Part shown: one piece after another, positions 1 through 64,000 of the stretch
Layout: every line of letters begins with the position of its first letter
Position numbering within the stretch: the first letter of the stretch is position 1
Origin: Rhodospirillales bacterium
Lineage (GTDB): Bacteria; Pseudomonadota; Alphaproteobacteria; Rhodospirillales; JASLQF01
Direction of reading: 5' to 3'
Assembly (NCBI GenBank): GCA_030744625.1
Contig: JASLQF010000001.1
Coordinates: forward strand, 1-64,000
Length of the DNA: 64,000 nucleotides
The notes under the pieces: generated by a model
Told to the model about the DNA's origin: nothing
What the model saw: the letters and a program-made list of their open reading frames with translations, nothing else
Databases searched by the model: none
Position numbers and translations under genes: made by a program

Positions 1-125
1 GTAGATAAAGGTCCACGGTGTACATCCTCACACCTTCCATCCCGAAAAGGATCGAAGGCTACAGGTGGCAGAGTTTTGCTCCGCCCGCGGCTGGTCAAAT
101 CCCGCCGCTTCCGTGGACTAGTTTG

Positions 126-344
126 TCACCGCCCGATACAGACCGAGACGGACCCGCCCCCCGGACCGTCGTCATCGACGATGGCGGGGATCTTGTTGTT
201 GGGGCTGATGGCCAGGAACTCAGGGGCGAACTGATCGCCCTTGCCGATATCGATCCACACGACCCGATACTCCAGCCCCGTCTCCTCGAGCATGATGTGG
301 ATCTTCTGGCCGTTCGGCGTGGTCGCGGAATAAAGGTCGATCAT
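126..344 (-). pseudogene. Truncated glutathione S-transferase N-terminal (thioredoxin-fold) domain
   Basis: Translation [72 protein letters not shown] matches the YfcG/Ure2p-like GST N-terminus, then stops where the helical domain should begin. Confidence 0.6.
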
Positions 345-465
345 GGGCGTTGCTCCTGTCCGGCTTGGCCGTATCGCGGGAAGTTTACCGTCGGCGCCGG
401 ACGGTTCGCGATATGCTTTCCGGCGAAACCAACAACAATGAATAGCGCAAACGGGGAGAAACGTC

Positions 466-1848
466 ATGGCCAGGAAGTTCGACGCCATCGTCATCGGCAC
501 CGGTCAGGCGGGACCGTCGCTGGCGGCGCGCATGACCAAGGAAGGGATGAAGACGGCGATCATCGAGCGCAAGCTGTTCGGCGGCACCTGCGTCAACGTC
601 GGCTGCATTCCCACCAAGACCTTGGTGGCCAGCGCCCGCGCCGCCTACATGGCACGACGCGGCGCCGACTTCGGCGTCGTCATCGACGGTGCCATCGGTG
701 TCGACATGAAACGTGTCAAGGAACGCAAGGACGGGGTCGTGCGGCAGTCCAACCAGGGGGTCACCAACTGGCTCAAGGACATGGACAACCTCACCGTCTA
801 CGAAGGCCATGGCCGCCTGGAGAGCGCAAATTCGGTGCGCGTCAACGGCGACCTGCTGGAGGCCGGGCGCATCGTCCTCAACGTCGGCGGGCGCGCCTTC
901 GTCCCCGACATGCCGGGCCTCGCCGACGTCGATTACCTCACCAACTCGTCCATCATGGACGTGGACTTCCTGCCAGAGCACCTGATCGTCGTTGGCGGCA
1001 GCTACATCGGCCTCGAGTTCGCCCAGATGTACCGCCGCTTCGGCAGCAGGGTCACGGTCGTCGAGATGGGGGACCGCCTGATCGGGCGCGACGACGAGGA
1101 CGTCTCGGACGCGGTCAGGGAGATCGTAGAGGGCGAAGGCGTCGACGTGCGCCTGGGCGCCGAGTGCATGAGCGTGGAGAAACGGGGCGGTGGGGTGGCG
1201 ATCAAGGTCTCGTGCGACGATGATAGCCCGGACGAGGTCGAGGGCTCGCACCTGCTGCTCGCCGTCGGCCGCCTCCCCAACACAGACGACCTGGGCCTGG
1301 ACAAGGCGGGCGTGGAAACCGACGGGCGCGGCTTCATCAAGGTCGACGACAAGCTTGGCACCAACGTTCCCGGCATCTGGGCGATCGGCGATGCCAACGG
1401 CCGGGGCGCCTTTACCCACACGTCCTACAATGATTACGAGATTCTCGTCGCCAACATGTTCGACGGCGATCGGCGCCGCGTCTCGGACCGCATCCTCGCC
1501 TACGGGCTTTTCATCGACCCGCCACTGGGGCGCGCCGGCATGACCGAGGGCGAGGTCCGCCAATCGGGGCGCGCCGCGTTGATCGGAAAGATGATGATGG
1601 CGCGCATCGGCCGCGCCCGCGAGCGCGGCGAAACCCAGGGCTTCATGAAAATCCTGATCGACGCGGAGACGGAAAAAATCCTCGGGGCGGCGGTCCTCGG
1701 CATCGGCGGCGACGAGGTCATCCATTCCGTGCTCGACATCATGTACGCCGGCGCGCCTTACACCGTGATCTCGCGCGCCACCCACATCCACCCCACCGTC
1801 ACCGAACTCATCCCGACCATGCTCCAGGACCTCAAGCCGTTGGAGTAA
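466..1848 (+). CDS. FAD-dependent pyridine nucleotide-disulfide oxidoreductase (mercuric reductase-like)
   Basis: [16 protein letters not shown] motif, [13 protein letters not shown] redox-active disulfide, second NAD-binding fold, C-terminal dimerisation domain ([11 protein letters not shown]). Confidence 0.9.
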
Positions 1849-1867
1849 GGCGATCACGGGCGCTTGG

Positions 1868-4000
1868 CTACACGTCGTCCTCGATCTCGATCGGTCGCGG
1901 CGCGGCGCCGGCCTCGTGGATCTCCCACATGCGCGCGTACGCCCGCTCGAGGTTGCCGGCGAACCGGGGTGTATCGAATAGCGGCGCCTCACGTCGGCAT
2001 TCGCCAACCCGGTCGCGGAGCGCCGCCAGCTCGTCGGGCGCGCCCGCCAGGCGCATGGCCATGGCCTCGTAGTCTTCGAGGCCTTCGGCGATCAACTCGG
2101 GGATTCCCGCCGCCGCCAGGATGCTCGCCGATACCCGCGAGGCGAAGTGGCGGCCCTTCAAGGCGACCACGGGAAGGCCCGCCCACAGCGCGTCGCTGGT
2201 CGACGTGTGGCCGTTGTAAACGCGGGTGTCGAGGGCCAGGTCGGAGCACCCGAGCCGCGCCAGGTGTTCGTCCTTGGGGAGCTTCCGGGCGAAGACGAGG
2301 CGTGCCGGGTCGATGCCGCGGGCGGCGGCTTGGCGCTTCAGGTTGTCCTCGGCCGGGACGTTCGCCTGCAACAGCCACAAGACGCTTCCCATGACGCCAT
2401 CGAGCAGCCTCATCCACACATCGAACATGACGGGCTCGAACTTGAGGGCTTGGTTGAGCGAGCAGTAGACGAACCCGTCTTCCGGAAGGTCGAGGCCGGA
2501 CCGTGTGAATTGCTTCTTCGAGATGGGGGTGGAACGGTCGTTTACCTGGTAGCAGTGGGGCAGGCGGGCCAACGCCTCGCTGTAGAACGCGGCGTGGTCC
2601 GGCGGGCTGACCATGGCGTCGGTGATGACGTAATCGAAGAAGTCGGCGCCCGACGTTCCCGGGAATCCCAGGTACGTCGCCTGCACGGGTGCCGGGCGAA
2701 GCGCCGCGACGCCGAGCCGGTGTCCCTCGGTGTGGCCGTTTACGTCGATGAGGATGTCGATGCCGTCCTCGAAGACGCGCCGCGCCGCCTCGGCGTCGTT
2801 GAGCCCGCTGATGTCGACGAAGCGGTCGCTGCCTTCCTCCACCTTGCGGCGGTAGGCGCTGGCGTCATCATCCCCGGACGAATAGGCGTAGACCTCGAAC
2901 CGCTCCCGGTCATGCTCGGCGAAGAGGCCGCCGATGAGATGCCCGACGGGGTGGTTGCGGTAGTCGCTCGACAGGTAGCCCAGCGTGATCTTTTTATTTT
3001 CGGCCCGTCCCGGGGGCCGTTCGAACACCGTCCCCAGCGCCGCCGCGCGGCGCCCCACGCCGCGGCTCCACAAGCGGGCTACGTCGAAGTTGACGGCCGG
3101 ATCGTCGCACCGCGTCATGTTGAGGAAAGGGGTCTCGCCAGGCTGGCGGTCCACGGCGATGGCGGTTGCCGTCGCGGCGTCCACCTTGGAGCCCAGGGCC
3201 GCCATCGCCTCCCACCAACAGGCGCGCTGATAAAGCAACAGCAGGCCAGCCGCCGCCTCGCCGTGGCCGGGGTCGAGCTCGAGGGCGCGCTCCAGGCTGG
3301 CCATGGCCTCGGCCAGTTTCCCCTGGCCGGCCAGGGTGATGCCAAGATTGTTGTGGGCCGCCGCGAAGTCGGGGGCGATCTCCAGCGCCCTTTGGAAACA
3401 TTCGACCGCCGCTTCCGTCTCGCCGCCGGTCATCAGCATGTTGCCGAGGTTGTTGTTGGCCTCGGCGAAGAGGGGATCGGCCTTCACGGCGTGCCGGTAC
3501 GAGGCCACCGCTTCCTCCGCCAGGCCCTGTTCCTTGAGCACGTTTCCCAGGTTGTTGTGGGCTTCGGCGTAATCCGGATTGGTTTCGACGGCCCGCCGGT
3601 AATGGCCGGCGGCTTCATCGAGGTCGCCGGTCTCAACCAGCGCGTTGCCGAGGTTGTGGTGGGCCGCGGCGTACGCGGGGTCGATCTCCAGGGCACGGCG
3701 GTACGAAGCGATGGCTTCGGGAGCGCGCCCCAGGGCCTTCTGGGCAACCCCCAAATTGAGCAGGAAATGGGCGTTGGGCGGCGCCTTGGCGATGGCCTCG
3801 GTAAAGAGCGCCACCGCCTGCTCGTGGCGGCCCGCCTGATGGGCGAGCAGGCCCATTAGATCAAGCACCTGTCCATTACCCGGGTGGGTTTCGAGGACCC
3901 GCCGGTAAAGGGCCTCGGCGTCGGGCAGCCGTCCCGCCTGGTGATGCTCGACCGCCGCCCGCAGCAGGGCTTCGGGATCCTCTCCCATGCGCGCTGTCAT
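1868..4000 (-). CDS. TPR repeat protein with SPINDLY/O-GlcNAc transferase-like C-terminal domain
   Basis: Serial TPR units (AEAHNNLGNVLKEQG...) followed by GYLSSDYRNHPVGHL ... YNGHTSTSDALWAGLPVVALKG typical of bacterial OGT-like proteins. Confidence 0.85.
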   Translation of the reverse strand: MTARMGEDPEALLRAAVEHHQAGRLPDAEALYRRVLETHPGNGQVLDLMGLLAHQAGRHEQAVALFTEAIAKAPPNAHFLLNLGVAQKALGRAPEAIASYRRALEIDPAYAAAHHNLGNALVETGDLDEAAGHYRRAVETNPDYAEAHNNLGNVLKEQGLAEEAVASYRHAVKADPLFAEANNNLGNMLMTGGETEAAVECFQRALEIAPDFAAAHNNLGITLAGQGKLAEAMASLERALELDPGHGEAAAGLLLLYQRACWWEAMAALGSKVDAATATAIAVDRQPGETPFLNMTRCDDPAVNFDVARLWSRGVGRRAAALGTVFERPPGRAENKKITLGYLSSDYRNHPVGHLIGGLFAEHDRERFEVYAYSSGDDDASAYRRKVEEGSDRFVDISGLNDAEAARRVFEDGIDILIDVNGHTEGHRLGVAALRPAPVQATYLGFPGTSGADFFDYVITDAMVSPPDHAAFYSEALARLPHCYQVNDRSTPISKKQFTRSGLDLPEDGFVYCSLNQALKFEPVMFDVWMRLLDGVMGSVLWLLQANVPAEDNLKRQAAARGIDPARLVFARKLPKDEHLARLGCSDLALDTRVYNGHTSTSDALWAGLPVVALKGRHFASRVSASILAAAGIPELIAEGLEDYEAMAMRLAGAPDELAALRDRVGECRREAPLFDTPRFAGNLERAYARMWEIHEAGAAPRPIEIEDDV

Positions 4001-4211
4001 CGCCCCGACAGGTGGGCGCTCCCTGTGGCTTTGCCGCCACCAAATGTGACCCCTCCCGGCACCCCGACGAGGCGCTGGACGGTATATCCGAAGTTACCAG
4101 GAATGCGCGCCGCTGGCCACGCGGCGAATATGCGCGCCGCCTCTTGGGCACGCCGGATGGTGGGGCCGGGAACCTCCGCGGGCCGTGGCGGAGGATCCCG
4201 CCGGCGCGCCC

Positions 4212-4598
4212 TCAGAAAGCGCCGAGGACCGACGCGATCTTGCCTTTGAGCGTCTCCGCGTTGAAGGGTTTGACGATGTAGTTGGATACCCCCGCCTGTT
4301 TCGCGGCAACCACGTTCTCGGTTTTGCTTTCGGCGGTGATCATGATAAACGGCAGGTGCTTCAGACTGTCGTCGCCGCGCACCTCGCGCAGCAGCTCGAT
4401 GCCGGTCATCGGCTCCATGTTCCAGTCGGAAATCACGAAATCGAAACTGTCGCTCTGAAGCATCGTCAACGCCTGTTGCCCATCGCTGGCTGCATCCACG
4501 TTCGTGAACCCAAGCTGCTTCAACAGGTTCGTCAGGATTCGCTGCATGGTGTTGTAGTCGTCGACTACCAAGAATTTCATATTCATATCAACTGCCAT
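4212..4598 (-). CDS. CheY-like chemotaxis response regulator
   Basis: LVVDDYNTMQRILTNLLKQLGF ... DFVISDWNMEPMTGIELL ... MITAES ... KPFNAETL. Confidence 0.9.
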   Translation of the reverse strand: MAVDMNMKFLVVDDYNTMQRILTNLLKQLGFTNVDAASDGQQALTMLQSDSFDFVISDWNMEPMTGIELLREVRGDDSLKHLPFIMITAESKTENVVAAKQAGVSNYIVKPFNAETLKGKIASVLGAF

Positions 4599-4714
4599 GG
4601 TCTTAACCTTTCCTTGTCGACAGCGAATTCATCAATTACGTGAATCCTAAATAACTCGCTTCCGGCGGCACTGGCAACCAACGGCCAACGCCCACACCGC
4701 GTGAGTCTTCGGTA

Positions 4715-5857
4715 TCAATTCAGTGCCGCGAGCATGGGTGCGGAGTCCTCGATGTTCTGAATGGTGTCGATGCCCGGCTTTATGTCGGACATAATGAACT
4801 CTGCGCGCTTGACCGGACCGCCCACGTCCTTCTCCGGGAATAGGCGCGCCCAGGCATCCATCTTGACGCTGAGCGCGCACAACACGCCGCCGATGGTGGT
4901 GTGGTAGTCCTTGATCAGCTTTTCCACCTGCCGGAAGCGCTCCGCGGTGATGTTGTCCCACATGTTTCCGGTCGAGCGGTCGAAGTTCTCGAAACGGCCC
5001 GTGATGGCGGCCAGCATCCCGTTCACCGTGGATTCGATCATATCGCACGTTTGCATCAGGCTATGATCGTTCTTGAGCTGCCAGTTGGTCCGCAAATCGT
5101 CGAACGAGGCAATCATTCCGCTGATGGCGGGCTCGATGGCGTCCAGGCACTGGCGGTAATAGGACAGGGAAAGGAAGATGTCTCCATAGTCCTCGAGGAA
5201 CTTGGGGACGTCTTGCAGCTTTACGCCAAGCTTGTCGGCCATGGTCTGCAGCTTTTGCCGCGCCTTGGCGATGTCGGGATCGCGAAACAGGGCGATGACG
5301 TCCTCGAAATCCTGGATGGAAACGTCGTCGTCTCCGAATATCTGCATGATCAGGGGGCGCGTGAAGGCCGTCATGTACTCGCTGAGTTCTCCGGCCTTCT
5401 CTTCCGACAACCTGAGTTCATCGTAATTGTTGACGGGAATTTCGAGTTCGCGGAGCGTCAGGCGCAGGCTATAGACGTCATAGCTGCTGGCCAGCCCCAG
5501 CTTGCGCAGCATTATGAGATCGGGGTGCGGCTGGTCTTCCGGCCACCCGAACTCCAACGCCAGGTTCTCGATGCCGATTTGTCCGCTGCCGGCTTGTTCG
5601 TCCTCGAATAGTTCGATGACGCCTTTCAGGCGGACATTCTTGATGAGCCGCGCCCGCTTCAGGGCCGTGGTCTCCAGCGGAAGGATAAACAGTGGAAGGA
5701 TGTGCAGGGAATCGCGATCCGAGTCCTCCGCTTTCACGTCCGGCGCTTTCACGTCCGGCGCTTCCAGGTCTGGCGCTTCCACCGGATCTTGCATGACTAT
5801 ATCCGCCCGCATTCCCTCGCACCGCATCAGCTCAAGCGCCACGGAGGCGCCGAGCAC
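4715..5857 (-). CDS. Hypothetical protein upstream of the CheY gene
   Basis: 380-aa ORF, co-directional with the CheY gene; no family recognised by eye. Confidence 0.6.
   Translation of the reverse strand: MLGASVALELMRCEGMRADIVMQDPVEAPDLEAPDVKAPDVKAEDSDRDSLHILPLFILPLETTALKRARLIKNVRLKGVIELFEDEQAGSGQIGIENLALEFGWPEDQPHPDLIMLRKLGLASSYDVYSLRLTLRELEIPVNNYDELRLSEEKAGELSEYMTAFTRPLIMQIFGDDDVSIQDFEDVIALFRDPDIAKARQKLQTMADKLGVKLQDVPKFLEDYGDIFLSLSYYRQCLDAIEPAISGMIASFDDLRTNWQLKNDHSLMQTCDMIESTVNGMLAAITGRFENFDRSTGNMWDNITAERFRQVEKLIKDYHTTIGGVLCALSVKMDAWARLFPEKDVGGPVKRAEFIMSDIKPGIDTIQNIEDSAPMLAALN
5731..5790. repeat. 15-bp tandem repeat (about 4 units) in the N-terminal coding region
   Basis: tccggcgctttcacg tccggcgctttcacg tccggcgcttccagg tctggcgcttccacc; encodes EAPDLEAPDVKAPDVKAED. 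Confidence 0.7.
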
Positions 5858-6042
5858 ATGAGAATTCTCTTATCAGTGATCTAAATTTATGCTTCTAGTT
5901 CAGGGTTTAAAACTAACTCTTCGTATAGTTATGCCATCCAATTGGCTTAGTAAGGCCTATACCAAGGTATTGGTCCGAAAGGGCAATCCGCGTAACCGGG
6001 CGCCGCCGCCGTTCCCCCGCCCGATGCACACCGCGACCATGA

Positions 6043-7074
6043 TTGAGCGCCATAGCACCCGGTGATAGAAAGAACGATGCCCATCCACAGCCGACATGGG
6101 CGCGGCTAAAGCTGCCGAAACCGGCGCCTCCATTTTGCGAAAGGCCTGTCTTGTCCGCATCGATCGCCATCGTGTCCGCCGCCGATTCAGGATATTTCCG
6201 GCTGCTCAAGGGGCTCGTGTTGTCCCTGGAAGCCGTGCGCGGCCGGTTCCCCTTCGACCTTTGCATATTCGACCTCGGCCTCACGTCCGATCAAAGGGCG
6301 TTCTTGGACACGCACTGCCAGGCCGTGACGCGGCCCGGTTGGGATATCGCGTTTCCCGCCATGGACAAGGCACCCGATCACTACAAGGCGATGGTTTCCC
6401 GACCCTTCATCCCCCGCCACTTTCCCGGTTACGATATCTACCTGTGGCTCGACGCGGACGCATGGGTGCAGGACCCCGCCGTGCTCGATGTCTATGTTCG
6501 GGCGGCGCGGCGCGGCCACATCGCCATCGCCGCCCAGATCGACCGCGCCTACAAGGGCGCCTACAAGCGCGGCAAGCTGTTCGGCTGGACCCACAACCAC
6601 AAGCACTACCGGCTGGGATTCGGCTGGCGTGTCGCCGACCGTTTCGGTCCCTATCCCATTCTCAACAGCGGCGCGTTGTCCATCCCCGGGACGGCCAAGC
6701 ACTGGTCACTGTGGGCCGACGCCTTGAGGCAAGCGCTGCAACGTAGCCGGCACAAGCTGATTGAGCAGACGGCGCTGAACCTGGTTCTGTACCAGCACCG
6801 CGCCGACGTCGCCATTCTGCCGGCCTATTGCAACTGGCTATGCGACGCCGCGACGCCTTGCGTCGATGACGACAACGGCCTTCTCGTGGAACCGTTCGAG
6901 CCTCATCAACCCCTTGGCATCGTCCATCTGGCCGGCGATTTCGAAAGGGAGGAAGAGCTCGATCTGCGTTCCATTGCCGGACGCGAGGTGCGCGCCAGAC
7001 TCACGTTCGAGGAGTGGATGGCAAGGCGGGCGTCTCTGTTCCCCGCTGCGGCCCCATCGCCGGCCAAGGTCTGA
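6043..7074 (+). CDS. Glycosyltransferase-like protein (GT8-like)
   Basis: IAIVSAADSGYFRLLKGLVLSLE ... YDIYLWLDADAWVQDP (DxD-like) ... YPILNSGALSIP; start codon uncertain. Confidence 0.6.
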   Translation: MSAIAPGDRKNDAHPQPTWARLKLPKPAPPFCERPVLSASIAIVSAADSGYFRLLKGLVLSLEAVRGRFPFDLCIFDLGLTSDQRAFLDTHCQAVTRPGWDIAFPAMDKAPDHYKAMVSRPFIPRHFPGYDIYLWLDADAWVQDPAVLDVYVRAARRGHIAIAAQIDRAYKGAYKRGKLFGWTHNHKHYRLGFGWRVADRFGPYPILNSGALSIPGTAKHWSLWADALRQALQRSRHKLIEQTALNLVLYQHRADVAILPAYCNWLCDAATPCVDDDNGLLVEPFEPHQPLGIVHLAGDFEREEELDLRSIAGREVRARLTFEEWMARRASLFPAAAPSPAKV

Positions 7075-7092
7075 TCCGAAGGCGTCCTTCGA

Positions 7093-7686
7093 CTAGGCGC
7101 CGCCGGCTCCGCCCGCAAGCGCTTCTTCGAGCAGACGGGTGGTTGTGTTTTCGCCGAGGTCGGGAAAGCACGCCGCGAGAATCGTCCGCAAGTGCCCGCA
7201 TTGTCCCGTGTCCGGCGTCTTTGCCAATTGGCGCAGGTAGGCGACCAGGTTGGCCGCGGCGTCGGCGGCCCGCTGGCCGGGCGCGCCGCCGGTCGGCCGC
7301 GGCGGCGGAAAGGCCTTGGCCAACAGAATTTGTTCGGCGTGCTCGGCCTCGATTTCGATCGCCGCGACGCTTTTGCGCAGCGCCTCGGTTCGATCCTTGG
7401 GAATTCCCTCGAAGCCCCGTTTCAGCCTCCGCCGGGCGGCACGCAACGCCCCCACGACCTCGTCTTGCCACGGTGCAACCATTTCGGCCGCCCGGCCAAG
7501 AAGGCGCGATTCCAGGGCTCCGCCCCCGGAGGCGCCGACCCAGCAGCAATAGAGCACCATGTTCACATCGGCGCCGCGTTCATCCTGAAGCGCCAAACAT
7601 GCCTCGGCCACGCCCTCGCTCCTATAGACCCGTAGCGAGAACTCCCAAAACGGATGGGTCGCGTCATCCAGTGGCTGCATGAACAT
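7093..7686 (-). CDS. TIGR02444 family protein
   Basis: FWEFSLRVYRSEGVAEACLALQDERGADVNMVLYCCWVG. Confidence 0.75.
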   Translation of the reverse strand: MFMQPLDDATHPFWEFSLRVYRSEGVAEACLALQDERGADVNMVLYCCWVGASGGGALESRLLGRAAEMVAPWQDEVVGALRAARRRLKRGFEGIPKDRTEALRKSVAAIEIEAEHAEQILLAKAFPPPRPTGGAPGQRAADAAANLVAYLRQLAKTPDTGQCGHLRTILAACFPDLGENTTTRLLEEALAGGAGGA

Positions 7687-7836
7687 TGTTTCGTTGTTGG
7701 GCGCCGGAGCCCCGTATCCCGCCGTTGCCGCGGGTAATTCCTTAAATCTCGGAATTTATTAGTGGAATTTACCTGATCATGATACTAGATTCCCCGTTCA
7801 CCCTTCCACACAACGATAATTGAGGGAATATCGGCC

Positions 7837-9138
7837 ATGCCGAGGAGGGGCTGGCGAGGCATTGTTTTCGCGGTGATGGCGTTTGTTATGGTGGCCAGTT
7901 ATGGCACCGTAGCCCATGCGCAATCGCTGCAGGAAACCCTCGCTCTCGTAATCCACGACCACAAGCGCATCCGCGCCGCCGAAATGGATTTGGCGTCGGC
8001 CAGGGACACGGCCATCGCGTCCCTCGGGGATTGGTTCCCGACGCTTGACATGACCGCCCTCTACGGGTTCGAGAGGCAAAGAAAACCCGATTCCGCCGAC
8101 ACCGATTTCTTCCCCCGCCAGATCGATTTCACGCTCACCCAGCTCCTGTGGGACTTCGGGGCGACCAACGGGACGATCCGTGCCGCCAAGCGCACCTATG
8201 ACCAAGCCCAGGCCACCCTCACCTCGACCCTCCAGGCCGTCGTCCTGGAGGGCGTCACCGCGCACGTCAACCTGATCCGGGCCAACGAACTGCTGCGTTT
8301 CGCCCTCATGTCGGAGGAGAACATCAAGCGCCAGACGGAGCTTGAGGACGCGCGGGTGCAACGGGGCGCCGGCTTTTCCACCGACGTTCTGCAGGCCAAG
8401 ACCCAGTTGGCGGGCTCCCAGGCGCGGCGCGTTCAGGCGGAAGGTACCTTGCAAAACGCCCGCAACCGCTATCGCGCCGTGTTTTACCGGGACCCTGGCG
8501 ACCTTCAGTCCCTGGTCAAGCCAAGGCCTCCGATCGACATGCTGCCCTCGTCGCTCGACGAAGCGATCGAGATATCCATGGAAAACAACCCCCAGCTCAA
8601 GGCCCAGTTGATCGCCGCCGACATCGCGCGGGAGACGGTCAACCAGACGCGGGCCACCGAGCTGTTTCCATCCCTGAGCGCAGTCGGATCGAGCACGTAC
8701 AAGCAGGACGTCCAAGGCACGCGCAATTTCAAGGGCGAGCAGCTCATCAAGGTGGAGTTGACGTATTCGCTCAACCTGGGGATGACCCAGGTCAATACCC
8801 TGCGTGCCTCGAAGAGCGCCTTCTCGGCGGCGGAAGACCGCTATGGCGACGCCCGCACCCAGATCGAGGAGGCGGCCCGCAACGCCTGGCAAAACTTCCT
8901 GACGGCGAAGGATAACGCCGAGGCCCTGCGCAACCAGGCCAACATCGCCAACGAGTTCCTGGAACTGGCCCGCAAGGAGCGTCAGCTCGGGCGGCGCTCC
9001 CTGATCGACGTGCTGGCCGGCGAGACGGCCTTGATCAACGCCAACAGCGACGCCGTTTCGGCCGAAACCGACGTGATGCTGGCGGTGTACAACCTGACCA
9101 GCGTCATGGGCTTCCTGGAACTCGACGTGATCGAGTGA
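7837..9138 (+). CDS. TolC family outer membrane efflux/secretion protein
   Basis: Signal peptide; SLQETLALVIHDHKRIRAAEMDLASARD; duplicated OEP pattern (AQTQLAGSQARRVQAEGTLQNARNRYRAVF; RQLGRRSLIDVLAGETALINA). Confidence 0.85.
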   Translation: MPRRGWRGIVFAVMAFVMVASYGTVAHAQSLQETLALVIHDHKRIRAAEMDLASARDTAIASLGDWFPTLDMTALYGFERQRKPDSADTDFFPRQIDFTLTQLLWDFGATNGTIRAAKRTYDQAQATLTSTLQAVVLEGVTAHVNLIRANELLRFALMSEENIKRQTELEDARVQRGAGFSTDVLQAKTQLAGSQARRVQAEGTLQNARNRYRAVFYRDPGDLQSLVKPRPPIDMLPSSLDEAIEISMENNPQLKAQLIAADIARETVNQTRATELFPSLSAVGSSTYKQDVQGTRNFKGEQLIKVELTYSLNLGMTQVNTLRASKSAFSAAEDRYGDARTQIEEAARNAWQNFLTAKDNAEALRNQANIANEFLELARKERQLGRRSLIDVLAGETALINANSDAVSAETDVMLAVYNLTSVMGFLELDVIE

Positions 9139-9175
9139 GGCGGCGAAGGCGACACGCCGCGGCCACGTGCTTCAC

Positions 9176-10033
9176 CTATTTTTTCGGCTTCTTCAGGGGC
9201 TTCCATCCGGCGGCCATCTGTTCGGCCTTGGCGCGTTTTCCGATGGACATGGTGGCGGCTAGCTCATCGCGGGCCTTTCCGGCGGACCGAACGCCGGCTC
9301 GCGTCGCCAACGTCAACCACATGAGGGCCTTTACCGCATCCTTGGCGACGCCCTCGCCGCGCGCCAAGCGGATGCCTATGTGGTTTTGCGCCCTTGCGTG
9401 GCCCTGTTCGGCGGCGGCCAAAAACCAACGCGCCGCCGACTTCAAGTCCTTGCCGACCCCCTGGCCGTCGCGATACCTCTTGCCGACTTTGTACTGCGCC
9501 TTGTCGAAACCGAGCTCGGCCGCCCTGCCGATCCACAGGAAGGCCTTTCTGTCATCCTTGGGCACGCCGTTGCCGAACTCGTAGAGCTTGCCCAGCGAGT
9601 ACTGGGAGCGCGCCAGCCCCTTGTCGGCCGCCTTCTTGAGCCACACCGCCGCCTTCTTTAAATCCTGCTTGACAGCCTTTCCCAGGATATAGGCGAGCGC
9701 CACCTTGTGCTGCGCCTCGAGGTGGCCCTGATCGGCCGCCCTGGTAAACCACTCCAATGCCTTTTTGCGGTCCTTGGGCACCCCCGACCCCTCGCTGAAC
9801 GCCGTTCCCAGGCCGTACTGGGCGTCGGCGTTGCCGGCCGCGGCCAGCCCACGCCATTCCTTGAGGGCGCGCTCGAAGTCCCCGGCCTCGTAGGCGCGCG
9901 CGCCGTCCTCGAAGCCGGCCCGCGACTGGGATGGCGGCACCGCCAGCCAGGCGACGGCGCCCAGCACCACGACCAACAACGCGTCCCTCGCCAAGAGAGC
10001 CAAGCACCGCGCCATATAAGTTCCTTTCCGCAT
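9176..10033 (-). CDS. Sel1-repeat protein
   Basis: Repeated GNADAQYGLGTAFSEGSGVPKDRKKALEWFTRAADQG units. Confidence 0.9.
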   Translation of the reverse strand: MRKGTYMARCLALLARDALLVVVLGAVAWLAVPPSQSRAGFEDGARAYEAGDFERALKEWRGLAAAGNADAQYGLGTAFSEGSGVPKDRKKALEWFTRAADQGHLEAQHKVALAYILGKAVKQDLKKAAVWLKKAADKGLARSQYSLGKLYEFGNGVPKDDRKAFLWIGRAAELGFDKAQYKVGKRYRDGQGVGKDLKSAARWFLAAAEQGHARAQNHIGIRLARGEGVAKDAVKALMWLTLATRAGVRSAGKARDELAATMSIGKRAKAEQMAAGWKPLKKPKK

Positions 10034-10425
10034 CTCCGTGCAGTCCCCAAGCGGAAGCGGCGCACCGCCAATGGCGTGTCCGCAATCCTACTATAACGTC
10101 ACCGGCCCCCGCCGCGCCAGCGCCGTCGGGATCGCCGTCCCCCGGTCCGGAGGTATCGCAGGGCGATTTCAGGGCGCGCCAATTAGCCCATCCATCTAAT
10201 TCCTTCGGCTGTGATCCTGATCACTGCTCGAATTCTCGTCCGCGGTTACCATATGTAAATAATCCGACGGTATAGTTTGATCATTAATGACGGGCTCCCG
10301 GCACCAGAGAGCAATCGTCGCGAACGTGGCGGGAGTACGTGGAATTGTTTGATTCCAATGCGGTTTATGCGTAATCGCCAAGCAGGCCCACCCCCGTCGC
10401 CCGGAAATTATCAAGGGGTGAACCA

Positions 10426-13400
10426 GTGACCTTCACGTCTTCGAGATTCCCAGCCGACGCGGCTCCTTCGTCGTCGGCGGACGGACCGGCGGAAATCCTG
10501 CAAGCGGTTTCCGGCACACCACTGGTGATTCCCGGAGACGCTTGGCTGCTGAACGCGGAATTCGCCCGCCAGGGACCGGATCTTGTGCTTTCCGGGGACG
10601 ACGGAGGGCAGGTTCTGGTACGCGACTTTTTCGCCCTCGAAACGCCGCCCGACCTGACCACCTCGTCGGGCGCCATGATCGGCGCCCCGCTGGCCACCCG
10701 GCTGGCCGGGCCGATGGCCCCCGCCCAGTACGCGCAAGCGCAACCGGCGGCCAGCGCCGAGCCCATCGGCCAGATCGAGGCCATCGACGGTACCGTCGAG
10801 GTGATTCGCGCCGACGGCACGCGGATTTCCCTGACCAAGGGTGACGAGCTGTTCCAGGGCGACGTGTTGGAGTCCAGCCCCGGCGCCGCCATCGGCGTGG
10901 TGCTGGTGGACGACTCCACCTTCTCCATGGGCGAGAACGGGCGCATGGTGCTCGACGAGATGATCTATGACGCCGATACGGGGACCGGAAAAGCGGCGTT
11001 CAACATGGTTCAGGGCGTATTTTCGCTGGTCAGCGGCAAGATTGCCGAATCGGCGCCCGATCAGATGACCCTGACGACGCCGGTGGGCACGATCGGCATC
11101 CGCGGCACCACCATCGCCACCAATTCCCAGCCGCCGCCGGCGCCGTCCACCGTTTCCCTCTTGCAGGACGGCGACGGCTCGGTGGGCGAGATATCGTTCA
11201 CCAATGCCGGCGGCGCACAGGTCATCAACCAGGCGGGCGGCACCATCGCCCTCAACAGCTTCTTCCAGGCGCCGCCGCCGCCCGTGTTCCTGTCGCCGGC
11301 GCAAATCCAGCAGCAGTACGGTTCGGCGCTCAATGCGCTGCCTCCCTCTCCAGCCGACGACAGCGATGACGCCGATGCCCAGGAAGAGGACGCCGGCGAA
11401 GAGGTCGCCGAGGGCGAAGAAGGCGAGGGCGAAGGCGAGGAAGGCGAAGGCGAGGGCGAGGAGCTCGCAGAGGGCGAAGGTGAGGAAGGCGAGGGCGAGG
11501 AGCTCGCCGAGGGCGAAGGCGAGGAAGGCGAGGGCGAGGAGTTCGCCGAGGGCGAAGAAGGCGAAGGCGAGGGCGAAGAGGTAGTCGAGGGCGAAGGCGA
11601 GGAAGGCGAAGGCGAGGGCGAAGAGGTAGTCGAGGGCGAGGGCGCTCCCGAGGATGAGAACGCCGCCGCCGGCGAGGATACACCCGAGGACGAGCAGGTC
11701 GCCGAAGGCGAGGGCCCGCATGACGAAGGCCCTGGCCCGGAAGGCGGCGACGTGGCGCGTGATGCCTTCGAGGAGGCGATCGAGGCCGGCGCCAGCGAGG
11801 AAGAGGCGTTCGCGGCGGCCGCCGAGGCGGCGAGCCAGGAAGCCATCGCCGAGGGCGCCGATCCCGTCGCCGTAGCGGCGGCGGCCGAGGCGGCGCAGGC
11901 CGCCTACGAGGCGGCGATCGCCGCCGGGGCGAGCCCCGAGGAAGCCATGGCGGCGGCCGAATCGGCTGCCCAGGCGGCGGCGCCAGACGCCTTCAACGGT
12001 GACGATGGCGGCACCGGAGGTTTCGGCGGCCCCGGTCCCGGCGAGGGCGGTGGCGATGGCCCCGGTCCCGGTCCCGGCAACGGCCCCGGTCCCGGCGATG
12101 GCGGAGGCTCCGGTTCAGGCGAGGGCGGTAGCTATACCGGGACCGGCGACTACGGCAACTACGGCGGCTACGGCGGCTACGGTGATCACGACGGCGACTA
12201 CAGTATCTACGGCGGATCCGGCGATGACGAGGGCGGCTACTACGAAGGGCTCGGCGGACCGGGTAGATTCGAAGGCGGCGGCGGATCTGGTGGAATCGAC
12301 GGCGGCGGCTATTTCTTCTTCGAAGACGACGACGACGACGACCATGGAGACGACGAAATCATCGACGACGTCATCAATGCGCCCCCAGAAGTGATTTTTG
12401 GCGAGGAATTCTCCCACACTTCGGACAGCGACATCTTCACCGGCAACACCGTCAACACCGAGTTCGTGTACAGCCAGATCGAAGGGGGTGGCTTCGGCGG
12501 CACCGACGTCATCGACGATGCCGGGGGCAACCGCGACCGCATCACCTTCGAGGACCTCGACAACGTCGTCCTCAGCATGCAGGAGCTGTCGGGCGATACC
12601 ACCCGGGTAGAGATCCGCATCGCCACCAACATCCTGTCGGGCAGCAACGGCGGGTCGACCAATTCCTCCACCCTGACCTCGGCGCTCTCGTCGCCGGTCA
12701 ACACCATCAGCCTGTCCAAGGCGGTGGAGGACCTGCAGGCCCTGGACACCGGCTTGGAGGACCTCAACTCGGGCGGCGTTACCTTGTTCGGCGCCACGTC
12801 GTCGCTCGACGCGACCGCCCATTCCTTTTCGGGCTCCGAGACCGGCTACATCGTCGCCGGAACCAACGCCAACGAGACCATCGACCTCAGCGGTTTTTCC
12901 TCGGGCCTGCTCGGCACCATCATCTTCGGCAAGGGTGGCGACGACGTCCTGATCGCCGGTGGCGGGGAGGGAAACATCCTGTTCGGCGGCAGCGGCAACG
13001 ACAGCTTGACCGGCGACTCCGGCGATGACGTGCTGAACGGCGGCGGCGACAACGATACCTTCCTGTTCGGCGCCAGCACCGGCAACGACGTCATCCAGGG
13101 CGGTGACGGCATCGACACCCTGGCACCGGCCAGCACTTCGGTCACGGCATTCAGCCTGACCAACACCACATTCACCGGCATCGAGACAATCAACCTCACC
13201 GGCGGCGCCGCCGCCGGCGTCTCGGTCACGGCATTCGGCAGCCAGCTCGGCGGCATCACGTCGATCACCGGCGATGGCACCAACGACAAGCTTTTGCTGG
13301 TCAATGGCGCCGACCTCACGAATATCTCGCTCAGCGGCATCGACACCATCCGGGTCGACGCCGACAACAACAACACGGCCGGCACCACCACCCTGGCCGT

Positions 13401-14433
13401 CACCAGCTCGACCAGCTTGGCCGGCACCACCTTCACCACCGGGTCCAACACCAACCACACCCACCTGCAAAGCGACGATGGGTTGAACGTCACCGGCGCC
13501 ACCCTGTTCGTCGGGGGCAGCGGCACCAACTCCATCATCCTCGATTCAAGCGGCGATACGGCGGGCGCCGTGCTCACCGCCAATGTCTCCACCAACTTCA
13601 TCGCCGGCGGCGGCATAACGGAGATCCGCGACGCCGAGGGCATCTCCGGCGGCGGCGACGAGATCATCCAAAGCGTCGACGGCCTCAACCTCGGCGGCGT
13701 CGTCCTCAATGGCATCGCCCAGGTCAACATCGACAGCGACAACAGCGGCGTATCGGCGCTGACGGTCAATAGCGCCACCAATCTCGGCGGCACCACCGTC
13801 AACGGCGGCAGCGACGCCAACGACGTCATTCAAGTGGCGGTCGGCGGCGCCACCGTCAGCTTCGCCTCCACCACCCTGAACAACATCAGCCAGATCATCG
13901 GCAGCACCAGCGCCGACAACATCACCGGCCCGGGATCGGGCGACATCATCATCACCGGCGGCCAGGGCGCCGATGCCCTGTACCTGACGGGATCGGGCAG
14001 CCACACGGTGCGCTTCGACGCCGCCAACGAGTTCGGCGACACCATCAACAGCTTCACAGCCGGTGGCACCAACGACCTCATCGACTTCAACGCCAACGTA
14101 TCGCGGGGTGCCGGCAACGTGTTCGAATCGCTGGCTACCGGCAACGCCGTCGGCGCCAACACGGCGGTGGTCAGTTACACCACCGACGTCACCAACTTCG
14201 CCACCGATACCGACGTGGCCACGGCGCTCAACGCCCTGACCGGGCTCGCCGCCGGCAACACCATGCTGTTCGCCGTCGGCAACGGCATCGACAGCGAGGC
14301 GTGGTACTGGACCGACGGCGGCGGCGGCACCGCGGATGGCGTCGTCGAGGCGGCCGAGCTGTCCCAGGTAGCGCAGCTCAGCGGCGTCGACAACGACTCC
14401 CTCACCGCCGCCGACTTCGACGGGTTCGCCTAG
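10426..14433 (+). CDS. Giant secreted FecR-domain / RTX-type repeat protein, probable T1SS substrate
   Basis: 1335 aa: FecR-like domain ([32 protein letters not shown]...), EGEGEE low-complexity, Ala-rich helical and Gly/Pro-rich segments, RTX-like [29 protein letters not shown], flanked by T1SS genes. Confidence 0.85.
11395..11650 (+). repeat. In-frame GAGGGC/GAAGGC minisatellite encoding EGEGEE(L/F)AEGEGEE
   Basis: Imperfect tandem units of about 39-45 bp built from 6-bp GAGGGC/GAAGGC blocks. Confidence 0.8.
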
Positions 14434-14629
14434 GTTCCGGGGCCGGCCTTGTGGGGGAAACCGGGCGCCGGCCCATTCGTGTACACTTCTCTCTCAGGCG
14501 CTCCCTGCCGCGCCCGCCCGTGCGGTGAGCCGCCCCGCCGTGCTACGCTTGCGGCTCACGAAAGGTTGCGATCGCCCCGCCGCCGTGGTGTGATCGCGGC
14601 GCCGTCATGATGGGAACGAGCCGCCTTCC

Positions 14630-16432
14630 ATGAGAGAGCTGTTCACACGCCTGTTCTCGCGGCCCGGCATCGCCGCCGAACTCCTGGTGGCGTCGCTTTT
14701 CGCCAACATGCTGGCGCTGGCCATGCCGGTGTTTGTCATCCAGGTTCTCAACCGCTACGTCGCCTACGGGGTGGACCAGACACTGGCGACGCTGACGGCG
14801 GGGGCGGCGATCGCGGTGTTCTTCGAATTCGGTTTCCGCCAGGCGCGGCTCAAGCTCGCCACCGTGGTCAACGCGCCCAAGGACGAGGCCCTGGACACCG
14901 CCGCCTTCGGTGTCTTGACCAGCGCCAAGATGGCTGCCATCGACATGCTGCCGCCGGGCCTGCGCCGGGAGATCATGAGTGGCACCGAGTCGGTGTTGGC
15001 CGCCTACAACGCCCCCAACGTCTGTTCCGTGCTCGATGTGCCCTTTGCGTTGATCTTCGTGATGGCGCTGGCGCTTTTGAGCCCGGCGATCGCGCTCGTC
15101 GTCGCCTGTTTCCTGGTGGCGGTATTCGCCGTCGCCGTCTTGAGCTTGTCGTCGCTGCGCGGACCGACGCGTGAGATGATCGCGGTCTCGGGCCGCCGCA
15201 ACATGCTGGTGAGTTCGGCCATGACGGCGGCCAACACGGTGCGGGCTTTCAACGCCGCCGGGTTTCTGCGCCGGCTTTGGCGCACCGAAGGAGACACCTT
15301 CCGGCGGCTCAGGCTGCGCATCACGGCGCGTCTCGGCCTGGTCCAATCCCTGACTCAGAGCTCCCAGGCATTGATGGGCATTACCGTGATCACCATGGGT
15401 GCCATCCTCGTGGTGCGGGGAGAGCTCGACGTGGGGGCGCTCATCGGCTGCAATATCCTGGCGGCGCGGGCGCTCGGGCCCATCGCCAAGCTGGCGACGC
15501 TGGGCGAGGCCTTCGCCAAGGCCCGCCAATCCCTCGACATGTTCAAGGAGTTTTCCCGGCTGCCCCAGGAGCGCCAGCAGGGCTCGGCCGTCGATGGCTA
15601 CAAGGGTGCCGTCGAGTTCAAGGACGTTGCCTTCGGCTATCCGGGGAGCAGGGCGCCGCTTTTCGAATCCCTGTCGCTCAAGCTGGAGCCGGGCTCGGTG
15701 CTCGTCGTCACCGGGTCCAACGGTTCGGGCAAGACGACCTTGGCACGGTTGTTGGTGGGATTGATCGAACCCAGCCGCGGCCAGATCCTGGTGGACGGCG
15801 TCGACCTCGCCCAGGTGGTTCCCATGTGGTGGCGACGCCAGGTTGCCTTCCTGCCCCAGGAGCCGCGCTTCTTCAACGCCTCCCTGCGCGACAATATCCT
15901 CGCCTTCAATCCCGAACTCGACGAAAGCGGTCTCAACCAACTCATCGACAGCGCCGGCCTGCGTCCCTTCGTGAGCCAGAACCCCGAGGGTTTCGACGCC
16001 ATGGTAGCCAACAACGGCGACAACCTGTCGCTCGGCATCCGCCGCCGGCTGGCCCTGGCCCGGGCGCTGGCCACCGACGGGCCGCTCGCCGTGTTCGACG
16101 AGCCCACGGAGGGCCTGGACGCGGAGGGATGCGCCCACATCTACGCGACCCTGAACCGCCTGGCCGGCGGCGGCCGCACCATCATCGCCTTTTCCCATGA
16201 CGCCAACATCGTCAAGGGCACGCACCAGGTGCTCGACCTCAACGCGAAACCGATACCGGTGCTGAGCGGTCCCAAGACACCGGCGGCGGTGATGGGCGAG
16301 GTGTCCCCCGCCGTCGCGGCGCCCGTGGTCGCCTCGGTGGACATGGAGCCCGCGAAGGCGGCGGACGAGGCGCCCGGGAAGGAACGGACGGCGGACGGCA
16401 AGAAAGCGGCCCGCGGGAAGGCACGATCGTGA
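14630..16432 (+). CDS. Type I secretion ABC transporter (permease-ATPase fusion)
   Basis: N-terminal TM region; Walker A TGSNGSGKTTL; Walker B PLAVFDEPTEGLD; signature-position LSLGIRRRLALARAL. Confidence 0.9.
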   Translation: MRELFTRLFSRPGIAAELLVASLFANMLALAMPVFVIQVLNRYVAYGVDQTLATLTAGAAIAVFFEFGFRQARLKLATVVNAPKDEALDTAAFGVLTSAKMAAIDMLPPGLRREIMSGTESVLAAYNAPNVCSVLDVPFALIFVMALALLSPAIALVVACFLVAVFAVAVLSLSSLRGPTREMIAVSGRRNMLVSSAMTAANTVRAFNAAGFLRRLWRTEGDTFRRLRLRITARLGLVQSLTQSSQALMGITVITMGAILVVRGELDVGALIGCNILAARALGPIAKLATLGEAFAKARQSLDMFKEFSRLPQERQQGSAVDGYKGAVEFKDVAFGYPGSRAPLFESLSLKLEPGSVLVVTGSNGSGKTTLARLLVGLIEPSRGQILVDGVDLAQVVPMWWRRQVAFLPQEPRFFNASLRDNILAFNPELDESGLNQLIDSAGLRPFVSQNPEGFDAMVANNGDNLSLGIRRRLALARALATDGPLAVFDEPTEGLDAEGCAHIYATLNRLAGGGRTIIAFSHDANIVKGTHQVLDLNAKPIPVLSGPKTPAAVMGEVSPAVAAPVVASVDMEPAKAADEAPGKERTADGKKAARGKARS

Positions 16433-17730
16433 ACGAGACACCGCAAAACGAGGTCGGGGTACGCGAGGCGGCGGGTGCCGGCACCCATCTCTTCATAATC
16501 CTGTGCGCCGGGTTGGTGATCGCCTTCCTGGCGTGGGCCCATTTCGGCAAGATCGACATCGTCAGCAGCGCCATGGGCGAGGTGGTCCCTTCGAGTCAGG
16601 TGAAGAACGTCCAGAACCTGGAAGGGGGGATCGTGCGTCAATTTCTGGTCCGCGAGGGCGACCGCGTAAAGGTGGGGCAGCCGCTGGTCATTCTGGAATC
16701 GACGGCGAGCGGCGCCGATGTCCAGGAGCTCGAAGTGCGCATCGCTTCCCACAAGGTGGACATTGCGCGCCTTGAGGCGGAGCTCGCCAACGCCCCGGTG
16801 CCCAAGTTTTCCGACGAACTCATCCTCGGCAACCTGGACTTGGTGCGACAGGCCCACGAAATGTTCAAGACCCGGCGCAGCCGCGCCAAGAACGAACTGG
16901 CGGGTTACCAAGAGTTGGCTAACCAGCGTCGACAGGAGATCCGGGAAATATCGGCCCGCCTTGCCAACGAGCGGGAAAGGCTCAAGCTGCTGGGCGAACA
17001 GATCTCCATCAGCGATGAGCTGCTCAAGAGCGACCTGACCAACCGAATGCTGCACTTGAACCTGCTCAAGGAGGCGTCCGACCTGAAGGGCCGCATCGGC
17101 GAGGACGGCGCCGCGCTGAAACGTGCCAAGGCCGCCTTCAGCGAAGCCAAGGTCAACATCGAGACGTTCAGCGACACCGTTCAGGAACAGGTGCGCAAGG
17201 ACCTCGAGCTGAAGAGCCGCGCCCTCGAGGAACTCTCCAACCGCCTCGAGAAGTTCGCCGACAGCCTGCAACGCCGCGTCCTGCGTTCGCCCGTCGACGG
17301 TGTGGTCAAGACGCTCTACGTGTATACGGTGGGTGGCGTCGTGCAGCCCGGCGCCACGGTCGTCGACGTGGTGCCCGGCACCGACCGCCTGGTCATCGAG
17401 GCCAAGCTCTCCCCCCAGGACATCGGCTACGTCCATGCCGGGCAGACGGCCACCGTGCGCCTGGCCTCGTCGGACGCGGCGCGCTTCGGCAACCTCGACG
17501 GCGAGGTGGTGCAGGTCAGCCCCGACACCATCGAAACCACCGAGGGCATACCTTACTACAAGGTGCGCATCGCCACCGCGCGTGACTATTTCGAGACCAA
17601 GGACGAGCGCTATCGTCTGGTGCCCGGTGTCCAGGTCATGTGCAATATCCTCACCGGACAACGCTCGGTGCTGCAATACCTGGCCGACCCGTTCCTGGGA
17701 TCCTTCCGCCAGGCGCTTCGCGAACGATAG
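16429..17730 (+). CDS. HlyD family T1SS periplasmic adaptor
   Basis: Single TM, biotinyl-lipoyl-like VQNLEGGIVRQFLVREGDRVKVGQPL, coiled coil, VLRSPVDGVVKTL; start overlaps the ABC gene stop. Confidence 0.9.
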   Translation: MNETPQNEVGVREAAGAGTHLFIILCAGLVIAFLAWAHFGKIDIVSSAMGEVVPSSQVKNVQNLEGGIVRQFLVREGDRVKVGQPLVILESTASGADVQELEVRIASHKVDIARLEAELANAPVPKFSDELILGNLDLVRQAHEMFKTRRSRAKNELAGYQELANQRRQEIREISARLANERERLKLLGEQISISDELLKSDLTNRMLHLNLLKEASDLKGRIGEDGAALKRAKAAFSEAKVNIETFSDTVQEQVRKDLELKSRALEELSNRLEKFADSLQRRVLRSPVDGVVKTLYVYTVGGVVQPGATVVDVVPGTDRLVIEAKLSPQDIGYVHAGQTATVRLASSDAARFGNLDGEVVQVSPDTIETTEGIPYYKVRIATARDYFETKDERYRLVPGVQVMCNILTGQRSVLQYLADPFLGSFRQALRER

Positions 17731-17775
17731 CCACGGCGGCCGACGGGCGCGCGACTTTTCACCCCCAAGCCATTA

Positions 17776-17791
17776 TGGACCATTTGGTCCA
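17776..17791. promoter_or_regulatory. TetR-type operator candidate 1 (TGGACCATTTGGTCCA)
   Basis: Perfect 6-bp inverted arms with 4-bp spacer upstream of the TetR gene. Confidence 0.65.
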
Positions 17792-17894
17792 ACAAGGTTG
17801 GGGTCCCTTGCCGTGCCAGTTTTTCGCATGAGTCAGCCGTTTTTTCGCGGTTTCCCGTCAAACAAGAGAAGCGCAACAATACCCCACTATAGAC

Positions 17895-17910
17895 TGGACT
17901 TTTCGGTCCT
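17895..17910. promoter_or_regulatory. TetR-type operator candidate 2 (TGGACTTTTCGGTCCT)
   Basis: Matches TGGACC-N4-GGTCCA with mismatches; upstream of the TetR gene; followed by a degenerate third copy TTAACTGATAGGTTCC at 17910-17925. Confidence 0.6.
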
Positions 17911-17957
17911 TAACTGATAGGTTCCGTTATCACGTATGCCAATGGGGGAGCAAACCA

Positions 17958-18536
17958 ATGGCGCGGCCCCGGGAATTCGACACCATCCAGGTCCTCGAAC
18001 AGGCGACGCACCTGTTCCTGGTCAAGGGCTACGCGGCAACGTCCCTTCGCCACCTCATTGCCGCCATGGACATCAGCAAGAGCAGTTTCTACGAAGCCTT
18101 TGACAGCAAACAGGACTTGTATCTTCTGGTGCTCGACAGATACATTGACAAGATTGTGGACCAATTGGTCTCCACCCTTGGCCAGGGCGCCTCGCCACGC
18201 ACGGCGATCGCGGTCTCCTTCAACGACATCATCGACGGCGCCATGGCCGGCGACGATTGCCTCGGTTGCCTGCTCACCAACGCCGCGGCCGAGGTATGCG
18301 CCGATGACGCCGCCGCCGGGCGCATCGCCCATGGCCTGGCGCGCCAGGAAGAGGCCTATTACGAAGCCATTGTGCGCGCCCAACGGTCCGGGGAAGTCCC
18401 ACCCGGGCACGATGCGCGAGCCCTGGCCCGTTTCCTGACGACCAGCGCCAACGGCCTGCAGCTCATGGCCAAGGCAACATCGGACCGCATGGCGCTCTAC
18501 GACGTGGCGCGGGTCGTTCTATCGTGTTTGGACTGA
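17958..18536 (+). CDS. TetR/AcrR family transcriptional regulator
   Basis: N-terminal HTH ...ATHLFLVKGYAATSLRHLIAAMDISKSSFYEAFDSKQDLYLLVLDRYID. Confidence 0.9.
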   Translation: MARPREFDTIQVLEQATHLFLVKGYAATSLRHLIAAMDISKSSFYEAFDSKQDLYLLVLDRYIDKIVDQLVSTLGQGASPRTAIAVSFNDIIDGAMAGDDCLGCLLTNAAAEVCADDAAAGRIAHGLARQEEAYYEAIVRAQRSGEVPPGHDARALARFLTTSANGLQLMAKATSDRMALYDVARVVLSCLD

Positions 18537-18546
18537 AAAGCAATAA

Positions 18547-18562
18547 TGGACCGAACGGTATT
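18547..18562. promoter_or_regulatory. TetR-type operator candidate (TGGACCGAACGGTATT)
   Basis: Same motif just after the TetR stop codon. Confidence 0.5.
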
Positions 18563-18787
18563 AGGTCGGGGCAGGGCCTCTCCGTGCCGTCCGACCCGCG
18601 GGTCCCGACATTGGGCAAGCTCCCGGCCAAGGCGGCTGATCCTCGCTCCGCGGAGCGCCGCCATGACCGGTACGGTCTCCACGAGCCGCGCCGTGCGCAT
18701 AATAATGCTTTGCAGTCATGCACTTAAAACGATTCGGAAGGTGCCCGGCACGTGTGAGTGAGAAGCGCGCCAAGAAAGCTAGAATTA

Positions 18788-18803
18788 TGGACCGAAAGGT
18801 CGC
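18788..18803. promoter_or_regulatory. TetR-type operator candidate (TGGACCGAAAGGTCGC)
   Basis: Same motif in the convergent intergenic region. Confidence 0.55.
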
Positions 18804-18848
18804 AATTCGCCTTCGGAGGACGCGCGACCCATAAGGGCAGCGACTGTC

Positions 18849-20162
18849 TTATAGGCCCTTGGCGGACTGCCTGGAAGTAAGTGGACCGATAGGTTCAATA
18901 GCTGGACGGCGCCGCCGGGTTCTTGTGCCGGGAAGCCCGAAGATCTCGATGGGGTTGGTCACCCCCTTCAGTTCCTGGCGGCCCAGGGATACCCAATCGT
19001 GCTTCAGGTTGTTGGCGAAATCGCCGCTCACCAGGACGCGCCGGCCCAGTTCCTTGGTCTGGCCCTCGATGCGCGCCACCTCGTTGGCGGCCGGGCCGAT
19101 GACCGAGAACTCGAGGCGTTCGGGAACGCCGATATTGCCATACATGACGTCGCCGACGTGCAGGCCGAGGCCGTAGGAAAGGACCTGTTTCCCCTTTTTC
19201 CGGCGTTGCCGGTTGATCTTGGCGAGGCGTTTTTCCGCCTCGCGGGCCGCAGCCAGCGCCGATTTGCAGGCCTGGCGGGCCGTCGCCTCGCCCTTGCGGA
19301 TGGGGAATATGGCGAGCACCGCATCGCCGATAAAGCGCAGCACCTCGCCGCCGTGGGCCAGGACGGCCCCGGCGGTGCACTCGAAATAGTCGTTGAGCGC
19401 CGCGAGAAACTCCTGGGGCGGCATGGCGTCCGCCATGGGCGTCGAATCGCGCAGGTCGCAGTACCAGATGACGGCGTGGATGGTCTCGCCGTCGCCGCGC
19501 TTGATCTGGCCGCTGAGAACCTGCCGGCCGGCGCCGGGGCCGAGATAGGCGTGCAGGATATTGCGCGCAATCTGGTCCTTGATGCGCATGCGGCAGGTCA
19601 CGGCGAGGCGGCTCTGGATGCGAAGCAGGGCGCCGATATCGTGATCGGCGAAGCCGGACCGCCGGTCGGTGGTCCACGATCCGATCATGCCGTGCTCGTA
19701 GGCCTGGAGGTTCTCCTCGTCGGCGAAACGCACGTGGTAGGCCAGGTAATCGGTGCCCCCCGAAGCGCGGAATTCCTTTAGGACCGGAAAGTCCAAAACG
19801 GCCTGTGGCCCAGCCAGACGGCGCCGCAGGTAGGGAATGTCGGTTTCGATCATGTGATAGAAGGGGCTTTGCTTCCAGCCTTCGCCACGCGCTCCATGGC
19901 GGAATCCGACCGATTTCAGCCCCTCTTCGCGATGCCAGGTGAGGCCGATCGCCGAAAACAGCGGGTGCAGCGTGCCGAAGGTCAGAAAGGCCCGGAAAAC
20001 AGGGATGCCGGCGGCCCTCAGGCGCTCGCAACAGCCTTCCACGAGGGCCTCGACCTCGGTCTCGCCGAGGGCCTCGTTCATGAGCCAGTCGGCGACCCTG
20101 TCGACCAGACCGCCAGCCGTGCCCGTTTCCCCCGCTTCATGCTCGAAAGCGTCGTCCTTCAT
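18849..20162 (-). CDS. Class III adenylate/guanylate cyclase
   Basis: Catalytic domain VIWYCDLRDSTPMADAMPPQEFLAALNDYFECTAGAVLAHGGEVLRFIGDAVLAIFPI; likely start MKDDAFEH at 20162. Confidence 0.85.
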   Translation of the reverse strand: MKDDAFEHEAGETGTAGGLVDRVADWLMNEALGETEVEALVEGCCERLRAAGIPVFRAFLTFGTLHPLFSAIGLTWHREEGLKSVGFRHGARGEGWKQSPFYHMIETDIPYLRRRLAGPQAVLDFPVLKEFRASGGTDYLAYHVRFADEENLQAYEHGMIGSWTTDRRSGFADHDIGALLRIQSRLAVTCRMRIKDQIARNILHAYLGPGAGRQVLSGQIKRGDGETIHAVIWYCDLRDSTPMADAMPPQEFLAALNDYFECTAGAVLAHGGEVLRFIGDAVLAIFPIRKGEATARQACKSALAAAREAEKRLAKINRQRRKKGKQVLSYGLGLHVGDVMYGNIGVPERLEFSVIGPAANEVARIEGQTKELGRRVLVSGDFANNLKHDWVSLGRQELKGVTNPIEIFGLPGTRTRRRRPAIEPIGPLTSRQSAKGL

Positions 20163-20217
20163 GGTCTTCCTGGCCTTCCTCGCCTCCGCCGCGACCCGTG
20201 GCGCTCGGCTCATACTA

Positions 20218-21558
20218 TCACGAACGCGGGCTATCCGGGATATGGCGGATGGCAAACACCCGCGTCGGGGCCGTTCGACCGCGCACGGTCACCTCGCCGA
20301 CCTCCTCGAACGGGAAATCGCCGCCGGCCTCCCCGACCGCGCGCTCGCTGGCCAGGATGTAGGTGCCGTACTGCTTGTTGAGTTGTTCGAGGCGGGCGGC
20401 GACGTTGACCTCGTCGCCATGCACCGTGAAGATGAGCCGGTCCTGGGAACCCACGGCCCCGGCCACCATCTGGCCGGTGTTGATGCCGCAGCGGGTCTTC
20501 ATCTTCTCGCCATCGCCGAAGGTGCGGCTGTTCACCACCCGCTGGATGCCGATCGCCGTGCGAACCGCGTCGGCGGCGTGGTCGTCGTCGGGCTTCACCG
20601 TGTTGAACCCGACGAGCATGGCGTCGCCCTCGAACTGGGTGATGACGCCGCCATGGCCCTCGATGACCTCGGAGAGCGCCGCGAAATACTCGTTGAGGGC
20701 GCTGACCAGCTTGTCCGGGCCGATACGCTCGGAGATGGTGGAGAAGCCCTCGATGTCGGTGAACATGACCGTCGCCACCTTGACCTCGCCGTCGCCGGGC
20801 TGGATCTGGTTGTCCGCCGTGGTGATGCGGTCGGCGATCTCGCGCGACACGAATCGCGACAGATCATGTGCCGCCGTACTGTCGGCCACCGAGCGGATAA
20901 GCAGGCGCCGCGCCCGTACCAGTGCCACCGCCAGCACGAAAGTGACGAACAGGATGGAAAGAATCTTGTCGACCTCGGCGCCCACCAGGATGCTGTTGGA
21001 TGTCATGTATTCCACGTAGTCGCGGGTGATCATGGCATCGCCGGGAACGGCGAACAGCACGTAGAGCATCAGGCACAGCCAGCCCACGGCGGCCATGATG
21101 CCGGCGGCGACGATGAACACCGGCTCGAAGCGCAGCGCCCTGAGCGCGATGAAGATGAAGACGTAAAGCATGGTCGGCGCCTTCAAGTAGAAAGACGCCG
21201 GCTGCATGTACTGGATGTGGAAGCTCCAGATCAGAACCATGAGCAGGCTGGTGTCGGCGGCCACCGATACCATCAGCACCCAGCGCGGCAGCAAACCCCG
21301 GTAACTGAACCCGAGACGCAGCACGGTGAACACCAGATAAAGGGCCAGCACCCACGGCACCGGACGGAAGTCGGCGTTCATGGAGGTCTTCGGGGCGACC
21401 GCGTAAAGGGTGCCGAAGACGACCACCAGGGCCAACTGCACCCAGCCGATCAGGATCTCGCTTTGCGTCTGCTGGGCGGCGATGGACGCGTGCACGCGCT
21501 CCGCCAGGTGCGAATCCGGCCGCTCGCCGAAAACGAATCGCGATATAAGCTTCCACAT
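20218..21558 (-). CDS. Membrane-anchored class III adenylate/guanylate cyclase
   Basis: Six-TM-like N-terminus then VATVMFTDIEGFSTISERIGPDKLVSALNEYFAALSEVIEGHGGVITQFEGDAMLVGF; likely start MWKLISRF at 21558. Confidence 0.85.
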   Translation of the reverse strand: MWKLISRFVFGERPDSHLAERVHASIAAQQTQSEILIGWVQLALVVVFGTLYAVAPKTSMNADFRPVPWVLALYLVFTVLRLGFSYRGLLPRWVLMVSVAADTSLLMVLIWSFHIQYMQPASFYLKAPTMLYVFIFIALRALRFEPVFIVAAGIMAAVGWLCLMLYVLFAVPGDAMITRDYVEYMTSNSILVGAEVDKILSILFVTFVLAVALVRARRLLIRSVADSTAAHDLSRFVSREIADRITTADNQIQPGDGEVKVATVMFTDIEGFSTISERIGPDKLVSALNEYFAALSEVIEGHGGVITQFEGDAMLVGFNTVKPDDDHAADAVRTAIGIQRVVNSRTFGDGEKMKTRCGINTGQMVAGAVGSQDRLIFTVHGDEVNVAARLEQLNKQYGTYILASERAVGEAGGDFPFEEVGEVTVRGRTAPTRVFAIRHIPDSPRS

Positions 21559-21871
21559 GATCGGAGCCCTCCGCCGGCCGCCTCCCGGCCCCCCCCGGCG
21601 GGCGCCCGGGGCACGGTTCGGGAATCGGCGCCCCGGAATTATAGCCACTGACACGCTCAGCGTGCGATCACCGTGCGATCACCTGTGGACAAAGGCGCGT
21701 GACCCGCCGCCCCCGCCACGTGAATTATCCGACTGCCGTCGCCGGCGAGGCTTTCGGCTGGCTTGCATGAGCCCTAGAACTCTCCCACATAATTCGGTAG
21801 TACCTAGCGTCTCGGCAAAGTGGGCCGGCACGCGGCTAGACCCGATCGAAGCCGGCGGCAGGGAGGGATCG

Positions 21872-23761
21872 ATGGACGACCTCGTGCGCGTCGAAGACCT
21901 GAGGGTCCAGTTTCAGGTCCACGGCGGCATCGTCGACGCGGTGAAGGGCGCCTCCTTCCGCATTCGCGGGGGATCCAGCGTCGCCCTGGTCGGCGAATCG
22001 GGCTCGGGCAAGTCGGTCATCTCGCAGGCCATCATGGGCATCCTTCCCAATACCGCCCGCATCACCGGCGGCAGGATACTGTTCTCCGACCCCAAGACCC
22101 CGGGCCAGGTCACCGACATCGCCGCCTTGTCGCCCGATAGCGCGAGGATGCGTGCCATCCGCGGCAACAAGATTTCCATCATCTTCCAGGAGCCCATGAC
22201 CTCGCTTTCCCCCCTTCACACCATCGGCGACCAGATCGGCGAGGCGCTGCATTTGCACAGAGACGTCGGCCGGCGCGAAGGCCGCGACGCGGTCGTCAAT
22301 ATCTTGCGGCTGGTCGGTTACCCCGACCCGGCGGTGGCTCCGAACCTGTATCCCTTCGAGCTATCGGGAGGGTTGAGGCAGCGCGCCATGATCGCCATGG
22401 CCCTGATATGCCACCCGGCGCTGTTGGTCGCCGACGAGCCGACCACCGCCCTCGACGTCACCATTCAGGCGCAGATCCTGAAGCTCATCAAGGATCTGCA
22501 GGGCGAGCTCGGCATGGCGGTCCTGATGATCACCCACGACCTCGGCGTGGTCGCCAACATGGCCGAGGAAGTCGTCATCATCTACCAGGGCCGCATCATG
22601 GAAAGCGGCACCGCCGAGGACATATTCAATCACCCCAGCCACCCCTACCTGAAGGCCTTGCTCAAGGCCGTTCCCCATTTCGACATGAAGCCCGGCGAGC
22701 GCCTGGTGCCTCTTCGCGAGATCGACCACCAGTCGGGCCCCATGTTGGCGGTCAAGGAGCCGTGGCCGGCCGGTGCCGACGACGCCGGCCCCATGCTCGC
22801 GGTCGAGGGTATCCGCAAGAGCTTCCGCACACGCAAAACCAACTTCTTCAAGGCCAGCACCGAAAGCCTCGTAACCGCCGTCGACGGGGTCAGCTTCGAC
22901 ATCCGTCGCGGCGAGTGCTTCGGCCTGGTCGGCGAAAGCGGCTGCGGCAAGACCACGCTGAGCCGCATCATCATGCGCGCCATGACCCCCGACGAGGGGC
23001 GCGTGCTGTTGAACGACCGGGGAAACATCGTCGACCTGGTGGGCATGGACCAAAAGGCGCTTCTGCCGTTCCGCGAGAAGATCCAAATGGTCTTCCAGGA
23101 CCCTTACGGCTCCCTGAACCCGCGCATGACCGTGTTCGATATCGTCCGCGAGCCGCTGGTCATCCACAGGGTCGGCGACGCCGATTCGCAGGCCGAAATG
23201 GTCAAGGAGCTGATGCGTCTGGTCGGTCTCGACCCGCGTTTCCTCAACCGCTATCCGCACAGCTTTTCGGGCGGCCAGCGTCAACGCATCGGCGTGGCTC
23301 GGGCGCTGGCCCTCAAACCGGACATCCTGATCTGCGACGAGCCGGTATCGGCGCTCGACGTCTCGATTCAGGCGCAGCTGCTCAATCTCCTGAAGGAACT
23401 GCAATCGGAACTCGACCTCACCTATCTCTTCATTTCACACAACCTGGCCGTCGTCGATTACATCGCCGACCGCATCGCCGTCATGTGCGGCGGCCGGCTG
23501 GTCGAAATGGCGCCCCGCGAACTGCTTTTTCGCAACCCCATCCACCCCTATACCCGGGCGCTGTTCGCCGCCGTGCCCTACCCCGACCTCGAGCGCATGC
23601 TGGATTTCAAGGCGCTGAGCGCCGGCCGGTCCTCCAATCCGGCCGCCTGGCCGAAGCCATTCAGCGCCGATGGGACCAAGCCCCTCGACTACATTGAACT
23701 CGGCGACGGCCATCGGGTGCTCGCCGACCGCAACGCCGACGCCGGGGACCTGAGGCCGTGA
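21872..23761 (+). CDS. Peptide/opine-type ABC transporter, fused double ATP-binding protein (DppD-DppF/YejF-like)
   Basis: Two NBDs in one chain: GESGSGKSVISQ / LSGGLRQRAMIAMAL / LLVADEPTTALD and GESGCGKTTLSR / FSGGQRQRIGVARAL / ILICDEPVSALD. Confidence 0.9.
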   Translation: MDDLVRVEDLRVQFQVHGGIVDAVKGASFRIRGGSSVALVGESGSGKSVISQAIMGILPNTARITGGRILFSDPKTPGQVTDIAALSPDSARMRAIRGNKISIIFQEPMTSLSPLHTIGDQIGEALHLHRDVGRREGRDAVVNILRLVGYPDPAVAPNLYPFELSGGLRQRAMIAMALICHPALLVADEPTTALDVTIQAQILKLIKDLQGELGMAVLMITHDLGVVANMAEEVVIIYQGRIMESGTAEDIFNHPSHPYLKALLKAVPHFDMKPGERLVPLREIDHQSGPMLAVKEPWPAGADDAGPMLAVEGIRKSFRTRKTNFFKASTESLVTAVDGVSFDIRRGECFGLVGESGCGKTTLSRIIMRAMTPDEGRVLLNDRGNIVDLVGMDQKALLPFREKIQMVFQDPYGSLNPRMTVFDIVREPLVIHRVGDADSQAEMVKELMRLVGLDPRFLNRYPHSFSGGQRQRIGVARALALKPDILICDEPVSALDVSIQAQLLNLLKELQSELDLTYLFISHNLAVVDYIADRIAVMCGGRLVEMAPRELLFRNPIHPYTRALFAAVPYPDLERMLDFKALSAGRSSNPAAWPKPFSADGTKPLDYIELGDGHRVLADRNADAGDLRP

Positions 23762-25707
23762 TCGTGGCACGACGCACCGTGGCCCTTGTGGCCCTGTGGA
23801 CGGCGATCGCCATCCTTGCTTCGGCATCTTGCGGAGCCTTGTCCACCAAGGCGCTGGCGGCGCAAGCGACGCCCGTGGAGGCGCCAGTCCTTGTCGCGCA
23901 AGTGAAATCGGGACGCCTGCCGCCGCTTGCCGAACGTCTGCCGGCGCCGCCCCTGGTCGCTCCCATGAACGGCAACGGCCTGAGCCCGGGGCGCCATGGC
24001 GGCGTCCTCAATTTCCTGATGGCCAAGCCCAAGGACGTGCGCATGATGACGGTCTACGGCTACGCGCGTCTCGCCGCCTACAACGCCGACCTGGAGATCG
24101 TCCCCGATATCCTGGAGCGCCTCGAGGTGCGCGCCAACCGCGAGTTCACCCTCTACTTGCGCAAGGGCCACCGGTGGTCGGACGGCCATCCCTTCACCGC
24201 CGAGGACTTCCGCTATTACTGGGAGGACGTGGCCAATGACAAGGGCCTGGCACCCTTCGGCTTGCAGACGCGGCTCCTGGTGGACGGCGAGGCACCGCGT
24301 TTCGAGGTCATCGACGAGACCACGGTGCGCTACACCTGGCCCCAGCCCAACCCCTATTTCGTGCCGGCGCTGGCGGCGCCGTCGCCGCTCTATGTCTACC
24401 GGCCGGCCCACTACCTGAAGCGTTTTCATCCCCGCTACGCGGACGCCGACGAACTGCGGCGCCAGGCCAAGGCGGCGGGAAAGAGGAACTGGGCGAGCCT
24501 GCACCACAGCAAGGACCGCCAGTACCGCTTCGACAACCCCGATTTGCCGACCCTGCAGCCCTGGATGCTCACCACGCCGCCGCCGACCGAGCGCTTCGTC
24601 TTCAAGCGCAACCCCTACTACCACCGCGTCGACCCGGCGGGGCGCCAGCTGCCCTACATCGACGAGGTGGTCATGCAGATTGTCGCCAACAAGATCATAC
24701 CGGCCAAGACCGGGAGCGGAGAATCGGACCTGCAGGCCCGCTACCTGCGTTTCGATCACTACACCTTCCTCAAGGAAAGCGAGAGGCGCAACGACTTCGC
24801 CGTGCGCCTGTGGCGCACCGTGAAGGGTGCGCAGCTGGCGCTCTATCCCAACCTCAACATCCAGGACCCGGTGTGGAAAAAGCTGTTGCGCGACGCCCGC
24901 TTCCGGCGCGCCCTATCGCTCGCCATCGACCGCCGCGAGATCAACCAGGTCGTCTATTTCGGCCTGGCGCGCGAAAGCAACAACACGATCCTGCCCAAGA
25001 GCCCGCTTTTCCGAGAAACCTACCAGCGGACGTGGGCCGGGTACGATCCCCGCCGCGCCAAAGCCCTTCTCGATGCCGTCGGCCTTGACCGGCGCGACGA
25101 AGACGGCATACGCCTGCTGCCCGACGGTCGGCTCCTCGAGATCGTCGTCGAGACGGCCGGCGAAAGCACGGAGGAATCGGACGTCCTGGAACTCATCTCC
25201 GATTCCTGGAAGGGGGTTGGAATCAAGCTGTTCACCCGGCCCTCCCAGCGCGAGGTGTTCCGCAAGCGTATTTTTTCCGGACAAACGGTCATGTCCGTAT
25301 GGTCGGGAATCACCAACGGAGTCCCCACGGCCAACATGAGCCCGGAGGAATTCGTCCCCTCCAACCAGCACCAGCTACAGTGGCCGAAATGGGGACAACA
25401 CGTGGAGACCAGCGGCAGGACGGGCGAGGCCGCCGACATGCCCGTCGCCCAGGAACTGACGCGCCTGAACGAGGCCTGGCGGCGCGCCGGCGAACCGGCG
25501 GAGCAGCGGCGCATCTGGCACCGCATATTGCAGATTCACTCCGATCAGGTCTTTACCATCGGCATCGTCAACGGCACTCTGCAACCGGTCGTCGTCAATA
25601 ACAACTTGCGAAACGTGCCCGAGAAGGGAATCTACAATTGGGACCCGGGCTCCTACTTCGGCATGTACAAGCCGGATACCTTCTGGTTCGCGGAGGGCGC
25701 CAAGTGA
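23758..25707 (+). CDS. ABC transporter substrate-binding protein (SBP family 5)
   Basis: Signal peptide; LYLRKGHRWSDGHPFTAEDFRYYWEDV; start overlaps the ATPase gene. Confidence 0.9.
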   Translation: MIVARRTVALVALWTAIAILASASCGALSTKALAAQATPVEAPVLVAQVKSGRLPPLAERLPAPPLVAPMNGNGLSPGRHGGVLNFLMAKPKDVRMMTVYGYARLAAYNADLEIVPDILERLEVRANREFTLYLRKGHRWSDGHPFTAEDFRYYWEDVANDKGLAPFGLQTRLLVDGEAPRFEVIDETTVRYTWPQPNPYFVPALAAPSPLYVYRPAHYLKRFHPRYADADELRRQAKAAGKRNWASLHHSKDRQYRFDNPDLPTLQPWMLTTPPPTERFVFKRNPYYHRVDPAGRQLPYIDEVVMQIVANKIIPAKTGSGESDLQARYLRFDHYTFLKESERRNDFAVRLWRTVKGAQLALYPNLNIQDPVWKKLLRDARFRRALSLAIDRREINQVVYFGLARESNNTILPKSPLFRETYQRTWAGYDPRRAKALLDAVGLDRRDEDGIRLLPDGRLLEIVVETAGESTEESDVLELISDSWKGVGIKLFTRPSQREVFRKRIFSGQTVMSVWSGITNGVPTANMSPEEFVPSNQHQLQWPKWGQHVETSGRTGEAADMPVAQELTRLNEAWRRAGEPAEQRRIWHRILQIHSDQVFTIGIVNGTLQPVVVNNNLRNVPEKGIYNWDPGSYFGMYKPDTFWFAEGAK

Positions 25708-25796
25708 CGGCACGGAAAACGGTGGGAACTTGGACAAGGATAACGTGACGGCGGTCTCGCCCGACCGCGGGGGCCGCGTCGTCAACTAGGATCGCC

Positions 25797-26795
25797 ATGC
25801 TCGGATACATCGTTCGCCGCCTGTTCATCATGATTCCGACGCTGCTCGCCATCAGCGTGCTCGTCTTCGTCATCATCGAGCTGCCCCCCGGCGACTACCT
25901 GGAGAGCTACGTCGCCGAGCTGCAAAGCCAGGGCGAATCCATAGATCCCAAGAGAATCGAGTTCCTGCGCCAGGAATACGGCTTCGACAAGCCAATGCAC
26001 GAACGCTACATCCACTGGGTGTGGGGCATGGTGCAAGGCGATTTCGGCTATTCCTTCGAATACCGCCTGCCGGTGCGTGACGTGGTCGGTGACAAATTGT
26101 TCCTGACGGTGATCGTTTCATTTTTCACGGTCCTGTTCACGTGGATCATGGCCTTCCCCATCGGCGTCTATTCGGCGACCCACCAGTACAGCTGGGGCGA
26201 CTACGGACTGACCTTCATCGGCCTTCTCGGCCTGGCCACCCCCAACTTCCTGCTGGCGCTGGTGCTGCTTTACCTCGCCAACGTGTGGTTCGGGACCTCG
26301 ATCGGCGGTCTCATGGATCCCCAGTACCTCGACCAACCGTGGAGCTGGGCCAAGGCGCAATCGGTCCTCGAGCATCTGTGGATTCCGGTCGTCGTCGTCG
26401 GCACGTCGGGCACGGCGGCGATGATCCGCCGCCTGCGCGCCAACCTCCTCGACGAACTGGAAAAGCAGTACGTGATCACGGCCCGCGCCAAGGGGCTGCC
26501 CCCGTTCCGGGCGCTCCTCAAGTACCCGCTGCGCATGGCGCTCAACTTCTTCATCTCCGATATTGGCAGCATCCTGCCCTCCGTCTTCTCGGGAACCGCG
26601 CTCGTCGCCATCGTCCTGTCTCTTCCCACCACCGGGCCCGTCCTTCTCGCCGCCCTGCAAAGCCAGGACATGTACCTGGCCGGCTCTTTCCTCATGTTCC
26701 TGGCCGTGCTCACGGTGATCGGCGTGCTGCTTTCCGACCTGGCGCTGGCCGCCCTCGACCCGCGCATCCGCCTGCAAGGGGGAACGACGCGATGA
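25797..26795 (+). CDS. ABC transporter permease (DppB-type)
   Basis: MLGYIVRRLFIMIPTLLAISVLVFVIIELPPGDYLE ... DELEKQYVITARAKGLP EAA-loop. Confidence 0.92.
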   Translation: MLGYIVRRLFIMIPTLLAISVLVFVIIELPPGDYLESYVAELQSQGESIDPKRIEFLRQEYGFDKPMHERYIHWVWGMVQGDFGYSFEYRLPVRDVVGDKLFLTVIVSFFTVLFTWIMAFPIGVYSATHQYSWGDYGLTFIGLLGLATPNFLLALVLLYLANVWFGTSIGGLMDPQYLDQPWSWAKAQSVLEHLWIPVVVVGTSGTAAMIRRLRANLLDELEKQYVITARAKGLPPFRALLKYPLRMALNFFISDIGSILPSVFSGTALVAIVLSLPTTGPVLLAALQSQDMYLAGSFLMFLAVLTVIGVLLSDLALAALDPRIRLQGGTTR

Positions 26796-27964
26796 CGCCC
26801 CCGAAAGCGGACGCCGGCGCGCTCCGGCACTGGGTCTCCGAGGAGCCCTTCGATCCCTATTCGATCGAGCCGCTGTCGCCCGAACAGGAGCACTACTATC
26901 TGGCCTCCCAGTGGCAGCTCATGTGGTGGAAGTTCAAGCGCCACCGCCTCGGGGTCGCCTGCGGCGTCTTTCTGCTCCTCATGTACGCTTCGGTGCTGAT
27001 CAGCGAGTTCCTGGCGCCCTACAACCTGCACTCGCGGCACACCGAATTCATTTACGCGCCGCCCCAGTCCGTTCACCTCTTCCACGAAGGCGAATTCATC
27101 GGGCCCTTCGTGTACGGCACCAACTATCGCCTCAACATGGAGAACCTGCGCCGCGAGTACACCGAGAACAGGTCGGAGATATACCGCATCGGCTTGTTCT
27201 GCCGGGGCGATACATACAGCTTCTGGGGTATCGGCCGGGGCAGCCTGCACCTGATTTGCGTGGCCGAGGGCGGCTCCATGTTCCTGCTGGGCACCGATCG
27301 GCTGGGCCGCGACGTGTTGTCGCGCATCATCTATGGGGCGCGCATATCCCTGACCATCGGGCTTCTCGGCATCACCATCAGCTTCGTTCTTGGCATCGTC
27401 ATCGGGGGATTGGCCGGTTACTATGGGGGGGTGCTCGACCTGCTCGTGCAACGGCTCATCGAGATCCTCCAGTCCTTCCCCCACATTCCGCTGTGGATGG
27501 CGCTTTCCGCGGTGCTGCCGGTGACCTGGAGCCCCCTTCTCATCTTTTTCGGAATCACCATCATCCTCGGCCTGCTCGACTGGACGGGGCTGGCGCGCGG
27601 CGTGCGCTCCAAGCTGCTGGCGCTGCGCGAGGAGGACTACTGCATGGCGGCCCAGCTCATGGGGGCGCGTACGCCCCGCATCATCGGCCGCCACCTTGTG
27701 CCCGGGTTCATGAGCCACCTGATCGCCTCGGCGACGCTGTCCATCCCCACCATGGTGCTGGGGGAGACGGCGCTGAGCTTCCTCGGCCTCGGCCTCAGGC
27801 CGCCCATCACCAGTTGGGGGGTGCTGCTCAACGAGGCGCAGAACATCAACGTGGTGGCGCTCTATCCGTGGCTCATGCTGCCGGTGGTGCCGGTGGTGCT
27901 CATCATCCTCGCCTTCAGCTTCTTCGGCGACGGCCTGCGCGACGCCGCCGACCCTTACAAGTAG
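26792..27964 (+). CDS. ABC transporter permease (DppC-type)
   Basis: LGTDRLGRDVLSRIIYGARISLTIGLLG; EAA loop; start overlaps the upstream permease stop. Confidence 0.92.
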   Translation: MTPPKADAGALRHWVSEEPFDPYSIEPLSPEQEHYYLASQWQLMWWKFKRHRLGVACGVFLLLMYASVLISEFLAPYNLHSRHTEFIYAPPQSVHLFHEGEFIGPFVYGTNYRLNMENLRREYTENRSEIYRIGLFCRGDTYSFWGIGRGSLHLICVAEGGSMFLLGTDRLGRDVLSRIIYGARISLTIGLLGITISFVLGIVIGGLAGYYGGVLDLLVQRLIEILQSFPHIPLWMALSAVLPVTWSPLLIFFGITIILGLLDWTGLARGVRSKLLALREEDYCMAAQLMGARTPRIIGRHLVPGFMSHLIASATLSIPTMVLGETALSFLGLGLRPPITSWGVLLNEAQNINVVALYPWLMLPVVPVVLIILAFSFFGDGLRDAADPYK

Positions 27965-28085
27965 AAAGGGCCGCCTTCGGCGCACCGAATCAACCCTATC
28001 GACGGCTTGGGATGGTGTGGCATATTAACCTGCGATCGGAATCGCCAACGGATAAACAAAGATGCGGGGGGACAAGGGGGGACCG

Positions 28086-29306
28086 ATGGTCGATCGTCTG
28101 AACGACGCGCGCCTCCTTATATACAGCCACGATACCTTCGGCCTCGGCCACCTGCGCCGCTGCCGCACCATCGCCCACGCCCTGGTCGAACAGTTCAAGG
28201 GGCTGTCCGTCCTCATCCTCTCGGGCTCGCCCATTCTCGGCAGCTTCGATTTCCGCACCCGCGTCGATTACGTGAAGATCCCCAGCGTCATCAAGCTCCA
28301 CAACGGCCAGTACACGCCGCTCGGCCTTCACCTCGATCTCAAGAAGACCCTGGAAATCCGCGCTTCCATCATCCGTCACACGGCCGAGGTGTTCGAGCCC
28401 GACCTGCTCATCGTCGACAAGGAGCCCCTCGGGCTGAAAGGCGAGGTCGCCGAGACCCTGACCATGCTCAAGAAGCGCGGCACCAGCCTCGTGCTCGGCC
28501 TGCGCGACGTCATGGACGAACCCACGCTGCTGCGCCGCGAGTGGGAAGGGCGCAACGTCATCCCCGTGCTTCGCGACCTCTATGACGAAATCTGGGTTTA
28601 CGGCCTGTCCGAAATCTGGGACCCCCTGGCCGATTTGGAGGTCCCCGCCGGCGTGCGCCGCAAGATGGTCTATACGGGCTTTCTGCCGAGGACGGTCTCC
28701 AGGAACCCACAGGTCACCCCCACCGTGCGCATGGACGAGCCCTACCTGCTGGTCACCGCCGGCGGCGGCGGCGACGGCGACGTTCTCATGGATTGGGTGC
28801 TGCGCGCCTACGAATACGACCCGGATCTCCCCTATGCCGCCCTCCTCGTGCTCGGCCCGTTCATGCGCCCGGAGACGCAAAGACACTTTCAAGAGCGGGT
28901 GAACCGTCAATCGCGGGTCAAGACCATCACCTTCGACAGCCACATGGAGATATTGCTCGCCGAGTCGGCGGGCGTCGTCGCCATGGGGGGCTACAACACG
29001 TTCTGCGAGATCCTCTCCTTCGACAAGCGCGCCGTGATCGTCCCGCGCTCGAAGCCCAGGCGCGAGCAATTGATCCGCGCCACTCGCGCCGACGACCTGA
29101 ACCTCGCCAAAATGCTCAGTGCCGACGGCGCGCGAGACGCCCGCATCATGGCCGACGCCCTGCGCGCGCTGCCCGCTCAGCGTCTTCCTTCCGAGGTCTC
29201 GATGCCGGGCCTGCTCGGCGGGCTGGACATCGTCAGCCGCCGTTTCGAGAACCGCATGTCGGACCGCCCTGTCGAGGAAACGACGCTCCTGCGGGAACAG
29301 GTGTAA
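28086..29306 (+). CDS. GT-B/MurG-like predicted glycosyltransferase (COG4671-like)
   Basis: LLIYSHDTFGLGHLRRCRTIAHAL ... GVVAMGGYNTFCEILSFDKRAVIVPR; start could also be 28062. Confidence 0.75.
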   Translation: MVDRLNDARLLIYSHDTFGLGHLRRCRTIAHALVEQFKGLSVLILSGSPILGSFDFRTRVDYVKIPSVIKLHNGQYTPLGLHLDLKKTLEIRASIIRHTAEVFEPDLLIVDKEPLGLKGEVAETLTMLKKRGTSLVLGLRDVMDEPTLLRREWEGRNVIPVLRDLYDEIWVYGLSEIWDPLADLEVPAGVRRKMVYTGFLPRTVSRNPQVTPTVRMDEPYLLVTAGGGGDGDVLMDWVLRAYEYDPDLPYAALLVLGPFMRPETQRHFQERVNRQSRVKTITFDSHMEILLAESAGVVAMGGYNTFCEILSFDKRAVIVPRSKPRREQLIRATRADDLNLAKMLSADGARDARIMADALRALPAQRLPSEVSMPGLLGGLDIVSRRFENRMSDRPVEETTLLREQV

Positions 29307-29315
29307 GAGTCCGGC

Positions 29316-30566
29316 GTGTCCGGAACCATCGCCTTTGTCCTGAAGGGCTACCCGCGGCTCTCCGAGACTTTCATCGCCCAGGAAATCCTCGCCCTCGAGA
29401 AGCGCGGCCTTGACATCCACATCTATTCCCTGCGCCGCCCGACAGATCCGCATCGCCACCCCGTCCACGGGGAAATCGGCGCCTCGGTCAGCTACCTGCC
29501 GGAATACCTGCACCACGAACCCCGGCGCGTGGCGCGCGCCTGGCTGGCGGCGCGGCGGCTACCCGGCTACCGCGCGGCGCTTGCCGTCTGGCTCGGCGAT
29601 CTTGGCCGCGAACCGACGCGAAACCGCGTCCGCCGATTCGGCCAGGCCCTGGTTCTGGCCGCCGAGTTGGGCACCGGCGTGCGCCACCTGCACGCCCATT
29701 TTCTCCACACGCCGGCCTCTGTGGCGCGCTATGCCAGCCTGCTCACCGGCTTGCCGTGGAGCTGTTCGGCCCACGCCAAGGACATCTGGACGACGCCGGA
29801 ATGGGAGAAGCGGGAAAAGCTCGCCGGCCTCGAATGGCTGGCCGCGTGCTCGCGCGCCGCCCGCGACCATCTGGCGGCCCTGGCCACCGACCCCGGGCGG
29901 GTGCACCTCGCCTACCACGGCCTCGATTTCCAGCGCTTCCCCAGGCCCGGCGGCACGCGTCCGGAACGCGACGGCGCGGACGGCGACGATCCGGTAGTCA
30001 TCCTGGCGGTGGGCCGGGCGGTGGAAAAGAAGGGCTTCGACGTACTGCTGGCGGCGCTCGCCGGTCTGCCCCGGCACCTGCACTGGCGCCTCGTCCACGT
30101 CGGCGGTGGGGCCCTCATGTCCGGCCTCGAGGACCAGGCCAGGGCGGGCGGCATCGCCGAGCGCGTCACATGGGCTGGTGCCCTGGACCACGACGCGGTG
30201 ATCGCTCATTACGGCGCGGCGGACCTATTCGTGCTGCCGAGCCGCGTCGCCGCCGACGGCGACCGCGACGGCCTGCCCAACGTACTGATGGAGGCGCAGA
30301 GTCAGGGCCTGGCCTGCCTGTCGACGTGGGTGTCGGCGGTCCCCGAGGTCATCGAGGACGGGCACACCGGCGTCCTGGTCGCGCCCGACGACGAACGGGC
30401 GTTGGCGGCGGCCCTGCAACGCCTGATCGCCGACCCCCGACTGCGCGCCCGTCTCGGCGCCGAGGGGTGCCGGCGGGTGCGCGCCGAGTTCTCGCACGAG
30501 CCCGGCATCGCCAGCCTGCTGGCCCGTTTCAACGGAGAGACCGACGACGTTCGGCGATGCGCATAG
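29316..30566 (+). CDS. Glycosyltransferase family 4
   Basis: KGYPRLSETFIAQEILALEKRG ... GRAVEKKGFDVLLAALAGLP ... EAQSQGLACLSTWVSAVPEVIEDGHTGVLV. Confidence 0.88.
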   Translation: MSGTIAFVLKGYPRLSETFIAQEILALEKRGLDIHIYSLRRPTDPHRHPVHGEIGASVSYLPEYLHHEPRRVARAWLAARRLPGYRAALAVWLGDLGREPTRNRVRRFGQALVLAAELGTGVRHLHAHFLHTPASVARYASLLTGLPWSCSAHAKDIWTTPEWEKREKLAGLEWLAACSRAARDHLAALATDPGRVHLAYHGLDFQRFPRPGGTRPERDGADGDDPVVILAVGRAVEKKGFDVLLAALAGLPRHLHWRLVHVGGGALMSGLEDQARAGGIAERVTWAGALDHDAVIAHYGAADLFVLPSRVAADGDRDGLPNVLMEAQSQGLACLSTWVSAVPEVIEDGHTGVLVAPDDERALAAALQRLIADPRLRARLGAEGCRRVRAEFSHEPGIASLLARFNGETDDVRRCA

Positions 30567-31717
30567 CCTTCTATGCCCCCATGAAGCCGCCAGACCACCC
30601 GACGCCGTCGGGAGATTGGCGGATCGCGCGGTTGTTGATGGCGGCCCTGCGTCTGGCCGGCCACCAGGTGGAGACGGCCTCGCGGCTGCGCAGTTGGGAG
30701 GGTGCCGGCGACGCCTCCGCTCAAGCCCGCGTGCGAAGGCTCGGCGAGCGCCTGGCGCGGCGCCTGATCGGCCGCTACCGGGCGCGCCCGGCCTCCCGGC
30801 GTCCCGACGCCTGGCTCACCTACAACCTCTACCACAAGGCGCCGGACTGGCTTGGCCCGGCGGTGGCCGACGCCCTCTCCATCCCCTACCTGGTGGCCGG
30901 CGCCTCGGTGGCCCCCAAGCAGGCCGGCGGCCCCTGGTCCGCCGGCCACGCGGCGACCACCGCCGCCATCAGGCGCGCCGACGCGGTCATTCGCATCAAT
31001 TCGGACGACGAGGAATGCGTGCGGCCCCTTTTGAACGGTGGCGCGCGCCTCGTCCCGCTAAGCCCGTTCATCGATACCGCCCCCTTCGCCGCCGCGGCGC
31101 GGCACCGCGCCGCGCATCGCGACGACCTGGCGCGCCGCTTCGGCCTCGACGCGGGAGTTCCCTGGCTGCTCACCGTCGCCATGATGCGCGACGGCGACAA
31201 GCTGGCCTCCTACCGCATACTTGCCGAAGCCCTCGCCGGGCTGGCCGGGCACCCCTGGAACCTGCTGGTGGCCGGCGACGGTCCGGCGCGCCCCGCCGTC
31301 GAGGCGGCGCTGGCCACTGCCTCCCTCGGCGCCGGCCGCGCGTTCTTCGCCGGGCAGCTGGCGACCGACGACCTGCCCGCCATTTACGCGGCCTGCGACC
31401 TGTGCCTGTGGCCCGGCATCAACGAAGCCCTCGGCATGACGTATCTGGAGGCGCACGCGGCGGGCGTGGCGGTAGTGGCGGGGGGTTCGCGTGGCGTCGG
31501 CGACATCGTCGCCGACGGCGAGACCGGGCTGCTGCCCCCGGTCGGCGACGGCGGCGCATTCCGCCGCGCGGTGGGCGAGCTGCTGAGCGATGCCGCCCGC
31601 CGCCGCCGCATGGGCGAGGCGGCCCTGGCCAAGGCGGCGGACCGTCACGACATCGCCCAGGCGGCACGCCTGCTCGATGGGGCGCTCGACGTGGCCACGC
31701 GAAGCCGCCGGCCATGA
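30557..31717 (+). CDS. Glycosyltransferase family 4
   Basis: MRIAFYAPMKPPDHPTPSGDWRIARLLMAAL ... WPGINEALGMTYLEAHAAGVAVVAGGSRGVGDIV. Confidence 0.85.
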   Translation: MRIAFYAPMKPPDHPTPSGDWRIARLLMAALRLAGHQVETASRLRSWEGAGDASAQARVRRLGERLARRLIGRYRARPASRRPDAWLTYNLYHKAPDWLGPAVADALSIPYLVAGASVAPKQAGGPWSAGHAATTAAIRRADAVIRINSDDEECVRPLLNGGARLVPLSPFIDTAPFAAAARHRAAHRDDLARRFGLDAGVPWLLTVAMMRDGDKLASYRILAEALAGLAGHPWNLLVAGDGPARPAVEAALATASLGAGRAFFAGQLATDDLPAIYAACDLCLWPGINEALGMTYLEAHAAGVAVVAGGSRGVGDIVADGETGLLPPVGDGGAFRRAVGELLSDAARRRRMGEAALAKAADRHDIAQAARLLDGALDVATRSRRP

Positions 31718-32304
31718 CGTCGCTCGCCGTCATTCGCCATGGCTCCACGGCCTGGAACGAGGACAAGCGCCTGCAGGGCCGTGCCGACGTGACCCTGAGT
31801 GCCGCCGGCCGCGCCGCCGTCGCCGCCTGGCGGCTGCCCTTCGAGACAGCCGGCTTCGCCTGGACGTCGAGCCCGCTGCGCCGTGCCGTGGAGACGGCGG
31901 AGATCCTCGGCGCCCGAAACCTGGTCACCGAGCCCCGCCTCACGGAAATGGACTGGGGCGTCTGGGAGGGACGCCGCCTCGCCGAGCTGCGCCGGGAGCT
32001 GGGCGCGGCCATGGCCGAGAACGAGGCGCGGGGGCTGGATTTTCAGGCCCCCGGCGGCGAGAGCCCGCGTCAGGTTCAGGAGCGCCTGGCGCCCTGGCTC
32101 GGCGAAGTGGCGGCGCGCGGGGAACCCACCCTGGCCGTCACCCACAAGGGCGTGATCCGGGCGCTGCTGGCGCTGGCCACCGGCTGGACCATGACCGGGG
32201 AGGCGCCGGCCAAAGCGGGACGGGCGGCGGCTCACCTGTTTCGTCTCGATGGGGCGGGGAACATCGAGGTCGAGCGCCTCGACATGGCGCTGGACCCCGG
32301 CTGA
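31714..32304 (+). CDS. Histidine phosphatase (phosphoglycerate mutase-like) family protein
   Basis: LAVIRHGSTAWNEDKRLQGRADVTLS ... SSPLRRAVETAEIL ... VTHKGVIRALLAL. Confidence 0.9.
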   Translation: MTSLAVIRHGSTAWNEDKRLQGRADVTLSAAGRAAVAAWRLPFETAGFAWTSSPLRRAVETAEILGARNLVTEPRLTEMDWGVWEGRRLAELRRELGAAMAENEARGLDFQAPGGESPRQVQERLAPWLGEVAARGEPTLAVTHKGVIRALLALATGWTMTGEAPAKAGRAAAHLFRLDGAGNIEVERLDMALDPG

Positions 32305-33473
32305 TGGCCGGCCGCGTTTTCCTCTACGTGCAGCACCTGCTCGGCATCGGCCACCTGCAGCGGGCGGCCCGTCTGGCCAAGGCCATGGCCGCCGCCGGGC
32401 TCGACGTCGACTTGGTATCCGGCGGCGGCGCAGTACCCTTCCTCGACACCGGAGGCGCCGCCCTCTGCCAGTTGCCTCCCCTCAAGGCCGGCGCCGGCGG
32501 TTTCGGCGACCTGGTCGACGAGGCCGGCCAGCCCGCCGGCGAGGCATTGATGGAAGAGCGGCGGCGGCGCCTTTTGGCTTTCTTCGGCGAACGCCGCCCC
32601 GATGCCGTGATCGTCGAGACGTTCCCCTTCGGCCGCCGCCAGATGCGCTTCGAGGTGCTGGCCTTCCTGGAGGCGGCGCGCCGCGCCGATCCCCGGCCCC
32701 TGGTGATTTCCTCGGTGCGCGATATCCTGCAGGCCAAGCGCAAGCCGGGACGCGACGCCGAAGCCGCCGATTGGGCCGAGACCTATTTCGACTTCGTGCT
32801 GGTGCACGGCGACGCGCGCTTCGCCGCCTTCGAGGAAACCTTCCCCGAGGCGGCACGCATCGCCGGGAAACTTCATTACACTGGCCTCATCGCCAATGCG
32901 CCGGCGGCGACCGGGGAAGCGGGGAGCGGTGAAATCCTGGTCTCGGCCGGGGGCGGCGCCGTCGGCGCCCGCTTGTTGCGAACGGCGATCGAGGCGCGCC
33001 CGCTTACCCGCTACGACGACGCGCCGTGGCGGCTTCTCGCCGGCCCCAACCTGGAGGCCGGCGTCTTCCAGGAGCTGCGGCGCGACGCCCCCGACGGTGT
33101 CGCCGTCGAGGCCTACCGGCCCGACTTCGCGGCGTTACTCGCCACCTGTGAGGTATCCGTTTCCCAGGGCGGCTACAATACGGTGGCCGACATCCTGGCC
33201 GCCGGGGCGCGCGCCGTCATCGTGCCCTACGGGGCGGACGGCGAGACCGAACAGACCCGGCGCGCCGAACGGCTCGCCGAACGCGGCCTGGCGCACGTGG
33301 TGGACGAGGACGCGCTTGCGCCCCACACCCTGGCCAGGGCGATCGACGCAGCCGCGACCATGACACCGCCCACCACACCCGGCATCGACCTCGATGGCGC
33401 CGCCAAGAGCGCCCGGCTGGTCGCCGCCTGGCTGGCGGCGCGCGACGATAAGGCGGCGCAGGCAAGCCCATGA
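32304..33473 (+). CDS. GT-B/MurG-like predicted glycosyltransferase
   Basis: VFLYVQHLLGIGHLQRAARLAKAMAAAGLDVDLVSGG ... SQGGYNTVADILAAGARAVIVPY; paralogue of 28086-29306. Confidence 0.75.
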   Translation: MAGRVFLYVQHLLGIGHLQRAARLAKAMAAAGLDVDLVSGGGAVPFLDTGGAALCQLPPLKAGAGGFGDLVDEAGQPAGEALMEERRRRLLAFFGERRPDAVIVETFPFGRRQMRFEVLAFLEAARRADPRPLVISSVRDILQAKRKPGRDAEAADWAETYFDFVLVHGDARFAAFEETFPEAARIAGKLHYTGLIANAPAATGEAGSGEILVSAGGGAVGARLLRTAIEARPLTRYDDAPWRLLAGPNLEAGVFQELRRDAPDGVAVEAYRPDFAALLATCEVSVSQGGYNTVADILAAGARAVIVPYGADGETEQTRRAERLAERGLAHVVDEDALAPHTLARAIDAAATMTPPTTPGIDLDGAAKSARLVAAWLAARDDKAAQASP

Positions 33474-34231
33474 GCACCGGCTGGGACGACCTGGAGCGCG
33501 AGCTCGACGCCTGGCAGGCGGCGGGGCGCGCCGCCACCCTGTGGTGGCGGGACGACGACGGGCGCGCCGCGACGCCTGCCCTGGATTCTCTGCTTGCCAT
33601 GGCCCGGGGCTCGGGCACCCCCCTCGCCCTTGCCGTCATCCCGGCGGGCGCCGGGGCTTCCCTTGCCGAACGGTTGGCCGGCGAGCCCCTTGTCGCCATC
33701 GTGCAGCACGGTTTCGACCACGCCGACCACGCCCGGCCGGGCGACAAGAAGATCGAGCTTGCTCCGCACCGCCCCCTCGACGGGATGCGGGGCGCCCTCG
33801 CCGACGGCCGGGAACGGCTGCAGGCCCTGTTCGGCGGCCGCGCCCTTGCCGTGCTGGTACCGCCGTGGAACCGCGTCGCCGACGCCGTGGTCGATGCCCT
33901 TCCCGCCATCGGGTTCACCGGCCTCTCGGCGTTCGGGCCACGCGCCAAGGCAATAGCGGCACCGGGCGTTCGTGCCGCCAACGCGCACGTCGACATCATC
34001 GACTGGCGGGGAGGACGCGGATTCGTCGGCGAAAGCGATGCCCTCGCCCAGGCGGTACGCCATCTGCGCGCCCGCCGCACCGGCCAAGCCGATGGCGATG
34101 AGCCCACCGGCCTGATGACCCACCACCTGGACCACGACGCCGAGTGTTGGGATTTCATCGAGGCCTTCGTGGCCCGCACCTCGGCCCATGCGGCGGCGCG
34201 CTGGTTGAGCGCCGAGGCGATTTTCGACTGA
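33470..34231 (+). CDS. Polysaccharide deacetylase-like protein
   Basis: WWRDDDGRAATPALDSLLAMA ... IVQHGFDHADHA ... LVPPWNRVADAVVDALPAIGFTGLSAFG. Confidence 0.7.
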   Translation: MSTGWDDLERELDAWQAAGRAATLWWRDDDGRAATPALDSLLAMARGSGTPLALAVIPAGAGASLAERLAGEPLVAIVQHGFDHADHARPGDKKIELAPHRPLDGMRGALADGRERLQALFGGRALAVLVPPWNRVADAVVDALPAIGFTGLSAFGPRAKAIAAPGVRAANAHVDIIDWRGGRGFVGESDALAQAVRHLRARRTGQADGDEPTGLMTHHLDHDAECWDFIEAFVARTSAHAAARWLSAEAIFD

Positions 34232-34234
34232 GGT

Positions 34235-34717
34235 CTATTCCACCCGGTACATGAAATAGGGCCAGCGCGCGCCGAGGGGCAGATCGAGCGCCGCCCACCC
34301 CTCGCCGTCCATGGCGCGGTCGGTGGCGACGATGGCGCCGGGCGCCAGACACTCTGCGAGGCTTGCCGCCACCGCCGCCGCCAGTTCGGTGTCGGCGGCG
34401 CGGTCATCGCTGCCGATGTCGGCATGGGCGAGGGCCGCCGCTCCGATGGTGGCCGCCACCCGGGGCAGGGTGTCGCGGAAGTCACCGAGGATGAGGTGGG
34501 CGCCATCGGGCACCAGGGCGGGCGGCGCGTGCACGTCGCGGTCGAAGGTGAAAATCTCGCGGTCGGGGAGCAACTCGCGCAGGTGGTCGTAGGTGCGTCC
34601 CTTGCCGAGGCCGATTTCGAGGACCGGCCCCGCCACCCCCTCGATCAGGCGTGCCGCGGCGTCCAGGCACAAGCCCTGGGTGATCAGCCGTTCGGCCATG
34701 TGGGTGAGGCGGCTCAC
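34235..34717 (-). CDS. Class I SAM-dependent methyltransferase-like protein
   Basis: GPVLEIGLGKGRTYDHLRELLPDREIFTFDRDVHA. Confidence 0.75.
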   Translation of the reverse strand: MSRLTHMAERLITQGLCLDAAARLIEGVAGPVLEIGLGKGRTYDHLRELLPDREIFTFDRDVHAPPALVPDGAHLILGDFRDTLPRVAATIGAAALAHADIGSDDRAADTELAAAVAASLAECLAPGAIVATDRAMDGEGWAALDLPLGARWPYFMYRVE

Positions 34718-34856
34718 CGCATCGTTCCTCCAACGCCTCGTTCGGTGATGGCGGCGCGTCCCGCCACGCGGGGAGCGGAGCGTCGTTGGCAGGCACCGCC
34801 GCCGCCGTTAAACTGCGCTTCCCTCGCGCCCGTTCAGGTTAGGGAAACCCACGCGT

Positions 34857-35639
34857 ATGGTCCAGGCCTCGCTCAAGAAGCTCGCCTACCGCTTCGGCTA
34901 CGACTTCACCATGAGAAAGCTGCCGCAGTATGACACCATGCGGCGCCGCCTCGGCATTCCCCGCGACATGGACCCGGCGTTCGCCGACATCTGCGAAAAG
35001 GCGGCGCCCTTCACCATGACCTCGGTGGAGCGCATGTACGCCCTTTACGAGGGCGTCAAGCACGTGGTGGCGCGGAACGTGCCGGGCGATCTGGTGGAGT
35101 GCGGGGTGTGGCAGGGGGGAAGCTCCATGGTCATGGCCCTGACCCTGGCGGCGCTCGGCGACACCTCGCGCAAGATCCACCTGTACGACACCTTCGCCGG
35201 CATGACGCGCCCCGGCGAGGTCGACCGGCGGGCCCGTGACGGCGCCGAGCAGATATCGCGCTGGCAGTACTTCCAGCGCGGCGACCACAACGAATGGTGC
35301 TACGCCAGCCTCGCCGAAGTGCGAACCAACATGGCAAGCACGGGATATCCCGCCGACAAGCTGGTCTTCGTCGAGGGCAAGGTCGAGGACACGTTGCCGG
35401 CCGGCGCGCCGGCGGCGGTGGCGCTCCTGCGCCTCGATACCGACTGGTACCAATCGACCCGCCACGAACTCGAACACCTGTATCCCAGGCTGTCGGCGGG
35501 TGGCGTGCTGGTCCTCGACGACTACGGGTCCTTCGAGGGGGCGCGCAAGGCCGTCGACGAGTATTTCGCGGAAAACGGCGTCGGGCTTTACCTGCACCGG
35601 GTCGATTCGACGGGGCGCATCGCCATATTGCCCGGCTAG
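34857..35639 (+). CDS. TylF/MycF family O-methyltransferase-like protein
   Basis: VPGDLVECGVWQGGSSMVMALTL ... LLRLDTDWYQSTRHELEHLYPRLSAGGVLVLDDYG. Confidence 0.85.
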   Translation: MVQASLKKLAYRFGYDFTMRKLPQYDTMRRRLGIPRDMDPAFADICEKAAPFTMTSVERMYALYEGVKHVVARNVPGDLVECGVWQGGSSMVMALTLAALGDTSRKIHLYDTFAGMTRPGEVDRRARDGAEQISRWQYFQRGDHNEWCYASLAEVRTNMASTGYPADKLVFVEGKVEDTLPAGAPAAVALLRLDTDWYQSTRHELEHLYPRLSAGGVLVLDDYGSFEGARKAVDEYFAENGVGLYLHRVDSTGRIAILPG

Positions 35640-35656
35640 TGTCCTGGATCAGGGGA

Positions 35657-35743
35657 GATTAAGGTGGTGGATTAAGGTGACATGATACTTAATTCACGGT
35701 GTGGAGATAATTAAGTATCATGTCACCTTAATTCACCTTAATT
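35657..35743. repeat. REP/MITE-like inverted repeat, locus 1
   Basis: ATTAAGGTGACATGATACTTAATT (35671-35694) and its exact 24-bp inverse AATTAAGTATCATGTCACCTTAAT (35709-35732), flanked by extra ATTAAGGTG / CACCTTAATT half units. Confidence 0.9.
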
Positions 35744-35766
35744 CTCGTTCATACCCCTCTCTATAT

Positions 35767-36276
35767 TCAGCCTTTCGATAATCCATGCCACCAGTCCCGC
35801 ATGGCTTCCTGGGTATAGGGCAGGGTCGCGCCCAAACCGCCGCATTGGCGCCGCCAGATATCGAGGGCCGGTTCGGGTACGGCGATCAGCAGCGGAATTC
35901 CCTCGGTGATAATTTGCATGATCTCATCGAGCAGCCCCTCGCCCATTTGTTCCTGATCACCGAACTTTTCGATCACCACCAGGTCCGGACGCGTCCGGAT
36001 GGCGTCGCGCAGAACGGCCGAGGTCTCCGCCAAGTTAGCGACATCCAGTCCGCATTCCTTTTCGTCGGCCATCGGTCGCTTGATGGGAATGCGATGGCCG
36101 GAGGATATATCCACCGAATCGATGGTCCTGCTTCCATCACCGGGATCAAGGCGGCTTTCCTGGAGAATCCCGGCCACCGAAATCAGCTCGGCCTTGAGGC
36201 TCGAGACAAATTCAGGCAGCGCCGATTTATCCGTTTGCTTGGGCGTATAGATCACCGCGGCGAAGGCGACTGTCAT
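35767..36276 (-). CDS. DUF2478-like protein (putative NTPase)
   Basis: FAAVIYTPKQTDKSALPEFVSSLKAELISVAGILQES ... TRPDLVVIEKFGDQEQMGEGLLDEIMQIITEGIPLLIAVPEPALDIWRRQCGG. Confidence 0.65.
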   Translation of the reverse strand: MTVAFAAVIYTPKQTDKSALPEFVSSLKAELISVAGILQESRLDPGDGSRTIDSVDISSGHRIPIKRPMADEKECGLDVANLAETSAVLRDAIRTRPDLVVIEKFGDQEQMGEGLLDEIMQIITEGIPLLIAVPEPALDIWRRQCGGLGATLPYTQEAMRDWWHGLSKG

Positions 36277-36435
36277 GCGTTCTTCCGTTCCATCGTCTGT
36301 ACCGGTCGCTACGTATCCCACTCGATTTCACCAAAAGGAAGCTTAATCCCGTCGAACCCCTTTGGCCGACAGTTGCCGAATGACCTCCAGGCTCATGGAG
36401 GGAGCACCCATTAAAGGATGGGCGGCACCGTCGCA

Positions 36436-36449
36436 TTGACCTCAATCAA
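36436..36449. promoter_or_regulatory. FNR/FixK-like box TTGACCTCAATCAA
   Basis: One mismatch from TTGAT-N4-ATCAA; about 160 bp upstream of the DUF2478-like start. Confidence 0.35.
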
Positions 36450-36628
36450 ACGAAAAACAGCTAGATGAATTGCTGCTTCGGAACGAGGGTACGGTAAATA
36501 CCGAAATTCAGAACAGGAAAATGTCTACACATGACCGCCGCCGCGGCAGCGGCGAGGTCCCCGAGACCCAAACAACACCGCGGAATACACCTTGGCAGGC
36601 TGTCCGGTTTTCGGGGACCATCTCGTAC

Positions 36629-37774
36629 CTAGTTGTTCAAGACCTGTGATAACGTTTCCGCCTGGGATGCCAGATCGTTTGACACGGACGACACTTCGCC
36701 GGAAATTTCACTGACCTGACTGACGTCTTGATTGACGCCGGCAATATTTGTCGTAACTTCCGTAACGCCGCTGGCCGCTTCCTGCACATTGCGGGCAATT
36801 TCCTGGGTCGCCGCGCCCTGTTCTTCGACGGCGGCGGCGATGTTTGCCGACACTTCGTTGAATGTACCGATCGTATCGCCGATATCGCCAATGGACTGAA
36901 CGGCCGTGGAGGTGGCTTCCTGAATTTCCTTGACCTGTGTTTTGATGTCCAACGTCGCCTTCTCCGTCTGACTGGCCAGACTCTTGACCTCGGAGGCGAC
37001 AACGGCGAACCCCTTGCCCGCCTCGCCGGCACGGGCGGCCTCGATCGTTGCGTTCAATGCCAACAGATTCGTCTGGCTGGCGATGTCATTGATCAGGCTG
37101 ACCACCTGCTCGATCTGGTCCGAGGCCTCCGACAATCCGTTGACCAGCTCGTTTGCCTTCTCGGCTTCAACAACGGCCTCGCCGGCGATTGATGCGGATT
37201 GGGAAACCTGGCGGTTGATTTCCTGAATGGAGGCGTTCAACTCTTCGGCGGATGAGGCAACGGTTTGCGTGTTGGCACCCGCCTCTTCCGCCGCCGAGGC
37301 AACCGTCGCGGTCTTTTCACTGGCGTTACTTGCCGCTTCCCCCATGGATTGGGCGCTGGCATTAAGCTCTGTCGAAGCGGACGTAATGGCGTTAACCATT
37401 TCGGCAAACTTCTTCATTTTATCTTCGACACCATCGGCCGCCGAATTGATCTCCTTCGCGGCTTCACCATAGGCCCCCAACATTCCGTGTTGCGCGATAC
37501 GCCGGAAATATTGATTTTGCGAAATGAATTCCAGGCAGGCCGTCGACTCGCGGACATAGGCATCGGCGCGATCAATCATTTCGTTGATCTTGAGGCAAAG
37601 TGCGCGCTCCACGCCATTCCCGGTGGTGATGTCTTTTATACGGGCTTCAAAATTTCCCTGACAGATATCATCGGCGACATTCATAATATCCTGAATCTTG
37701 TCCGCACTGACTGATCCCGCAGCTGCCCCTGGTTTCGTCTGGCTTTGGTATTGCTTATCAAACATCTCAGTCAT
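36629..37774 (-). CDS. Soluble methyl-accepting chemotaxis protein (no TM)
   Basis: MCP hairpin VVSLINDIASQTNLLALNATIEAARAGEAGKGFAVVASEVKSLASQT; no hydrophobic TM segments in the N-terminus. Confidence 0.92.
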   Translation of the reverse strand: MTEMFDKQYQSQTKPGAAAGSVSADKIQDIMNVADDICQGNFEARIKDITTGNGVERALCLKINEMIDRADAYVRESTACLEFISQNQYFRRIAQHGMLGAYGEAAKEINSAADGVEDKMKKFAEMVNAITSASTELNASAQSMGEAASNASEKTATVASAAEEAGANTQTVASSAEELNASIQEINRQVSQSASIAGEAVVEAEKANELVNGLSEASDQIEQVVSLINDIASQTNLLALNATIEAARAGEAGKGFAVVASEVKSLASQTEKATLDIKTQVKEIQEATSTAVQSIGDIGDTIGTFNEVSANIAAAVEEQGAATQEIARNVQEAASGVTEVTTNIAGVNQDVSQVSEISGEVSSVSNDLASQAETLSQVLNN

Positions 37775-38288
37775 CCTTTGCTAAACTGGCAATAAGTTCG
37801 TTATAGCTGACGCCCTTATCGCTCAATATGCTCATCAGCGCGCTTACGGACTCTTGAATGCCTTCCTTTCGGTTCGGGTTTTTTTCTTCGATCGAATTGA
37901 GTTGATCGTACAAAGGTTCGATCACGGTTTTTATTGTCTGAGGATTGGGAACCCGACGGGTGGAATGATAGGCAACGATACTTCCGTCCTCCTTGCTTGG
38001 CGTAACATGCGCAATGACCCAGTAGTGATCGCCGTTCTTACTCGAGTTAACGACATAGGCGAAAATTTCCTCACCTTTTGCAATGGTAGTCCACAGCAAC
38101 TCGAACACGGCGCGGGGCATATTCGGGTTTCGGATCATGTTGTGCGGTTGCCCCATTACTTCCGATTCTTCGTAACCGGCAACCTCCAAAAATGTATGGT
38201 TGGCATAGGTAATCCGCCCTTTTAGATCGGTCTTGCTGACGATCAAATCGTCGCGATCGAAGAAGACTTCGTTTCCAGTGTATTGCAT
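37767..38288 (-). CDS. Aer-like PAS domain protein
   Basis: IVSKTDLKGRITYANHTFLEVAGYEESEVMGQPHNMIRNPNMPRAVFELLWTTIAKGEEIFAYVVNSSKNGDHYWVIAHVTP. Confidence 0.88.
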   Translation of the reverse strand: MQYTGNEVFFDRDDLIVSKTDLKGRITYANHTFLEVAGYEESEVMGQPHNMIRNPNMPRAVFELLWTTIAKGEEIFAYVVNSSKNGDHYWVIAHVTPSKEDGSIVAYHSTRRVPNPQTIKTVIEPLYDQLNSIEEKNPNRKEGIQESVSALMSILSDKGVSYNELIASLAKDD

Positions 38289-38426
38289 TGGTTTATCCCT
38301 ACTCCAGGTTTCTCAAAATAATGTGACTAAACTATCAAGCATTGTAGAAACATATTCCTCAAGAGTTACATACTGATATTTCCAAAATAACTGTCAATGC
38401 CATGGTGATCTCCCCATATTGCGCCG

Positions 38427-38660
38427 TTATTCAATTTTATGCTTCTCCGACGCCTTGAGGGGGATTCCTTCTTCGAGGGCCGCCTCGATCCCGGAAAGCA
38501 CTTCGGCCACCTTGACCGGCTTGATCAGGTAGCCGTGGAAGCCTGCTTCCAACCCCTTCCTGATGGAGCCTTCCACGGGGTTGGCGGAGAGCGCGACGAC
38601 GGGAATGGCGCGCATCGCCTCGATGCCCTTCAATTCCTTCAAAGTCTCGCCCCCGCTCAA
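38427..38660 (-). pseudogene. C-terminal remnant of a response-regulator receiver domain
   Basis: LKGIEAMRAIPVVALSANPVEGSIRKGLEAGFHGYLIKPVKVAEVL; the phospho-acceptor Asp half is missing and an upstream in-frame stop is present. Confidence 0.6.
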
Positions 38661-39012
38661 CTCAAATCATTTTAAGGTTGATTCCTAATTGTTGATTCAT
38701 CCTGTGTTTAGAAACCTATACGTTGGTATAAGGGCCCGTTTCCAACTCATGGCACCTGGTCGTGCCTCTCCGATGATGGCCACCCACCCGCGCGGTGGCC
38801 ACGCTCATTAGGCCAAGGTCAAGTGGGCCGTTCCTACTGGCCGATTTCGGGAGAAAGCGGACTTCTTTCACTCGTCCGAAGTTCTCTTTAAGGTCGCTGA
38901 GCCGACGTCGGCGTGGCGGGCAAACGTCCATTCAAGACGTCATTCGGCCCGCCTTGGCTAAGGGGGCAACACCAAGTATGATGAGGGGCCGACCCCGACA
39001 GGATTGAAGGCC

Positions 39013-39384
39013 ATGCAAAATTTCATGGCGATGGTTTGGCTGTTGGCGGCGGCTCTGGCCTTCGGGCTCGCCACGCTGGCCCCCGGGCCGGCGGCCGCAC
39101 AAAGCGCCGCGGTGGCGCCGGACACTGCCGGCGGCGGCATCGACTGCACTTGCCGCTACGGCGGCCAGTCCTACGCCCAGGACGCTTGCGTGTGTATCGT
39201 GACGCCCAACGGCGCGCGTCTGGCGTGCTGCGGCAAGGTGCTCAACAACGCGTCCTGGAAATTCACCACCGACATGTGCCCCACTGCCGCCAAGCCCACG
39301 CCGGTGCCGGCCTCGTCCACCACCGGGGCAAAACCCCAGGCGAACCAGGGTTACGCCGTCTTGTCCCCGGTGGGCACCAGATAG
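39013..39384 (+). CDS. Small secreted hypothetical protein, Cys-containing
   Basis: Signal-peptide-like N-terminus ending AAAQSAA, then DCTCRYGGQSYAQDACVCIVTPNGARLACCGKV. Confidence 0.5.
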   Translation: MQNFMAMVWLLAAALAFGLATLAPGPAAAQSAAVAPDTAGGGIDCTCRYGGQSYAQDACVCIVTPNGARLACCGKVLNNASWKFTTDMCPTAAKPTPVPASSTTGAKPQANQGYAVLSPVGTR

Positions 39385-39809
39385 CAGCCGTCTATGAGCC
39401 AGGAACCGTCGGCTTGGCGTTCCATGACGTAAAGCGCCATCACCGTGACATTGTCCGGTCCGAGGACGAGAACCGGCTGAATGGTCTTGCCCTCGGCCTC
39501 CACCAGGTCACGGAACTCCAGCCGGCGCGGACGATAGACCGGCTGGTAGCCGCGCCGCACCATGTCCATGAAGTTGTCCGGCGCCCCGAACATGCGGCGG
39601 ATGGAGGGCGACGCGAAGGAAAAGGCGGCGACGCCATCGTCGCGCCGGAAGGCGTCGAGCTGTCCCTCGATTACGTGGCGGATGGCGGCGCGGTCCGCCG
39701 CCCCCGCCCCCTCGGCTGCCTGCGCCCGGGCTCCCATGGGCGGCGCGGCGGCGAGAAAAACGACGAGGACGCCGAGCACCGCCGCGTGAACAATGGGACG
39801 AACGGACAC
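39351..39809 (-). CDS. DUF4864-like secreted protein
   Basis: Signal peptide; IEGQLDAFRRDDGVAAFSFASPSIRRMFGAPDNFMDMVRRGYQPVYRPRRLEF. Confidence 0.7.
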   Translation of the reverse strand: MSVRPIVHAAVLGVLVVFLAAAPPMGARAQAAEGAGAADRAAIRHVIEGQLDAFRRDDGVAAFSFASPSIRRMFGAPDNFMDMVRRGYQPVYRPRRLEFRDLVEAEGKTIQPVLVLGPDNVTVMALYVMERQADGSWLIDGCYLVPTGDKTA

Positions 39810-39813
39810 CGGA

Positions 39814-40431
39814 TCAACTCCGCCGGACCAGGGCCAGGCCGATGCCGGCGCCGATCAGCAGCGTGCCCGCCACGCGGTTGCGCAGGCGCGCCCGCGAGCC
39901 CTGGAACCAGCCCCGCACCTGCCCGGCGAGAAGCGCATAGGCCGCCGTCAGCACCGCCGCGATGACCAGGAAGGTCAGGCAGAGGACGGTGAGCTGGAAG
40001 ACCGGCGCGGCGTTCGGATCGATGAATTGGGGGAAGAATGCGACGTAGAAGAAGAGGCTCTTGGGGTTGGTCGCCGAAACCACGAAGCCGTGCCAGAAAA
40101 GGGAGCGCGGCGAGGCCTCGGGCGCGGCGCCCTCCATCGCGGCTTGGCTGGCGGCGCGCCACTGGCCGATCCCGAGATAGACGAGATACGCGACGCCGCC
40201 CCAGCGCAGGACGTCGAACCACTCGGCCAGGACCAGCAGCACCGAGGTCATGCCGAGCGCCGTGATCAAGAGCTGCGGCACGATGGCGAGCGTCGTTCCG
40301 GCCACCGTCACCAGCGCCGGGCCGACCCCGTAGCTCAGGCTGTGGGCGACGGTCAGCATGATGCTCGGCCCCGGCAGGAGGATGAGCACCGTGGTCGCCA
40401 CCACGAAGGCCAGATAGACGTCGATATCCAT
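39814..40431 (-). CDS. LysE family translocator
   Basis: MDIDVYLAFVVATTVLILLPGPSIMLTVAHSLSYG ... multiple TMs. Confidence 0.88.
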   Translation of the reverse strand: MDIDVYLAFVVATTVLILLPGPSIMLTVAHSLSYGVGPALVTVAGTTLAIVPQLLITALGMTSVLLVLAEWFDVLRWGGVAYLVYLGIGQWRAASQAAMEGAAPEASPRSLFWHGFVVSATNPKSLFFYVAFFPQFIDPNAAPVFQLTVLCLTFLVIAAVLTAAYALLAGQVRGWFQGSRARLRNRVAGTLLIGAGIGLALVRRS

Positions 40432-40738
40432 GGGTTTCCTCCGCCAACTTGCGCGACGTGCCTCGGCCACCGGCAACACTCTGGGATGTGTACTCAATAC
40501 ACGATAGGCCCGATTACGGCCACACCGCAGACCCTTGGAGGCAGCGCCACCGGATCGGCCATTGCCTTCAGCGGCGTCCGGCTAACTTAAAATAAGGTAT
40601 CGTCGGTGGGGGCAGCCAATGGTTGTCGAATCACAGGTCAACAGGTACATTGGCTCGAACATCCGCGACGGCATGGAGCCAGATGGATGACCGCCAAGAC
40701 GAAGTTCTTGCAAATTCGCGCGGACCGATAGAAGTCCC

Positions 40739-42244
<1,506 letters not shown>

Positions 42245-42472
42245 GGCGTTATCCGTTTAGGTGGACAAATGCTATCGCCGCCCCCACCCGGCCCGACCGG
42301 CTGGATGGGCAACACTTTTTAGCTACCCTCGCACCGGTTTGGGACGGCGAACCGAACGGTCCATGCGCAAGTTGTGAGAGCGATGGCTGGCGGGTGCCCT
42401 TCGCCGTACGGCGTCCACCCGGCCGCGCTTTGCCGGGGTGGCGATTCCGTGTAATCTCTTGGCGTCACCACG

Positions 42473-42805
42473 GTGGAAGGTCACGGCATGCGGCGTCATC
42501 ACGACATGGGCGGGCTCGTCGCCGATCCGGTCGTGCCCAGCGAGCACGACTACGCCCCCTGGGAGAAGCGCATCGACGCCATCATGCGCCTGACCACGGG
42601 CGACGGCGAGCTCTTCGCCATCGACGAGCTACGCCGCGCCATCGAGGAAATCGGCCCCGGTGCCTACGACGAGATGAGCTATTACGAGCGCTGGATCACC
42701 GCCATGACGAACCTTCTCTTGGAAAAGCGGGTCGTCTCGGTGGACGAACTGGGCCGCAAGATGGCCGAGATCGAAGCCCGCTGGAAGGCGGAGGCCGCCC
42801 AATGA
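42473..42805 (+). CDS. Nitrile hydratase beta N-domain / thiocyanate hydrolase beta-like subunit
   Basis: RRHHDMGGLVADPVVPSEHDYAPWEKRIDAI ... YYERWITAMTNLLLEKRVVSVDELGRKMAEIEARW. Confidence 0.75.
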   Translation: MEGHGMRRHHDMGGLVADPVVPSEHDYAPWEKRIDAIMRLTTGDGELFAIDELRRAIEEIGPGAYDEMSYYERWITAMTNLLLEKRVVSVDELGRKMAEIEARWKAEAAQ

Positions 42806-43101
42806 GCCAGAATTTCTCCATCGGCGACCGGGTGCGCGTGCGCGCCGCCTATCCGCCCGGCCACGTGCGCACGCCCTATTATACGCGCGGCAAGGAAGGC
42901 GTGGTAATGGGCCTCGCCGCCGTCATGGCGAACGCCGAGACCCTCGCCTACGGCGCCGACGGCAAGCCCGATATTCCGATCTACCGCGTCAGTTTCCCTC
43001 AGACCCAGCTGTGGCCCGATTACGCGGGCGATCCGAGCGACACCGCCGTCGTCGACATTTACGAGCACTGGCTGGTAGCGGCCGGGGGAAGTAAGACATG
43101 A
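42802..43101 (+). CDS. Nitrile hydratase beta C-domain (SH3-like) / thiocyanate hydrolase alpha-like subunit
   Basis: FSIGDRVRVRAAYPPGHVRTPYYTRGKEGVVMGL ... IPIYRVSFPQTQLWPDYAGDPSDTAVVDIYEHWL. Confidence 0.8.
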   Translation: MSQNFSIGDRVRVRAAYPPGHVRTPYYTRGKEGVVMGLAAVMANAETLAYGADGKPDIPIYRVSFPQTQLWPDYAGDPSDTAVVDIYEHWLVAAGGSKT

Positions 43102-43709
43102 GCGACCATCCGCAACCGCACCCCTTTCAACCGGACATCGAGGATTCCCCCTTCACCCGCTACCAGGTGATGGCCGAATCGGTCATCGAGCTGTTGACCG
43201 AGAAAGGCGTGTTCTCGGCGGATGACATGCGCCGCACCCTCGAGCGGATCGACGCCATCACGCCGGCCCAGGGCTCCCGCGCGGTGGCGCGGGCCTGGGT
43301 CGACGAGGCGTTCAGGGCGCGGCTCCTGGATAACGTCAACGCGGCCACCGCCGAGCTCGGCATCGACGCCGGCCCCATTCCCATCCGCGCCGTCGAGAAC
43401 ACCGCGGACGTCCACAACGTCATCGTGTGTACGCTGTGCTCGTGCTATCCGCGAATGCTACTCGGCCTGCCGCCCGATTGGTACAAGTCGCGCGCCTACC
43501 GCAGCAGCGTCGTGCGCGAGCCGCGCGCCGTCCTCGAGGCGTTCGGCACGCACATACCGGACGGCGTCGAGGTGCGCGTCCACGACAGCACCGCCGAACT
43601 CCGCTACATGGTCATTCCCATGCGCCCGGCAGGCACCACGGACCTGGACGAGGCCGGGCTCGCCGAACTCGTATCCCGCGACGCAATGATCGGCACGGCG
43701 GTGATCTGA
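43098..43709 (+). CDS. Cobalt-type nitrile hydratase alpha / thiocyanate hydrolase gamma-like subunit
   Basis: Metal-binding motif VCTLCSCYPRMLLGLPPDWYKSRAYRSSVVREPRAVLEAFG; start overlaps the upstream stop. Confidence 0.88.
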   Translation: MSDHPQPHPFQPDIEDSPFTRYQVMAESVIELLTEKGVFSADDMRRTLERIDAITPAQGSRAVARAWVDEAFRARLLDNVNAATAELGIDAGPIPIRAVENTADVHNVIVCTLCSCYPRMLLGLPPDWYKSRAYRSSVVREPRAVLEAFGTHIPDGVEVRVHDSTAELRYMVIPMRPAGTTDLDEAGLAELVSRDAMIGTAVI

Positions 43710-43750
43710 GGGCCGGCGAGCGGGCCGGCGGGTGGGTTGTCCGGCGCGGC

Positions 43751-43954
43751 CTACCGCGAGCGGGCGGCGCCGCGGCTCGTTCGGGCCAGGTTCCTGATTT
43801 CGGCGCTGGAGCTCATGTTCGGCGCGGTATTGATTCTGGGGTCGAATTTCCCCACGTGCGGCCTTGCTTCGGGCTTTTCACCCTTGGCCGCGGGCCTCGT
43901 GGCTTTGGCCGCCGCTCTCGCTTTCGCCCGCTTGCGGGCCTTGGCTTTGGTCAT
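43751..43954 (-). CDS. Small basic Lys/Ala-rich protein
   Basis: MTKAKARKRAKARAAAKATRPAAKGEKPEARPHVGKFDPRINTAPN... Confidence 0.4.
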   Translation of the reverse strand: MTKAKARKRAKARAAAKATRPAAKGEKPEARPHVGKFDPRINTAPNMSSSAEIRNLARTSRGAARSR

Positions 43955-44132
43955 GACACCTTCACCCGTCCTGCAACCTGTTCCACAATGGTTCAATCAT
44001 ACCACCGTGGCGCTACCACGAGAACCGCATTCTTTCCGCCACTCAGGGCTTCCCTCCAATTCTTATCTGCTATAGGAAGTCGATTTCCAGCGCCTAGGCG
44101 CGGACTAGCCCCTGGCAATACGTTGAGCCCCC

Positions 44133-45710
44133 ATGACGTCAGAGTTCGATCGACGCCGCACCTTCGCGATCATTTCGCATCCGGACGCCGGCAAGACGAC
44201 GTTGACCGAGAAGCTGCTGCTCGCCGGCGGCGCCATCCATCTGGCCGGCGACGTCAAGGCGCGGGGCAACCGGCGCCGCGCCCGCTCCGACTGGATGAAG
44301 ATCGAACAGGAGCGGGGAATTTCGGTGACCAGCTCGGTAATGACCTTCGAGCACGGCGGCCTCGTGTTCAACCTCCTGGACACGCCCGGGCACGAGGACT
44401 TTAGCGAGGACACCTACCGCACGCTGACGGCGGTCGATTCGGCGGTCATGGTGATCGACGCGGCGAAGGGCATCGAGAGCCAGACACGCAAGCTGTTCGA
44501 GGTCTGCCGGCTGCGCGACATCCCCATCATGACCTTCATCAACAAGGTGGACCGCGAGGGCCGCGATCCCTTCGAACTGCTCGACGAGGTTCACGAAACA
44601 CTGCAGCTCGATATGGCGCCGATGGTCTGGCCACTCGGCATGGGCGGCACGTTCCACGGCTGTTACGACCTGCTCGGCGGTCGCTTTCTGACGTCTTCCC
44701 AGGACAGGGGCGGCGCCTTCGAGACGACCATCCCATGCACCGGCCCGGACGATACCAAGCTCGACGCATTGGTGCCTAAGCACATACTCGAACCGGCCCG
44801 CGAGAATATGGAGCTGGCGCGGGCCGCCTACCCGGCCTTCGAGCGCGATGCCTACCGCGCCGGCAACCTGACCCCCGTCGTCTTCGGCAGCGCGCTCAGG
44901 GGTTACGGCGTCGATATCCTGCTCGATCTGGTCGGGGCGCAGGCCCCCGAACCACGCCCCAGCCCGGCCGACGTCGGCGTCGTCGGGCCGCGCCACCCCG
45001 CCGTCACCGGGTTCGTTTTCAAGGTCCAGGCCAACATGGACCGCAACCACCGCGACCGGGTCGCCTTTCTCCGCGTTTGCTCGGGCCATTTCCAGCGCGG
45101 CATGAAGCTGCGCCAGGTGCGTACCGGCAAGGACATCATGGTGCGAAGCCCGATCTTCTTCATGGCCCGCGACCGCGAGATCGCCGAGGACGCCCATCCC
45201 GGCGACGTCATCGGCATTCCCAATCACGGCACCGTCCGCGTCGGCGACACGTTCACCGAGGGCGAGAGCTTCCGCTTCACCGGCCTTCCCGTCTTCGCGC
45301 CCGAGAACCTGCGGCGCGTGCGCCAGGTCGACCCGTCGCGGACCAAGCAGTTGCGCCAGGCCCTGGAGGACCTCTCCGAGGAGGGACTGATCCAGGTGTT
45401 CAAGCCCACCGTCGGCTCCCAGTGGATCGTCGGCGTGGTCGGCGTGCTCCAGCTCGACGTGCTGGCGGCGCGCGCCAGGCAGGAATACCGGGTCGACATC
45501 GAGTTCGAGGCGGTGCCGTACTCGGCGGCGCGGTGGCTACGTTCCGAGGACGCGCAGGCGCTCGAGGCCTTCATCCGCACGCACGCCGGCAAGGTGGTGC
45601 GCGACCGCGACGACCACCCGGTCTTCCTGGCCGAGGGCCAGTGGGAGATCGACCACAACGTCAGGAACAACGAGGCCATCGAGTTCCTCAAAACCAAGGA
45701 ACTCCTGTAA
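44133..45710 (+). CDS. prfC: Peptide chain release factor 3
   Basis: RRTFAIISHPDAGKTTLTEKLLL ... ISVTSSVMTFEHGGLVFNLLDTPGHEDFSEDTYRTLTAVDSAVMVIDAAKGIE. Confidence 0.95.
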   Translation: MTSEFDRRRTFAIISHPDAGKTTLTEKLLLAGGAIHLAGDVKARGNRRRARSDWMKIEQERGISVTSSVMTFEHGGLVFNLLDTPGHEDFSEDTYRTLTAVDSAVMVIDAAKGIESQTRKLFEVCRLRDIPIMTFINKVDREGRDPFELLDEVHETLQLDMAPMVWPLGMGGTFHGCYDLLGGRFLTSSQDRGGAFETTIPCTGPDDTKLDALVPKHILEPARENMELARAAYPAFERDAYRAGNLTPVVFGSALRGYGVDILLDLVGAQAPEPRPSPADVGVVGPRHPAVTGFVFKVQANMDRNHRDRVAFLRVCSGHFQRGMKLRQVRTGKDIMVRSPIFFMARDREIAEDAHPGDVIGIPNHGTVRVGDTFTEGESFRFTGLPVFAPENLRRVRQVDPSRTKQLRQALEDLSEEGLIQVFKPTVGSQWIVGVVGVLQLDVLAARARQEYRVDIEFEAVPYSAARWLRSEDAQALEAFIRTHAGKVVRDRDDHPVFLAEGQWEIDHNVRNNEAIEFLKTKELL

Positions 45711-45855
45711 CCGGTTCTGTAGCCGCCGGCGCCGTCGGCGTGCTAACCTCGAGGCGGCGGAACCGTTCGCGGCCTGGCGGCGCTCCGGCGCCGCGGCCCT
45801 CCTCGCCACGGGAAACGGTTCACCCACCGTTTTTCTCGAGCCAGGAGATTGAGCC

Positions 45856-46656
45856 ATGCGCCTTATCTGCCTGATGACAGCCGCTGTCTTACTATTCGCG
45901 CCGTGGACCGAGGCCCGTGCCGAGCCCCAGGTCCTGGCCCTGCTGGCCACCGGAGAGGCGACGCCTCTCACCTGCGCCGACGGCGAATGCTTCGCCGAGT
46001 TCACGGCGTTCTGCATAGAGCCCGAACGCAAGTCGCCCTATCACCTGACCGACTACCGGCTCATCAAAGGGGCCGACGATATCGACCTCGTCGCCGAGAC
46101 CGCCGGCGGCGTGCCGGTGGCGGCACCGGCGGCCCGGCACCTTCGTTTCACAAGCGTCCGTGGCTTCGCCGCCGTCCGCGTCAGCATCGACGAGAGCATC
46201 GTTCGCGAGCACGGCGCGGCGCGCGTCAGCCTCGGGGTAGGCCGGCGCGTGGCGCTTGCCCCCGTCCCCTCGTCCACGTACCGCCGACCCCACGAGCCCG
46301 GCGAAATCGCCCAGGCGGCGGGGCCGAGGCGCGCGCGCGGCGAGATGATCGTCGATCGCGGTGGCGTGCCGCGCCAGATCGCGGCGATCGCCAACCGGCT
46401 GATCAACGTCCTGCCCGAGATAGGCAAGGTCGCCGAGGCGCGGCACCAGGGCTTTTGGCGCGCCGCCGTTACGGCAAAAGAAGCTGGGCGCTACAGCCCG
46501 CGGGCCGTTGCCGCCGCCAGGAAGGGCTACGAGTCGTGCCTCGACAGCATGGCCAACAACAAGGAATACACCCTTCGCCGTTGCCTCGGGCGCTTTCACG
46601 ACCAGCACATCTGGACCCTGACCCAGCGCTACTGGTCGGGCCTGCCCGGAAGCTGA
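45856..46656 (+). CDS. Secreted hypothetical protein
   Basis: Signal peptide MRLICLMTAAVLLFAPWTEARAEP; 266 aa; no family recognised. Confidence 0.6.
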   Translation: MRLICLMTAAVLLFAPWTEARAEPQVLALLATGEATPLTCADGECFAEFTAFCIEPERKSPYHLTDYRLIKGADDIDLVAETAGGVPVAAPAARHLRFTSVRGFAAVRVSIDESIVREHGAARVSLGVGRRVALAPVPSSTYRRPHEPGEIAQAAGPRRARGEMIVDRGGVPRQIAAIANRLINVLPEIGKVAEARHQGFWRAAVTAKEAGRYSPRAVAAARKGYESCLDSMANNKEYTLRRCLGRFHDQHIWTLTQRYWSGLPGS

Positions 46657-46801
46657 GCAAACCGGCATGGCGCGGGCCGGCGCCGTTGCCGATACCCCGG
46701 CGCAACGAATCGTTGACGGCGCGCCGGGAATGGATACGGTACGCCGAATCGCGCCGGACCGCGCCGGGGCGTGGCGGCGTATCAACCTTGGGGAGGACAC
46801 C

Positions 46802-47656
46802 ATGAAGCTTTTGCGCTACGGGCCCGCCGGCCAGGAAAGCCCCGGCCTGCTCGACGACGACGGTCACATCCGCGACCTTTCCCAGCACGTGCCGGACATC
46901 GACGGCAACATGCTGGGGGCGGATCGGCTGCGGGCGCTGAGCAAGCTCGACACCTCGGAGCTGCCCATCGTCGAAGGCGCGCCGCGCCTGGGACCGCCGG
47001 TGGCCAATCCCGGCAAGATCCTCGGCATCGGGCTGAGCTACGCCGACCACGCCGCCGAGGCCGGCATGGATCTGCCCGAAGAGCCCATCGTCTTCTCCAA
47101 GGTGCCGACGGCGCTCAGCGGTCCCAACGACCCGGTGATGATCCCCAGGGGCTCCGAAAAGACCGACTGGGAGGTGGAACTCGCTTTCGTAATCGGGCGC
47201 CAGGCCCTTTACGTGGAGAAGGACGAAGCCCTCGACTACGTCGCCGGCTACGCCGTCATGAACGACGTTTCCGAGCGCGCCTATCAACTGGAGGGCAGCG
47301 GCCAGTTCATCAAGGGAAAGAGCTTCGACACCTTCGCACCCATGGGTCCGTGGCTGGTCACCACCGACGAGGTGCCATCGCCCATGAACCTCAAGCTGTG
47401 GCTGGATCGCAATGGCAAGCGCCGTCAGGACAGCAGCACGTCCAACATGGTCTTCGCCATCGACTACCTGGTCAGCTACCTGAGTGGTTTCATGACCTTG
47501 ATGCCGGGCGACATCATCACCACCGGCACCCCGCCCGGCGTCGGCATGGGATGCAAGCCGCCGGAGTTCCTCGAGCCGGGCGACGTCATGAGCCTCGGCG
47601 TCGAGGGCCTGGGAGAGCAGAAGCAGGACGTCGTCGCCTGGAGCGCCGGGGGCTGA
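46802..47656 (+). CDS. Fumarylacetoacetate hydrolase family protein
   Basis: GKILGIGLSYADHAAEAGMDLPEEPIVFSKVPTALSGPNDPVMIPRGSEKTDWEVELAFVIG ... ITTGTPPGVGMG. Confidence 0.92.
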   Translation: MKLLRYGPAGQESPGLLDDDGHIRDLSQHVPDIDGNMLGADRLRALSKLDTSELPIVEGAPRLGPPVANPGKILGIGLSYADHAAEAGMDLPEEPIVFSKVPTALSGPNDPVMIPRGSEKTDWEVELAFVIGRQALYVEKDEALDYVAGYAVMNDVSERAYQLEGSGQFIKGKSFDTFAPMGPWLVTTDEVPSPMNLKLWLDRNGKRRQDSSTSNMVFAIDYLVSYLSGFMTLMPGDIITTGTPPGVGMGCKPPEFLEPGDVMSLGVEGLGEQKQDVVAWSAGG

Positions 47657-47679
47657 GGCGGGCGCCGGCGCCCTCTTGG

Positions 47680-48087
47680 CTAAGCCTTCGCCGCGGCAGC
47701 CTCGATCTCGATGAGCCAGTCGGGCGAGGCCAGCCCCGCCACCCGCAACAAGGTCGAGCCGGTGCGCAGGTCGCCGGTCATCTTGACCCGCATCTTGCGA
47801 ACGGGCTCCACGTCCTCGGGGCGAACGAAGTACTGGTTGATGCGCAGCAGGTCTTCGGGGCCCATGCCGGCGGAAGCGAGCACGCGGAACACGTTTTGCC
47901 ACGCCACCTCGCATTGTTCCTCGATGGTGTCGGGCAGGGTGCCGTCGGGACGAACGCCGATCTGGCCCGAGACGAGCAGCAGCCGGGCGCCCGCCGGCGC
48001 CTCCATCCCGTGGTGGTACTCGCTGAACGGCGCCGCCACGGTCTCGGGGGTGTGGGACTTGAGCATGGATTCCTCCCTCGGAGTCAA
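47680..48087 (-). CDS. RidA family protein
   Basis: APFSEYHHGMEAPAGARLLLVSGQIGVRPDGTLPDTIEEQCEVAWQNVFRVLASAGMGPEDLLRINQYFV; start may be 48066. Confidence 0.88.
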   Translation of the reverse strand: MTPREESMLKSHTPETVAAPFSEYHHGMEAPAGARLLLVSGQIGVRPDGTLPDTIEEQCEVAWQNVFRVLASAGMGPEDLLRINQYFVRPEDVEPVRKMRVKMTGDLRTGSTLLRVAGLASPDWLIEIEAAAAKA

Positions 48088-48161
48088 AAAAACGGCCCGG
48101 CGCCACCTCGCGGCGGCGGCGGAGCGGCCGGCACGATAACATAAAATCCATCCCCGGCCAG

Positions 48162-48355
48162 AATTAAAGTGACATGATACTTAATTCGCGGTGTGGATTA
48201 GGCGGGGATGTGTGCGGCGAGCAGGGATAATTAAGTATCACGTCACCTTAATTTAACCTTAATCTTAATTCAATTAAGTATCACGTCACCTTAATTGCGT
48301 CACCTTAATTGCACCTTAATTCATTCACCTTAATTCACCTTAATTGACCTTAATT
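48162..48355. repeat. REP/MITE-like inverted repeat with CCTTAATT array, locus 2
   Basis: AATTAAAGTGACATGATACTTAATT (48162-48186), inverse AATTAAGTATCACGTCACCTTAATT twice (48229-48253, 48272-48296), then further CACCTTAATT units to 48355. Confidence 0.9.
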
Positions 48356-48373
48356 GTTCAGCAAATAGCGTAG

Positions 48374-48394
48374 GGGCCGGTCTCAGACCGGCCC
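48374..48394. repeat. GC-rich REP-like palindrome GGGCCGGTCTCAGACCGGCCC
   Basis: 10-bp perfect arms around a single base, adjacent to the CCTTAATT array. Confidence 0.75.
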
Positions 48395-48427
48395 GCTAGC
48401 AGTGATTACATCTAAACGGATAAGACC

Positions 48428-49417
48428 CTAGAGGCGGCGATGAATGGGGGCGGCCGGGATATTGCGGGTGTCGAAGTCGAGAAAGGCGATCAGCATCTGG
48501 CTGCCCAGAATGATGGGAAGCGCCGCGATGAAGACCGTGCCGGCGGTGGTGACGACGCCGCTGGTCGAACTCTCGTACCATTTCAAGGCGCCGAAGACGA
48601 CCCCGAACCCGAAAAGCACCATGCCCAACACCAACTCGACGGAGGCGGCGTTGAAGTCGCGCAGGAAGTAGGAATACAAAATCCGCTTGGCGGTGTTGAT
48701 CCAGTGCTTGGCGGTGAATTCGAAGAGGGCGCGGCTGATCCTGAGGCCGCTTCGCTCGTCGCCGTAACGGGCGTGCATGGGGACGTCGGCGACCACGGCG
48801 CGCAGAAGATTGAGCCGGAACAGCATGTCCGACTCGAAGAAATACCCCTTGCTGATCTTCCCGAAGGGCAGGCGTTCGGCGACCTTGGCATGTATCGCCG
48901 TGTAGCCGTTGGTGGGGTCGAATATGTTCCAGTAGCCGCTCGACAGCTTGCAGGCGAAGGAAAGTACCAGGTTGCCGGCGATGCGCAGGGCCGGCATCTG
49001 GGTGATATGGTCCAATTGGTGAAAGCGGTTGCCCTTGGCGTAGTCGGCTTCGCCTTCGGCGATGGGCTCGATGAGCGCCGGAATGAGCGCCGGATCCATC
49101 TGCCCGTCGCCGTCCAGCTTGACGACGATGTCGGCGCCCGTTTCGAGGGCGCGCCGGTAGCCGGTCAGGGTGGCGCCGCCGACGCCGGTGTTGCGTTCGT
49201 GGACGATGACCTCGACCCTGGGGTCGGCGCACTGGGCGCGGACGTGATCACCGGTGTGGTCCGGACAGGCGTCGTCGACCACGATGATGCGCGCCACTCC
49301 CTCGCCGATGCCGGAAATGACGGCGCCAATGTGATCGACCTCCCGGTAGCATGGGATGACCACGGCGACACGGGGACGCGCGGCGGCGGTGTTGGAGCCT
49401 TGGACTTCGGAAGGCAT
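48428..49417 (-). CDS. Glycosyltransferase family 2
   Basis: VAVVIPCYREVDHIGAVISGIGEGVARIIVVDDACPDHTGD ... VVKLDGDGQMDP ... C-terminal TMs. Confidence 0.88.
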   Translation of the reverse strand: MPSEVQGSNTAAARPRVAVVIPCYREVDHIGAVISGIGEGVARIIVVDDACPDHTGDHVRAQCADPRVEVIVHERNTGVGGATLTGYRRALETGADIVVKLDGDGQMDPALIPALIEPIAEGEADYAKGNRFHQLDHITQMPALRIAGNLVLSFACKLSSGYWNIFDPTNGYTAIHAKVAERLPFGKISKGYFFESDMLFRLNLLRAVVADVPMHARYGDERSGLRISRALFEFTAKHWINTAKRILYSYFLRDFNAASVELVLGMVLFGFGVVFGALKWYESSTSGVVTTAGTVFIAALPIILGSQMLIAFLDFDTRNIPAAPIHRRL

Positions 49418-49606
49418 GGTCGATTGCCGGTCCCCTGAATCGGATTGGCGCAAGCCGCGCCGGTCGCGAATCGGCCCTCGCGGAGGTCCGCCGGCGGAAC
49501 GATAAACGGGGCCGCCCGGAGGTGCAAGGCCAGAGGAAACGGGACTTCCGAAGGTTCTGCCGCGGCCCGGCGGGGGGCCTGTCCGCGCCATCTCCTCGCC
49601 ATTAGG

Positions 49607-49714
49607 GTCTTATCGTGCTGGGTCAAAATGATCCAGGACGTGAATAGACCGCTAAATATGAAATAGAGGTCGATTCACGCTTCAAACTGATACAATTTGA
49701 AACGATCGCACTCT
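49607..49714 (+). repeat. About 108-bp double-hairpin intergenic repeat, copy A
   Basis: GTCTTATCGTGCTGGGTCAAAATGATCCAGGACGTGAATAGACC...GATTCACGCTTCAAACTGATACAATTTGAAACGATCGCACTCT; aligns end to end with copy B reverse complement. Confidence 0.88.
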
Positions 49715-49782
49715 AACGTTCGAAGCGTGGTACATATAGCCGTGGTAAGGTGGGGGAGCCGGTTCGGGCGGGAGAGGTCTAG

Positions 49783-50481
49783 GTGACGGAGTCCGGTGAA
49801 TCCAGTCTTGCGGGCATCGACCTGCTGTCGGGGCTGAGCTCGACCGAGCGGCGCGAGATCGAGCAAGCCTGCTCTTGGAAACGATTTATCGCGCACCAAC
49901 AAATCATCGACCGCAACAGCCAATCCCGGGGCGTCTATATGATCGTCGAAGGCCAGGTGCGCATCGTCAACTACGCCCTTTCCGGGCGCGAGGTCACTCT
50001 CGGCGAGTTGCCCGAAGGAAGTTATTTCGGGGAGCTGGCGGCGATCGACGGGCGGCCGCGATCGGCGCGGGTGATCGCCTTGACCAATAGCCTGATCGCC
50101 GCCCTGCCCGGCAGTAAATTTCTTGAAATGCTGGGAAACCACCCGTCGATCGCCCTTAAGGTGTTGGTCCAATTAGCGAGTGTGGTGCGCGACTCCAACG
50201 AGCGAATCATGGATCTGAGCACTCTGGGCGCCAACAACAGGGGGCATGCCGAGCTCCTGCGCCAGGCACGCGAAAACATGGATGGCGATGATAGGGCGGT
50301 GATCAAGCCCAATCCCCTGCACGGAGACATCGCCAGCCGAGTCAGTACCACGCGCGAGACGGTGGCACGGGTGATGAACAACCTAGCCCGGCGAGCCATC
50401 GTCAAGCGGACGAAAGAAGCCCTGATCATAATCGACGTCGAGAAGCTGCACGCCATGGTGCAGGAGGTGCGCGGCGAATGA
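49783..50481 (+). CDS. Crp/Fnr family transcriptional regulator
   Basis: cNMP fold VYMIVEGQVRIVNYALSGREVTLGELPEGSYFGELAAIDG; HTH DIASRVSTTRETVARVMNNLARR; no N-terminal Fnr Cys cluster. Confidence 0.92.
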   Translation: MTESGESSLAGIDLLSGLSSTERREIEQACSWKRFIAHQQIIDRNSQSRGVYMIVEGQVRIVNYALSGREVTLGELPEGSYFGELAAIDGRPRSARVIALTNSLIAALPGSKFLEMLGNHPSIALKVLVQLASVVRDSNERIMDLSTLGANNRGHAELLRQARENMDGDDRAVIKPNPLHGDIASRVSTTRETVARVMNNLARRAIVKRTKEALIIIDVEKLHAMVQEVRGE

Positions 50482-50588
50482 ATGCCTCGGCCTGTGACGA
50501 CCGTCACAGTTGAAGAGGCCGCTTCGTGTCATGATTTCTCCGATCGCGGTGGCCATCGGTTTGAAAGCCGCGATCTGGAGAGTGCGAA

Positions 50589-50690
50589 ATGACCACATTG
50601 AAGGCGTTTGCCCTTGCCGCAACGTTGGTGCTGGTGGCGTTTGCCCTGAACGCTGCCGGTCATTCATCATTGCTGGCGTTGGCAAACTAA
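50589..50690 (+). CDS. Possible small hydrophobic protein (33 aa)
   Basis: MTTLKAFALAATLVLVAFALNAAGHSSLLALAN; downstream of the Crp/Fnr gene. Confidence 0.35.
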   Translation: MTTLKAFALAATLVLVAFALNAAGHSSLLALAN

Positions 50691-50795
50691 GCGATCGAGC
50701 GGCCGCTCGAATCCGGTAACCATAAATCGGGGTTTTGCAACACCCGATAAACGATAAATAAGCGCCGTCGGCGCATAAAACTCGGAGCTGGCGAT

Positions 50796-51164
50796 ATGGA
50801 GGCGAAGACAATCCTGATCGTTGAGGACAACAAACTCAACATGAAGTTGTTCAACGATCTGCTACAGGCCCATGGGTACAACACCCTGCAGGCGAATGAC
50901 GGCGGCGAGGCCCTTGGCCTGGCCCGTGAACATCACCCCGATCTCATCCTCATGGATGTCCAGCTGCCGGAGATTTCCGGGCTGGAAGTCACCAAACGGC
51001 TGAAGTCGGATGATGACCTGAAATCCATTCCAATCGTCGCGGTGACGGCTTTCGCGATGAAGGGGGACGAGGAAAGGGTGCTCAACGGCGGGTGCCAGGG
51101 CTATATCGCGAAACCCATCTCGGTGCCCAATTTTCTGGATACCGTAGCCAAGTTCCTTAATTGA
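50796..51164 (+). CDS. divK: DivK-like single-domain response regulator
   Basis: [66 protein letters not shown] ... [29 protein letters not shown]. Confidence 0.8.
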
Positions 51165-51193
51165 GCCGCCGCCCGTCGGTTATCGTTCGGCAT

Positions 51194-51233
51194 GGGGGCT
51201 TATTCACGTCTTGGATCAAATTGATCGAGGACG
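51194..51233 (-). repeat. Partial copy (copy C) of the double-hairpin repeat
   Basis: GGGGCTTATTCACGTCTTGGATCAAATTGATCGAGGACG matches one hairpin of copy B. Confidence 0.75.
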
Positions 51234-51242
51234 CTGGCGGCG

Positions 51243-51410
51243 CTATTTGATCTTGGTTTCCTTGAACATCACGTGTTTGCGCACCACCGGGTCGTACTTG
51301 CGGAACGTCAGCTTTTCCGTTGACGTGCGGGTATTCTTCTTGGTCACGTAATAGAACCCCGTCTCGGCCGTGCTGACCAGTTTGACGAGAACGGTATTGG
51401 CCTTGGCCAT
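51243..51410 (-). CDS. rpmG: 50S ribosomal protein L33
   Basis: [55 protein letters not shown]. Confidence 0.97.
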
Positions 51411-51521
51411 GCGGGAAACTCCCCAACTATGCCCGTGGACGCGCATGAGCGGAACGGAAGCCCGGCACCATAGCTTGGGTGTCGGGTCTGTCAAGTGCCC
51501 TAACATCAAGGACCGTTGGGT

Positions 51522-53090
51522 TTATTGGTTGGCCTCCGCCGTGTCCTCCATGAGGTCGAGGGCGCGGTCGTACAGGGCGCGGTCGTTCAGTAGCCGGCGC
51601 GCCACGTCGAGTTCGAGCGAGGCCTTGCGCCGCTCTGCCGGGCACGACGCGCGCAATGACTTTCTGCCCGCCGTCTCGTCCAGTTCGACGCGGCGCCAAG
51701 CGGCGAGGGTGGCCGCCGTTTTCACCGAGTCGACAAGCGCCTTGGCGATGACATTGCGTCCGTCCACGGCGACGCCGCTGGTGCAGATGCTGGGGCGCAC
51801 GCCGAGCCCGTGAAAGGCGTAACCGGACGGTGCCAGGAGGCGCGACCAGGTCAGGGTGATTTCGCCGTCGTTGGGCAAGCGAATGACCGTTTGCACCGTC
51901 CCCTTGCCGAACGAGGTTGTGCCGATGACCGCGGCGCGGCCTCTGTCCTGCAGGGCGGCGGCAATGATCTCCGCGGCGGACGCCGATTTGCCGTCGACAA
52001 GCACGGCCACGGGCAAGCCGAGGGCGAGGTCGTCGCCGCCGGCCTCGTAGTGTTGATGGCTGTCGGGATGGCGGCCCCGCGTGGAAATGATCTGTCCGTC
52101 CGAAAGGAAGAGATCGACGACCTTGATGGATTGCTTCAACAGCCCTCCCGGATTGCCGCGCAGATCGAGCACCACGCCCCGCATGCCGTCGCCCAGCTCC
52201 CGGCGTGCCTTCCTCAGGTGCTCGGCCATGCCAAGCGCCGTGTTCTTGTTGAAGCCGCTCACCCGGAGGGTGACGAAGCCATCCTTTTGGGAGACGAAGA
52301 CGGTCTGCGCGACGATATGGGCGCGTTTGATGGCGAATCGCAGCGGTTTCGCCTCGCCGCCGCGGGCGATCGTGAGCTTGACGCGGCTTTTGCGCGCTCC
52401 GCGCAGTTTGCCGGCGGCCTGGCGAACTCTCATGCCGGCGGTGGCGTACCCGTCGATGTGCGTGATGCGGTCCCCACGCCGCAGGCCGGCCCGCGCCGCC
52501 GGCGTCTTGGGCATCACGGCGGAAATGCTGACGACCCCTTTCTCGGCGCGAATTCGGATGCCGATTCCGCCGAAACCCTGGCGCTTGGCACGGTTGCGCC
52601 TGGCGTCCTCGGCGCCGGCATAGCGCGAGTAGATATCGAGATTGGAGAGCGCCCCGTCGTACACCGCCTCGTAAATCTTCTCGGCGTCGGCTTCCCGCAG
52701 TTCAAGGGATACGGCGTGCCCGGCACGCGACAGCTTCAGGACCAATGCCGCCCATCCCTCGGCGTCGTCGTCGCCCGGCGCCGGAAAGCTGCCCACCGTC
52801 TTGCCCGCCGCCGCCAGCGTGACCGTATTGCCGAGCCGGCTCACGGTCAGCGCCGGGTCGACGGCACCCAGGCCCTTCAGGCCTTCCAAGGCCATCGAGC
52901 CGAGCGCGATGTCCCCGAGATACTTCTTGGAAATGCTGGCGAAGCCGACGGAAAATACGTTTTGGCGGAGTTTCGGGGCGGCATCGGCGTCGACGACGGC
53001 GGGCGGCGTCCGGGCCGGCGCGCACGCCGCCAAGGCGAGAACCAGCACGGCGGCACACCATCCCGTCCATCCCTGCCAAGAATTCTTCAT
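51522..53090 (-). CDS. S41 family C-terminal processing peptidase, lipoprotein-like N-terminus
   Basis: LVLALAACAPART lipobox; PDZ-like TPAARAGLRRGDRITHIDG; GVVLDLRGNPGGLLKQSIKVVDLFL ... VLVDGKSASAAEIIAAALQDRGRAAVIGTTSFGKGTVQT. Confidence 0.92.
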   Translation of the reverse strand: MKNSWQGWTGWCAAVLVLALAACAPARTPPAVVDADAAPKLRQNVFSVGFASISKKYLGDIALGSMALEGLKGLGAVDPALTVSRLGNTVTLAAAGKTVGSFPAPGDDDAEGWAALVLKLSRAGHAVSLELREADAEKIYEAVYDGALSNLDIYSRYAGAEDARRNRAKRQGFGGIGIRIRAEKGVVSISAVMPKTPAARAGLRRGDRITHIDGYATAGMRVRQAAGKLRGARKSRVKLTIARGGEAKPLRFAIKRAHIVAQTVFVSQKDGFVTLRVSGFNKNTALGMAEHLRKARRELGDGMRGVVLDLRGNPGGLLKQSIKVVDLFLSDGQIISTRGRHPDSHQHYEAGGDDLALGLPVAVLVDGKSASAAEIIAAALQDRGRAAVIGTTSFGKGTVQTVIRLPNDGEITLTWSRLLAPSGYAFHGLGVRPSICTSGVAVDGRNVIAKALVDSVKTAATLAAWRRVELDETAGRKSLRASCPAERRKASLELDVARRLLNDRALYDRALDLMEDTAEANQ

Positions 53091-53122
53091 TGGAATGATT
53101 TAGCCCGAATCGGAGGCATTCG

Positions 53123-55438
53123 TCACCAACGGAATGCGCCCGCCGTGGGGGGCGGAGCCCAGCGTGCCCTATCGCGGCGCGGCTTTACCTTTCGTTTCGA
53201 CGCTTTGCGGAATCTGCTGCCGGCGGATCGTCTCCCCGGTCCAGCTGCCTTGTCAAGACCGGTACCCTCGTCGAGCAGGTGCAGGATGAGCCCGCCGGTC
53301 AGGGGCGTGGCTTCCGCCAACCTGACCTCGACCGTCTCGCCCAGCCCATAGGAGCGCCCGCCGCGCCTGCCCCTGAGGGCGTGCCGGGCCTCGTCGTGGA
53401 TGTAGGTGTCGCGGGGCAGGGTGCGCACCGGGATTAGCCCGTCGCCGCCGCTCTCGTCGAGGGTCACGAACAAGCCGAAGCGGGTGACGCCCGAGATGCG
53501 CCCGGTGAAGCGGGCGCCGACGCGCTCGGCGAGAAAGGAGGCGGTGTAGCGGTCGACGGCATCGCGCTCGGCGGCCTGGGCGCGGCGTTCGGTCATGGAC
53601 AGGCCCTCGCCGATCGCCGCCAAATCCCGGTCCGCATCCTCCAGGCCACCGGAGCCCAGGCCGAGGCCGCCGATCAACGCCCGGTGAACGAGAAGGTCGG
53701 CGTAGCGTCGAATGGGCGAGGTGAAGTGAGCGTAGCGCCCGAGCGCCAGCCCGAAGTGGCCGATGTTCCGGGGTGTGTATTCGGCCTGCGACTGGGTGCG
53801 CAGGACGATCTGGTTGACGATTTCGGCGTGTGGCGTCCCGGCGGCTTTCTCCAGGATGCGGTTGAAGTGGCTCGGCTTGATGACCTGTGCCTTGGCCAGC
53901 TTGAGGCCGAGGCTTGCGAGGAAGGTGCGCAGGGCCTCCAGCTTTTCCACGGCGGGAACGTCGTGGACACGGTACATGCAGGGCTGCTTGAGCTTCTCGA
54001 GGGTCTCGGCGGCGGCCACGTTGGCGGTGATCATGAATTCCTCGATCAGCCGATGGCTGTCGTGGCGCGGGCGCATCTCCACGGCGCTGACGTTTCCCCC
54101 GTCGTCGAGCACGACGCGGCGTTCCGGCAGGTCGAGATCCAGGACTCCGCGTTTGACGCGGCCCCGGGCGAGAGACCGGTAGGCGCCGAAGAGGGGGGCG
54201 ATGACGCTGTCCATCAGCGGCGCCGTCGCCGCGCAGGCGTCGCCGTCCCGGGCCGCCTGCGCCTGGGTGTAGGTAAGGCGGGCGGCGGAGCGCATGATAC
54301 CGCGCCCGAAGCGGTGGCGGAGAAGCCGGCCCGCGGCGTCGATCCACAGGCGGGCGAACAGGCACGGCCGGTCCTGACGGGGCTGCAACGAGCACCAGCC
54401 ATTGGACAGGGTTTCGGGAAGCATGGGAACGACACGATCGGGAAAATAGACCGAGTTGCCCCGCTCGCGGGCGTCCTCGTCCAGGGCGTCGCCCGGGCGC
54501 ACGTACCAGGCGACGTCGGCGATGGCTACGATCAACTGCCAGCCGCCCCGGTTCCCGGGCTCGGCGTCCGCCTCGGCCCATACCGCGTCGTCGAAATCGC
54601 GGGCGTCCTCGCCGTCGATGGTGACCAGGGGCAGGTCGCGCAGGTCCTCCCGTCCGGCCTCGGGGGCCGCTTCCGCCGCTTGCGCCTGGGCCAGGGCCGG
54701 GGGCGAGAAGTCGTGGGGAATGCGGTGGTCGTGAACGGTGATCATGCTGATCGAGCGGGCGCCGCTGTCCGTGCCCAGGCGTTCGACGACGCGCGCCGCG
54801 CCGAGGCCATGGGTGCGCCCGGCCAGGACCTCGGCCTCGACGAGCTCGCCGGGCCTGGCGCCCCCATCGTCGGCGCCGGCGATGACGTATTCCTTCCTGT
54901 CGCGGCGGTTGATTGGGTGCAGCCGGCCCTCGATCCCGGCCTTGCGCCGGTCCTGGTCTTCGGCCTTGCGAAAGACGCCCAGCACGCGGCGCGGCGCCGC
55001 CGAGACGCGGCGGATGGTGCGTCCTTCGTAGTCGCCCCCGGCGCCACGGCCAAGACGCGCCAGCACCCGCTCGCCGGTGCCGAGGGCCGGCCGGCCACGC
55101 CTTTCGGGCGCCATGTAGATGGTCGGCGGTTCCGTCTTTTCGCGCCAGCCGACGGGGCGGGCCAGCACTTCGCCGTCGGCGTCGGTGCCGGTGATCTGGA
55201 CCACGCCGACGGGGGGCAGAACGCCGCGCCCGGCGGCGCGGTGCCCGCGGCCGCTTTCGATCATGCCGGCGTCCCTCAGTTCGCGCAGTACCTGTTTGAG
55301 ATCCGCCTTGCGGCTGGGGCCGAGGTGAAAGGCGCGGGCGATCTCGCGCGTGCCGACGCGCCCCGGGCTGTCGGTGATGAAGGCAAGGATTTCCTCCCGG
55401 GACGGAAAGGGCGCGGATTTCTTGCGGCTCTTGGGCAA
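53123..55438 (-). CDS. rnr: Ribonuclease R
   Basis: RNB domain TIDGEDARDFDDAVWAE ... HFGLALGRYAHFTSPIRRYADLLVHRAL; C-terminal S1 domain. Confidence 0.95.
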   Translation of the reverse strand: MPKSRKKSAPFPSREEILAFITDSPGRVGTREIARAFHLGPSRKADLKQVLRELRDAGMIESGRGHRAAGRGVLPPVGVVQITGTDADGEVLARPVGWREKTEPPTIYMAPERRGRPALGTGERVLARLGRGAGGDYEGRTIRRVSAAPRRVLGVFRKAEDQDRRKAGIEGRLHPINRRDRKEYVIAGADDGGARPGELVEAEVLAGRTHGLGAARVVERLGTDSGARSISMITVHDHRIPHDFSPPALAQAQAAEAAPEAGREDLRDLPLVTIDGEDARDFDDAVWAEADAEPGNRGGWQLIVAIADVAWYVRPGDALDEDARERGNSVYFPDRVVPMLPETLSNGWCSLQPRQDRPCLFARLWIDAAGRLLRHRFGRGIMRSAARLTYTQAQAARDGDACAATAPLMDSVIAPLFGAYRSLARGRVKRGVLDLDLPERRVVLDDGGNVSAVEMRPRHDSHRLIEEFMITANVAAAETLEKLKQPCMYRVHDVPAVEKLEALRTFLASLGLKLAKAQVIKPSHFNRILEKAAGTPHAEIVNQIVLRTQSQAEYTPRNIGHFGLALGRYAHFTSPIRRYADLLVHRALIGGLGLGSGGLEDADRDLAAIGEGLSMTERRAQAAERDAVDRYTASFLAERVGARFTGRISGVTRFGLFVTLDESGGDGLIPVRTLPRDTYIHDEARHALRGRRGGRSYGLGETVEVRLAEATPLTGGLILHLLDEGTGLDKAAGPGRRSAGSRFRKASKRKVKPRRDRARWAPPPTAGAFRW

Positions 55439-55448
55439 GTCCCGGCGA

Positions 55449-58079
55449 TCAGTCGGGGGTGGGGGAGGCGGCGCGCTTGCCTGCCGACGCCTTCTTGGCA
55501 GTGGATTTCTTGGCCGTGGATTTCTTGCGGGCTCCGGTTTTCCGGCCGCTGGTTTTTTTGGCGGCTTTCTTGGCGCCCTTCCTGCCTCCCTTCGCCGCCT
55601 TGGCGGTGAGCAGTTGGAGGGCGCTCTCCAAGCTCAGCGACTCAGCCGAGGTGTCCTTGGGCAGGGTGGCGCGCAGGCCGCCATGCTGCACGTAGGGGCC
55701 ATAGCGGCCGCTGCGTACCGTCACGTCCTTTCCGTCTTCCGGGTGGGAACCCACGACCTTTCCGGCGGCGCGGCGCGGCGCGTCGGCGAGGAGCGACACG
55801 GCGCGGTTGAGCCCGATGCTCAGCACGTCGTCCTCCTTGAGGGACACGTAGGTGCCGCCGTGCTTGATGTAGGGACCATAAGGGCCGATGCCGGCCAGGA
55901 TGGGCTCGCCCGCGTCGGGGTGCTCGCCGATGACGCGGGGCAGCGCTAGAAGCCCGAGGGCGCGCTCCAGGTCGACCGTCTCGGGGGGCATGTCGCGCGG
56001 CAACGAGGCGCGTTTTGGTTTCTTTTTCCCTTCCGCTTCTCCCAGTTGCACGTAGGCGCCGTAAGGCCCGTTCCTGAGGGTGACGGCAAGGCCGCTCTCC
56101 GGGTCGGCGCCAAGATCGCGGGGGCCGTTGGTGGCGCCCGAGTTTGCCGCCGCGTCGCCGTTGGTTACCGTCAACGGGGTGGTGTAGCGGCAATCCGGAT
56201 AGTTCGAGCAGCCGATGAAGGCGCCGAACTTGCCGAGCTTGAGACTGAGGCGTCCGTCGGTGCAGGCGGGGCATGTCCGTGGGTCGGCGCCGCCCTCTTC
56301 ACCGCGGAAGAAATGGGGCCCGAGGAGGGAATCCAAGGCGTCCAGCACGTCTCTCACGCGGAGCCCCTGCGTGCCCTCCACGGCGGCGCTGAACGCATCC
56401 CAGAAGTCGCGCAGCACCGCCTTCCAGTCGACGCGCCCGCCGGAGATGTCGTCGAGCTTGTCCTCCAGCTCGGCGGTAAAGCTGTACTCCACGTAACGCT
56501 CGAAGAAGCTGGAGAGGAACCCTGTAACCAGGCGCCCGCGGTCCTCGGGGATGAAGCGGCGCTTTTCCAGGCGCACGTAGTCGCGGTCCTGCAGCACCGA
56601 GAGGATGTTGGCGTAGGTCGAGGGGCGGCCGATGCCGTGCTCTTCCAGGCTCTTGACCAGGCTGGCCTCGGTATAGCGCGGCGGCGGCTGGGTGAAATGC
56701 TGTTCCGGCGCGATGGCGGTGCGCTTCATGGCCTCGCCCTCGCGGACGTCGGGCAGGATGCGCTCGCCCTCGTCGTCGCTGCTTTCGTCGCGCCCTTCCT
56801 GGTAGAGACGGAAGAAACCATCGAATGCCACCACCGAGCCGGTGGCGCGCAACTGGGTGCGCCGGTCCGCCGAAGTCACGTCGACGGCCACCTGGTCGAG
56901 CACCGCGTGCGCCATCTGGCTGGCCATGGTGCGTTTCCAGATGAGGTCGTAAAGCCGCGCCTGGTCCTTGTCGAGGCGCGCCTGGAGGTCTCTTGGCCGG
57001 CGGGCGAGGTCGGTGGGGCGGATGGCCTCGTGCGCCTCCTGGGCGTTCTTCGCCTTGGTTTTGTAGATGCGCGGCGCATCAGGCAGGTAGGCGGCGCCGT
57101 AGGTGGCATCGATCTGGCGCCGGCAGGCGGCGATGGCCTCGCCGGCGATCTGGACGCCGTCGGTGCGCATGTAGGTGATCAGGCCGACGGTTTCGCCGCC
57201 GATGTTGACGCCCTCGTAAAGCCGCTGGGCGACCTGCATGGTGTGCTTGGCGCTGAAATGCAGCTTGCGCGCCGCTTCCTGTTGCAACGTCGATGTGGTG
57301 AACGGCGCCGCCGGGTTGCGCCGGGTCTGCTTGCGCTCGACCGCAGACACGGCGAACGCCGCCGCCTCGATGGCGGCGACGGCCGCCGCCGCCGAGGCTT
57401 CGCTGCCCAAGGCCATCTTATCCAGTTTGTCGCCGTCAAGATGAGTGAGGCGGGCGCTCAGGGTGGCGCCGCTTGCCGTCTCGAAGTCCGCCGTCACCGA
57501 CCAGTATTCTCGAGCCGTGAAGTTCTCGATCTCGGCCTCGCGGTCGCAGACGAGGCGCAACGCCACCGATTGCACCCGGCCCGCCGAGCGGCTTCCCGGC
57601 AGCTTGCGCCACAGCACCGGCGACAGGGTGAACCCGACCAGATAGTCGAGGGCGCGCCTGGCCAGGTAGGCGTCGATGAGTTCGCGGTTGAGCTGGCGCG
57701 GGTGGGCGAAGGCGTCGAGCACCGCGCTCTCGGTGATTTCGTTGAACACCACGCGCTGGACATCTACGCCCTGCAGCGCGTTGCGTTCGTTCAGCACCTC
57801 GCGCACGTGCCACGAGATGGCCTCGCCCTCGCGGTCCGGGTCGGTGGCGAGATAGAGGCACTCGGCGCCCTTGAGGGCGTTGGCGATCTCCTTGATGTGC
57901 TTGGAGGCCTTGCCGTCGATCTCCCAGTCCATGGCGAAGTCGTCGTCGGGGCGCACCGAGCCGTCCTTGGGCGGCAGGTCGCGCACGTGGCCGTAGCTGG
58001 CCAGCACGGTATAGCCCCGGCCGAGGTATTTGTTGATGGTCTTGGCCTTGGCTGGGGACTCGACGACGACGACGTTCAT
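55449..58079 (-). CDS. topA: DNA topoisomerase I
   Basis: MNVVVVESPAKAKTINKYLGRGYTVLASYGHVRDLP ... GLITYMRTDG ... zinc-ribbon CPACTDGRLSLKLGKFGAFIGCSNYPDC; Lys/Ala-rich tail. Confidence 0.97.
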   Translation of the reverse strand: MNVVVVESPAKAKTINKYLGRGYTVLASYGHVRDLPPKDGSVRPDDDFAMDWEIDGKASKHIKEIANALKGAECLYLATDPDREGEAISWHVREVLNERNALQGVDVQRVVFNEITESAVLDAFAHPRQLNRELIDAYLARRALDYLVGFTLSPVLWRKLPGSRSAGRVQSVALRLVCDREAEIENFTAREYWSVTADFETASGATLSARLTHLDGDKLDKMALGSEASAAAAVAAIEAAAFAVSAVERKQTRRNPAAPFTTSTLQQEAARKLHFSAKHTMQVAQRLYEGVNIGGETVGLITYMRTDGVQIAGEAIAACRRQIDATYGAAYLPDAPRIYKTKAKNAQEAHEAIRPTDLARRPRDLQARLDKDQARLYDLIWKRTMASQMAHAVLDQVAVDVTSADRRTQLRATGSVVAFDGFFRLYQEGRDESSDDEGERILPDVREGEAMKRTAIAPEQHFTQPPPRYTEASLVKSLEEHGIGRPSTYANILSVLQDRDYVRLEKRRFIPEDRGRLVTGFLSSFFERYVEYSFTAELEDKLDDISGGRVDWKAVLRDFWDAFSAAVEGTQGLRVRDVLDALDSLLGPHFFRGEEGGADPRTCPACTDGRLSLKLGKFGAFIGCSNYPDCRYTTPLTVTNGDAAANSGATNGPRDLGADPESGLAVTLRNGPYGAYVQLGEAEGKKKPKRASLPRDMPPETVDLERALGLLALPRVIGEHPDAGEPILAGIGPYGPYIKHGGTYVSLKEDDVLSIGLNRAVSLLADAPRRAAGKVVGSHPEDGKDVTVRSGRYGPYVQHGGLRATLPKDTSAESLSLESALQLLTAKAAKGGRKGAKKAAKKTSGRKTGARKKSTAKKSTAKKASAGKRAASPTPD

Positions 58080-58097
58080 GGGTTTCCGTTACCGGGT

Positions 58098-59219
58098 TTA
58101 GACCAACGACACCTGATTGCCCGGGTGGTGCTCCAGGCGACCCGCCAGTTCCAGTTCCAGCAGGACCATGGACACCACGGCAGGGGAGAAATGGACATTC
58201 CGCATGATCTCGTCAACTAAAAGCGGCGCCGGGCCGAGACTTTTCTCAATGGCGGCGCGCGCCGAGTCGAGCTCGTCGAGGCTCGGCGGTTCGGGGGAAA
58301 GTGTTTTGAAATCAAGGGGTTTTCGCTCACCAAGGGGGCGGCGCAGCATGCCTGCAAGCGCCCCTTTCACGTCTTCGGCCGATTCGACCAGGGTGGCGCC
58401 CTGGCGGATCAGGTCGTTGGGGCCGCGGGCGCGCGGGTCGAGCGGCGAGCCCGGCACCGCGAACACCTCGCGCCCCTGCTCGAGCGCCAGGCGCGCCGTG
58501 ATCAGCGAGCCCGAGCGCCGGCTCGCCTCGACCACGACGACCCCCAGCGCCAGGCCCGAGATCAGGCGGTTGCGCCTGGGGAAGTGGCGCGCCTGGGGCA
58601 CGGTGCCCGGCGCCGTCTCCGAGATCAGCGCGCCCTGCTCGGCGATGGCGTCGTGGAGGGCGGCGTTCTCCTTCGGGTAGACCACGTCGATGCCGCCGGC
58701 CAGGACGGCGATGGTGCCGGTGGCGAGCGCCCCGTCGTGGGCCCTGGCGTCGATGCCGCGGGCCAGCCCGGAGACGACAGCCATGCCCGCCCGACCGAGG
58801 CCGGCGGCGATCTCCTGCGCGAGGCGCCGGCCGTTGAGCGAGGCGTTGCGCGCCCCGACCACGGCGACGGCGGGCATGTCGAGCAGGTGGGCATGGCCGC
58901 GCACGACGATCAGCGGCGGCGCGTCCTCGATGTGCGACAGAAGCGGCGGATAGCCGGGCTCGCCGTTGGCCACCATTCGGGCACCGGCCGCCGCCGCCGC
59001 CGCCATCTCGCGTTCGGCACTCGCCTTGGGGCACACCTTGATGGCCTTGCCGCGGCCGCCGCGCCGCGCCAGGGCGGGCAGCGCGTCGAGCGCGGCGGCG
59101 GCCGAGCCGAAACGCTCCATGATCCGGTAAAACGTGATGGGGCCGACGTTTTCGGATCGGATCAGCCGCAGCCAATCGAGCCTGTCGGCGTCGGAAAGGG
59201 GGCGGCGGGCATCGCTCAT
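58098..59219 (-). CDS. dprA: DNA processing protein DprA
   Basis: PAVAVVGARNASLNGRRLAQEIAAGLGRAGMAVVSGLARGIDARAHDGAL ... FPRRNRLISGLALGVVVVEA; C-terminal WH domain. Confidence 0.95.
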   Translation of the reverse strand: MSDARRPLSDADRLDWLRLIRSENVGPITFYRIMERFGSAAAALDALPALARRGGRGKAIKVCPKASAEREMAAAAAAGARMVANGEPGYPPLLSHIEDAPPLIVVRGHAHLLDMPAVAVVGARNASLNGRRLAQEIAAGLGRAGMAVVSGLARGIDARAHDGALATGTIAVLAGGIDVVYPKENAALHDAIAEQGALISETAPGTVPQARHFPRRNRLISGLALGVVVVEASRRSGSLITARLALEQGREVFAVPGSPLDPRARGPNDLIRQGATLVESAEDVKGALAGMLRRPLGERKPLDFKTLSPEPPSLDELDSARAAIEKSLGPAPLLVDEIMRNVHFSPAVVSMVLLELELAGRLEHHPGNQVSLV

Positions 59220-59312
59220 GGCGGAGCAGCCTGCGGCGCGGGCAACGGGCGCGTCAAGGGCATAGCGTTGATCGATACACGCATAGAAAGAACGGACATC
59301 CGGAATTTTACA

Positions 59313-59343
59313 TTGACAATTACTAAATGTTCTTGTAATGTTC
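59313..59343 (+). promoter_or_regulatory. Sigma70-like promoter overlapped by an alphaproteobacterial LexA (SOS) box
   Basis: TTGACA (59313-59318) N17 TAATGT (59336-59341); GTTC-TTGTAAT-GTTC at 59329-59343. Confidence 0.7.
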
Positions 59344-59446
59344 TATTCGCTTTTGACGGGAAAGTCAACATCAGGTTGTGTGATCGAGAATTCCAGGGCA
59401 GTGCGCAAGAAACACGACGATCAACATAATCCAGTGGAGGTATATA

Positions 59447-59689
59447 TTGGCGATACTGAAAATTCCGGCCAAGCGCTCAAGGGTAAAACCGCGACCGAGC
59501 GACTTCGGGGACCCTTTGGAGATGCCAAATCCCGAACTCGATCCAAAGTCCAAACGAAAGCGAAAGAAACTTGGTGCACCGGGTACTCGTGATCCAATGA
59601 ACACCATGCCACCGGTGCCGGGTACGAGAGATAACATGGACTTCAAGGATGACAGGAGACTCGAGCCTCGGAAGAAATGGAAGGCCTAA
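59447..59689 (+). CDS. Orphan 80-aa basic, proline-rich protein (TTG start)
   Basis: GGAGG-N6-TTG; MAILKIPAKRSRVKPRPSDFGDPLEMPNPELDPKSKRKRKKLGAPGTRDPMNTMPPVPGTRDNMDFKDDRRLEPRKKWKA. Confidence 0.55.
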   Translation: MAILKIPAKRSRVKPRPSDFGDPLEMPNPELDPKSKRKRKKLGAPGTRDPMNTMPPVPGTRDNMDFKDDRRLEPRKKWKA

Positions 59690-59749
59690 GCGTCGGTAGT
59701 TGAGCTTCCGGGCTCGTGCCGCCGTTGGGTCGTAGCCAGGGAAAACGCC

Positions 59750-60007
59750 ATGAAGTGGGTTCTGCTTGTACACCTGATATCCCCGGGGGAACACGTGGAG
59801 AATGAGCCGCTCCCCTTCGAGACTAAGGCCGAGTGCATCGCTACGGGCCAGGCATTCGCCGAGAAGTACCCGGCTTTCGAGTGGTTGGACCGATCCGGCG
59901 AATCGACCCGGATAGAACCCCCCGTCTTTCGCTCCTCCGTGGAATGCGTTTCGGTGGAGGAGTACAAACGGCGCAAGTACGGGGATAACGATGGGAAGCC
60001 CGAGTGA
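59750..60007 (+). CDS. Small hypothetical protein (85 aa)
   Basis: MKWVLLVHLISPGEHVENEPLPFETKAECIATGQAFAEKYPAFEWLDRSGESTRIEPPVF... Confidence 0.55.
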   Translation: MKWVLLVHLISPGEHVENEPLPFETKAECIATGQAFAEKYPAFEWLDRSGESTRIEPPVFRSSVECVSVEEYKRRKYGDNDGKPE

Positions 60008-60020
60008 GCGAATAGGCCCT

Positions 60021-60650
60021 CTAAGACGCCCCTTCGCCGTCCTCCCTGGCCCCGATCCTCGGCTCGGTGCCCTTGAGCAGCCTCCTGATGTTGGCGTGGT
60101 GGCGGACCATGGCGAGGAGTGCTAAGAGCGCCGCGGCGCCCACCGTCTCGCCGCTCAGCCATTGCGCGTAGAAGGGCGCCGCGCCAAGCGCCGCCAGGGC
60201 GGCCAGGGACGAGTAGCGCGCGAGCAAGGCCACGGCGAGCCACGTGGCGCAGGCCAGCAGGCCCACCGGCCAGGCCAGCGCCAGCAGCACGCCGAGCGTC
60301 GTCGCCACCCCCTTGCCGCCCCGAAAGCGCAGCCACACCGGGAAGTCGTGGCCGAGCACGGCGGCGAGGCCGGCAACGGCGGCAATGGCGGCGGCCCCGT
60401 CGCCGCCCCACAGGGCGACGGCGAGGACGGCGGCGGCGCCCTTGGCGGCGTCGAGCACCAGGGTGAGGGCGGCCAGGGCCTTGGCGCCGCTCCTCAGCAC
60501 GTTGGTGGCGCCGATGTTGCCGGAACCGGTGGCGCGGATGTCGCCCCTGCCGGCGAGGCGGGTCAGCACCAGCCCGAACGGGATGGAGCCGAGCCCGTAG
60601 CCAAGCGCCGCCGCCAATCCCCACGCCGCCAGCCCCTCGGGCCCGCCCAC
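60021..60650 (-). CDS. plsY: Glycerol-3-phosphate acyltransferase PlsY
   Basis: [39 protein letters not shown] ... [21 protein letters not shown]. Confidence 0.95.
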
Positions 60651-60653
60651 CGC

Positions 60654-61973
60654 TCAGGCCTCCAACTCGAAGACGGCGCGGCCGTCGACTACCGTCCTCA
60701 GCACCCGGCCCTGTACGGGGCGGCCGTCGAAGGGCGAGTTCTTGGACTTGCTGTGCAGGGTATCGGCGTCCACCTTCCAGCCGCGCCCGGCATCGAAGAG
60801 CACCAGGTCGGCCGGCCCGCCCTCGCGCAGCCTGCCGGCCGGCAGGTCGAGGAGTTCGGCTGGCCCGACCGTCAGCAGGCGCAGCACGTCGAGCAGGCTC
60901 AGATGCCCGTTGTGGTGGAGCTCGAGGGAAATGGCGAGCAGGGTCTCCAGCCCGACGCCGCCGAACGCCGCTTGGGCAAAGGGCAGGCGCTTGGCGTCCT
61001 CGTCCTGGGGATTATGGTCCGAGGCGATGGCGTCGACGGTGCCGTCCTTGAGGGCCTCGACGACGGCCTGGCGGTCGCCTTCGGAGCGCAGGGGCGGCGA
61101 TAGCTTGGCGAAGGTGCGGTAATCGCCGAGCGCGTTTTCGTTGAGGGCGAAGTAGGGGGGCGCGGTGTCGCAGGTTATGGCGAGCCCGCGCGCCTTGGCC
61201 TGGCGGATGGCCTGGAGGGCGGCGGCCGACGACACGTGGGCCACGTGCAGCCGCCCCCCGGTGAGTTCGGCGAGGCGTATGTCGCGCTCGACCAGGATGA
61301 TCTCCGCCTCGCTGGGAATGCCTATAAGGCCGAGGCGGGTCGCCACCTCGCCCTCGTTCATGACGCCGTCGGCGGCCAGGCTCGGGTCTTCCGGGTGTTG
61401 GGCGACGGTCAGGCCGAAGGTGGCGGCGTAGCTCAGCGCCCGGCGCATCACCTGGGGATCGGCCACCGCCGTGACGCCATCGGTGAAGGCGACGGCGCCG
61501 GCCTTGGCCAGCAACCCCATCTCGGCCAGTTCCCGGCCCTCCAGGTTCTTGGTGACGGCGCCGTAGGGATAGACCTTGGCGAGGCCGAGAAGGCGCGCCC
61601 GGCGCGCCACGAACTCGACCACCGCCGATTCGTCGATCACCGGGTCGGTGTTGGGAAGGCAAACCAGCGAGGTGACGCCGCCGGCCGTGGCTGAGCGCCC
61701 CGCCGAGGCCAACGTGCCGCGGTCCTCGATCCCGGCCTCGCGCAACTGCACCCGGATGTCGACAAGCCCCGGCGCCAGGCAATGGCCGCCGCAGTCGACG
61801 ACGACCACGCCCTCGGGGGCGCCGTGCTTGAACAGGCCCTCCCCGAAATTGGTGATGGCCCGGCCCTTGGTCAGCAGGCCGCCCAGCGCGTCCAGCCCCG
61901 ACGCCGGATCGAGGAGGCGGGCGTTGACGTAGGCGACCCTGTGCTCGGCGCCGTTGTTTCCCGGGCCCGGCAT
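60654..61973 (-). CDS. pyrC: Dihydroorotase
   Basis: YVNARLLDPASGLD ... CLAPGLVDIRVQLREAGIED ... AIASDHNPQDEDAKRLPFAQAAFGGVGLETLL. Confidence 0.92.
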   Translation of the reverse strand: MPGPGNNGAEHRVAYVNARLLDPASGLDALGGLLTKGRAITNFGEGLFKHGAPEGVVVVDCGGHCLAPGLVDIRVQLREAGIEDRGTLASAGRSATAGGVTSLVCLPNTDPVIDESAVVEFVARRARLLGLAKVYPYGAVTKNLEGRELAEMGLLAKAGAVAFTDGVTAVADPQVMRRALSYAATFGLTVAQHPEDPSLAADGVMNEGEVATRLGLIGIPSEAEIILVERDIRLAELTGGRLHVAHVSSAAALQAIRQAKARGLAITCDTAPPYFALNENALGDYRTFAKLSPPLRSEGDRQAVVEALKDGTVDAIASDHNPQDEDAKRLPFAQAAFGGVGLETLLAISLELHHNGHLSLLDVLRLLTVGPAELLDLPAGRLREGGPADLVLFDAGRGWKVDADTLHSKSKNSPFDGRPVQGRVLRTVVDGRAVFELEA

Positions 61974-62938
61974 CAGCCGCCATCTCCTTCTCCGGCCGGT
62001 TGCGCCAGGGCCTCGAGGCAGGCCATGCGAACCGCCACGCCCATCTCCACCTGTTCGCGGATGGCGCTGCGCCCGATGTCGTCGGCGACCTCCGAATCGA
62101 TCTCGACGCCCCGGTTCATGGGGCCCGGGTGCATGATCAGGGCGTCCGGCTTGGCGTTGGCGAGCTTGGAATAATCGAGGCCGAAGAAGTGGAAGTATTC
62201 GCGCAGGCTGGGGAAGAAGGCGCCGTGCATGCGCTCGGTCTGCAGGCGCAGCATCATGACGATGTCGCACCCGGCGAGCCCGGCGTTCATGTCGTGGAAG
62301 ACCTCGACGCCGAGGCGCTCGGCCTCCGCCGGCAACAGGGTCTTGGGCGCCACCAGGCGCACCCGCGCCCCCATGGTGGTGAGCAGGTGGATATTGGAGC
62401 GCGCCACCCGCGAATGGGCGATGTCGCCGCAGATGGCCACCAACAGCCCCGAAATTCCGCCGGTGCGCCGGCGGATGGTGAGGGCGTCGAGGAGGGCTTG
62501 CGTCGGGTGCTCGTGGCTGCCGTCGCCGGCGTTGATGACGGCGCAGTTGACCTTCTCCGACAAGAGCTTGACGGCACCCGATTCGGAATGGCGCACCACG
62601 AGGACGTCGGCGTGCATGGCGTTGAGCGTCATCGCCGTGTCGATCACCGTTTCGCCCTTCTTGACGGCCGATGTGGCCACCGACATGTTGATGACGTCGC
62701 CGCCGAGTCGCTTGCCGGCGAGCTCGAAGGACGTGCGGGTGCGCGTCGAGGCCTCGAAGAACAGGTTGATGAGGGTGCGCCCGCGCAGCACGGATTTCTT
62801 GTTGTCGGTCTGGCGGTTGCGCCCGACGTAGGTCTCGGCGCGGTCGAGCAGATAGGTGATCTCTTGCGGTGAAAGCCCCTCGATGCCAAGCAGATGGCGG
62901 TGCGGATAGGGCGCGTTGTCGAGGGCTGCTTGCGTCAT
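61973..62938 (-). CDS. pyrB: Aspartate carbamoyltransferase catalytic subunit
   Basis: [34 protein letters not shown] ... [15 protein letters not shown] ... [18 protein letters not shown]. Confidence 0.97.
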
Positions 62939-63081
62939 GAGCCGCCACTATAAGACCGCCCCGCGAGCCGGCGCAAGGCGCCGGCACGGACCGTCGTCGG
63001 CCGCCCTACGACTTGCCCATCTTGCGGGCCAGAAATTCCATGTAGGGGGGGAAACGCCAGAATTTGCCGCCCGCCTCCGTC

Positions 63082-63663
63082 TTACAGGGGTTCGAATTCG
63101 AGCCGGCGGATGATGTCCAGGCCCTTGAGCGCCGGCGGGTAGGCGGGATCGTAGCCGAGGGCCCGCTCAAACGCCTGCTGGGCTTCGGCGAGCCGGCCCT
63201 TGTCGAGAAGGATGCGCCCCATGTTGACGTGGGCGTACTGGTAGCAACAGTAGCGCTTGGCGGTCATGGCCTTCTCAAGCCAGGGAATCGCCTCGTCGGG
63301 GCGGCCAAGTTCGATGAGGTAGAGGCCGATGTCGTTGTAGGGGTTGCCATAGTCGGGATCGAGGGGCACGGCCTTCTTGCATTCGGCGATGGCCTCCTCG
63401 AGGCGGCCGAGCATGGAGAGCGACCATCCGAGGAAGGTGTGTCCCCGCGCCGTCGGATGGATCTCGATGGATTTCCGGAAGAACTCGATGGCGGTCTCGA
63501 ATCGGCCCGACAAGTGATAGACATAGCCCGCGCCCCAGTGGGCCAATGCCTGGTCGAAGGGCGTTTGCCCGCCCGTGGACTTGCCGTCGGGCGGCGCCGC
63601 GGCGGTCAGCCACAACAAGCAGACAAACGCGAGGACGCATCCTTTAAGCCATCGGAAAACCAT
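63082..63663 (-). CDS. TPR repeat protein
   Basis: Signal-peptide-like start MVFRWLKGCVLAFVCLLW; TPR units GWSLSMLGRLEEAIAECKKAVPLDPDYGNPYNDIGLYLIELGRPDEAIPWLEKAM. Confidence 0.8.
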   Translation of the reverse strand: MVFRWLKGCVLAFVCLLWLTAAAPPDGKSTGGQTPFDQALAHWGAGYVYHLSGRFETAIEFFRKSIEIHPTARGHTFLGWSLSMLGRLEEAIAECKKAVPLDPDYGNPYNDIGLYLIELGRPDEAIPWLEKAMTAKRYCCYQYAHVNMGRILLDKGRLAEAQQAFERALGYDPAYPPALKGLDIIRRLEFEPL

Positions 63664-63710
63664 TCTCACACCCGAACGGCCGCCGTTGTCACGATCCGCC
63701 GCCGTGAGCC

Positions 63711-63819
63711 AGAGTGCGGTCGTTTCAAATTGATTCAATTCGAAACGTGAATCGCCCTCTAATTCATATCTTAGGGGCTTATTCACGTCTTGGATCATTT
63801 TGATCCAAGACGATAAGAC
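63711..63819 (-). repeat. About 109-bp double-hairpin intergenic repeat, copy B
   Basis: Perfect hairpin CGTCTTGGATCA-TTT-TGATCCAAGACG (63786-63812), second hairpin CGTTTC...GAAACG; aligns with copy A. Confidence 0.9.
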
Positions 63820-64000
63820 CCCAGTGAGTCGAGGGCGCCTTGCATGATATAGGCGGCGGCGGCCTTGTCGACGAGTTCGGCGCGGCGCCGGCGCGACAGA
63901 TCGGCCTCCTTGACGAGCACGCGTTCGACGGCGGCCGTCGACAGGCGCTCGTCCCAGAACGCGGCGTCGATGCCCAGGGCTTCCACCACGTTGGCGGCGA
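63795..64000 (-). CDS. ruvX: Holliday junction resolvase-like RuvX/YqgF, partial at window end
   Basis: [46 protein letters not shown]. Confidence 0.9.

Follow-up and report, generated by a model that had tools for sequence, protein, structure and literature searches.

The dprA gene lies on the minus strand at positions 58098–59219 of the 64-kb window (the whole stretch of DNA analysed here), confirming the divergent dprA neighbour that had been proposed from the sequence alone. Its 373-residue product, a DNA-processing protein and RecA loader, matches PF02481 (E = 3.7e-72), PF21102, PF17782 and the TIGRFAM dprA model TIGR00732 (229.5 bits over cut-off), and comprises the Rossmann DprA domain together with the N-terminal and winged-helix domains of the DprA set. 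A TTGACG element at 59252–59257 on the same strand, 32 nt before the dprA ATG, forms the −35 element of a putative promoter termed P2. Among 170 dprA upstream regions (90 obtained via whole genomes of the order and 80 from named contigs, with a few genomes in both), the distance from TTGAC to the start codon peaks sharply at 29–33 nt, and it is exactly 32 nt in L053–L059 and L062, L053 being this window. Because TTGAC is preferentially found at this distance across Alphaproteobacteria, P2 is suggested to be a leaderless core promoter, and the dprA mRNA to be leaderless.

Further upstream, at 59329–59343, is a GTTC-N7-GTTC direct repeat, the form of the alphaproteobacterial LexA operator, which reads GTTCTTGTAATGTTC on the plus strand and GAACATTACAAGAAC in the dprA sense; re-reading of the sequence confirmed the box where it had been described. 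The bare pattern is not rare, with 4 matches in the 64-kb window (2.0 expected) and 67 in the 3.2-Mb genome against 73 for a reversed-pattern control. Only an AT-rich core and conservation distinguish the box at 59329–59343 from bare matches. A LexA matrix for which only lexA, recA and imuA promoters were used, from this genome and from its relatives, and no dprA sites, gives it the highest score of the window, in minus-strand orientation. The remaining three window matches (25812, 43779 and 43980), two of which have GC-rich cores, are all outside the top eight matrix scores and are probably chance occurrences. A search of 58900–60300 against Rfam gave no match. The host assembly is 88% complete, in 69 contigs, and the relatives compared are of the same order at closest.

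The genome encodes one lexA (PF01726, above cut-off), whose promoter, TTGACG-N17-TAGAAC with GAACCAAACTAGAAC, carries a box in the same GAAC orientation as the promoter facing dprA described below. A GAAC-form box precedes lexA in all eight genomes with a lexA match (this one and seven relatives), and the relatives share the box found here, with small changes in two of the seven. The recA gene here carries GAACAAACAAAGAAT; the recA start region was examined in six relatives, and five of them have similar forms before recA. On contig C15, an imuA-imuB-dnaE2 operon is preceded by TTGACC-N18-TAGAACAAAATAAGAACATTTAGT; its ImuA was identified from a below-cut-off match of a partial sequence to NF033429, and dnaE2 follows downstream. 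With lexA present, with the same form at lexA, imuA and recA of this genome and with conservation in relatives, the box at 59329–59343 is very probably a site of SOS control by LexA, as had been supposed.

By sequence, the box overlaps a candidate promoter, P1, on the minus strand and facing dprA. P1 has a −35 element TTGACT (59363–59368, 5/6 agreement with consensus) and a −10 element TAGAAC (59340–59345), which overlaps the box and agrees with consensus at only four of six positions. The dprA-facing arrangement, TTGACT-N17-TAGAAC-ATTACAAGAACATTTAGT, is nearly identical to the imuA promoter layout: TTGACC-N18-TAGAACAAAATAAGAACATTTAGT at imuA corresponds to TTGACT-N17-TAGAACATTACAAGAACATTTAGT at dprA, and the two promoters share TAGAACA...AAGAACATTTAGT as well as the −35/−10 arrangement. 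Overlap of box and −10 element is also seen at imuA and lexA. In contrast to the imuA promoter, which is near its own start codon, P1 is 110–129 bp upstream of dprA, where P2 would supply an additional, core promoter. Such a distance implies a long leader needing efficient translation, which counts against the P1 reading. In G088 the P1 leader contains a short ORF, which was dropped as a candidate after inspection by eye because an extra base in G033 shifts its frame.

Upstream of dprA, G088, G097 and G033, which belong to one genus, and G051, which belongs to another, keep the box with position and orientation unchanged; both genera are in the order of the host. In these four genomes and the present one the box-to-dprA distance is 110–129 bp. 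Among the invariant blocks of the five-genome alignment, the longest, TAGAACAT..CA.GAAC, contains the −10 element; TTGACT-N17-TAGAAC recurs unchanged in G051, and G088, G097 and G033 have TTGnnT-N17/18-TAGAAC. The gap between plsY and dprA in these four relatives is only 210–290 bp and does not contain the 80-residue ORF to which the sequence-only reading had assigned the box. Conservation upstream of dprA thus extends to the box but not to the ORF, and that assignment is unsupported, because the conserved box-bearing promoter points towards dprA and because the box persists in relatives without the ORF. The box most likely switches on dprA, on the opposite strand, rather than the small orphan.

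An exact box occurs in 11 of the 170 dprA upstream regions, always within 150 bp of the gene, compared with a mean of 0.5 and a maximum of 3 in shuffled sequences (200 trials); alternative spacer lengths average 2.8 matches in 400 bp. These 11 regions collapse to about seven lineages (one per genus or lineage), and some of the matches, for example L217, which has a GC-rich core, and L101, may be due to chance. The other 159 dprA genes are without the box, among them those of the near relatives G008, G064 and G009 and of near relatives whose plsY-dprA gap is short. Where present, the box is variously placed: besides the P1 position of the five aligned genomes, in G001 it falls within the TTGAAA-N17-TATGAT spacer, with an equivalent location in G048; in G007, whose contig is identical to CALINB010000035, it is immediately upstream of the core promoter P2; and in JAATGN010000048 it spans the P2 −35 element. 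This variety looks like repeated recruitment of dprA to LexA, and we infer that P1 is an inducible addition upstream of the conserved core promoter P2.

On the plus strand, an almost ideal promoter, TTGACA-N17-TAATGT, had been read across the box. Both of its elements are present (59313–59318 and 59336–59341), but TAATGT agrees with TATAAT at only three of six positions. The 59313–59341 promoter is not listed by a consensus promoter scan, and plus-strand TTGACA at such spacing is absent from the box-bearing relatives in the five-genome alignment. Downstream, GGAGG (59436–59440) is followed after 6 nt by a TTG codon at 59447 opening an 80-codon frame to 59689 with an internal PGTRD(P/N)M(N/D) repeat, all as originally described. 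This putative coding sequence (ORF1) would specify a basic orphan protein. An ORF of this length is ordinary in shuffled sequences (P about 0.25); GGAGG combined with an ORF of 75 codons or more is less common there (P about 0.013). Its codon score of −0.53, against +0.2 for dprA and plsY, resembles that of non-coding frames; its Shine-Dalgarno sequence is good, and the two PGTRD copies differ at three bases, all synonymous. No homologue was found in 40 relatives, the genome contigs, viral contigs or phages, and a comparison with 385 genomes of the class gave five weak matches, the chance level at that threshold. These matches were dismissed, the inspected alignments being short or of low complexity, with in-frame stops in two.

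A second plus-strand frame (ORF2, 59750–60007, starting MKWVLLVHLISPGEH) encodes an 85-residue protein and is possibly co-transcribed with ORF1. Searches of both ORFs against Pfam, PHROGs and NCBIfam gave no family match. ORF2 has relatives in G008 (two copies, 46–48% identity) and, more weakly, in G040; they share a conserved C and an RS.VECV motif, and judged by this homology ORF2 is a real gene of a rare small family that has no Pfam model. The two ORFs occupy a low-GC stretch (53% and 59%, compared with 66% for the window) that is absent from the plsY-dprA gap of the relatives, and they are proposed to have been inserted between plsY and P1 specifically in this lineage.

These features bear on what the box controls. 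That it acts on the plus-strand promoter, whose derepression on DNA damage would yield the 80-residue basic protein and perhaps also the 85-residue one, is quite improbable: the perfect TTGACA at 17 nt, the GGAGG-N6-TTG start of an 80-codon frame at a shuffle P of about 0.013, the purely synonymous differences between the PGTRD copies and the homologues of ORF2 speak for it, but the −10 element matches at 3/6 positions, TTGACA is absent from relatives keeping the box, the codon score is like that of non-coding frames, and ORF1 has no homologue beyond chance in the 40 relatives, the 385 genomes of the class, the genome and viral contigs or the phages. Control of divergent promoters by one LexA box, with dprA as its minus-strand and ORF1-ORF2 as its plus-strand target, retains all the dprA-side evidence, gains from the overlap of the box with both candidate promoters and would include a gene, ORF2, that is real by homology; it is unlikely, given the weak and unconserved plus-strand promoter and an ORF1-ORF2 pair that has no second copy for comparison. 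We likewise doubt the fuller form of such a divergent pair, in which conserved SOS induction of dprA would be joined by a basic, disordered protein inserted in this lineage only, which could act at the same single-stranded DNA/RecA step.

A functionless match is consistent with the frequency of GTTC-N7-GTTC, about one per 48 kb, and with a bare pattern no commoner than expected in window or genome, but with the site conserved in two other genera, the pattern enriched upstream of dprA and the matrix score the highest in the window, chance is a highly improbable explanation. The box is, with good confidence, the LexA operator of a second, SOS-inducible dprA promoter, P1.

Under SOS control of P1, LexA bound to GAACATTACAAGAAC across the −10 element would block RNA polymerase in the undamaged cell, and basal dprA expression would come from P2, the apparently leaderless promoter with TTGACG 32 nt before the ATG. 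DprA loads RecA onto incoming single-stranded DNA. On damage, RecA filaments formed on single-stranded DNA would provoke LexA self-cleavage and open P1, and DprA would rise alongside RecA and ImuA-ImuB-DnaE2; the extra DprA could then assist RecA loading on single-stranded DNA, either in recombination repair or in the recombination of incoming DNA. What is observed here are the sequence features, their conservation and their resemblance to other SOS promoters; LexA binding, induction of dprA, the two-promoter logic and the benefit to the cell are predicted from them.

The arrangement agrees with the alphaproteobacterial LexA regulon as represented by Caulobacter and Sinorhizobium, in which the GTTC-N7-GTTC form, the AT-rich core and the −35/−10 overlap are the same as here. 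Dinoroseobacter shibae, of another order, Rhodobacterales, offers a close parallel: it was the only earlier case of predicted LexA control of dprA found in the open-licence papers searched, a scope in which subscription-journal reports may be missed. There, a LexA site is predicted in silico at dprA and recA, so that the dprA promoter has a predicted site as it does here, and a link between SOS and recombination of incoming DNA is proposed (PMC6473078); what differs here is the presence of two candidate dprA promoters and several box placements. Caulobacter SOS genes carry GTTCttgttatGTTC, one base off the dprA box, and dprA goes unmentioned in the consulted text of the paper reporting them (PMC12700426). 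Rhodobacter capsulatus needs DprA for the RecA-mediated uptake of gene-transfer-agent DNA, as cited in PMC9632790 and PMC10883770. If dprA has repeatedly been put under LexA in Rhodospirillales-like bacteria, DNA damage would make the cell more capable of recombining foreign or damaged DNA, and in uncultured lineages SOS would be tied to both horizontal transfer and repair. The differing box placements before dprA provide a ready comparative test of this link between SOS and transfer.

Elsewhere in the genome, the AT-rich GTTC-N7-GTTC sites were rejected as an SOS set because nine of them belong to a dispersed repeat (L033, L038–L040 and L042–L046, at C9:33588, C26:41319, C27:41533, C29:36802, C41:42848, C45:14570, C50:16633, C59:28718 and C62:6289) that has a LexA-like box as its 5′ end; TTGAC adjoins this box in most copies (GTTC-N7-GTTCTTGAC). 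The copy on C29 is a solo gene for a 156-residue Terminase_2 small subunit (PF03592), and the other eight, relics with internal deletions, retain both the boxed promoter end and the 3′ end ATGATGACAAATGATGACAAAATGTCATCATTCG; one copy is immediately upstream of a gene reading as uvrA. Two further LexA-like boxes are found on C69, GTTCGTGTTATGTTC at 33097 (L047), preceding a gene for a small membrane protein with no family assigned, and GTTCTTGAAATGTTC at 42209 (L048), 24 bp upstream of a PA0069-family radical SAM gene.
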